Below are positions 1-32,560 of a DNA stretch of 32,560 nt, in pieces. Within the stretch, counting starts at the first letter, position 1; each line of letters starts with the position of its first letter. A program made the position numbers and the translations under genes. Source of the stretch: Terriglobia bacterium (lineage in GTDB: Bacteria > Acidobacteriota > Terriglobia > UBA7540); NCBI GenBank assembly GCA_030037755.1, contig JASHQD010000554.1, forward strand, positions 1 through 32,560. The letters run 5' to 3'. A model generated the notes under the pieces. That model did not search any database. It worked only from the letters and a program-made list of their open reading frames with translations, and had not been told where the DNA came from.

Positions 1-276
1 GACATTGTGCCGGGCAGGCCGGAGGAATCGATCCTGGTCCGGCGCATGGAATCGACTGCGCCGAAAATCATGATGCCGGAGATTGCCCGTACCCTGCCGC
101 ACGAGGAAGGGATCGAACTGGTGCGCGCCTGGATTGCGTCGCTGAGCGGAACGTGTGCGGCAGCAAACCCGCCTCAGGCGGCCGCGAATAGAGCGGCGCC
201 AGCCTCGGGCGGCCGCAACTATCTTGGAAACAGTCCAAGCCGTGAGAAGATAGTCGCCTGGAATTCCCGCCGGTAA
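1..276 (+). CDS. C-terminal fragment of a probable c-type cytochrome/dehydrogenase protein
   Basis: The reading frame is open from base 1, so the gene begins outside the window and only its last 91 codons are visible. The first 50 residues resemble the end of a cytochrome c domain: an Arg-Met-rich stretch with 'KIMMPEIARTLPHEEG' followed by 'LVRAWIASL'. This matches the closing segment of exported cytochrome-type proteins in which 'MP' carries the axial Met and a final helix precedes the stop. No CXXCH motif is visible because it would lie upstream. The last 40 residues are Ala/Pro/Gly/Arg-rich, look unlike conserved protein, and are encoded over a 15-bp near-perfect direct repeat (about 175-189 and 202-216), so the native stop may have been lost. 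The ROK kinase starts 30 bp downstream on the same strand. The family assignment rests on a short segment and is moderate. Confidence 0.5.
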   Translation, partial: DIVPGRPEESILVRRMESTAPKIMMPEIARTLPHEEGIELVRAWIASLSGTCAAANPPQAAANRAAPASGGRNYLGNSPSREKIVAWNSRR

Positions 277-306
277 CGCGAGTGGAACGAGGGGGCGAGA
301 ACAAGC

Positions 307-1299
307 ATGGCCAGAAGGGGCACCATTGCGGGCATCGATCTGGGCGGCACCAGCATGAAGGTGCTGATCGTCGATGGCAGAGATTCGATTCTAGGTGAAG
401 CGCGCGCGATCACGCGCCGTTCGCGAAAGCCCGCGGATATCCTCGGCGAAATCGCCGGAACGGTTGACGAGGCGCTGGCGGTAGCCGGTCTGAAGCGGCG
501 CGACCTCGTCGCGGCCAGCATTGGAGCGCCGGGCTCGATCGATCGTCACCGCGGCGTTGTGCACGAAGCGCCGAATCTGGGCTGGAGCGAGTTTCCGCTG
601 GGGCCGCAACTCGAGCGGCGCTTGCGCGTACCCGTGCTCGTCGATAACGACGTGAACGTCGGCACGGTGGGCGAACACGTTCTCGGCGCGGGAGCGGGCG
701 CCGATCATATGGTCGGTATTTTTGTGGGAACCGGAATCGGCGGCGGAATTATTGCGAACGGCCGTCTTTATGAAGGAAGTGTGGGCGGCGCCGGTGAGAT
801 CGGCCACACCGTTGTTCTCGCCGACGGACCTATGTGCAGTTGCGGGCATCGAGGATGCGTGGAGGCGCTGGCCAGCCGATGGGCGATGGAGCGCGACGTC
901 CGGGCGGCGATCAAGGCCGGGCGCAAGAGTATCGTTCTCGACCTGATGAAGAAAAAGGGCAAGCCGCGCATGACCAGCAGCATCATAAACTCGGCCTTGA
1001 AACGGAACGATCGCGTGATGCGCGACGTGCTGAAGCGCGCCCAATACTATCTCGGCATTCTCGCCGCCAACGCGGTGAATCTGCTCGATCCCGAGTGCAT
1101 CGTGATTGGCGGCGGCATCGCCACGCGCCTGGGCGAGCGGTTTGTCGCGCCCATACGCGAAGCGGCCGCCGACTACTTCCTGCGCGACACGGACGCGCAG
1201 CGCATCCGCATTGTTCCGGGCCGGCTGGGCGACGACGCGGGCGCTTTGGGCGCGGTTGTGCTGGCGCGCCAGCGGCTGGGTCGAATGCAGTCCACGTAG
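307..1299 (+). CDS. ROK-family sugar kinase (glucokinase-like)
   Basis: A 330-aa ROK-family protein, expected to phosphorylate glucose or a related hexose with ATP in the cytoplasm. Visible motifs are the N-terminal phosphate-binding 'DLGGTSMK' (residues 11-18), the catalytic Asp in 'VDNDVNV' (D115), the glycine-rich 'GTGIGGG' (141-147), the 'EIGH' sugar-binding motif (164-167), and the ROK zinc site 'CSCGHRGC' (C177, C179, C184 with H167). A second nucleotide-binding stretch is 'IVIGGGIA'. There is no N-terminal DNA-binding domain, so this is a kinase and not a ROK repressor. It is slightly long for the family (usually about 300-320 aa) because of a Lys-rich insertion around residue 210. The ATG is preceded by a purine-rich stretch. 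The exact sugar cannot be read from sequence; N-acetylmannosamine, fructose or glucose remain possible. Confidence 0.93.
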   Translation: MARRGTIAGIDLGGTSMKVLIVDGRDSILGEARAITRRSRKPADILGEIAGTVDEALAVAGLKRRDLVAASIGAPGSIDRHRGVVHEAPNLGWSEFPLGPQLERRLRVPVLVDNDVNVGTVGEHVLGAGAGADHMVGIFVGTGIGGGIIANGRLYEGSVGGAGEIGHTVVLADGPMCSCGHRGCVEALASRWAMERDVRAAIKAGRKSIVLDLMKKKGKPRMTSSIINSALKRNDRVMRDVLKRAQYYLGILAANAVNLLDPECIVIGGGIATRLGERFVAPIREAAADYFLRDTDAQRIRIVPGRLGDDAGALGAVVLARQRLGRMQST

Positions 1300-1363
1300 A
1301 TCACGGCGGGCATTCCGCAACGGCCGATCGACGACTCTCGTGACCGATAAATTGGGGGGATGA

Positions 1364-2665
1364 ATGAAGCGAATCACGGCATCGGTGATCGTATTGGCCT
1401 GCGTCGCGATCTGGCAGACACCGGCGCCGGCCCAGGAACCGGCCCAGCGGGCGGCAATCGTGGCCGTGAAAGCGGGTCATCTGCTCGATGTCAAATCGGG
1501 CGAATACCGCCAGAACCAGGTCATTCTGATCGAACGCGACCACATCAAGACGGTCGGCCCGGCGGCCGACGTTCAGATTCCTGACGGCGCCAAAGTCATT
1601 GATCTCTCGAATCGCACCGTGCTTCCAGGCCTGATCGACTGCCACACGCATCTGACCTTTTCGCCGTTCACGGGCGCCTATCGCGCGCTCAGCATTTCGG
1701 TGCCGCGCGAAGCGCTGCTCGGAGCGCGTAACGCGCGCGTGACGCTGGAAGCGGGCTTCACCACGGTGCGCAACGTCGGCGCGGAGGGATTCGCCGATGT
1801 CGCGCTGCGCGATGCCATCAACGCCGGCGATGTTCCCGGCCCGCGAATGCTGGTGTCGGGACCGCCGCTCAGTATTACCGGCGGACACGCGGACGAAAAT
1901 CTGTTGGCGCCGGAATTCCATTACTCTGCCGGCGGCGTGGCGGATGGCGTGCCCGCGGTCATCGCGAAGGTCCGCGAGGACATCAAGTACGGCGCGGACG
2001 TGATCAAGTTCATGGCGACCGGCGGCGTGCTCTCCGAGGGAGATAATCCGGCGCTGGCGCAGTACAGTCCGGAGGAAATGCGCGCCATCGTTGAGACCGC
2101 GCACGGTCTCGGCCGCAAAGTGGCAGCGCACGCCCACGGCACGCGCGGAATTCACGACGCGGTCGTGGCCGGAGTGGATTCGATCGAGCACGGGAGCTAC
2201 ATCGACGAGGAAGATATCCAGTTGATGAAGCAGCGCGGCACTTATCTTGTGCCCACGCTCTACCTGATGGATTGGTTCATGGAGAACTACCAGAAAATGG
2301 GCCTGACGGAGAACATGCTGGCCAAGGCCCGCGTGGTAATGCCGGCCGCGCGCGAAAACATCGGCCGCGCCTTTCACGAAAATGTGAAGGTCGCCTTCGG
2401 CACCGACGCCGCGGTCTACCCACATGGGCTGAACGCCCACGAATTCCCGGTGATGGTCAAGCTCGGTATGACGCCGCTCGCGGCCATTCAGGCTTCGACG
2501 ATTAACGCCGCCGATCTGCTGGGCTGGACCGATCGCGTCGGCACGCTCGAGCCGGGAAAGTTCGCGGACCTGGTCGCCGTCCAGGGCGATCCGCTCCAGG
2601 ACACGAGCGTCCTCGAACATGTGGATTTCGTGATGAAGGGCGGCGAGGTCGTCAAGGGTCAATAA
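1364..2665 (+). CDS. Exported metal-dependent amidohydrolase (prolidase/imidazolonepropionase-like)
   Basis: A 433-aa amidohydrolase-superfamily enzyme with an N-terminal signal peptide (hydrophobic residues about 4-18, then 'APAQ'), so it acts in the periplasm or outside. The binuclear metal site is complete: 'DCHTH' gives H94 and H96, 'KFMATGG' gives the bridging Lys K215, 'AHAHG' gives H256 and H258, 'SIEHGS' gives H276, and 'FGTDA' gives D348. The small N- and C-terminal beta-sandwich halves are present ('LPGLID', '[10 protein letters not shown]'). Exported members of this branch hydrolyse Xaa-Pro or Xaa-Arg dipeptides or cyclic amides, but the substrate cannot be assigned. The start is supported by a G-rich stretch just before ATG. 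The stop codon overlaps by one base the ATG of a broken hicB-like gene, suggesting former translational coupling. Confidence 0.92.
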
Positions 2666-2881
2666 TGAAAAACTACCTCGTGGTAATCGAAGAAACCGGC
2701 ACCGGATATTCGGCCTATTGTCCGGACCTCGAGGGCTGCGTCTCGACCGGCGCCACGCGGTCTGAAGTCGAACACAATATGCGCGAGGCTATCTAGTTTC
2801 ACCTCGATGATCTGCGCGAGGAAGGCTGCCCTGTACCCGAGCCCCACACCCTATTCGGCGGTCATCGAGGTTCGGGCGTAG
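2665..2881 (+). pseudogene. Decayed HicB-family antitoxin-like gene
   Basis: The first 43 codons give a clear HicB-like N terminus: 'YLVVIEETGTGYSAYCPDL' then 'EGCVSTGATRSEVEHNMREAI'-type residues, the usual degraded RNase-H-like fold. An in-frame TAG at 2794-2796 interrupts it where the family normally has a Glu codon (GAG), so a single base change explains the stop. Translation then resumes with the expected 'FHLDDLREEGCPVPEPHT'. A one-base insertion at about 2851 shifts the frame, and the typical end 'YSAVIEVRA' with a stop at 2879-2881 is readable only in the next frame. Two independent lesions make this a pseudogene. No hicA toxin gene is present on either side, so it was an orphan antitoxin-like or HicB-only gene. 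It starts on the stop codon of the amidohydrolase. Confidence 0.75.
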
Positions 2882-2913
2882 CAAACTCGTCACGCGCTCG
2901 CGAGGACCGCGTC

Positions 2914-5187
2914 TCACATCCCCGGAACGTTGAACGTCCCGCTCAACGGCAGTGTCCTTGACGATCCTCCGACCATGACCTTGTAATCGCCCGGCGCGAG
3001 CTCCCAAGCGCTCTTCTGCTCGTCGAAGATCGACATGTAATGTGGATTGATCTCGAGCGTTACGGTCTTGCTCTCGCCCGGAGCGAGTTCGACCCGTTGC
3101 CACGCCACCAGACGCTTTGGCGGCTCGTTCGCGCTTGCCGGCAGTCCAACATAGACCTCTGCAATCTCGGCGCCAGCACGCGATCCCGTGTTCTTCACCT
3201 CGAAGCTGACGCTGGGCGACGAGCCCTGAGTGACCTTGAGATCGGAGTAGGCATAGGTCGTGTAGGACAGGCCGTAGCCGAACGGGAACAGCACCTGCTT
3301 GTTCTCGGCGTCGTACCACTTGTAGCCGACCTTCACACCTTCGTCATCGTTGATCTCAAACTGGCGGGTATTCATCCGGAATGACGAGCCGGGGAAAGGC
3401 GCTTTCAAATCTCCCGGGCCGGGCGGCGGTTGGGTGGCGAGCGTGGGATGCGGCAGATCGGCTTCCGACTTCGGAAAGGTCAGCGGCAGCTTGGCCGACG
3501 GATTCACGTCGCCGAACAGAATGTCCGCGATGGCCTGAGCGCCGCGAATTCCGGGATACCAGGCCGCAAGAACGGCGCTCACGTTGTCGACCCACGGCAT
3601 GGTGACCGCGCCGCCCGTTTCGAGCACCACGATGGTGTGCGGATTCGCAGCCGCGACGGCGCTTACCAGATCATCCTGCTTCTCCGGCAGCGAGAGGCCG
3701 GAAACATCCCGGCCTTCGCTCGTGTGCTGATTGACGAAGACAATCGCGACGTCGGCGCTCTTGGCGAGATCGGCCGCGCTCGCGGGATCGCTGCCGTCGT
3801 TGTACTGGACCTGCGCGTCGGGCGCCTTGTTGCGGATGGCGCGCAGGGGCGACGACGGATCCCACACCGCGCCGCCAAACTGCTGATTGCCTCCGGCGCG
3901 CGTCACCGCGTTGCCGCCCGGAGCGTCGACTTGCGCAGAGCCGCCGCCCGAGAGCACGCCGACGTCGGCGTGCGATCCGATGACGGCGATCGACTTGATC
4001 CCGGAAGCGCTCAGCGGGAGCTGGCCGTTTGCGTTCTTCAGCAGCACCGTGCCTTCATCCGCGACCTTCTCGGCCACCTCGAGACCGGGATTCGGATCGA
4101 CAGCCGTGCGCGAGAGCGGCCGGTCAAAGAGTCCGACGGCAAATTCGGAGCGCAGAAGGCGATGGACCATGTTATCGACGCGCGACGCCGGCACCTGGCC
4201 GTCCTGAACGGCTTTCTTGAGGGCGTCGCCCAGATACGTGTCCTCGGGCATCTGCATGTCGAGCCCGGCCATCACCGCCTTCACGGTGCTGTGCGTCGCG
4301 CCCCAATCCGAAATCACGAAACCCTGGAATCCGACGTCTTTCTTGAGCACATCGTTCAGCAGCCAGTCGTTCTCGCAGGCGTAGTCGTGGTTCACGAGAT
4401 TGTAGGAGCACATCACCGCGCTCACGCCCGATTCCTTCACTCCGATCTCGAAGGCCAGCAGGTCGCTCTCGCGCATGGCACGCTTGTCGGCAATGATGTC
4501 CACGAAACTGCGGCCGTTTTCGGAATCGTTCATGGCGTAATGCTTGATGTCGCCCATCACGCCTTGCTCCTGCAGCGCTTTCATCTCCGCGCCGACCAGC
4601 GTTCCGGCAAGAATCGGGTCTTCGCCCTTGTATTCGAAGATGCGCCCGTTGCGCGGCTCGCGCGCCAGATCGATGCCGCCGCCGAGCGACATCGTGTAGC
4701 CCTGCTCCCGCAGCTCGGTGCCGATCAGCTTGCCGTACTCACGCGCGATGTCGGTGTTCCAGCTCGAAGCCTCCGATTCACCCGAAGGGAGCACGGTGCA
4801 GTATCGGCCAAAAGCGGAGCCGTGCGTCACGCCCACCGCCGCGTCCGCCATCTGCAAATCGGGAATGCCAAGCCGCGCGATGCCGGGAATGTATCCGGCA
4901 TTGCCGAGCGAGATGGTGGGCGCCTCGACGCCCGGCGCCCTGAAGATCCGCGCGAAACCGGGACCGTGCAGCAGCGACACTTTCTCGTCGAGCGTCATCT
5001 GCGCGATGAGCAGGTCGGCGCGCTCGTCGGGCGTCTTGGACTTGTCCTGCCACGGACCCTTGACGACCGGCGTCTGTCCGGGAAACTGCGCCAGGAACTT
5101 GCCGCCGGTCGGGAGAAGCAGCAGCGCCGACGTCGCGATGGCGATCAGTCTTAATGAACTCCGTGAGCGACGATGCGTAGATCGCAT
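2914..5187 (-). CDS. Exported GH3 beta-glucosidase/beta-glycosidase
   Basis: A 757-aa glycoside hydrolase family 3 enzyme with a long signal peptide (basic residues 1-13, hydrophobic 14-26). The TIM-barrel domain carries the substrate-binding 'REPRNGR' (176-182), 'IKH' (214-216) and the catalytic nucleophile Asp in 'FVISDWG' (D294). The second alpha/beta sandwich domain spans about residues 380-600, and a fibronectin type III-like domain closes the protein after 'FPFGYGLSYT'. Length and order match bacterial BglX-type beta-glucosidases; xylosidase or arabinosidase activity is also found in this family. It should release sugars from oligosaccharides outside the cytoplasm, fitting the ROK kinase and ara operon nearby. 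The start is set by a strong Shine-Dalgarno (AAAAGGAGGA, 7 bp before ATG). It converges with the broken hicB gene. Confidence 0.95.
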   Translation of the reverse strand: MRSTHRRSRSSLRLIAIATSALLLLPTGGKFLAQFPGQTPVVKGPWQDKSKTPDERADLLIAQMTLDEKVSLLHGPGFARIFRAPGVEAPTISLGNAGYIPGIARLGIPDLQMADAAVGVTHGSAFGRYCTVLPSGESEASSWNTDIAREYGKLIGTELREQGYTMSLGGGIDLAREPRNGRIFEYKGEDPILAGTLVGAEMKALQEQGVMGDIKHYAMNDSENGRSFVDIIADKRAMRESDLLAFEIGVKESGVSAVMCSYNLVNHDYACENDWLLNDVLKKDVGFQGFVISDWGATHSTVKAVMAGLDMQMPEDTYLGDALKKAVQDGQVPASRVDNMVHRLLRSEFAVGLFDRPLSRTAVDPNPGLEVAEKVADEGTVLLKNANGQLPLSASGIKSIAVIGSHADVGVLSGGGSAQVDAPGGNAVTRAGGNQQFGGAVWDPSSPLRAIRNKAPDAQVQYNDGSDPASAADLAKSADVAIVFVNQHTSEGRDVSGLSLPEKQDDLVSAVAAANPHTIVVLETGGAVTMPWVDNVSAVLAAWYPGIRGAQAIADILFGDVNPSAKLPLTFPKSEADLPHPTLATQPPPGPGDLKAPFPGSSFRMNTRQFEINDDEGVKVGYKWYDAENKQVLFPFGYGLSYTTYAYSDLKVTQGSSPSVSFEVKNTGSRAGAEIAEVYVGLPASANEPPKRLVAWQRVELAPGESKTVTLEINPHYMSIFDEQKSAWELAPGDYKVMVGGSSRTLPLSGTFNVPGM

Positions 5188-5290
5188 GGGTGAGTCCTCC
5201 TTTTTCCGCGAGCGTAGGTTTGAGGGGTAGATTACCTGATTTAGTCCCTGGACTGAAGTGACCTACGACACCTCCAGCCTGAGATGTGGC

Positions 5291-5560
5291 TCACATATTG
5301 ATCTGCTGATTCGTGTGCCGCCGGAGATACCAGCAAGGCCTGTAGCCGAGATGCGGGAAAATCGATCGCACGCAGGTTTCGGCCTGCGGCGGCTGGAAGT
5401 AATAGTCAGGTTTGCCGTCCTTCTTCATCACCGAGAGCGTAGTCGTTACCGTGACCGAACCGAAGGGATTGTGTCCGGGAATCCGCAAGCGGACCGAAGC
5501 GTAGTCGCCAATGTAGAGAACTGCGAAGAGTACCAGCAGGACGAGGACGATGCGCTTCAT
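5291..5560 (-). CDS. Small membrane-anchored protein of unknown function
   Basis: An 89-aa protein. Residues 3-20 are a single hydrophobic segment ('IVLVLLVLFAVLYIGDY'), either an uncleaved anchor or a signal peptide without an obvious cleavage site. The remainder is a short soluble domain with 'RIPGHNPFGSVTV' and two Cys residues (in 'AETCVRSIF' and 'RPCWYL') that could form a disulfide outside the membrane. The start codon overlaps the stop of the upstream CDF exporter by 4 bp (ATGA), so the two are translationally coupled and form an operon. I do not recognise a named family. An accessory role to the metal exporter is only an inference from coupling. Confidence 0.75.
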   Translation of the reverse strand: MKRIVLVLLVLFAVLYIGDYASVRLRIPGHNPFGSVTVTTTLSVMKKDGKPDYYFQPPQAETCVRSIFPHLGYRPCWYLRRHTNQQINM

Positions 5561-7032
5561 ACCGGCTTCGTGCGCTCCTGACGTGGGCTCGATTCTTGTT
5601 CACGCTGCGATTCCCGCGGTTCGGCGTGGATGCTCACCTTGAAGATCTGCGGAAAAGCCTGCCGGAAGCGAAACTCGAGTTCCTCGGTGATAGCGTGAAC
5701 GCGCGCCACCGGCAAGTCAGGTTCGACCGTGCAGTGCATGGCCACGTAGACATTCGATCCCACCTCGTGCGCCTCGAGCGAATGGCAATCGAGCAGCCCG
5801 GGCGTATCGCGCGCGATGCGCATGAGCCGTTTCTCCAGATCCGAAGTTGCGATCTTGGCTTCGGCTGCCGGCTCCACCCGATCGAGCAACGGTTCGATGT
5901 GGACATTGACTTCGCTCACTTCACCGATCTCGCCTTCGATTGCCGATTCGAGCTCCGTTGCGCGATCGTGCGCCGCCTGCAGCGTGAGCGACGGGTCCAC
6001 CTCCAGGTCAAGGTTCACCCGCACACGGCCTTTGACCTCATACGCGGTCACGTCGTGAACTTTGAAGTTGTACCGGTTCGCGACGGCCCGCACGCGCGCG
6101 ACGGTGTCCTGGGCGGCGGGCGGCTGAGGTGTGGCGTGGATCACCACGTCGGCTGTGGGGAACAATTCGCGCACCTTCAATTCCACGCTTTCCACCATCG
6201 TCTGCGCGTGCTCGAACGGGATATCGCCCGGGAGCGTAAGGCGCAGATCCACAAAAAGCTGCTGGCCGCTTTGCCGCACGCGGATGCGCTCGGGGATCAG
6301 GACGCCCGGCACTTCGCTCACGCTGGCGGCGATGCGCGCTGAGGTGCCTTCGGGCGCCGCGTCCACCAGGGTGTCAACCGTGCGACGGCCGAGCTGTAAG
6401 CTGATGTAGAGCGTGATGCCCGCCACGACGAGCGCCGCGACCGGATCGGCGCGCTCGAGCAGCGGCACGTGCTCCTCGCGGGCGACCAGCACAAATGCGA
6501 GGCCGAGGATGACTGCAAGCGAGCTCCAGACGTCCATCGAGAAATGCAGCGCGTCCGCTTCGAGCGCCGGGCTCTGATATTTGCGCGCCACGCGGAACAG
6601 GGCTCGGGATCGCACGCTGTCGAGAATCGCCGAGATGACCATCACCGCGAACGCCCACGCGCTCGGTTCCACGTGAACGGCATGAAAAAAGAGCCGCCGG
6701 ACAGCTTCCAGTACGATCCCGGCGCAGGCAGCCAGCAGCAGACCCGTCTCAATAAACGCGGCCAGAGACTCCACTTTGCCGTGTCCGAAGGGATGCTCGC
6801 GGTCGGCAGGCCGGTCTGAAACTCGGACGGAGAAGTAGGTGACGCCCGCAGCAACCAGGTCGAGCGCCGAGTGCGCTGCCTCCGACAGAATTCCAAGACT
6901 GCCTGTGACCACGCCGATCACAACCTTCAGTACGACCAGCAGCGTGGCTGTCAGAACAGAAGCCAGCGCTACCGATTGCTTCTCGGCCGCCGGAACGCGT
7001 TCAGCGGGCGGAGCCTGGAGGGAGGGAAGCAT
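5557..7032 (-). CDS. Cation diffusion facilitator (Zn/divalent metal exporter) with three C-terminal domains
   Basis: A CDF-family proton-coupled exporter of divalent cations in the inner membrane. Six membrane segments lie in about residues 20-215. The transport site is formed by 'HSALD' in TM2 and 'HFSMD' in TM5, an HxxxD/HxxxD arrangement typical of Zn-selecting members. 'EHPFGHGK' is the conserved loop after TM2. The cytoplasmic part is unusual: three successive copies of the ferredoxin-like dimerisation domain, roughly residues 220-300, 310-390 and 400-480, each ending in a 'V.IHAEP/VHIEP' strand, whereas most CDFs have one. The ATG at 7032 is chosen over a TTG six codons earlier because ATG is the usual start; neither has a clear Shine-Dalgarno. 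The downstream small membrane protein overlaps by 4 bp. Confidence 0.92.
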   Translation of the reverse strand: MLPSLQAPPAERVPAAEKQSVALASVLTATLLVVLKVVIGVVTGSLGILSEAAHSALDLVAAGVTYFSVRVSDRPADREHPFGHGKVESLAAFIETGLLLAACAGIVLEAVRRLFFHAVHVEPSAWAFAVMVISAILDSVRSRALFRVARKYQSPALEADALHFSMDVWSSLAVILGLAFVLVAREEHVPLLERADPVAALVVAGITLYISLQLGRRTVDTLVDAAPEGTSARIAASVSEVPGVLIPERIRVRQSGQQLFVDLRLTLPGDIPFEHAQTMVESVELKVRELFPTADVVIHATPQPPAAQDTVARVRAVANRYNFKVHDVTAYEVKGRVRVNLDLEVDPSLTLQAAHDRATELESAIEGEIGEVSEVNVHIEPLLDRVEPAAEAKIATSDLEKRLMRIARDTPGLLDCHSLEAHEVGSNVYVAMHCTVEPDLPVARVHAITEELEFRFRQAFPQIFKVSIHAEPRESQREQESSPRQERTKPV

Positions 7033-7109
7033 GGTTCGATTATGGGACAAACTGGCGTAGTCGCAAGTCTATTGCTAATCGGATGATCGAACCATCGGGT
7101 CATTGCGCC

Positions 7110-7136
7110 ATTGAGTCAATGATTCATTGACTCAAT
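7110..7136. repeat. 27-bp perfect inverted repeat at the end of the TPR gene
   Basis: Two perfect 13-bp arms (attgagtcaatga and its complement) are separated by one base. The element lies between the CDF gene and the TPR gene and overlaps the TPR stop codon at 7132-7134. Further partial copies of 'caatga/tcattg' flank it. It lacks a clean T-run on either strand, so a palindromic repeat is more likely than a standard terminator, although a bidirectional mRNA-end hairpin is possible. Confidence 0.6.
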
Positions 7137-7449
7137 CATTCAATGATCCGAGCGCGTCCATCAACTCATCGTGCGCATGCCTTTGGCCCAGGCGCGCTGT
7201 CACCTCGATCCCCTTGCTGAGCACCTGGCGCGCTTCCTCGGTGCGACCCTGATTGGCGAGCAGCGTTCCGGCCTGGTAATAGGATGCCGAGTAATCGGGA
7301 TGATGTTCCAGGAGGTATCGGAAGTGTTCCCAGGCCTCGTCCGGATGCCCTCCCCGTACGAGTTCCAACGCCAGAGCGTAGCGCGCAAAGGTATCGTCAG
7401 GCTTCGTGGCCAGCGAGTCGCGCAGAAATTGGACGCGTTCATTTTGCAT
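7132..7449 (-). CDS. Small tetratricopeptide-repeat protein
   Basis: A 105-aa protein built of TPR-type helices. Visible repeats are 'DDTFARYALALELVRGG' followed by 'DEAWEHFRYLLEHHPDY' and 'SASYYQAGTLLANQGRT' followed by 'EEARQVLSKGIEV', with the canonical Ala/Gly/Tyr/Pro spacing of about 34 residues. There is no signal peptide, so it is cytoplasmic, probably a protein-binding adaptor. The internal ATG at 7449 ('MQNERVQFL') is chosen over an upstream candidate at 7491, because residues before it look like non-coding translation and similar proteins begin with this helix. It is divergent from the thioesterase gene. The partner is unknown. Confidence 0.8.
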   Translation of the reverse strand: MQNERVQFLRDSLATKPDDTFARYALALELVRGGHPDEAWEHFRYLLEHHPDYSASYYQAGTLLANQGRTEEARQVLSKGIEVTARLGQRHAHDELMDALGSLND

Positions 7450-7604
7450 ACAGTGCCCTGAATCCTGAAGCCGGCCGATATCGGATCGCATGACCCGCTT
7501 GACCCGTTGAATCGGGTTGCAAGGGTTGCGGCCAGTCGAATACTATAGGCCGCTGGCCCCCAAGAAGCAAAATCCAATTCAATCGGCCAGTGATTCGAAT
7601 CGAC

Positions 7605-8123
7605 ATGGCGCGAACGAAGACGCAGCACGTCGCGGGACGAACGCCGGCCGAGACTCGGGCCGAGATGGTGCAGGTGGTGCTCCCGAACGACGCCAATCCG
7701 TTGGGGAACATCTTGGGCGGCACCGTGATGCACCTGATCGACATCGCCGGCGCCATCGCAGCGCACCGGCACGCGCGCAGCTACGTGGTGACCGCTTCGG
7801 TGGATAACGTTGATTTCACGCGGCCGATTCGCGTGGGCCAGGTGATCATGCTCCGCTCGGAAGTCACGCGCGCTTTTCACACCTCGATGGAAGTCGAGGT
7901 GAAGGTCTATCTCGAGGATTACGTCCGCGGCGAGCGCTGCCTGACGAGTTCGGCGTTCGTGACCTACGTCGCGGTGGACTCGGATTTGACGCCGATTCCC
8001 GTGCCGCCAGTGATCGTCCGCACCGCCGAGGAGAAGCGCCGCTATCGCGAGGCATTAGGACGGCGAAAGCGGCGCCTTGCGTTTGCGGCGCAGTCGCGCC
8101 TCCGTTGTGAAGAGGAAAAGTAA
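7605..8123 (+). CDS. Acyl-CoA thioesterase, hotdog fold (YciA/BACH-like)
   Basis: A 172-aa single hotdog-domain thioesterase that hydrolyses acyl-CoA to free acid and CoA in the cytoplasm. The signature 'NPLGNILGGTVMHLIDIAG' (about residues 30-48) contains the conserved Asn, Gly-Gly and Asp of the BACH/YciA active site. It is followed by 'VDNVDFTRPIRVGQVI', the second conserved strand, and 'TSSAFVTYVAVD'. The C terminus is a short basic tail ('RRKRRLAFAAQ'). The ATG at 7605 was preferred, but a GTG five codons upstream (7590) is equally open and neither has a strong ribosome-binding site. It is followed after 212 bp by the Rid gene on the same strand. Substrate chain length cannot be predicted. 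Confidence 0.88.
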   Translation: MARTKTQHVAGRTPAETRAEMVQVVLPNDANPLGNILGGTVMHLIDIAGAIAAHRHARSYVVTASVDNVDFTRPIRVGQVIMLRSEVTRAFHTSMEVEVKVYLEDYVRGERCLTSSAFVTYVAVDSDLTPIPVPPVIVRTAEEKRRYREALGRRKRRLAFAAQSRLRCEEEK

Positions 8124-8335
8124 CAGCGGCAAGCGCCCTGGAGGCGGATCGCGATAAATCTGTGCGCTGGAATTCCCTGGCGCCGCGCTATAATGGCCCT
8201 AGGCGGTTTGTCCATAAGCATTTCAGACCAGAAGTCCGGGCGGATGCCGTCCGCCGAACTCCGGTTAGCACCGCCAATTTCAGCACCAACATAACCGATT
8301 TGTGACACCAGCGGGGTTCGCACAAGGAGAGTTCT

Positions 8336-8725
8336 ATGAAGACCAAGCGCACGAAGATTTTCAGTGGCACACCCTGGGAGCCGATGGCGGGCTATGCGCG
8401 CGCCGTGCAGGCCGGCGACAGCGTCTATATCTCCGGCACCACCGGCACCGATCCTTCGGGCAAAGTGCTGAATCCCGGCGATGCGGGCGGACAGACCACG
8501 CAGGCAATCCGCAACATCGAAAACGCCCTGAAGCGCCTGGGTCTTGGTCTCGATCATGTGGTGCGAACCCGCGTTTATCTGACGCAAATGGACAAATGGG
8601 AGGAAGTAGCCAAGGTGCACGGGCAGTTCTTCGGCGAGATCCATCCTGCCTGTTCTCTCGTCGGCGTGACACGGCTCGTGGATCCCGAGATGATCGTGGA
8701 AATCGAGGCGGAAGCCGTCTTGTAG
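8336..8725 (+). CDS. Rid-family (YjgF/YER057c/UK114) protein lacking the catalytic Arg
   Basis: A 129-aa Rid-family protein with the expected fold markers: 'AVQAGDSVYISGTTGTD' at the N-terminal half, 'VVRTRVYLTQMDKWEEV' in the middle and 'MIVEIEAEAVL' at the end. True RidA enzymes deaminate reactive enamines/imines such as 2-aminoacrylate using an Arg in 'PARS'. Here that position is Cys ('HPACSLV', C106), so the deaminase reaction is probably absent and the protein belongs to one of the Rid subfamilies without the Arg, whose roles are less clear. The start is well supported by AAGGAG six bases upstream of ATG. The next gene on the same strand is a PLP-fold enzyme, a common neighbour for Rid proteins. 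They are separated by 211 bp of repeats, so operon membership is uncertain. Confidence 0.93.
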   Translation: MKTKRTKIFSGTPWEPMAGYARAVQAGDSVYISGTTGTDPSGKVLNPGDAGGQTTQAIRNIENALKRLGLGLDHVVRTRVYLTQMDKWEEVAKVHGQFFGEIHPACSLVGVTRLVDPEMIVEIEAEAVL

Positions 8726-8730
8726 GTGTC

Positions 8731-8830
8731 GGTTACCGGTTGGCAGTTGGCGGTTCCCGGTTGGCGGTTCTTGGGTTCGTTATTGCCGGTTCGCGGTTGG
8801 TTGTCGTCGGTTCCCGGTTGCCGGTTTTCT
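8731..8830. repeat. Degenerate heptamer array (GGTTNNN)
   Basis: About thirteen consecutive units keep a 7-bp register starting with GGTT (GGTTGGC, GGTTCCC, GGTTGCC and others); one unit has an extra base near 8080-type position 8780-8787. It begins five bases after the Rid stop codon and fills the first half of the gap before the aminotransferase-like gene. There is no open reading frame of interest within it. Confidence 0.8.
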
Positions 8831-8879
8831 GTAAATGCGTTTCGACTTTGATTTTCGACCTTCGAGTTTTTGATTTCGC

Positions 8880-8921
8880 TAATTCCGGATTCCGGATTCT
8901 GATTTCTGATTTCTGACTTCC
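8880..8921. repeat. Second degenerate heptamer array (GATTYYN)
   Basis: Six units in exact 7-bp register (taattcc, ggattcc, ggattct, gatttct, gatttct, gacttcc). It has a different unit from the array just upstream but the same period. It ends 15 bp before the start codon of the aminotransferase-like gene, leaving room only for the ribosome-binding site GAGG at 8928-8931. Confidence 0.75.
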
Positions 8922-8936
8922 ACTCACGAGGTTCCC

Positions 8937-10271
8937 ATGCCTAGCCGGAGGAACTTCCTGGCAGCGCTGGCGGCGCCGTCGATCCTTGATGCCGTCCAGC
9001 CAGGGCGCGTGCACGCCGCCGGATTCGGTCCGATCCCGGGCGCATCCCCGCGGATCGCCGAGCCCGCGCCGCAATCCGTGCCATCGTGGCCCGAAGATTC
9101 CGATCCGGCCTACTGGGACCTCATCCGCGACCAGTTCTACTTCCCGCGCACCGAGGCCTTCTTCAACACCGGCACCATCGGAGCCGTGCCGCGTTTCGTT
9201 CTCGAGCGCGTGATCGACGACATGCGCCTGACGGAGTCCACCGTTGCGCGCTGGGACTACACGGAGCGCACCGATAACTCGATCAGCGGTTATTCCCCGC
9301 AGCTGCCTTTGCGCGAAAAGCTCGGCAAGCTGGTGAACGCCGATGCTTCGGAGTTGGCTCTCATCCAGAACGCCACCATGGGCATGAACATGCTCGCAAG
9401 CGGGATCGATCTGAAAGCGGGCGACGAGATCATTACCACCGATCGCGAGCATCCGGGTGGGGTCTGCGGCTGGCAGATGCGCGCCAAGCGCGACGGCGCT
9501 GTGTGGAAGCACATCGTGATGCCCCAACCCGCGAACGATCCCGAGGAAATCGTACGCCTGTTCGAAGCCCAGATGACGCCGCGAACGCGCTTGCTCGCGT
9601 TTCCGCACATCGTCTCGCCGACCGTCGTCGTGATGCCGGTCAAGCGCCTCGTAGAACTCGCCCACACTCACAATTGCCTTGCCATCGTCGATGGCGCGCA
9701 CGGCGTGGGCCAGGTCGACGTGAACCTGCACGAGATCGGCTGCGACGCGTATTTCTCCAGCCCGCACAAGTGGCTGCTCGCGCCGCCCGGCAACGGCATG
9801 CTCTACATCCGCGCGGATCGTCAGGACCAGTTCTGGACCACGCTTTGCAGCTCGGAATGGGACGATCACAAGTCCGGCATGTATCGCTTCATGCAGTACG
9901 GCACCGGAAACCAGTCGCTACTGATGGGCCTCGACGCGGCGCTCGATTTCCACTTCCGCATCGGGCCGGATCGGGTCCGCAAACGCATCCGGTTTCTCGC
10001 CGACCGTCTGCGCTCGGGCTTGAAGCAGATTCCCGGAGCGAGCATCAATTCGCCTGTGAACCCGGAGATGTGCGGCGCTATGACCGTCTACAGCGTGCGC
10101 GGCGTCCATGGAGCCGATCTCGAGGAGACCATGTGGGAGCGCCGGCGCTTGCGCCCGCGCTCGATGGGCGATCCGCTGGGCGTCCGGCATTCCTGCCACA
10201 TCTACAACAGCGAGGCCGAGGTCGATGCCGCGCTGGAAATCGTCAGCGATCTCGCCAAGCAGCACGCGTAG
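8937..10271 (+). CDS. Tat-exported class V aminotransferase-fold PLP enzyme
   Basis: A 444-aa protein of the class V aminotransferase/isopenicillin N epimerase-like superfamily. The N terminus 'SRRNFLAALAA' (residues 3-13) is a twin-arginine signal, so the folded enzyme with its PLP is probably exported. PLP-site features are 'NATMGMN' (phosphate-binding region, about 145), 'DREHPGG' (169-175), 'VDGAHGVGQ' with D252 and H255 and 'SSPHKWL' with the Schiff-base Lys K278. A small C-terminal domain ends in 'RLRPRSMGDPLGVRHSCHIY', containing the carboxylate-binding Arg region. Reactions in this family include cysteine desulfurase, epimerase, lyase and transaminase, so substrate is not assigned. 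GAGG lies five bases before the ATG. Upstream is a Rid protein, downstream a long repeat array and padR. Confidence 0.92.
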   Translation: MPSRRNFLAALAAPSILDAVQPGRVHAAGFGPIPGASPRIAEPAPQSVPSWPEDSDPAYWDLIRDQFYFPRTEAFFNTGTIGAVPRFVLERVIDDMRLTESTVARWDYTERTDNSISGYSPQLPLREKLGKLVNADASELALIQNATMGMNMLASGIDLKAGDEIITTDREHPGGVCGWQMRAKRDGAVWKHIVMPQPANDPEEIVRLFEAQMTPRTRLLAFPHIVSPTVVVMPVKRLVELAHTHNCLAIVDGAHGVGQVDVNLHEIGCDAYFSSPHKWLLAPPGNGMLYIRADRQDQFWTTLCSSEWDDHKSGMYRFMQYGTGNQSLLMGLDAALDFHFRIGPDRVRKRIRFLADRLRSGLKQIPGASINSPVNPEMCGAMTVYSVRGVHGADLEETMWERRRLRPRSMGDPLGVRHSCHIYNSEAEVDAALEIVSDLAKQHA

Positions 10272-10272
10272 G

Positions 10273-10388
10273 CAGTTGGCAGTTCACAGTCGTCAGTTGA
10301 CAGTTCACAGTCGGCAGTCGTCAGTTGACAGTTCACAGTCGGCAGTCGGCAGTCAGTTCACAGTCGACAGTCAACAGTCGACAGTCAA
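10273..10388. repeat. Heptamer array (CAGTNNN), 16 full units and one partial
   Basis: It starts one base after the aminotransferase stop codon and runs in perfect 7-bp register as CAGTTGG, CAGTTCA, CAGTCGT, CAGTTGA and similar units, broken once by a 4-bp partial unit near 10150-type position 10350-10353. A higher-order block of four units (CAGTTGA, CAGTTCA, CAGTCGG, then CAGTCGT or CAGTCGG) recurs, indicating recent slippage or copying. Confidence 0.85.
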
Positions 10389-10493
10389 CGGAAATCGGTT
10401 GGCCGCTCGCTATAACCCTTTGCTATGGGTTCCGTCTGGCGCGCTAGAAAGCGCCCCTTCTCTTCCTTCCCGTAACCCTGGATGTTGGCCCGT

Positions 10494-10575
10494 CCACTCT
10501 GGACTCTCGACTGTCAACTCTGAACTTCGACCGTCAACTGTGGACCGACAACAGACGACTCACGACTGTCAACTG
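10494..10575. repeat. Opposing heptamer array, complementary to the one at 10273
   Basis: About eleven 7-bp units of the type GACTGTC, AACTGTG, CGACTGT. Units such as 'gactgtcaactg' are the reverse complement of 'cagttgacagtc' in the upstream array. The two arrays therefore form inverted arms around about 105 bp of unremarkable DNA (10389-10493), and could pair as a long imperfect hairpin. The 354-bp gap between the aminotransferase gene and padR holds these arrays, the padR control region and no gene. Confidence 0.8.
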
Positions 10576-10593
10576 AAAAAGGCCCTAGACAAT

Positions 10594-10621
10594 CTACCAC
10601 CCCAGGTAGTAGGATACCTAC
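10594..10621. promoter_or_regulatory. Candidate PadR operator overlapping the padR start region
   Basis: Two overlapping inverted repeats share the GGTAG core. CTACC (10594-10598) pairs with GGTAG (10605-10609), and GTAGG (10609-10613) pairs with CCTAC (10617-10621) across a 3-bp spacer. They end four bases before the padR ATG, a usual position for PadR autorepression sites. There is no space for a standard Shine-Dalgarno, which suggests a leaderless or atypical start. Binding by PadR is inferred from position and symmetry only. Confidence 0.5.
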
Positions 10622-10625
10622 CACT

Positions 10626-10988
10626 ATGAACAAATCGAGACCGGAGGATCGAATTGAACTGGTATACGGAACCCTCGACATGCTGATTCTGCGCACGCTG
10701 CGCTGGGGACCCACGCACGGCCACGGCATTGCCAAATCCATCGGGCGCATGTCGGAGGACGCGCTCAAGGTCGAGCATGGGTCGCTTTATCCCGCGCTGC
10801 AGCGTCTGCTGCAGGAGGGTTGGATCACGGGCGAGTGGGGAGTATCGAAGAATAATCAGCGCGCCAAATACTACCGACTTACCGCGGCGGGACGCCGCAA
10901 GCTCGTGGCGGAGACATCGCGCTGGGAGAAGTTTGTGCGGGCGATCAGCGGAGTGCTGAACCCGGCGGAGTCGGAGGAGAAGGCCTGA
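10626..10988 (+). CDS. PadR-family transcriptional regulator
   Basis: A 120-aa PadR-family repressor with the usual winged-helix layout: '[14 protein letters not shown]' (helix 1), 'GHGIAKSI' (helix 2), '[15 protein letters not shown]' (recognition helix) and '[15 protein letters not shown]' (wing), then a short C-terminal dimerisation helix. PadR-s1 type regulators of this length commonly precede ADOP permease genes in Acidobacteriota, as here. It probably controls itself and the permeases 124 bp downstream. The ATG lies only four bases after a palindromic element, and no ribosome-binding site is visible. The inducer is unknown. Confidence 0.95.
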
Positions 10989-10991
10989 GCA

Positions 10992-11111
10992 ATTGCCGAT
11001 TTCCGATTGCCGATTGCCGATTGGAAGCGATCAGCTGTCGGCCGTCAGCCTTCAAGCGCCTGCCCGGAGCTGAACGCTGATAGCTGATAGCTGAAGGCTG
11101 AGAGCTGCTCG
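10992..11111. repeat. Two heptamer arrays between padR and ADOP1
   Basis: The first array (10992-11024) is ATTGCCG, ATTTCCG, ATTGCCG, ATTGCCG, ATTGG in exact 7-bp register. The second (11077-11111) is CTGATAG, CTGATAG, CTGAAGG, CTGAGAG, CTGCTCG, and its fifth unit ends on the base before the ADOP1 ATG. The ADOP1 5' untranslated region is therefore made of repeat, with only a weak GAGAG-like ribosome-binding site. Confidence 0.85.
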
Positions 11112-13817
11112 ATGAGTTGGAAACAACAGTTCGCGAGACTCCGCGCGCTTATCGCGCGACGCAAGCCAGCCGCCGATCTCGATGATGAGATTCGCTCGCA
11201 CTTGCTGATCGAGGAACAGGAAAACCTCGAAGCAGGAATGTCTCCTGAAGAAGCTCACTATGCTTCGCTGCGACGATTCGGCAACGTCACTCTGACGGAG
11301 GAAAGGAGCACCGAGATGTGGAAATGGGTATGGTTCGAACAATTGCTCCAGGATGTCCGCTACGGCCTGGGCCAGCTCCGGCGCAAGCCAGCGTACACGG
11401 CAGTCGCGGTGCTTACACTTGCGCTCGGCATTGGCGCCAATACCGCCATCTTCAGCCTGATCGACGCCGTCGTGCTGCGGATGCTGCCCGTCGAGAAGCC
11501 TGACGAGCTGGTGTTGGTGAAACACTACAACCCGAACTGGGGCGAGGCTTCGCCCAGCTTCACCAATACCCTGTGGGAGCAAGTACGCGATCAGCAGGAC
11601 GTCTTCTCGGGAGCGTTCGCCTGGGGCACCGACGGCTTGGATCTTGCGCGAGGCGGCGCCGTGCACCTGGCGAACACCATCTGGGTGAGCGGCGGATTCT
11701 TCAACACGCTCGGGCTCCGGCCTGCCGCAGGCCGCCTGATCGCTGCTTCCGACGACCAGCGCGGTTGTCCGGCCGTGGCCGTTTTGAGCTATGGCTTCTG
11801 GCAGGAGCACTACGGAGGCGCAAATAGTGCCATCGGCAGCACGCTTTCGCTTAACGATCATCCGTTTGAGGTGATCGGCGTCGCACCATCTGGTTTTTGG
11901 GGGATGGATGTCGGCCAGAAGTTTGACGTCGCCGCGCCGATTTGCGCGACCAAGGTCATCGACGGCGAGCGGTCGCGGCTGGATGCTCGCTCCTGGTGGT
12001 GGTTGAGCGTGGCTGGCCGCGTCAAGCCGGGCCTCGGCCGGTCGCAACTGAAGGCGCGACTGAAGGTGCTTTCGCCGGGGATCATGACCGCTGCGGTGCC
12101 GCTCAACTGGTCCGCAGGTGGCCAGCAGAATTTCATTAAACAGTCTCTGGTGACGGATTCGGCCGCCGCAGGCATTTCACAATTGCGGCAGCAGTTCGAT
12201 CAACCGCTGCAGATCCTGATGGGCGTGGTAGGGCTGGTGCTGCTGATCGCCTGCGCCAACATCGCCAGCCTGATGCTGGCCCGCGCCGCCGCCCGCCACA
12301 AGGAGATCGCCGTACGCCAAGCGCTCGGTGCGAGCCGCGGCCGGCTGATCCGTCAACTGCTGACCGAATGCCTGATGCTCTCCCTGGCGGGAGCGCTCTT
12401 GGGCGTTCTCTTCGCGCGCTGGGGAACGGCCGTGCTGGTGCGCTACATCTCGACGGCACGGAATACGGTCTTTCTGGACCTTTCGCTCGACGGTCGCGTT
12501 CTGGGGTTCACGGCCGCGATTGCCGCGCTCACCGCGATCCTCTTTGGACTCCTGCCCGCGCTGCGCTCTACCAGCGTATCGCTCACTTCGGCCATGAAGG
12601 GCAGCCAGGCCCTTGAACTGGAGCGTCCGGCTCGGCTTCGGAGCCGCAGATGGATTGTGGCGTCGCAGGTGGCACTCTCGCTGGTTTTGCTGGTAGCCGC
12701 CGGACTGCTGCTGCGAAGCTTCGCCAAGCTCGCCAGGCTCGACATCGGTTTCGATCGGAACAATGTCCTGATGGTGATGGCCGATCTCAAGACGGCGAAG
12801 ATTCCGCCGGAGCAACAGCTCGCAACCTATGAGCAGATCGAAAGCCGCGTCAGCGCGCTGCCTGGCGTCGTTTCCGTCGGCCGCTCCGTGATGACGCCCC
12901 TCAGCGGCGGCGCGTGGAACAACAGCATCCACACCGATTGGTCGAAAGCCCTCTCCGGCGACGACGTGCTGGCGTGGTTCAACTTTGTCTCGCCGGGATT
13001 CTTGGGCACGCTCCACATGACGCTTCTGGCGGGACGTAACTTCAACTCGGGAGATACCAAGACTTCGGCCCAGGTGGCCATCGTCAATCAAACGCTGGCG
13101 CGCCGATTCTTTCCCGGTCTGAACCCCATTGGCAAGACATTCCGTATCGACGATAGTGCCGGGAAGCAAGGTCCGCCGGTTGAGGTTGTGGGGATCGTTA
13201 GGGACGCCAAGTACGAATCGATGCGTACCGAGATTCATGCCACCGCCTTCTTCCCGGCCACTCAGGTCCCAGACCACTCCGACATTGAAACCTTCGAAGT
13301 GCGCACCGCGATACCGCCCTCGTCGCTCACGCGGCCGATCCAGGCTGCCATCGCCTCAGTGAACCAGCAGATCCCGCTTCTTTTTCACACCCTCCCGGAG
13401 CTTGCGAACGACTCGATGGTCCAGGAGCGCCTGCTGGCGCTGCTTTCGGGATTCTTCGGCGCACTGGCGCTCCTGCTCGCGATGATCGGCCTCTACGGCA
13501 CGCTCAGCTACCAGGTTACCCAGCGACGGACCGAGTTCGGCGTGCGCATGGCCCTCGGGGCCGGAACGGGTTCGATTCTCAGCCTCGTCATGGGCGACTT
13601 GATCGCGGTGCTGGCAGCCGGTCTCGCGGCGGGAATCCTGATCTCGCTCGCGGCTACGCGCGTCCTGCAGCAAATGCTCTTCGGACTCGGTCCGCGCGAT
13701 GCCCTGACCATGGTCGCTGCCGCTGCCGTACTGTCGATTGTCGCGCTGATTGCGGGATATCTCCCGGCGCGCCGGGCGACGAAAGTTGATCCCATGGTTG
13801 CGCTTCGATATGAATGA
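11112..13817 (+). CDS. ADOP-family permease 1 (MacB/FtsX-like, duplicated)
   Basis: A 901-aa inner-membrane protein of the acidobacterial duplicated orphan permease type. Residues 1-75 are the cytoplasmic prefix ('MSWKQQFARLRAL', 'LDDEIRSHLLIEEQENL', 'YASLRRFGN'). TM1 follows ('AVAVLTLALGIGANTAIFS', about 96-114). A MacB periplasmic core domain comes next, then an FtsX domain around 370-480 with 'LLIACANIASLMLARAAAR' and 'RQALGASRGRLIRQLL'. A second TM-core-FtsX set follows to the end ('YGTLSYQVTQRRTEFGVRM', 'LGAGTG'). The last residues are 'RATKVDPMVALRYE'. No ABC ATPase gene is adjacent, matching the 'orphan' description. Transport substrate unknown; some relatives act in lipoprotein or peptide export. 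ADOP2 lies 55 bp downstream with a nearly identical N terminus and C terminus, so the two are tandem duplicates. Confidence 0.95.
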   Translation: MSWKQQFARLRALIARRKPAADLDDEIRSHLLIEEQENLEAGMSPEEAHYASLRRFGNVTLTEERSTEMWKWVWFEQLLQDVRYGLGQLRRKPAYTAVAVLTLALGIGANTAIFSLIDAVVLRMLPVEKPDELVLVKHYNPNWGEASPSFTNTLWEQVRDQQDVFSGAFAWGTDGLDLARGGAVHLANTIWVSGGFFNTLGLRPAAGRLIAASDDQRGCPAVAVLSYGFWQEHYGGANSAIGSTLSLNDHPFEVIGVAPSGFWGMDVGQKFDVAAPICATKVIDGERSRLDARSWWWLSVAGRVKPGLGRSQLKARLKVLSPGIMTAAVPLNWSAGGQQNFIKQSLVTDSAAAGISQLRQQFDQPLQILMGVVGLVLLIACANIASLMLARAAARHKEIAVRQALGASRGRLIRQLLTECLMLSLAGALLGVLFARWGTAVLVRYISTARNTVFLDLSLDGRVLGFTAAIAALTAILFGLLPALRSTSVSLTSAMKGSQALELERPARLRSRRWIVASQVALSLVLLVAAGLLLRSFAKLARLDIGFDRNNVLMVMADLKTAKIPPEQQLATYEQIESRVSALPGVVSVGRSVMTPLSGGAWNNSIHTDWSKALSGDDVLAWFNFVSPGFLGTLHMTLLAGRNFNSGDTKTSAQVAIVNQTLARRFFPGLNPIGKTFRIDDSAGKQGPPVEVVGIVRDAKYESMRTEIHATAFFPATQVPDHSDIETFEVRTAIPPSSLTRPIQAAIASVNQQIPLLFHTLPELANDSMVQERLLALLSGFFGALALLLAMIGLYGTLSYQVTQRRTEFGVRMALGAGTGSILSLVMGDLIAVLAAGLAAGILISLAATRVLQQMLFGLGPRDALTMVAAAAVLSIVALIAGYLPARRATKVDPMVALRYE

Positions 13818-13820
13818 CGA

Positions 13821-13849
13821 GTAGGGGCAGGTTTGAAACCTGCCCCTAC
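13821..13849. repeat. 29-bp perfect palindromic repeat (REP-like)
   Basis: Two perfect 14-bp arms (gtaggggcaggttt and its complement) flank a single G. It sits in the 55-bp gap between ADOP1 and ADOP2. Elements with a 'GTAGGGGCAGG' arm are a common dispersed palindrome in GC-rich bacterial genomes. It could stabilise the 3' end of ADOP1 mRNA or halt transcription, but no T-run follows on either strand. Confidence 0.7.
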
Positions 13850-13872
13850 ATCTGATCGCTGAAAGCTGCTTC

Positions 13873-16557
13873 ATGAGCTGGAGAACACAATTCGCCAAGC
13901 TTCACGTTCTGTTGGCCTCGCGCAAGCCTGCCGACGAACTCGGCGATGAGATTCGCGCACACATCAAGCTTGCAGAGCAAGAGAACCTCGACGCCGGGAT
14001 GGCTCCCGATGAGGCGCATTATGCCGCGCTACGTCGATTTGGGAACACGACGCTCGTCGAGGAAAGGAGCAGGGCAATGTGGGGATGGACCTCTTTCGAA
14101 CGCGTGGGTCAGGACCTGCGCTATGGCTTGCGCCAGCTTCGGCGCGCGCCGTCTTTCGCCGTGGTGGCGGTACTGACCCTTGCACTCGGAATCGGCGCGG
14201 TGGCAGTGATCTTCAGCGTGGTCGATAACGCCTTGCTTCATCCGTTCCCCTACCGCGATGCGGACGGAATCAGCGTCTTTCGCATTCACGATCTCGATGA
14301 GGCGGGCAATTCCGGACGCCTCGTCCTGTCGGTTCCGGAATTCCTGGATTACCGGGATCAGAACCACGTCTTTTCCGATATGACCGGCACCACGACGGCG
14401 GACGTGCTCTATACCGGCGACGGAGGCACCAAAGAACTCACCGGCGCCTACGTAACCCCCAATACCTTCCAATTCCTGGGAGTTCCGCCGGTCATTGGCC
14501 GCTGGATCACCCCCGAGGACGGCAATCCGGACGCGGCTGCGGTCTTTCTGATGAACTACCGCATGTGGCAGGAGCAGTTCCACGGCGATCGCAGCATGAT
14601 CGGGCGCGCCTTCACGTTGAACAGCGTCTCGCGGGAACTCATCGGCATCATGCCGCCACGATTCCAGTACTTCGGCGCCGATGTGTACGTGCCCATCAGC
14701 CTGAGCCGCACCGGCGTTTATTCGGCGGGTTGGGTCAGCCCGCCCGGACGGCCCGTCTACCTGATCTCCGAACAGCGCCGCAAGCCCGGCTTGAGTCTTG
14801 AAGCCGTGGCGGCCGACCTGAACGTGATCGCCCAGCATTTGGCGAAGCAGTACCCGAGCGATTATCCGAAGCGCTTCAACATTCAGACCGTAGGCCTCGC
14901 AAGTGACGTGGTGGGCAATTTCAAGACGATGCTCTACATCCTGCTTGCTGCTGTCGGCATGCTCCTTCTGATCGCCTGCAGCAACGTCGCCAACCTGCTG
15001 CTGGCACGCGCCACCTCGCGCCAGAAGGAGATCGCGATCCGGGCCTCGATCGGCGCCGGGCGCGGCCGCCTGGTGCGCCAGCTTCTGGTCGAGAGCGGAA
15101 TTCTCGCCACCCTCGGCGGCGTCATGGGCCTGCTGTTCGCCTACTGGGGACTGAAAGCCGTCATGGCTGCTATGCCGCAGAACGTGCTCCCGAGCGAGTC
15201 GGAGGTCACGATGAATTGGGCGGTGCTGATCTTCACCATCGGCATCACAGTCGTTACCACGTTACTATGCGGACTCGCCCCGGCGCTGCACGCCGTTCGC
15301 AGCGACCTGCAGTCACAGCTGCAGGACGCGAGTCGCGGCGTCAACAGCGGATTCAAGCACGGCGGCCTGCGCTCCGGCCTGGTGGTGATCGAAGTAGCGC
15401 TCTCGATCGTCCTGCTGGCCGGTGCCGGTCTGATGATGCGCAGCTTCTTCGCTGTGGTGAACGTGGACCTCGGCTTCGATCCCCACCACGTGCTCGCACA
15501 ACGCCTCGTGTTTCCCGCTGCGAGAGCCAACGCCGCCGATCAAAGAATCTTCTTCCAGCAGCTCCTGCCTCGAATCGCCGCCCTGCCCGGCGTGGTTTCT
15601 GTCGCCGAGGGTATGACCCTGCCGCCTCTCTTCGGTCCTGGCAGCGAGGTCACCATCCCGAACCGGACTCACTCGGACCGCTGGCTTGCCATGTACGAAC
15701 TCTGTAGTGAAGGTTGGTTCCACACTGTCGGAGTGCCGCTCGAGCGCGGCCGCCTTCTCTCAGAAACCGACATCGATTCGCCGCGCATGGTCGCGGTGAT
15801 CAATCAGACGTTTGCCCGCAAGTTCCTGGGCACGGGTGATCCTATCGGGCAGAAAGTCAAGTTCAATGACCTTGACCTGACACCCGCGGGGACGACGGCG
15901 ACGGCCAGTGGCGGCTACTTCGAGATCGTAGGCGTGGTCGGCGACAGCAAGAATGTGGGACTCCGGGACCCGGTGGCGCCCGAAGCCTTCCTGCCTTACA
16001 CGGTCTCCGGCGCCGGGCGCCGCGCTCTGCTGGTCAGGACCACGGGCGATCCGCTGGCCATGGCGCGTACCATCAACCGTGCGGTCTGGAGCCTCGACCC
16101 TGGCATCGCTGTGCTGCAAACCCGCTCCATCGACACTTTGCTGCGCGACTTTGCCTTCGCGCAGCCCCGCTTCAGTCTGGTCGTGCTCGGGGCCTTCGCC
16201 TGCATCGGCCTGATTCTGGTGATCACCGGCGTGTTCAGCGTGATGGCCTACTCGGTCTCGCTGCAGACGCACGAGATCGGAATCCGCATGGCGCTCGGGG
16301 CGCAGCGGGGCGCGGTGCTCGGCATGATTCTTGGACGCGGAATGAAGTTGCTCGCGGCTGGCATCGTTATCGGGGAGATTTCGAGCCTGTTGGTGACGAA
16401 CCTGCTCTCGGGCGAAATCTGGGGCGTTTCGTCGCGCGATCCGCTCACGCTCGGCGGCATCGCAGCCATTGTCGTCCTGGCCGGCGTCGTCGCCTGCATG
16501 GTCCCGGCACGCAAGGCTTCGCGGGTGGATCCCATGGTTGCGCTGCGATATGAATAA
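13873..16557 (+). CDS. ADOP-family permease 2 (MacB/FtsX-like, duplicated)
   Basis: An 894-aa paralogue of the preceding permease with the same order: prefix 'MSWRTQFAKLHVL', TM1 ('VVAVLTLALGIGAVAVIFS'), MacB core, FtsX with 'LLLIACSNVANLLLARATS' and 'IGAGRGRLVRQLLVES', then a second core and final FtsX ('MAYSVSLQTHEIGIRMALG'), ending 'ASRVDPMVALRYE'. The first 70 and last 12 residues are nearly the same as in ADOP1, while the periplasmic domains differ, so binding or partner specificity probably differs. Three heptamers (CTGATCG, CTGAAAG, CTGCTTC at 13852-13872) end immediately before the ATG exactly as in ADOP1. It is most likely co-transcribed from the padR side. Substrate unknown. Confidence 0.95.
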   Translation: MSWRTQFAKLHVLLASRKPADELGDEIRAHIKLAEQENLDAGMAPDEAHYAALRRFGNTTLVEERSRAMWGWTSFERVGQDLRYGLRQLRRAPSFAVVAVLTLALGIGAVAVIFSVVDNALLHPFPYRDADGISVFRIHDLDEAGNSGRLVLSVPEFLDYRDQNHVFSDMTGTTTADVLYTGDGGTKELTGAYVTPNTFQFLGVPPVIGRWITPEDGNPDAAAVFLMNYRMWQEQFHGDRSMIGRAFTLNSVSRELIGIMPPRFQYFGADVYVPISLSRTGVYSAGWVSPPGRPVYLISEQRRKPGLSLEAVAADLNVIAQHLAKQYPSDYPKRFNIQTVGLASDVVGNFKTMLYILLAAVGMLLLIACSNVANLLLARATSRQKEIAIRASIGAGRGRLVRQLLVESGILATLGGVMGLLFAYWGLKAVMAAMPQNVLPSESEVTMNWAVLIFTIGITVVTTLLCGLAPALHAVRSDLQSQLQDASRGVNSGFKHGGLRSGLVVIEVALSIVLLAGAGLMMRSFFAVVNVDLGFDPHHVLAQRLVFPAARANAADQRIFFQQLLPRIAALPGVVSVAEGMTLPPLFGPGSEVTIPNRTHSDRWLAMYELCSEGWFHTVGVPLERGRLLSETDIDSPRMVAVINQTFARKFLGTGDPIGQKVKFNDLDLTPAGTTATASGGYFEIVGVVGDSKNVGLRDPVAPEAFLPYTVSGAGRRALLVRTTGDPLAMARTINRAVWSLDPGIAVLQTRSIDTLLRDFAFAQPRFSLVVLGAFACIGLILVITGVFSVMAYSVSLQTHEIGIRMALGAQRGAVLGMILGRGMKLLAAGIVIGEISSLLVTNLLSGEIWGVSSRDPLTLGGIAAIVVLAGVVACMVPARKASRVDPMVALRYE

Positions 16558-16578
16558 TTGCCGATTTGAAGCCGTGAA

Positions 16579-16640
16579 CTGTCAGCTCTCAGCCTTCAGC
16601 CAGCTGTCTGCCAATCAGTGAGTGCTGATGGCTGATGGCC
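16579..16640. repeat. Heptamer-type repeats and weak terminator-like hairpin after ADOP2
   Basis: Units CTGTCAG, CTCTCAG, CCTTCAG, CCAGCTG (16579-16606) and GCTGATG twice (16624-16637) keep the 7-bp period. At 16628-16642 a 5-bp ATGGC/GCCAT stem precedes five T residues (16643-16647), a weak match to a rho-independent terminator for ADOP2. The same T tract leads directly into the GTG of the ADOP remnant. Confidence 0.5.
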
Positions 16641-16647
16641 ATTTTTT

Positions 16648-16748
16648 GTGAGTTGGAAAAGACAATTCTCCAGAACTCGTCCTATTCTTTACCCGGCGCA
16701 CGCCGGCGGACGATCTTCGCGATGAGATGCGTGTCTACCGCACCTAAA
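16648..16748 (+). pseudogene. Remnant of a third ADOP permease gene (N-terminal prefix only)
   Basis: From GTG 16648 the frame reads 'VSWKRQFSRTRPIL', aligned to the ADOP starts 'MSWKQQFARLRAL' and 'MSWRTQFAKLHVL'. The match continues after a one-base frame change with 'RTPADDLRDEMRVYRT' (to the TAA at 16746-16748), aligned to 'RKPAADLDDEIRSHL'. All the rest of the gene is gone, because 14 bp later the minus-strand VIT/vWA gene ends. This is therefore a truncated, frameshifted third copy of the tandem permease array. It keeps the array's pattern of heptamer repeats just upstream of the start codon. Confidence 0.8.
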
Positions 16749-16761
16749 TCGGCCTCACGCC

Positions 16762-19194
16762 TCAGCCCGCTGCCGCCTTCTCACTGGCCTCCACGTATGA
16801 CGCGAGATCGCGCCAGAAGGCCTTGCAATCAATGTCGCCGCTCGCCGGCACCCTGAGCGCCCAATCGATTTTCGACCATTGCCGGGCGGACAGCGCCTCT
16901 TGCAAAGCGCGAGTCGCGATGCCCGCGTTCCCGGGCCCGAGCGCCCGCAGCCGCTCCGCGCCCAGGAACCGCAGCAAGCGGTCGATATGCAGCCGGAACG
17001 GACCTGATTCTCGCGTGCTGCCTTGCTGAAGGAAGAGAAAGAGGACTGCAAGCGAATTGGCAATCCGGGCCTCGATGGTGCGCCCCGGCATGCCGCCGTC
17101 CGGCTCCAACATGGCGGCCAGCTTGATCTGCACCTCCTCGATGCTCTCGCCCGGCGCGGCGGTATCCTCGGCGCTGGTGCGTCGCCTTGAGAGCGAGCCG
17201 AGCGACGCGAACAGGCGATGGCGCGCCTGTGTGGGCAGATTGCGTACTTTGGAAGCAGCTTCGCTGACCCCGAGTAAGAATTCTCCCGTGATGTGATCAG
17301 CGTCGGCCATCGCAGCCCGAGGCGGTGCGCTGAGCGGCATGGCGGCGGATGCAAAATAGCTGGCGAACAGTGTGTCCTGCGCCATGCCGACCGGGACCAC
17401 ACGGGTGGTGGGTATTTCGCCCTCCAGGTCTCCGGCACGCTTCAGCACCGCGACCAGCGACATCTCGGGATTCCCGAGACCGAACTCGCGCCCCAGTTCC
17501 TCCAGAAGTGCGGTAGCGCGCGAGGATTCGCTGCGCGCCACCGCGCCGTGCCTCTCGCGCGGAAGATAGCGGCTCTCGAGATCGCTGATGATTCGCGAGC
17601 CCTGCAGGAGTTTCAGCGTATTGCCGAGAGGTCCGGCAAAAGACAGCGGAAAGCTGAGGTGCTTCTGACCTTCCTGCCACTCGATTTGCAGCAGCGCATC
17701 ACGGCTCGAGGGAGTTTCACCCATGACCAGGAGCGGAGTACCCTGATGCACGAAGCGGGTGGGCTCGGGCGCGATTCGAGCACCTTCCACGGCAGCCACC
17801 GATGCGCAGACTCCTTCAGCGATCGGCCGTCCGACCGCCGCGAATAACTCGACCGCAGGCAGATCGACGCGCTCGTTCGGCGTGAGAAATCGGCTCACAC
17901 CGCCCGTCTGACCGGCGAGTTGGGCGAGGAACCTGTCCTGGCTGGCGCTGCCGATGCCCAGGCAGTGCACTCGCGCTCCAATGGAGCGCACCCGCTCGAG
18001 AATCACTTCCGTTCCGAACACCTGGCCGTCGGTGAGGATGAGAATGTCTCCCTGCGCATCGCCAAGTAATTTCGCCGCGGCTTCTATACCGCCGGCGATC
18101 TGGGTGCCTCCGCGCGCTTCGATTCCGTCCAGGAACTTGCGGGCGCTGCCTCGATTCTTCGCCGCGCCGTCGCATAGCTTTGTCTTGAAAACCTCGGTGT
18201 GATCGTCGAACGCCACGAGGCCGAACTGGTCGGTGGGCTCGAGGGCGGCCAGGCAGGCTTCGATGGCCTTCCTGGCCTGCGTGAGCGGAACGCCTTTCAT
18301 CGATCCCGACCGGTCAAGCAAGATCACAACGCGCCGCGCGCCGCAGGGCGCAGCTCCGAATTCCGTAGACGGGACGATGAGCGCAAAGCGTCCTTTGCCG
18401 CTCGGGTCCACGCCAGACAGCACAGTTGCGCCGGCGTGTTTCGTCCTGACATCCAGCACCAGGTCGCGGTCGGGTAGATCGCTCTGCCGCGCCAGCGAGA
18501 CCGAACTCTGCCCGCCGGCTTTCCCGTGCACGCGCAAGGTGTGGGAGGGCGATGCGATCTCTTCGGTCTCGCCGGCGTCCATTTCGAGGCAGAATCCGAC
18601 CTGGTGCAGATGGGGCGCGTCTGCGGTGAACCGGGGCAGGATGATGTCGCCGAATTCCTCCGGTGGCAGCTCCATCTCGCCGACGCCCGGCTCGACCTCG
18701 ATCGCGCGAGCGCTGGCATGATAGGCCGGGGCGAGAGTGAAGGGAAAACGCAGCCGCAGGCCACGGTCGTGCAGCTCGACGCCCGCGAGCATTTCGAGCA
18801 ACACCGTGACCTTCTCGTGCGGACGAATGTTGCCCACGGTGAGATTCACGAGACCGTCGCCGTACTGCCGCGTCAAAGCCGCCAGCGATCCCGCTCGGAT
18901 GCCGTCTTCATAAGCCTTGACAGCCTCTGCCGTAGGACGCAGCTCGGAATCGACGGTGAAATCCTCGGCGCGGACGCGAAATCGCCGCAGAGCGGCGTCA
19001 CGGGGCAGAGCGAAGCTGTAAATCACCTCCACCGGCTTGCTCTCATCGGACTGGAATTCGTGTGCGACCCAGAGGCGCGCTCCAACGGGAAGCACGCGCC
19101 CGGTCAGCCAGAGCCGCTGCATCGCCAGCTTGAGCGGCTCTTGGGTGGATTGGGTTCGCGGTACAAAACCTGCGGCGGCCTGAGCGTGTGGCAT
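16762..19194 (-). CDS. VIT and von Willebrand factor A domain protein
   Basis: An 810-aa protein with an N-terminal VIT (inter-alpha-trypsin inhibitor) domain, about residues 25-160 ('LTGRVLPVGARLWVAHEF', 'IYSFALPRDAALRRF', 'AYEDGIRAGSLAALTRQ'). A vWA domain spans about 287-460 with an intact metal-ion site: 'DRSGS' (D294, S296, S298), T364 in 'GGTQIAGG' and D389 in 'LTDGQ'. The C-terminal 350 residues are helical and not recognised. No signal peptide, membrane segment or sortase motif is visible, unlike secreted VIT/vWA proteins, so it is probably cytoplasmic and may assemble a complex through metal-dependent binding. AAGGAGGA six bases before ATG supports the start. It lies 60 bp downstream of a MerR gene, so the pair is likely one operon. 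Function unknown. Confidence 0.9.
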   Translation of the reverse strand: MPHAQAAAGFVPRTQSTQEPLKLAMQRLWLTGRVLPVGARLWVAHEFQSDESKPVEVIYSFALPRDAALRRFRVRAEDFTVDSELRPTAEAVKAYEDGIRAGSLAALTRQYGDGLVNLTVGNIRPHEKVTVLLEMLAGVELHDRGLRLRFPFTLAPAYHASARAIEVEPGVGEMELPPEEFGDIILPRFTADAPHLHQVGFCLEMDAGETEEIASPSHTLRVHGKAGGQSSVSLARQSDLPDRDLVLDVRTKHAGATVLSGVDPSGKGRFALIVPSTEFGAAPCGARRVVILLDRSGSMKGVPLTQARKAIEACLAALEPTDQFGLVAFDDHTEVFKTKLCDGAAKNRGSARKFLDGIEARGGTQIAGGIEAAAKLLGDAQGDILILTDGQVFGTEVILERVRSIGARVHCLGIGSASQDRFLAQLAGQTGGVSRFLTPNERVDLPAVELFAAVGRPIAEGVCASVAAVEGARIAPEPTRFVHQGTPLLVMGETPSSRDALLQIEWQEGQKHLSFPLSFAGPLGNTLKLLQGSRIISDLESRYLPRERHGAVARSESSRATALLEELGREFGLGNPEMSLVAVLKRAGDLEGEIPTTRVVPVGMAQDTLFASYFASAAMPLSAPPRAAMADADHITGEFLLGVSEAASKVRNLPTQARHRLFASLGSLSRRRTSAEDTAAPGESIEEVQIKLAAMLEPDGGMPGRTIEARIANSLAVLFLFLQQGSTRESGPFRLHIDRLLRFLGAERLRALGPGNAGIATRALQEALSARQWSKIDWALRVPASGDIDCKAFWRDLASYVEASEKAAAG

Positions 19195-19254
19195 GACGAT
19201 TCCTCCTTCTGCAGCTCTGTAGCGGCACTCTGTAGCGGCGCATGTGGCGACGCT

Positions 19255-19701
19255 CTATGAGCGCCGGCCTTTCTCTTCGATCTCATCGCGCCTGTTTCCA
19301 TCTTCCAGTTCGCGCGCCAGCCGTTGGAGCACGGACCTGATCTGCCGCGTTCGCCACGGAGCGCCTCCGGTGCGCACCTGCACGACCACGTCAGGCGCGA
19401 GGGTGTATTGCAGCCACGGCTCCGGCTCCGGAAGCCGCGGCGTCGCGGCAGCGTCGCCCTGCCGCTCGATCTCCGCCAGTGTCAGGCCGCCGTGCTGACG
19501 GCGCTGGATTTCGCGGAGGCGGTCCAGGTGTCCGGCTGTGTAGAAAGCGCCGCGCCCTCCGCGCGCCGGTGGGCCAAGCAAGCCGCGCGCAATGTAATAG
19601 CGGATCGTCCGCTCCGGTACGCCGGACTCCGCGGCAAGCGCCATCAGGCTGAACTCGGGTTGGCGCGGCTTCGTGCAATCGGGTTGAGCTTTACGAGTCA
19701 T
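19255..19701 (-). CDS. MerR-family transcriptional regulator
   Basis: A 148-aa regulator with an N-terminal MerR winged helix: 'FSLMALAAESGVPERTIRYY' with its turn helix, 'IARGLLGPPARGGRGAFYT' (wing) and 'LDRLREIQRRQHGGLTLAEI' (helix leading to the dimerisation coil). There is no Cys cluster for metal binding. The C-terminal 60 residues are short, with a 'VVQVRTGGAPWRTRQIRSVL' segment, so the ligand is not evident. It is encoded just upstream of the VIT/vWA gene on the same strand and is expected to regulate that operon. A -35 TTGACA with a 17-bp spacer and an inverted repeat precede it. Confidence 0.92.
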   Translation of the reverse strand: MTRKAQPDCTKPRQPEFSLMALAAESGVPERTIRYYIARGLLGPPARGGRGAFYTAGHLDRLREIQRRQHGGLTLAEIERQGDAAATPRLPEPEPWLQYTLAPDVVVQVRTGGAPWRTRQIRSVLQRLARELEDGNRRDEIEEKGRRS

Positions 19702-19718
19702 AGCCCGCTACAGATGAG

Positions 19719-19770
19719 AACGTATCAACAAAACACGACAGTGTCAAGTAGTGTCGTATATTGGATACGA
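19719..19770 (-). promoter_or_regulatory. Promoter and inverted repeat upstream of merR
   Basis: On the minus strand TTGACA (19742-19747) is followed after 17 bp by TACGTT (19719-19724), a perfect -35 with a weak -10. This predicts transcription starting about ten bases before the ATG at 19701. Just upstream, TCGTAT and ATACGA (19754-19759 and 19765-19770) form a 6-bp inverted repeat with a 5-bp spacer, and an ACGACA/TGTCGT pair overlaps the -35 element. Either could be the MerR operator. Confidence 0.5.
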
Positions 19771-19814
19771 ATTGGATGGAGAGGCTTTGCTGAAATCTAG
19801 ACGGCTGAGGAGTG

Positions 19815-19956
19815 GAGTCGTCGCGACTCACGGGCAGCCAACGGCTGCGAAGGCTCAGAATGACATGATTGGAGGCTTTTGCATCGTCCTGTTGACCGGC
19901 AACTGACAGTGGCAAGCGGCAAGGGATAAGCTTCCCACTCGCCACTTGCCACTTCA
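19815..19956. repeat. Short palindromes and heptamer hairpin in the merR/91-aa gene gap
   Basis: The 285-bp gap at 19702-19986 has no gene. It holds GAGTCG/CGACTC (19815-19829), GCAGCC/GGCTGC (19834-19848) and a heptamer array at 19908-19956 (AGTGGCA, AGCGGCA, ..., CACTTGC, CACTTCA). The array's two halves are inverted: 19908-19920 and 19941-19953 pair at 12 of 13 bases. The first part resembles dispersed palindromic elements that read as 'CHSEPSQ' in translation, also seen at 23249-23297. Confidence 0.6.
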
Positions 19957-19986
19957 AAAGTGCAGGTCCAGTGCGAATCGACGGGC

Positions 19987-20262
19987 TCAGCCCGCGACCT
20001 TGATAACCGGGAAGGGCGGCAGGGGTCCCGGGCAACCGGTCGTCGAGAGCGTATATTCCCCGTCCTGGGCTCCGTCGGCGACCTGCGCCGCACATCGGCC
20101 CGGATTGCCCCCCTGCGCTGCCGGCACGTCGTAGCTTAGGGCGGCAAGAGGAGGATTACAGTTTGTAACTTGCACGTCCTGGCTTGTGTTGTTGACAAAA
20201 TCGAACTGGTCTCCTGGTGAAAATGTATAGGTATCTCCGCTGCAGCAGTCGACATCTGACAT
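19987..20262 (-). CDS. 91-aa Cys-containing protein of unknown function, kinase-linked
   Basis: A 91-aa protein with no signal peptide or membrane segment. It begins 'MSDVDCCSGDTYTFSPGDQF' and contains five Cys (C6, C7, C35, C57, C77). The pattern of a 'YTFSPGDQFDFVNN' strand pair, a middle Pro/Ala/Gly-rich loop and 'DGEYTLSTTGC' near the end resembles a small beta-barrel of cupredoxin-like design without the His copper ligands. This is a fold impression, not a family match. The start is very well supported by AAGGAGG eight bases upstream. It lies 52 bp downstream of the Ser/Thr kinase on the same strand, with a 6-bp GC hairpin between them, so it is probably co-transcribed and could be a kinase partner or substrate (inference). 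Confidence 0.75.
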   Translation of the reverse strand: MSDVDCCSGDTYTFSPGDQFDFVNNTSQDVQVTNCNPPLAALSYDVPAAQGGNPGRCAAQVADGAQDGEYTLSTTGCPGPLPPFPVIKVAG

Positions 20263-20285
20263 TTCCTTTACCTCCTTAACTGTAA

Positions 20286-20304
20286 CGGCGGTCTATGGCC
20301 GCCG
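20286..20304 (-). promoter_or_regulatory. GC hairpin between kinase stop and the 91-aa gene
   Basis: CGGCGG and CCGCCG (6-bp arms, 7-base loop) lie in the 52-bp gap, just upstream of the strong ribosome-binding site of the small gene. There is no T tract, so it is not a rho-independent terminator; it could be an mRNA processing or stability site that favours separate expression of the small protein. Confidence 0.4.
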
Positions 20305-20314
20305 AATCGCGTGC

Positions 20315-23050
20315 TCACTTGCGTCCGAGCAATTGCCTGTACCTCGGATCATCATGAAGGTTGTTGAACTCCGGCGCGTGGTCGATGACGTAGGGCGAGT
20401 AGCCGGCCGCCACGGCCTTTGCGAGCCACTCCAGCGCCACTTCCGTCTCGCCGAGGTCGTTGTATACCTCGCCGGCCTGAAACTGTATGCTCTGGTCCAG
20501 ACGCCCGAAGGCCAGCGCCCGGTTCAGATCCTCTTTGGCCTTGTCCTTCTCGCCAAGCATGGCGTGATAGCTCGCCAGGAATGCCAGCACGGAGGCGTCA
20601 TTCGGATTGACTTTCAGAGCGTCTTCGTCCAATTCTACTGCGCGACGGTAGAGCGTCATAGCCCGCGCGCGATCGCCGGCGTAGTAGCAGGCGTCAGCGA
20701 GATATCCCCAGCTGTCCGCCGCGTTGGGGTCCAGTCTGACCTTCTCCTCGAACTCGCGCACCGCCTTGCGATAGTCGCCCTGCAGGAAGTAAGCGGTGCC
20801 GAGGACCGCGTAGGCTGTTTCTGACGGCTGGATCTCGATCGAACGCTCGAGGGCGCTGGTAGCACCCTTCACATCGTCCAGGGCCAGATCCATAGCGCCG
20901 ACATTCACATATCCCTGATAGCTGTCGGGAGCCATTTCGATAACCTTTTGAAACATGTCCCGCGCTTTGGAATAGTCCTGCTGGTTATAGTAGAAGATCG
21001 CGAGCTTGTTGTAGGCGTACCAGTATCCCGGCCGCAGGCTGATCGCGTGCTGGTAAGTCTTCTCCGCATCACCCGGACGATTCAAGTTGATGTAAGCCTG
21101 CGCCAGGTTGTCATAGGCCCGATCGCTCGTGGGATCAAGCTGGACCGCGAGCTGAAACTGGGCGGCAGCGGTCGTGTAGTCGCCCGTGCCGTTGGCCAAC
21201 GTTCCCAGGCATTGGTGCCCTTCCGCGCCGGAATTCCCCAGCGCGATGGCTTGCGCGCAGGCTGTCCGCGCCGGCTCAATCCACTGCTGATCCTTCGTGG
21301 AAGCATACTGGGTCCAGTACGCTTCCCCCAGGGCTGCCTCTGCGAGCCCGAACCGCGGGTCGAGTCTCACCGCCTCCCGCAGGGTCTCCACCGCGCTCGA
21401 AAGCTTGGCCGGATCAAGGGACTCCTGGAGGTAGCCGATTCCTTGCACGTAGAAGTCATATGCGGCGGAGCTGCGTGTCCCGCGGAAGGATTCCGCTCGT
21501 CGCTCCTCGGAGCCCAGCCCGAGATCAAGGGACTGCGCGACACTTTCGAGGACGCGATCCTCAAGTGCGATCAAGTCGGAATCGGGCGCCGCGACAGAGT
21601 CACCGCGGATAGCACTGCCGGTCCTGGCGTCAATCAGGGTGTAGCTGACCCGCGTAATGCCGTCAGCACGCTGCAAGTCGATCTCGAGCCCCACATTCGA
21701 GCCGAACTGGCGGCGCGCCTGATCGAGCGTGGTAATGTGCTTTTCGCGGACGATGATGGCGGGCGTGATCTGGAATGACCGGCCCAGTGTTAACTGGACC
21801 AGACGAGCCGTTAGTTCGTTGGCGATGCCGTTGCCGAATGCCACCAGTTTGGGATCGGAAATGATCCCCGTAAAGGGCAGGACTACCAGATTCACGGGAC
21901 GCGGAAGCGCCGGCGCATGGGAACGATTCAGCACTCTATCGGCACGGGCGATTATCCAGCCGCGAGACGCCGGGCGTGCGAGGGCGAGAAGACTGACGGC
22001 CAGCAGACCACCCACAAGCAGCATCAGCAGTTGACGCCGATCGCGTTTCTTGGGCGTTCGAGTTCGCTTGGGGACGGTTTCCACTTCCAGGCCAGTCTCC
22101 AGGAGCTCCAAATCCGCGCGCAGCTCGGCGGACGCCCGATAGCGTTCGTCCGGATTCTTGGCAAGGCACTTCTCGATCAAGTCCACGAATGCCGTCGGCA
22201 GGTTTGGGTTCAATCGAGCAGCAGGCTCCGGGTCATGGTTGATAATGGCGTTTGAAACCGCGAGAAGCGTCGCTCCCTTAAAGGCGCGGGATCCCGTCGC
22301 CATCTCGTAAAGGACCGCGCCCAGGCTGAAAATGTCCGTGCGCTCGTCAACGGGCTCGCCGAGAGCCTGCTCGGGGGACATATAAGCGATGGTGCCCAGG
22401 AGCGACCCTGGATTCGTCAGCTCGCGCTCTTCTGCTGAAATCGTGGGATTGTTCTCCAGACCCCAGCTGATGGCACTCGTCTCATCAGGATCGGCGCTGC
22501 CACCTACGCCCGCTTTCTCGCGCGCCAGCGGTTTGCGCTTCGCCAGCCCGAAGTCCAGGATCTTTGCCCGGCCGCGCGTGGTCACAAAGAGATTCGCCGG
22601 CTTAAGGTCCCGGTGGATCACTCCTTGCTGGTGAGCGGCGTCCAAGGCGCCCGCAATCTGTGTTCCCCAATCCAGGATTTGCGGGAACTCGAGCGGCGCG
22701 GGGGCGACCTCTGCAAGCTTGTCGCGCAGAGTGCTTCCCTCGAGGAGCTCCATCGCGATAAAAGGCTGGCCATTCCACTCGCCTATTTCGAAAATTGTGC
22801 AGATCCCGGGGTGGTTCAGAGCGGCGACTGCCTGGGCCTCACGGCGAAAGCGTTGCAGAACGTCCGCGCGGCTCAAGCCGCTGCCCGATGAGACTCCCGA
22901 TGTGAGCGACAGCGGAAGGAATTTCAGAGCCACGAAGCGCCTGAGGTCCAGATCCTGTGCACGGTACACTTCCCCCATGCCGCCGGCGCCGAGTCGATCA
23001 AGCACCGAGTAATGGGATATCCTTAGCCCTTCGAAGCCTTGTTCCCCCAT
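20315..23050 (-). CDS. Transmembrane Ser/Thr protein kinase with TolB-like and TPR regions
   Basis: A 911-aa Hanks-type (PknB-like) kinase. The kinase domain covers residues 14-315: glycine loop 'GAGGMGEVY' (21-29), 'VALKFL' with K43, catalytic 'HRDLKPAN' (D148), 'DFGLA' (D166) and 'SPEQ' (225-228). An insertion of about 45 residues lies between the DFG and APE-like motifs. A membrane helix follows at 340-360 ('LLMLLVGGLLAVSLLALA'). The outer part starts with a TolB/FlgO-like domain ('VVLPFTGIISDPKLVAFGNG'), then about eight TPR units from residue 540 to the end ('AYDNLAQAYINLNRPGDAE', 'YAYNKLAIFYYNQQDYSKA'). Such kinases are abundant in Acidobacteriota and presumably couple an external or periplasmic protein-binding signal to cytoplasmic phosphorylation. 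The -10 element sits nine bases before the ATG, so the mRNA is nearly leaderless. Confidence 0.95.
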   Translation of the reverse strand: MGEQGFEGLRISHYSVLDRLGAGGMGEVYRAQDLDLRRFVALKFLPLSLTSGVSSGSGLSRADVLQRFRREAQAVAALNHPGICTIFEIGEWNGQPFIAMELLEGSTLRDKLAEVAPAPLEFPQILDWGTQIAGALDAAHQQGVIHRDLKPANLFVTTRGRAKILDFGLAKRKPLAREKAGVGGSADPDETSAISWGLENNPTISAEERELTNPGSLLGTIAYMSPEQALGEPVDERTDIFSLGAVLYEMATGSRAFKGATLLAVSNAIINHDPEPAARLNPNLPTAFVDLIEKCLAKNPDERYRASAELRADLELLETGLEVETVPKRTRTPKKRDRRQLLMLLVGGLLAVSLLALARPASRGWIIARADRVLNRSHAPALPRPVNLVVLPFTGIISDPKLVAFGNGIANELTARLVQLTLGRSFQITPAIIVREKHITTLDQARRQFGSNVGLEIDLQRADGITRVSYTLIDARTGSAIRGDSVAAPDSDLIALEDRVLESVAQSLDLGLGSEERRAESFRGTRSSAAYDFYVQGIGYLQESLDPAKLSSAVETLREAVRLDPRFGLAEAALGEAYWTQYASTKDQQWIEPARTACAQAIALGNSGAEGHQCLGTLANGTGDYTTAAAQFQLAVQLDPTSDRAYDNLAQAYINLNRPGDAEKTYQHAISLRPGYWYAYNKLAIFYYNQQDYSKARDMFQKVIEMAPDSYQGYVNVGAMDLALDDVKGATSALERSIEIQPSETAYAVLGTAYFLQGDYRKAVREFEEKVRLDPNAADSWGYLADACYYAGDRARAMTLYRRAVELDEDALKVNPNDASVLAFLASYHAMLGEKDKAKEDLNRALAFGRLDQSIQFQAGEVYNDLGETEVALEWLAKAVAAGYSPYVIDHAPEFNNLHDDPRYRQLLGRK

Positions 23051-23059
23051 TTGGCGCCG

Positions 23060-23145
23060 ATGTTACGCCCGCTGTGGGAACCTGTCAATATTTCATAGTG
23101 TCAGGTTAATCGAGTAGATATAATTCTGACAGGTAAACTACCTGT
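23060..23145 (-). promoter_or_regulatory. Promoter and palindromic site of the kinase operon
   Basis: On the minus strand a perfect -35 TTGACA (23083-23088), 17-bp spacer and TAACAT (23060-23065) form a good sigma70-type promoter. The start point is predicted about three bases before the ATG at 23050. Upstream, ACAGGTA and TACCTGT (23129-23135 and 23139-23145) form a perfect 7-bp inverted repeat with a 3-bp spacer. Also ACCTGTCA (23080-23087), overlapping the -35, pairs with TGACAGGT (23127-23134), so a regulator could bridge the two. Confidence 0.55.
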
Positions 23146-23248
23146 GCCGGTACCCTCGTTATCGAATTCCGCTTTTTCTCGCGCAAGCTATTCTGTGCGG
23201 CTTAGAAGGGTGTTGAAAGGCGTCTTCGATTCACGCCTTTCCGGGCGC

Positions 23249-23516
23249 AGCGAGGAATCTCGCTTCTGAGAATAAATCACTGATAAGATTCCTCGCTTCG
23301 CTCGGAATGATATGAATCGGGGTTTTCATGACCCTGTTGGATGATGAGGTGTCGGCCGTTGTGCAGCACCGTTGACTTCCAGGATTCTTTGGTTCCCCTT
23401 GCACGCGCTGAAGCGGCGGTGTCCCCACCGCCGCCGCCGCCGCGAGAATCTTGTGATTGAGGCGCCACCATGGAGGACACGGGCGCCTGGCGACGCCGGG
23501 GACAGCGCCGCTACAG
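23249..23516. repeat. Dispersed palindromic repeats in the kinase/isomerase gap
   Basis: The 466-bp gap 23051-23516 has no gene. Besides the kinase promoter it contains a 12-bp inverted repeat (agcgaggaatct at 23249-23260 and its complement at 23286-23297), of the 'SEARNL/CHSERSEES'-reading type, and a 9-bp one (GCGGCGGTG at 23413-23421 with CACCGCCGC at 23426-23434). The latter runs into a CCG triplet tract, and a further GCGCTGTCCCCGG-like segment (minus strand) reaches the isomerase stop. These look like degraded REP elements. Confidence 0.6.
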
Positions 23517-24929
23517 CTACGCGTCAGCGTGCTGGTAGACTTGCCAGCCTTTGTAGTTACCGAGCGCGTCCGCGACGGCTTTGCCGAAATGGCTCCGGTT
23601 CACCGCCACGTGATGCTCGAAGCCGTTGCGGCAGACGTATTGCAACAGGCGCTGCAGTTCGGGAATCCGGACCACGCCGTAGCCGCCGAAGCTCTGCGGA
23701 CGATCGTCCGTGATCTCGCCTTCGCCGCAGTAGGCGCGCATCTTGCCCTGCAGATCGTCGGTGGACACGCGGCAGTAGGTCAGGGGTCCGCTCTTCAGCT
23801 TGCCGACGACCGTGCCGAAGGTGTTGTCCTTGCCCACGGAGCCCGCGATGATCTCCTGAAAATCCATCTTGAAATCTTCGAAGAAGTGCTTCGGCAGATT
23901 GGAGCAGTGGAAGATCACGCACTTGTTGGGATCGTCGCCGTAATTGTTGTTCCAATCGACGATGGCGCTGGGTTCGCCGGCCGCGAGCTGCAGGATGTAC
24001 ATGGCGATCATACCGATCATGTCGGTCTCGCAAGCGCTCGGCAGCAGATGGTTCGACATCATGCTCATCAGCGTGCACGGCACCACGCCGAAGTATTCCT
24101 CCATCGCCGTCCAGCACTGAATCGACGTGCCGGCCAGCTGATTGTCCTGAATCCAGCCATCGACCACCGCGCCGAACTTCGCCATCTTCATAAGCGATGC
24201 CGGCGGGATGCCGCGCGTGTCGACATAGCCCTGAATGCCGGCGAGCTTGGCAGTCGCTTTCGAGTCGTCGTCCTTCATGCGCGCCACGCGTCCCATCACT
24301 TCCGAAAGATCGAGCGTCTCCACGGTGATGCCGTGGTTCTCCATGAGTTTTTCGCTGAAACGTACCGTGTTGAACGCTGCCGGACGCGCGCCGATCACGC
24401 CCACGCGCGTGTTCTTCAGGCCCTTGACGATCCGGGAGGTCGCGGCGAAGCTCTTGAGATCAGCCTTGAACCCCGGCGACGAGGGCGCTTGCGTGTGCCG
24501 GGAGGTAAGCGAGAACTTGATTCCGTACTGCCAGAGGTTATTGCACACCGACATCTTGCCGCAGAAACTGTCGCGGCGCGAGCCCATCAACATGTTGTCG
24601 GCAGCGTCGGGAAAGGCATGCACCAGGACCGGCACGTCGAGTCCGGCGAAGCGCAGCGTGTTGGCGACCGCGCGCTCGTCGCCGAAATTGGGCAGCGTGA
24701 CCAGCACGCCGTCGATCTCGTCGCGATGCTGCTGGAACAGGTCGGCACATTTACGCGCCTCGGCGAGGCTTTCTACGGCACCGTACTTGGTGTCTTCCGG
24801 AGTCAGGCAGATCGCCTTGTAACCCTCAGTCTCGAGAAGGCGCAGAATCTCCTCACGCCCGTCACGAACCAGCGCAGCCGGAAAAAATCCACGATTCCCG
24901 ACGATTACGCCAAAAGTAGCAGAACTCAT
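23517..24929 (-). CDS. L-fucose/L-arabinose isomerase-fold protein (probable arabinose isomerase replacement)
   Basis: A 470-aa member of the fucose isomerase-like superfamily, which interconverts aldoses and ketoses using a divalent metal. Typical parts are the N-terminal Rossmann-like segment 'FGVIVGNRGFFPAALVRDG', 'GVLVTLPNFGDERAVANTL' in the second domain, and 'SRRDSFCGKMSVCNN'. Candidate metal ligands are Glu in 'WTAMEEYFG', Asp in 'ACETDMIG' and His in 'VIFHCSNLP'. Its place directly after araB and araD on the same strand, with no classical AraA nearby, suggests it produces L-ribulose from L-arabinose; a different aldose is possible. GGGGAGGA just upstream of ATG supports the start. The 231-bp gap to araD contains a heptamer array. 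Confidence 0.88.
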   Translation of the reverse strand: MSSATFGVIVGNRGFFPAALVRDGREEILRLLETEGYKAICLTPEDTKYGAVESLAEARKCADLFQQHRDEIDGVLVTLPNFGDERAVANTLRFAGLDVPVLVHAFPDAADNMLMGSRRDSFCGKMSVCNNLWQYGIKFSLTSRHTQAPSSPGFKADLKSFAATSRIVKGLKNTRVGVIGARPAAFNTVRFSEKLMENHGITVETLDLSEVMGRVARMKDDDSKATAKLAGIQGYVDTRGIPPASLMKMAKFGAVVDGWIQDNQLAGTSIQCWTAMEEYFGVVPCTLMSMMSNHLLPSACETDMIGMIAMYILQLAAGEPSAIVDWNNNYGDDPNKCVIFHCSNLPKHFFEDFKMDFQEIIAGSVGKDNTFGTVVGKLKSGPLTYCRVSTDDLQGKMRAYCGEGEITDDRPQSFGGYGVVRIPELQRLLQYVCRNGFEHHVAVNRSHFGKAVADALGNYKGWQVYQHADA

Positions 24930-25044
24930 ATCATTCCTCCCCTAACACACCCGGCAGTGTTTGTGTGAGGTGAGAACCCAGCAGGCACCTTGAGAGTCAG
25001 CAGCATGTGCGGGTCGGAATTCATACCTCAGAATTTGTGTTCTA

Positions 25045-25174
25045 CATTCCAGATTCCAGCTTCCAGATTCCAGACTTCTGAGTTCTGGCTTCATACTTCT
25101 GGCTTCATACTTCTGGCCTCATACTTCTGACTTCGTACTTCCGATTTCATCCTTCTGATTTCATCCTTCGTTCT
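25045..25174. repeat. Heptamer array invading the araD 3' end
   Basis: About eighteen units in exact 7-bp register, moving from GATTCCA type to TACTTCT/GGCTTCA alternation (a 14-bp higher-order repeat) and then GATTTCA/TCCTTCT. On the minus strand it lies between araD and the isomerase. It covers the araD stop codon (25161-25163) and the three codons before it, so the last residues 'NEG' after the family-typical end 'YGQ' come from repeat sequence. The rest of the gap 24930-25044 shows nothing besides the isomerase ribosome-binding site. Confidence 0.85.
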
Positions 25175-25817
25175 GCCCGTAGGTGGAGTGATACCTGTCG
25201 TACCACTTCTTCACTTCCGACGGCGGCAAGGGCTTTGGCTGGCCGAGTTGCAGCGCGAGATGACACGTGCGCGACACATCCTCCACCATCACGGCAGCCT
25301 TGAACGCCGCCGCGACCGTGGGGCCGAAGGCAAATACTCCGTGATTCGCCAGCAGCACGACGGGCGATCTGCCGGCCGCGGCAATCACCGCCTCGCCGAT
25401 GTGGTCGCCGATGTTGTCGACGTAGGGCGCGCAGGGAATTTCGTCGCCGAATTCATCCGCGATCGCCGTCAGATACGCCGGAATCGAGCGTCCGAGCATG
25501 GCAAGGGCGGTGGCGTGATTCGAATGCGTGTGAATCACGCCACCGGTATCCGGCCGGTGTCTGTAGATATACAGATGATGCGGCAAATCGACGGACGGCT
25601 TCCATTTCCCGCGCACCTTCTTGCCTTCGAGATCCGTCACGACCAGGTCAGCGGGCTTCATCTTGTCGTAATCCATGCCACTCGGCTTGATGATCACCAA
25701 TCCGCGCTCCCGATCGATGCCGCTGGCGTTGCCGCTGTGCATGGTCACGAGTCCGGCGCGATAGATCCCCTGGTTAGCCTCCCAGACTTGCCGCCGAAGT
25801 TGGTCCAAGCTGGCCAT
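25161..25817 (-). CDS. araD: L-ribulose-5-phosphate 4-epimerase
   Basis: A 218-aa class II aldolase-family epimerase converting L-ribulose 5-phosphate to D-xylulose 5-phosphate, the last step of L-arabinose use. The phosphate/substrate motifs 'HSGNASG' (27-33) and 'IKPSGMDY' (43-50) are present. The zinc site has H96 and H98 in 'VIHTHSNH' and H159 in 'LLANHG'; D77 in 'SVDLPHH' and Y213 in 'STYGQ' match the catalytic Asp and C-terminal Tyr of E. coli AraD. Length is close to the 231 aa of E. coli. The final 'NEG' is a repeat-derived extension. It lies 86 bp downstream of araB, a gap that also holds a small heptamer array. No clear ribosome-binding site precedes the ATG. Confidence 0.93.
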   Translation of the reverse strand: MASLDQLRRQVWEANQGIYRAGLVTMHSGNASGIDRERGLVIIKPSGMDYDKMKPADLVVTDLEGKKVRGKWKPSVDLPHHLYIYRHRPDTGGVIHTHSNHATALAMLGRSIPAYLTAIADEFGDEIPCAPYVDNIGDHIGEAVIAAAGRSPVVLLANHGVFAFGPTVAAAFKAAVMVEDVSRTCHLALQLGQPKPLPPSEVKKWYDRYHSTYGQNEG

Positions 25818-25826
25818 TGTGGGCCC

Positions 25827-25854
25827 GGTTTTCGGTTTTTGGTTTTCGGTGTTC
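25827..25854. repeat. Short heptamer array between araB and araD
   Basis: Four units in 7-bp register: GGTTTTC, GGTTTTT, GGTTTTC, GGTGTTC. It starts ten bases upstream of the araD start codon (minus strand) and replaces the position where a Shine-Dalgarno would be expected; on the sense strand it reads as A/C-rich sequence. Confidence 0.7.
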
Positions 25855-25903
25855 GCAGACTGGAGCCAAGGCGTTGCCTGGCGACACCGAAACCCGAATC
25901 CCG

Positions 25904-27586
25904 CTACTGTCGCGCGGAAAGTTGCGCCTTCAACTCCTTCAGCCGCTTCATGACGTCATTTGCGCCACGCCCGAAGTAATCGTGCAGCATCTGATATTCC
26001 TTGAACAGCGTATTGTAAACCTCGTGCCGCACCGCGTTTGGCCGATAACTCTTGCGCTGCACGTGCGCCATCCGCTTCGCGGCATCGTAAATCGCCGCGT
26101 AGCCGCCAGTCTCAGGTCCTGCGGCAACCGCGCCGTGCATGGCCGAGCCAAGCGCGGGACACGTCATTAAAGGATCAGCCAGCTTGATTTCGAGCCCGGT
26201 CACGTCCGCGTAAATCTGCATCAGCAGCGGATTCCGCTCCGGCAGGCCGCCGCAAGCGACGAGCTCACGCACGGCGACGCCTTTGCTGTTGAACGCCTCG
26301 ACGATCTGCCGCGTGCCGAAGGCTGTAGCCTCGATCAGCGCCCGATAGATTTCTTCGGCACGCGTCGCCAGATTCATACCCAGCAGCACGCCCGTGAGGT
26401 CGACGTCGACCAGGATCGATCGGTTGCCGTTCCACCAGTCGAGCGCAAGCAGGCCGGATTGGCCCGGTTTGAGTGCCGCCGCCCGTTTCTCCAGGATCTC
26501 GGTGGCCGGCAGCTTGAGCTTGCGCGCTTCCGTCCGGATGTAATCCGGCACGCCGTGCTCGAAGAACCACGCGAAGATGTCGCCAACCGCCGACTGGCCC
26601 GCCTCAAATCCCCACAAGCCGGGCACCACGCCGCCGTCCACGGTGCCGCACATGCCCTCGACCATCTGCCGCTCGGCTCCGAGAACCAGGTGGCAGATCG
26701 ACGTGCCCATGATCATCACAAGCGAACCGGGTCTAACTACGGTGCAGGCGGGCACGGCCACATGCGCGTCGACATTGCCGATCGAGACGGGCGTTTCGGC
26801 GCGCAGACCCGTATTGCGCGCCCACTCCGGCGTCAGTCCGCCGGCTCTGGCGCCCAATGGATAGTAGTCCTCGCTGAGCTTCCCGAAAGCCGTTTCAAAG
26901 CCTGGCCTCACGGCGCGGAAGAAATCCGGCGAAGGGAATCCGCGTCCCTTCACCCACATAGCTTTGTAGCCCGCCGTACAGGTGTTGCGCTTCTCCTCGC
27001 CGGTCAACTGCCAGACGATCCAGTCCGCGGCCTCGATGAAGCGTTCGCTGGCCTCGTAGATGGCCGGAGCTTCGTTCAGAACCTGTAGCAACTTCGAGAA
27101 GAACCACTCGGAGGAATACCGGCCGCCGTAAATGCGGATGAACTCCTCGTCGCGCTCGCGGCCCACTTCGTTGATGCGATTGGCTTCAGCTTGTGCGGCG
27201 TGATGCTTCCACAACTTCGTCCAGGCGTGCGGCTGCTTGCGGTATTTCGGCAGAAACGAAAGCGGAGTGCCGTCGCGCAGCGTGGGCATCGGCGTGGAAG
27301 CGGTGAAATCCGTGCCCAAACCGATGACCTGATCGCCGCGGACTCCGGCTTCCTTCAGGGCGCGCGGCACTCCCTTCTCCACCACCAGCAGATAATCGCG
27401 CGGATTCTGCAACGCCCAATCGTGGTCGAGCTTCGGACCGCCGCCGGGCAATCCCTCGTCGATCACGCCGTCCGGGTACGACACGATGGCTTGCCCCACC
27501 AGCGCGCCGTCGCGGACACGTGCGACCACCACGCGCCCGGATTCAGTTCCGTAGTCGATGCCGATGGCGAAGCGATCGCTAGACAT
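25904..27586 (-). CDS. araB: L-ribulokinase
   Basis: A 560-aa FGGY-family kinase that phosphorylates L-ribulose to L-ribulose 5-phosphate. The N terminus 'FAIGIDYGTESGRVVV' is the first phosphate-binding motif with the AraB-type Glu-Ser. 'VIGLGTDFTASTPMP' and 'YRKQPHAWTKLWKHH' are ribulokinase hallmarks, as is 'GGRYSSEWFFSKLLQ'. The ATPase half contains 'GNVDAHVAVPACTV', 'MIMGTSICHLVLG' and 'ELVACGGLPERNPLLMQ'. Length matches E. coli AraB (566 aa). It is the first gene of a minus-strand operon with araD and a fucose-isomerase-like gene. No araC/gntR-type regulator or sugar transporter is next to it. The ATG lacks an obvious ribosome-binding site. Confidence 0.96.
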   Translation of the reverse strand: MSSDRFAIGIDYGTESGRVVVARVRDGALVGQAIVSYPDGVIDEGLPGGGPKLDHDWALQNPRDYLLVVEKGVPRALKEAGVRGDQVIGLGTDFTASTPMPTLRDGTPLSFLPKYRKQPHAWTKLWKHHAAQAEANRINEVGRERDEEFIRIYGGRYSSEWFFSKLLQVLNEAPAIYEASERFIEAADWIVWQLTGEEKRNTCTAGYKAMWVKGRGFPSPDFFRAVRPGFETAFGKLSEDYYPLGARAGGLTPEWARNTGLRAETPVSIGNVDAHVAVPACTVVRPGSLVMIMGTSICHLVLGAERQMVEGMCGTVDGGVVPGLWGFEAGQSAVGDIFAWFFEHGVPDYIRTEARKLKLPATEILEKRAAALKPGQSGLLALDWWNGNRSILVDVDLTGVLLGMNLATRAEEIYRALIEATAFGTRQIVEAFNSKGVAVRELVACGGLPERNPLLMQIYADVTGLEIKLADPLMTCPALGSAMHGAVAAGPETGGYAAIYDAAKRMAHVQRKSYRPNAVRHEVYNTLFKEYQMLHDYFGRGANDVMKRLKELKAQLSARQ

Positions 27587-27631
27587 GAGGAGTGGACGGT
27601 CCGGTACTGCGCGGAGCCGCTGCTGGCTTGC

Positions 27632-27650
27632 CGGCGGTCACAGACCGCCG
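27632..27650. repeat. Short palindrome upstream of araB
   Basis: CGGCGGTC and GACCGCCG form 8-bp perfect arms around a 3-bp spacer, about 46 bp upstream of the araB ATG. Similar 'GTAGCGGCGGT' elements are dispersed palindromes in many GC-rich genomes, but the position would also suit an ara operator. The remainder of the 180-bp gap 27587-27766 holds a GC-rich hairpin-forming stretch (about 27702-27732) and no gene. Confidence 0.5.
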
Positions 27651-27766
27651 CTACAAACAGGTGATTATGCCACTGTTCGGGGCTGAAGTGGATGGTAAAC
27701 GCGGCTTGGCCCGCGGGCGAAGCCGCCCGTGGGTTGCAGGCAGGTCGCAAATTGCCGAAGCACCGG

Positions 27767-29248
27767 CTACTCGGGTTCCAGCACCGCGCGCGTGAGGGTC
27801 TGGAAGTGATATCCCATGATGGCCAGCGTAATGGCCGTGTCGAAGGATTTGCGGTAGCGCGTGGCGGCTTCGAGGAAGAACTTCCAGTAGCTGCGGCGCG
27901 AATCGCCGAAGACTCCCTGCCTGAGAATCGAGCGGAAGAAAGCCTGATAATCCGACAGGCGGCGCTTGGTGTGAGCGACCGGCTCAAAATGCTCGAGGAA
28001 TTGCCGGACGCGATCGTAATAGGCGTCGGGGTGATAGATCCGCTGCAGAATCGACTGGTAGCCTTCCACCAGCCGCTGCGCGTTCATCTTGGGAATGAAA
28101 TTCAGCGACAGATCCATGTTGTTCCCGCCGCCTTCGTCCACCAGCCGGCCTTCCTTCTGCAGACGCCGGTAAAGCTGCGTGCCGGGAAGAGCCAGAAGCA
28201 GTCCGACCATCGCCATCGGGATGCCGCTCTCCTGGATGAATTCGACCTGGCGATCGAAAATGTCTTCAGGGTCGTTGTCGAACCCGACGATGAATCCGGC
28301 CATCACTTCCATACCGTAAGCCTGGATTCGGCGGACGCTCTCCATCAGGCTGCGGCGCGTGTTCTGCAGCTTCTGGGCCTCCTTCAGGCTCTCCTCGACC
28401 GGCGTCTCAATGCCCAGGAACACGCGATTGAACCGCGCGTCCTTCATGAGCTGCAGCAGATCCTTGTCGTCGGACAGGTTCAGTGACGCTTCGGTGAAAA
28501 ACGTGAAAGGCGATCCTTTGCGGAGATTCCAGTCCACGACGTGGGGCAGCAACTCTTTGACCTTTTTCTTGTTGCCGATGAAATTGTCGTCCACGATGAA
28601 GACCGACCCGCGCCACCTCATGTCGTTGAGCTGATCGAGCTCGGCCAGCACCTGCTCAGGCGATTTGGTGCGCGGGCGCCGGCCATAGATCTCGATAATG
28701 TCGCAGAACTCGCAATTGAACGGACACCCGCGCGAGTACTGAATGGCCATGCAGCTGTAATACTTGGGATTGATCAGGGTCAGGTCCGGCACGGGCGTCG
28801 AGGCCAGCATGGGCATGTCCTCAGCCTTGTAGACCGGATCTCCGCTGCCCTTTTCAATGTCGGCCACGATGGCCGGCATAAGCGCTTCGGCCTCGCCGAT
28901 CACCACGTGATCGGCATGCATCGGCAATTCCTGAACGCTGGAAGCGATCGGCCCGCCCACGACCGTCTTGAGGCCGCGCGCCCGGCAGCGGTCGAGGATC
29001 TTCAGGACCTCGGATTTGTGTACCAGCATCCCGCTGATCAGGGCCACGTCGGCCCATTTCAGATCGGAGTCGGTCAGCGGACGGATATTGGTGTCCACCA
29101 GCCTTTTGTTCCAGTGCTTGGGCAGCAGCGGCGCGATCGTCAGCAGGCCGAGCGGCGGATAAGCCGAGCGCTTGCCCTCAAAAGGCAGCGCGTGCTTGAA
29201 ACTCCAGTACGTATCAGGCCATTCAGGATAAATCAGCAGGGCGTTCAT
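27767..29248 (-). CDS. B12-binding domain radical SAM enzyme (DUF4070 type)
   Basis: A 493-aa class B radical SAM protein. Residues 1-135 form a cobalamin-binding Rossmann domain ('MNALLIYPEWPDT', 'YPPLGLLTIAPLLP', 'GLKTVVGGPIASS'). The [4Fe-4S]/SAM motif is 'CPFNCEFC' (C175, C179, C182). The barrel has 'RWRGSVFIVDDNFIGN' and 'FNRVFLGIETPVEESL', and the end is a DUF4070-like region ('MVGLLLALPGTQLYRRLQKE', 'NMDLSLNFIPKM'). The start at 29248 is chosen because 'MNALLIYPE' is the usual beginning of the B12 domain; a longer frame reaching 29419 adds 57 residues with no domain sense. Enzymes of this type methylate unactivated carbons (HpnP, the hopanoid C-2 methylase, is related) but the substrate here is unknown. 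The gap 29249-29603 shows no gene. Confidence 0.93.
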   Translation of the reverse strand: MNALLIYPEWPDTYWSFKHALPFEGKRSAYPPLGLLTIAPLLPKHWNKRLVDTNIRPLTDSDLKWADVALISGMLVHKSEVLKILDRCRARGLKTVVGGPIASSVQELPMHADHVVIGEAEALMPAIVADIEKGSGDPVYKAEDMPMLASTPVPDLTLINPKYYSCMAIQYSRGCPFNCEFCDIIEIYGRRPRTKSPEQVLAELDQLNDMRWRGSVFIVDDNFIGNKKKVKELLPHVVDWNLRKGSPFTFFTEASLNLSDDKDLLQLMKDARFNRVFLGIETPVEESLKEAQKLQNTRRSLMESVRRIQAYGMEVMAGFIVGFDNDPEDIFDRQVEFIQESGIPMAMVGLLLALPGTQLYRRLQKEGRLVDEGGGNNMDLSLNFIPKMNAQRLVEGYQSILQRIYHPDAYYDRVRQFLEHFEPVAHTKRRLSDYQAFFRSILRQGVFGDSRRSYWKFFLEAATRYRKSFDTAITLAIMGYHFQTLTRAVLEPE

Positions 29249-29603
29249 TCGTTGTGGGATCCCCTTCGAACTCGGCAAATTCCAGACTCTATTCAGACCC
29301 TCGCGCGGCCTCTTGAACAACGCCAAAGCGCTGAATCGAGAAAAAGCCGGGTCAGGAGGCAACTTGGGGGCACGAACGGGGGCGGCCAACAAGTGGCTTC
29401 GCAACGTGGGTTCGACCAACTATAGCACGAACGGGCGACTCACGGCAGTTTTCAGATCGGATATTGCCTTGGATCGGAGCCGGAATGATTCACCGCCAGG
29501 AAACGACCTCCGCACAAGTCGAGTGAAGGCGAATAACCCCCGGCACGCGCCCCTGATCCAGGCCGGGCGGGGCCATCGGCAATCGCAAGACGGTAATTCC
29601 TCG

Positions 29604-30326
29604 CTACGGCATCTCGAACCCGCCGCGCATCAGCATCCTGGCCACCCAATCGGCATGGGGAAGACCGCAAGCCAAGAGGGAATCGATCTCCGCGTCTAGG
29701 TCGTACTCTACACGCCGGATTTCGGGCGTCGATTCATCGAGGAGAAGGTACGAGGCCCGAGAGTCACCGTCGTAAGACAGGCTGACGCTGCCGCTGTTGA
29801 CAACCGTAAGGCCGGTAAGTCCGCGGATGTACGGCTGGTGGATGTGCCCGTAGACGGCGACCGGCTGGCCGAGCCGTGCGTAAGTCGATTCCAGGTCCGC
29901 ATCGCTGGCGGCCGCCAGGGGTGCGCGCCACGTAGTCTCGGGGCTGGCGTGTACGAGCGCCACCGGGGCGTGAATCTGCACTCGCGGTAGCGAACGCAGC
30001 CACGCAAGGCGTTCGTCGCCGAGCGCTTCGCGCGTCCAGGCCGCCATTTCGCGGATTACGCCGAACAAAGGCTGCAACTCGTGCGATTGCCGCGCCGCGA
30101 AGTCTTCCAGCGACTCTGGCGCGAAGAGCATCTCATCCGTGTTGCCAAGTACGCCCTGCCAGCCAAGCTCGCGAATGCGATCCACGATCTCCACAGGCCT
30201 CGATCCCCCATGCGGAAGATCGCCACCATGCAGAATCAGGTCGGGCGAGGTCCGGCGCAAATCGGCCAGCACCGCTTCGAGCGCGGTCAGGTTGCCATGA
30301 ATATCCGATAGGATTGCGATTCGCAT
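29604..30326 (-). CDS. Calcineurin-like metallophosphoesterase (YfcE/MJ0936 type)
   Basis: A 240-aa single-domain phosphoesterase with the complete metal-binding set: 'ILSDIHGN' (Asp and His), 'LILHGGDL' (Asp), 'GVLGNTDEM' (Asn), 'VALVHASPE' (His) and 'VYGHIHQPYIR' (GHxH), then 'VVNSGSVSL'. Members hydrolyse phosphodiesters or phosphomonoesters in the cytoplasm; the natural substrate is unclear. The protein is a little longer than YfcE (184 aa), with an inserted helical pair after 'GNTDE' and a C-terminal extension. The ATG at 30326 is preferred; an adjacent ATG at 30329 is also possible, and GAGG lies seven bases before 30326. It is divergently arranged with the small RHH-like gene, sharing a 65-bp control region. 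Confidence 0.9.
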   Translation of the reverse strand: MRIAILSDIHGNLTALEAVLADLRRTSPDLILHGGDLPHGGSRPVEIVDRIRELGWQGVLGNTDEMLFAPESLEDFAARQSHELQPLFGVIREMAAWTREALGDERLAWLRSLPRVQIHAPVALVHASPETTWRAPLAAASDADLESTYARLGQPVAVYGHIHQPYIRGLTGLTVVNSGSVSLSYDGDSRASYLLLDESTPEIRRVEYDLDAEIDSLLACGLPHADWVARMLMRGGFEMP

Positions 30327-30342
30327 CATGAAACCTCGGCGT

Positions 30343-30385
30343 TTGACAGGGCGCACTCAATGACGTATGTATGAAATATAGGGAG
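30343..30385 (+). promoter_or_regulatory. Promoter and ribosome-binding site for the small-gene pair
   Basis: TTGACA (30343-30348), a 17-bp spacer and TATGTA (30366-30371) form a sigma70-like promoter on the plus strand within the short divergent region. The predicted start lies near 30378. GGGAG (30381-30385) is six bases before the ATG at 30392. A divergent promoter for the phosphoesterase must overlap this stretch, so expression of the two directions may interfere. Confidence 0.55.
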
Positions 30386-30391
30386 CTCCGA

Positions 30392-30655
30392 ATGGCAACG
30401 GCAACGGCAACCACGGTTTATCTTACTCCGAAACAGCGCAAGGGCCTGTTTGCGCGAGCGCGGAAACACAAGTCCACGTTCTCCGACGAGCTGAGGGCAG
30501 CACTGGACATGTACCTGGATCTCCCCGATGGCTTCGATGAGAAGGAATTGGGGCTGCTCGTCAAAGAGGCTAACGCTTCGCTCGATCGGAGCATCCGACG
30601 GCTCGACGAAACGATTGCCCTGCTGCGGAAGCGCCGCAATGGAGGCGCCGCATGA
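30392..30655 (+). CDS. Small ribbon-helix-helix-like protein, first gene of a coupled pair
   Basis: An 87-aa protein. The N-terminal part 'TTVYLTPKQRKGLFARARK' followed by 'STFSDELRAALDMYLDLP' has the strand-helix-helix pattern of CopG/Arc-type DNA-binding domains, the class used by many antitoxins. The C-terminal half 'GLLVKEANASLDRSIRRLDE' is a helix, possibly coiled coil. The start at 30392 is preferred to a frame start at 30371, because GGGAG lies six bases before it and the RHH strand would begin soon after. The stop overlaps the ATG of the next gene (ATGA at 30652-30655), so the two are translationally coupled. The layout resembles a toxin-antitoxin operon, but no known toxin is recognised. 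Confidence 0.8.
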   Translation: MATATATTVYLTPKQRKGLFARARKHKSTFSDELRAALDMYLDLPDGFDEKELGLLVKEANASLDRSIRRLDETIALLRKRRNGGAA

Positions 30656-30852
30656 GTGTAGCCGGCAATCTCTATGAGACCCTCAAGATGATTCTGACTG
30701 TCGAGGATCGCATCCTGCGGCTGACGGACGAGATGAAACAAATCGGCGCCCAAGTCGCTGACCACGAGACCCGCCTCGCGCGACTGGAAGGCAAATTCGA
30801 GCTTCTCGAAACAGCCTTCTCCTCACGCCGGCGTCGTCTGCCGTCCCCCTGA
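30652..30852 (+). CDS. Small coiled-coil protein, second gene of a coupled pair
   Basis: A 66-aa protein, mostly one amphipathic helix with heptad-type spacing ('ILTVEDRILRLTDEMKQIG', 'AQVADHETRLARLEGKFELL'), ending in a basic tail ('SSRRRRLP'). No Cys, His pair or catalytic motif is visible, and there is no membrane segment. It overlaps the RHH-like gene by 4 bp. It may bind the RHH-like protein through its coiled coil. Its function, including any toxin role, is unknown. Confidence 0.75.
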   Translation: MSVAGNLYETLKMILTVEDRILRLTDEMKQIGAQVADHETRLARLEGKFELLETAFSSRRRRLPSP

Positions 30853-30888
30853 AACCCGCCTCTTGTAAGCTCTGAAGGAAATAATTCG

Positions 30889-30940
30889 GTGCAACCGGGT
30901 TGCACATGGTGCATTCTAACCCTCTTGTCGCGTAAACGCG
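30889..30940. promoter_or_regulatory. Inverted repeats upstream of the SPASM-like radical SAM gene
   Basis: GTGCAACC (30889-30896) and GGTTGCAC (30898-30905) form perfect 8-bp arms around one base, and CGCGT/ACGCG (30929-30940) form a second, shorter palindrome. Both lie in the 103-bp gap before the GTG start at 30956. The first has operator-like size and symmetry. No convincing -35/-10 pair was found. Confidence 0.45.
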
Positions 30941-30955
30941 GAAAGGCGGCCATCT

Positions 30956-31963
30956 GTGAAGTCATCGGCAGTCATACCGGCTTGGAGCAAGATTCTGCGG
31001 GGGCAACGTCCGCTGCTTTCCATTGAGATCACGCGGCGGTGCCCGCTTCATTGCCCCGGATGTTACGCGTACCAGCCGGAGCATTTGGGCGGCGCCGTCA
31101 AGCTCAACGAGTTGGCGGATTTCCAGGGAGAGGAACTGATCAACGGGGTGCTGGCGCTCGTGCGGCGCCATCGCCCGCTGCACGTCTCAATCGTTGGGGG
31201 CGAACCCCTCGTCCGTTATCGCGAACTGGACGTGCTGTTGCCGCGGCTCGATCGCATGGGCATCGAAGTGCAATTGGTGACGAGCGCCGTGCGGCCTGTG
31301 CCCATCGCCTGGCGATCCATTCCAAGCCTTCACCTGGTCGTATCCATCGACGGTCTCCCGGCCGACCATAACATCCGGCGCGCACCGGCCACTTACGATC
31401 GCATCCTCAAGCACATCGCTGGCCACCAGTTTGTGGTGCACTGCACCGTGACGCGTCCGATGGTGGGCCGGCCCGGCTATTTCGCGGAATTTGCCGAGTT
31501 CTGGTCGGCGCGCGAGGAGATTCGCAAAATCTGGTTCAGCCTGTACACGCCGCAAGAAGGCGAAGTGAGCGCCGAAAGATTGACACTCCAGGACCGGCGA
31601 ACGATCTTGCGCGAACTGGCAGATCTGCGCCGCCACTTTCCCAAAGTCGAACTGCCGGACCGCGTTCTGGACGGATACCATCACGCGCCGGCATCCCCCC
31701 GGGAATGCATTTTTGCGCAGACCACGACCTGTGTCTCGGCGGATCTCAAGACACCGATTGGGCCGTGCCAGTTCGGCGGCAAGCCGGTTTGCAGCGAGTG
31801 CGGATGCGTCGCTTCGGCCGCTCTGGCCTCCGTCGGACGCTATAAGCTCGGAGGGTTTGTCAAAGTCTCCGACATATTCTCCTGGTCGCAAAGAATCGGA
31901 CACCAGGTGTGCCGGATCAGTCCTGCGAGCGCCGGCATCGTTGCCGGTCCTTCGTCTTCCTGA
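30956..31963 (+). CDS. Radical SAM protein with SPASM-like C-terminal Cys cluster
   Basis: A 335-aa radical SAM enzyme. The cluster motif 'CPLHCPGCYAY' supplies C29, C33 and C36, and 'SIVGGEPLVR' (78-87) is the SAM-binding GGEP. 'HLVVSIDGLPADHN' and 'FVVHCTVTRPMV' are barrel strands. After the barrel, C251, C259, C271, C279, C282 and C284 ('CVSADLKTPIGPC', 'CSECGC') resemble a SPASM/twitch-type cluster site that may hold another [4Fe-4S]. Such proteins modify peptides or small metabolites, but no precursor peptide gene is nearby. The start is GTG; GAAAGG lies about ten bases upstream. A frame start in the same register is not available earlier. Substrate not assigned. Confidence 0.9.
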   Translation: MKSSAVIPAWSKILRGQRPLLSIEITRRCPLHCPGCYAYQPEHLGGAVKLNELADFQGEELINGVLALVRRHRPLHVSIVGGEPLVRYRELDVLLPRLDRMGIEVQLVTSAVRPVPIAWRSIPSLHLVVSIDGLPADHNIRRAPATYDRILKHIAGHQFVVHCTVTRPMVGRPGYFAEFAEFWSAREEIRKIWFSLYTPQEGEVSAERLTLQDRRTILRELADLRRHFPKVELPDRVLDGYHHAPASPRECIFAQTTTCVSADLKTPIGPCQFGGKPVCSECGCVASAALASVGRYKLGGFVKVSDIFSWSQRIGHQVCRISPASAGIVAGPSSS

Positions 31964-32539
31964 GTTCTGATTTCGGAATTTGACCCGTCGCAAGCGGCGA
32001 CTGAAGTGCGCGGCGAATCGCAGTTCGACTGGCCTTCTTCGTTCCCTGCGGTCATTTTCTCATCAGTCTTGGCCATTCTCTGTGTTTTGCTCTTCCAGGA
32101 CGGACGGCACGTGTTTTCAATGACTTGCGGACAACTTGCGCGAGTCATGTTACTCATGCTAAATGATTTATGGGTTTCGATGGGTTTGCTTCGGAACCCA
32201 ATTATGACATAAACTACTGATTCTACGTGGCTTTTGGGTTTGCTTACCCCAGGTTTTTATAAACAATTGTTTTTTCCGGAGCGTGGCCTTCGTCGCCGTT
32301 AAAGCCTCGCCCAGCCGTGTAGCGTAGGCGTGTAACGTAGGGCGCTCGGCCATCGCATTTCCGCTGGCACTAAAGTCCAGGTGTGTGGATCGGTGGCCTG
32401 ACCAGGTGCCCGGACCGGTGCGCAAAATCGCCATATCATCCATAAGCATATGACACCCAAAAGGGTTAGAAGCTCGCGTGAGCTCCTTGAATCCCGTTTA
32501 GCACATTCAGCGGGGAATTTCCGTGACAAGCGTCACGGC
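31964..32539. other. Non-coding region with short hairpins before a partial tRNA gene
   Basis: I see no convincing gene here. It includes an AT-richer patch (about 32150-32280) with 'tgggtttgctt' twice (32181 and 32235), TGGGTT/AACCCA (32181-32200) and a 12-bp palindrome (aaacaattgttt, 32261-32272) before a short T-run. Further on are AGCTC/GAGCT (32471-32484) and CCGTGAC/GTCACGG (32521-32538). Short frames on the minus strand do not look protein-like. The base composition differs from the neighbouring genes, so part of this stretch may be foreign or relic DNA. Confidence 0.5.
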
Positions 32540-32560
32540 TGCCGGTGTCCAGATTTGAAC
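32540..32560 (-). tRNA. Partial tRNA: T-loop and acceptor 3' end
   Basis: Read on the minus strand the last 21 bases give GTTCAAATC (T loop with its flanking G-C pair), then TGGA (T-stem 3' half), CACCGGC (acceptor 3' half) and a discriminator A at 32540. CCA is not encoded, since GCC follows. The remainder of the gene lies beyond the window, so isotype and stem pairing cannot be verified. A 7-bp hairpin (CCGTGAC/GTCACGG) follows it directly but lacks a T-run. Confidence 0.5.

Follow-up and report, generated by a model that had tools for sequence, protein, structure and literature searches.

A small protein gene behind a TPR-containing receptor-type Ser/Thr kinase in a Terriglobia bacterium: a candidate signalling partner

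Introduction

PknS of Xanthomonas citri is presented, in the passages of its report considered here, as a transmembrane Hanks-type kinase with a cytoplasmic kinase domain and periplasmic TPRs, and its activation through the periplasmic region is left there to future work (PMC13147305). The pair of genes analysed in this study resembles the PknS-EcfK pair in the build of the kinase, and the target of PknS is also encoded by a neighbouring gene; however, that target is a sigma factor (ECF43), whereas the partner described here is a small protein that is a candidate for a cupredoxin-like fold. The pairing of a kinase with a neighbouring gene is also found in the ECF43 sigma/Ser-Thr kinase modules, and the module passages of that paper do not mention a small partner (PMC8999054). 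ECF43 modules have a sigma gene by the kinase, while our kinase has none nearby: the sigma protein of locus L232 has no match (E 1e-3) in the window (the whole stretch of 32,560 nucleotides analysed, contig JASHQD010000554.1). Of 27 other kinases sharing this build, 5 have an ECF sigma gene upstream, with one of these matches partial.

The matches listed from the open-licence PubMed Central literature contained no description of a kinase paired with such a small protein. Our results point to an unrecognised signalling partner, namely little-known small proteins encoded directly beside one type of membrane kinase in numerous bacteria from a single phylum. Kept beside such kinases throughout the class and also in further classes of the phylum, the gene is a tangible candidate for the switching of TPR receptor kinases, and the family would unite numerous small ORFs without a Pfam match.

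Results

The small gene and the kinase

The small gene (19987..20262, minus strand) encodes a window-type partner protein of 91 aa and follows the kinase by 52 bp, and the ORF positions agree with the first-pass annotation on this point. The five Cys and the missing export signal which that annotation had described were both seen: the Cys are residues 6, 7, 35, 57, and 77 of the translation, His is absent, and a hydropathy scan of the first 45 residues found no export segment (best 15-residue mean 0.37). The ORF is conserved in relatives, since one other genome of the genus carries a copy after the orthologous kinase with 71% identity to the window protein. The dN/dS of this same-genus pair was 0.15 (NG86) or 0.26 (YN00), and the differences by codon position were 20/13/40 (89 codons). 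This pattern and the occurrence of distant relatives next to kinases of the same type show that the 91-aa ORF is a genuine gene. By its own sequence the window protein has one clear homologue, and Pfam and NCBIfam scans of it gave no informative family.

The preceding gene (20315..23050, minus strand) encodes a receptor-type Ser/Thr kinase of 911 aa, with a Pkinase match (E 5e-41), matches to several TPR models, and intact catalytic motifs (G-loop, VALK, HRDLKPxN, DFG, and SPE). The kinase domain (residues ~10-325; 22076..23023, minus strand) was delimited by Pfam and NCBIfam matches and by these motifs, and many PADLOC kinase models, mainly PD-T4-6 (E 1.1e-79), fall over it. Hydropathy has one peak, at about residue 339 between the kinase domain and the TPRs, which predicts a single membrane segment at residues ~339-358 (21978..22036, minus strand). 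Between this segment and the TPRs lies a region that we presume to be TolB-like (residues ~385-545; 21416..21898, minus strand), with no family match listed there. The TPR region (residues ~549-908; 20327..21406, minus strand) was placed by TPR matches and, from the topology predicted with one membrane segment, would lie outside the cytoplasm. Of the 70 kinases with this build, 69 have a membrane segment at the corresponding position (the exception is a partial ORF), and Lys/Arg are richer before than after it in 40 of the 60 kinases with a partner label.

Small proteins of a main family are linked to kinases of this build

The build compared consisted of a kinase domain, one membrane segment, a TolB-like region, and TPR. 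The 70 kinases were 68 of 78 search rows plus two others, and two contig-edge and eight weaker or shorter matches were left out. The HMM of the main small-protein family (A2) was made from 40 sequences chosen by eye among ORFs behind kinases and in convergent loci, and the jackknife excluded from training any sequence that matched the tested ORF by blastp at E <= 1e-3. With the jackknifed HMM, an A2-family ORF was present downstream in 50/70 stretches behind kinases of the build, in 0/27 stretches upstream of such kinases, and in 0/15 usable control stretches behind other kinases (the controls were cut at guessed kinase ends; 4/19 were empty past the stop and one contained only 326 nt). The jackknife recovered 39/40 training loci (L156 was missed), and 11/30 loci outside the training set had a family match. 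Outside the class, 11 of 16 family matches adjoin a kinase homologue at its TPR part, and the 19 strong untrained matches within the class divide into 11 by a kinase, 5 away from one, and 3 at contig edges. Moreover, the small gene is convergent yet kinase-linked at L132, L155, and L159, and doubled beside the kinase at L105, L106, L134, and L155. We regard the linkage of these small proteins to kinases of this build as very likely.

The family HMM had no match in the other 20 of the 70 stretches, the window's own included, and no family ORF was found behind three further TPR-kinase matches of the same genome (contigs 353, 270, and 59). Orphan members, away from kinases, occur in the wider family, and in family f6 a low-scoring relative, present as a single copy, is common at sites without a kinase nearby. 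The near-invariant A2 columns are W, F, P, Y, Y, D, and P. In Pfam/NCBIfam scans of family members each listed family was hit by a single member (best E 0.0028 and 0.0035), and the window protein and two family members match no PADLOC defence model.

The window protein is a sister type

The window protein is directly behind a kinase of the build, yet it was not matched by the A2 HMM (E 0.74 with the extended HMM, no match at 0.1 with the jackknifed one), and comparison of the window type with the main family by hhalign gave a probability of 19%, which is not significant. A two-sequence window-type HMM searched against 824 ORFs found the second ORF of L143 (1.6e-6), L122 (3.7e-4), and L138 (9.4e-4), while the best upstream or control ORF reached only E 0.91. 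The kinases with window-type partners and the window pair form one supported clade (tree without G147), and the window type adjoins a kinase in 6/6 credible genomes. The window protein is a sister type of the main family. The dedicated partner of a TPR kinase that the first-pass annotation proposed thus stands as a linkage, in the main family within and outside the class and in the window type; homologues of the window type are not mainly away from kinases, although the wider family has members that are.

Compartment of the partners and co-variation with the kinase

No export segment was present in 37 of 61 partners and 24 were apparently exported (22 by prediction and two re-labelled by eye ahead of the tree), and on the kinase tree (58 kinases) the partner compartment switches 9 times. 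The kinase topology is alike for exported and non-exported partners, and therefore one binding site cannot suit all members. In the mirror-tree comparison (61/70 pairs, the 9 without a partner dropped), partner similarity correlated best with the TolB-like region (0.375), followed by the TPR region (0.289) and the catalytic domain (0.236), differences that may reflect unequal rates.

Signals around the small gene

The very strong ribosome-binding site claimed for the small gene was confirmed as AGGAGG (20271..20276, minus strand), 8 nt ahead of the ATG, by the sequence and a motif scan. The hairpin claimed for the 52-bp spacer (20263..20314, minus strand) was not above chance, as the intergenic RNA fold had a z of -0.83 and 45 of 200 shuffles were equal or better. 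No terminator-like site was found within 19650-23550, which fits co-transcription of the kinase and the small gene. A consensus scan placed a promoter-like site (TTGACA - 17 nt - TAACAT; 23060..23088, minus strand) 5' of the kinase, and for the region it returned 4 sites against 1.2 in shuffles, a count that does not amount to evidence of function. An Rfam scan gave nothing useful.

Fold and ligands

In a PDB profile search with the whole family, 21/27 chains were cupredoxin, including two ephrin chains (best E 0.039, not significant), and plastocyanin, amicyanin, and related cupredoxins were the best though non-significant matches of the main family. The non-exported subset gave 4/4 cupredoxin-like chains, three of them ephrin, and the exported subset 9/19 (best E 0.013). 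The exported-subset list also contains CD2 (immunoglobulin fold) chains, so the fold may be a different beta sandwich. Cupredoxins bind copper, whereas this family has no near-invariant ligands and many members without an export signal: none of the copper ligands His/Cys/Met is near-invariant in A2, and the window protein lacks His altogether. These profiles hint at a cupredoxin-like family fold without copper ligands. The window type had no profile match to PDB chains, and the window protein modelled alone had a mean pLDDT of 40.7. The compact beta fold suggested by the first-pass annotation is thereby backed by weak profile matches in the main family and by none in the window type.

Discussion

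We tentatively favour the small protein as a dedicated regulator of the adjoining kinase, a reading to which we give somewhat less than an even chance. Such genes are kept beside this kinase type, and they form a fast-diverging family of small proteins that are probably cupredoxin-like and lack a copper site. We infer the fold, the binding, the direction in which control runs, and the level of expression as follows: the small protein would be translated from a strong ribosome-binding site of its own, would bind the kinase, and would set the kinase output; exported members would attach to the TolB-like/TPR part, and members without a signal, the window protein included, would act from the cytoplasmic side. 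Mixed export, orphans, and the three TPR kinases of the genome without the gene count against a regulator, as does the window type, which matches neither the main family nor any PDB chain significantly. A wider proposal, that a phylum-wide unnamed cupredoxin-fold class provides TPR receptor kinases with dedicated subunits or ligands, has moved several times between cytoplasm and envelope while staying with the same kinase, and can thus exert control from either membrane side, is in our opinion doubtful.

The small protein may instead be the kinase output, as a dedicated phosphorylation substrate or effector; PknS, in the passages considered, phosphorylates the product of an adjoining gene (PMC13147305). 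The window protein and the 37 partners without an export segment could meet the cytoplasmic kinase domain, and a strong ribosome-binding site would be in keeping with an abundant substrate, but the 24 partners that look exported would be beyond the reach of that domain and the S/T-P-F stretch of the family is not retained in the window protein, and we consider this role unlikely. An independent protein (e.g., a binder of metal, sugar, or an envelope component) merely co-regulated with the kinase would agree with the 9 compartment changes, the orphans, the five Cys of the window protein, and the fact that cupredoxin-like folds often bind ligands. We judge it quite unlikely, because the linkage crosses classes and survives convergent order at the three loci named above, where a shared transcript is impossible, and because the family has no near-invariant metal-binding residues.

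That the association is a functionally meaningless by-product of shared descent or gene picking deserves weight insofar as the sequences used for training were chosen by eye downstream of kinases and the window protein by itself has a single clear homologue. The contrast between downstream stretches and the upstream and control ones, the matches outside the training set and outside the class, and the persistence of the linkage with inverted or doubled genes argue against it, and this disfavoured reading appears very improbable to us. The regulator remains our preferred reading.

Several other candidates were met in the searches. L014 (45% identity, residues 32-74) is inside a 616-aa ORF that shares the DGAQDGEY string and looks AMP ligase-like by eye, and it was rejected. 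At the window-type profile matches G397 (0.0027) and G093 (0.0047) the locus lacks a kinase, and these matches are probably due to chance; plasmid tblastn gave nothing useful. In relatives, tblastn matches at E 0.01-0.1 and profile matches at E 0.01-1 were treated as chance. L020 (E 0.08), first set aside as chance, turned out to be behind a kinase.

The small gene and its conservation

The 91-aa ORF (19987-20262, minus strand) lies 52 bp behind the 911-aa Ser/Thr kinase ORF (20315-23050, minus strand), as the ORF coordinates confirm, and the ribosome-binding motif AGGAGG stands 8 nt upstream of its ATG. The sequence has no His and, in agreement with the first-pass annotation, five Cys and no export segment. 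The hairpin proposed there between the two genes was no more stable than expected by chance (z -0.83; 45 of 200 dinucleotide shuffles equally good), and no terminator-like sites were found within 19650-23550. A MerR-type regulator gene (19255-19701, minus strand) and, just after it, a VIT/VWA-domain protein gene (16762-19194, minus strand) share the strand of the kinase; on its upstream side, a fucose-isomerase-like gene (23517-24929, minus strand) and a class II aldolase-like gene (25161-25817, minus strand) suggest sugar metabolism.

Comparison with the genus copy shows that the small ORF is a real gene. It was present in both available genomes of the genus, the window genome and one other: the other copy is an 89-aa ORF, 71% identical, 43 bp behind the orthologous, 70%-identical kinase. 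The two copies differ at 20/13/40 first, second and third codon positions (89 codons), with dN 0.19 and dS 1.28 (NG86) or dN 0.21 and dS 0.83 (YN00), and the kinase genes give dN 0.21 and dS 1.68 (NG86).

Judged by sequence alone, the protein looks isolated: it had no match in Pfam, NCBIfam or PADLOC, no PDB chain below E 1.1 and, beyond itself and the genus copy, nothing better than E 0.017 in 101 genomes or, for the two-sequence profile, E 0.011 in 39 genomes of its own family. Its gene's position, unlike its sequence, is not isolated.

A small-protein family behind kinases of the same build

Kinases resembling the window kinase (kinase domain, one membrane segment, a region here called TolB-like, and TPRs) were found at E <= 1e-110 in 67 of the 399 genomes of the class. 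We read the downstream stretches of 70 kinases (68 of the 78 rows of the class kinase search and two others); by a simple scan 61 carried an ORF with a nearby ribosome-binding motif, and in 45 a motif of five or six letters went with an ORF of 91-219 aa. Forty ORFs chosen by eye from these loci formed the main family alignment (A2), in which W48, F58, P63, Y91, Y93 and D103 are near-invariant and P104 is invariant. When training rows resembling the tested ORF were taken out before each HMM search (jackknife), a family ORF was found behind 50 of the 70 kinases at E <= 0.01 (47 at 1e-3, 43 at 1e-5), which comprised 39 of the 40 training loci and 11 of the 30 others, as against none of the 27 stretches upstream and none of the 19 control stretches that follow other kinases of the window genome (0 of 15 usable, four being empty past the kinase). 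The 20 misses were the window pair (L043, L093), L094, L099, L101, L102, L107, L121, L122, L131, L135, L138, L139, L141, L143, L152, L154, L156, L158 and L160. At L132, L155 and L159 kinase and family ORF converge, and L105, L106, L134 and L155 carry two family ORFs. The L135 kinase (G336) is followed by a short ORF, Lys-rich at its start and ending in GDPQVIV, that looks like a partner gene without its middle, and the non-exported members at L103, L104, L100 and L020 open with a 15-20-residue Lys/Arg-rich tail.

The family would probably have a cupredoxin-like fold. Its profile matched 27 PDB chains at E <= 10 (best E 0.039); cupredoxins or ephrin account for 21 of them, several of which are variants of a single protein. 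The non-exported subset matched four chains, nitrite reductase and ephrin (best 0.024), and the exported subset 19, with amicyanin at the top (0.013), eight plastocyanins, CD2 and others; none of the family's matches was significant on its own, and by hhalign (99.2%, E 3.7e-19) the exported and non-exported subsets are homologous to each other. For the window protein, for which a compact beta-barrel was proposed earlier, a cupredoxin-like fold is putative, and the window-type profile itself matched no PDB chain.

The window protein as a sister type

A two-sequence HMM (window protein and genus copy) was run against all 824 ORFs of the jackknife set. The top non-self matches (second ORF of L143, 1.6e-6; L122, 3.7e-4; L138, 9.4e-4; second ORF of L122, 4.6e-3) all lie behind kinases of this type, and the best control or upstream ORF had E 0.91. 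In a tree of 58 kinases the window pair, L121 and L122 form one clade (SH-aLRT 100), joined by L138, L143 and L096 (99). This seven-kinase clade covers families f1, f6 and f10, and five members (L043, L093, L122, L138, L143) have a window-type partner by HMM; the partners at L121 and L096 resemble it by eye, and that of L096 also matches the main family.

A window-type profile (A4) picked out eight of the 399 genomes of the class (E <= 0.01), five of them its own sources. A new match, G147 (5.6e-5), comes immediately after the TPR part of a kinase homologue. In this protein, of 204 aa, the first half is of window type and the second closes, like the main family, in DPEVVIM; an ECF sigma-like gene is next at the locus (L232:1426-2646). 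G397 and G093, in which no kinase adjoins, look like chance matches and were rejected. The kinase adjoins in 6 of 6 credible genomes, so homologues of the window type do not lie mainly away from kinases, the outcome named earlier as speaking against a link. The window type, which we call a sister type, has a weak link with the main family (HMM E 0.74; profile-profile probability 19%, P 0.0012).

Linkage outside the training set

Among 61 relatives, 22 of 27 family matches adjoin a match to the window kinase, most of them training loci. Family matches at E <= 0.001 occurred in 107 of the 399 genomes of the class. Whether a TPR kinase always adjoins, as had been asked, received a divided answer: of 19 strong matches outside A2 (E <= 3e-9), 11 lie beside a kinase, five do not and three are at contig edges. 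In one set of 20 loci, 10 had a kinase match. Many lower-scoring matches are short, with one per genome in many genomes of family f6. Of these, L185, L187 and L212 were read; at L185 (G058) and L187 (G043), the two inspected by eye for this neighbour, a relative of about 90 aa adjoins a fatty-acid-desaturase-like gene. The wider family is thus not tied to kinases.

A phylum search was positive in 16 of 396 genomes and, without the window genome, gave 16 matches in 15 genomes outside the class. Eleven (L278, L279, L281, L282, L284, L285, L287, L288, L289, L290 and the convergent L292) adjoin a kinase homologue at its TPR part; the ORF next to L286 looks by eye like TPRs, L280, L283 and L293 have no such TPR part beside them, and L291 is doubtful. 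No family ORF stands behind three further TPR-kinase matches of the window genome (contigs 353, 270 and 59). G011 and G029 each have an orphan family copy (L166, L164), near a primase-like gene, and one partnerless kinase (L099, L094), which may indicate pairing at a distance; two cases prove nothing, and an adjacent pair in G029 (L115) counts against it.

Kinase topology and the proposed role of the partner

A membrane segment is predicted after the kinase domain in 69 of 70 kinases; the remaining one is a partial ORF. More Lys/Arg precede than follow this segment in 13 of the 23 kinases whose partner is exported and in 27 of the 37 whose partner is not. An export-type segment was present in 22 of 61 partners (24 after two were re-labelled by eye), and along the kinase tree this label switches 9 times, where shuffling gives a mean of 17.8. 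Partner similarity correlated with the TolB-like region at 0.375, the TPRs at 0.289 and the catalytic domain at 0.236; with the catalytic domain controlled for, the correlation for the TolB-like region was 0.34, a value that none of 999 permutations attained. For the three regions in turn, the values were 0.48, 0.32 and 0.31 with non-exported partners, which keeps this ranking, and 0.375, 0.377 and 0.285 with exported ones, which nearly does, so the ranking does not sort compartments; differing rates could explain it.

We tentatively favour the small protein as a regulatory partner of the kinase. That it would be a substrate seems rather unlikely, and a function independent of the kinase we consider unlikely. 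PMC13147305 describes PknS, a kinase of the same build, as phosphorylating the sigma factor EcfK. Searches of open-licence papers brought up no description of a small cupredoxin-like partner. According to PMC8999054, ECF43 sigma factors come paired with such kinases; no ECF sigma gene was found within the window, and of 27 kinases of this build five have one upstream, one match being partial.
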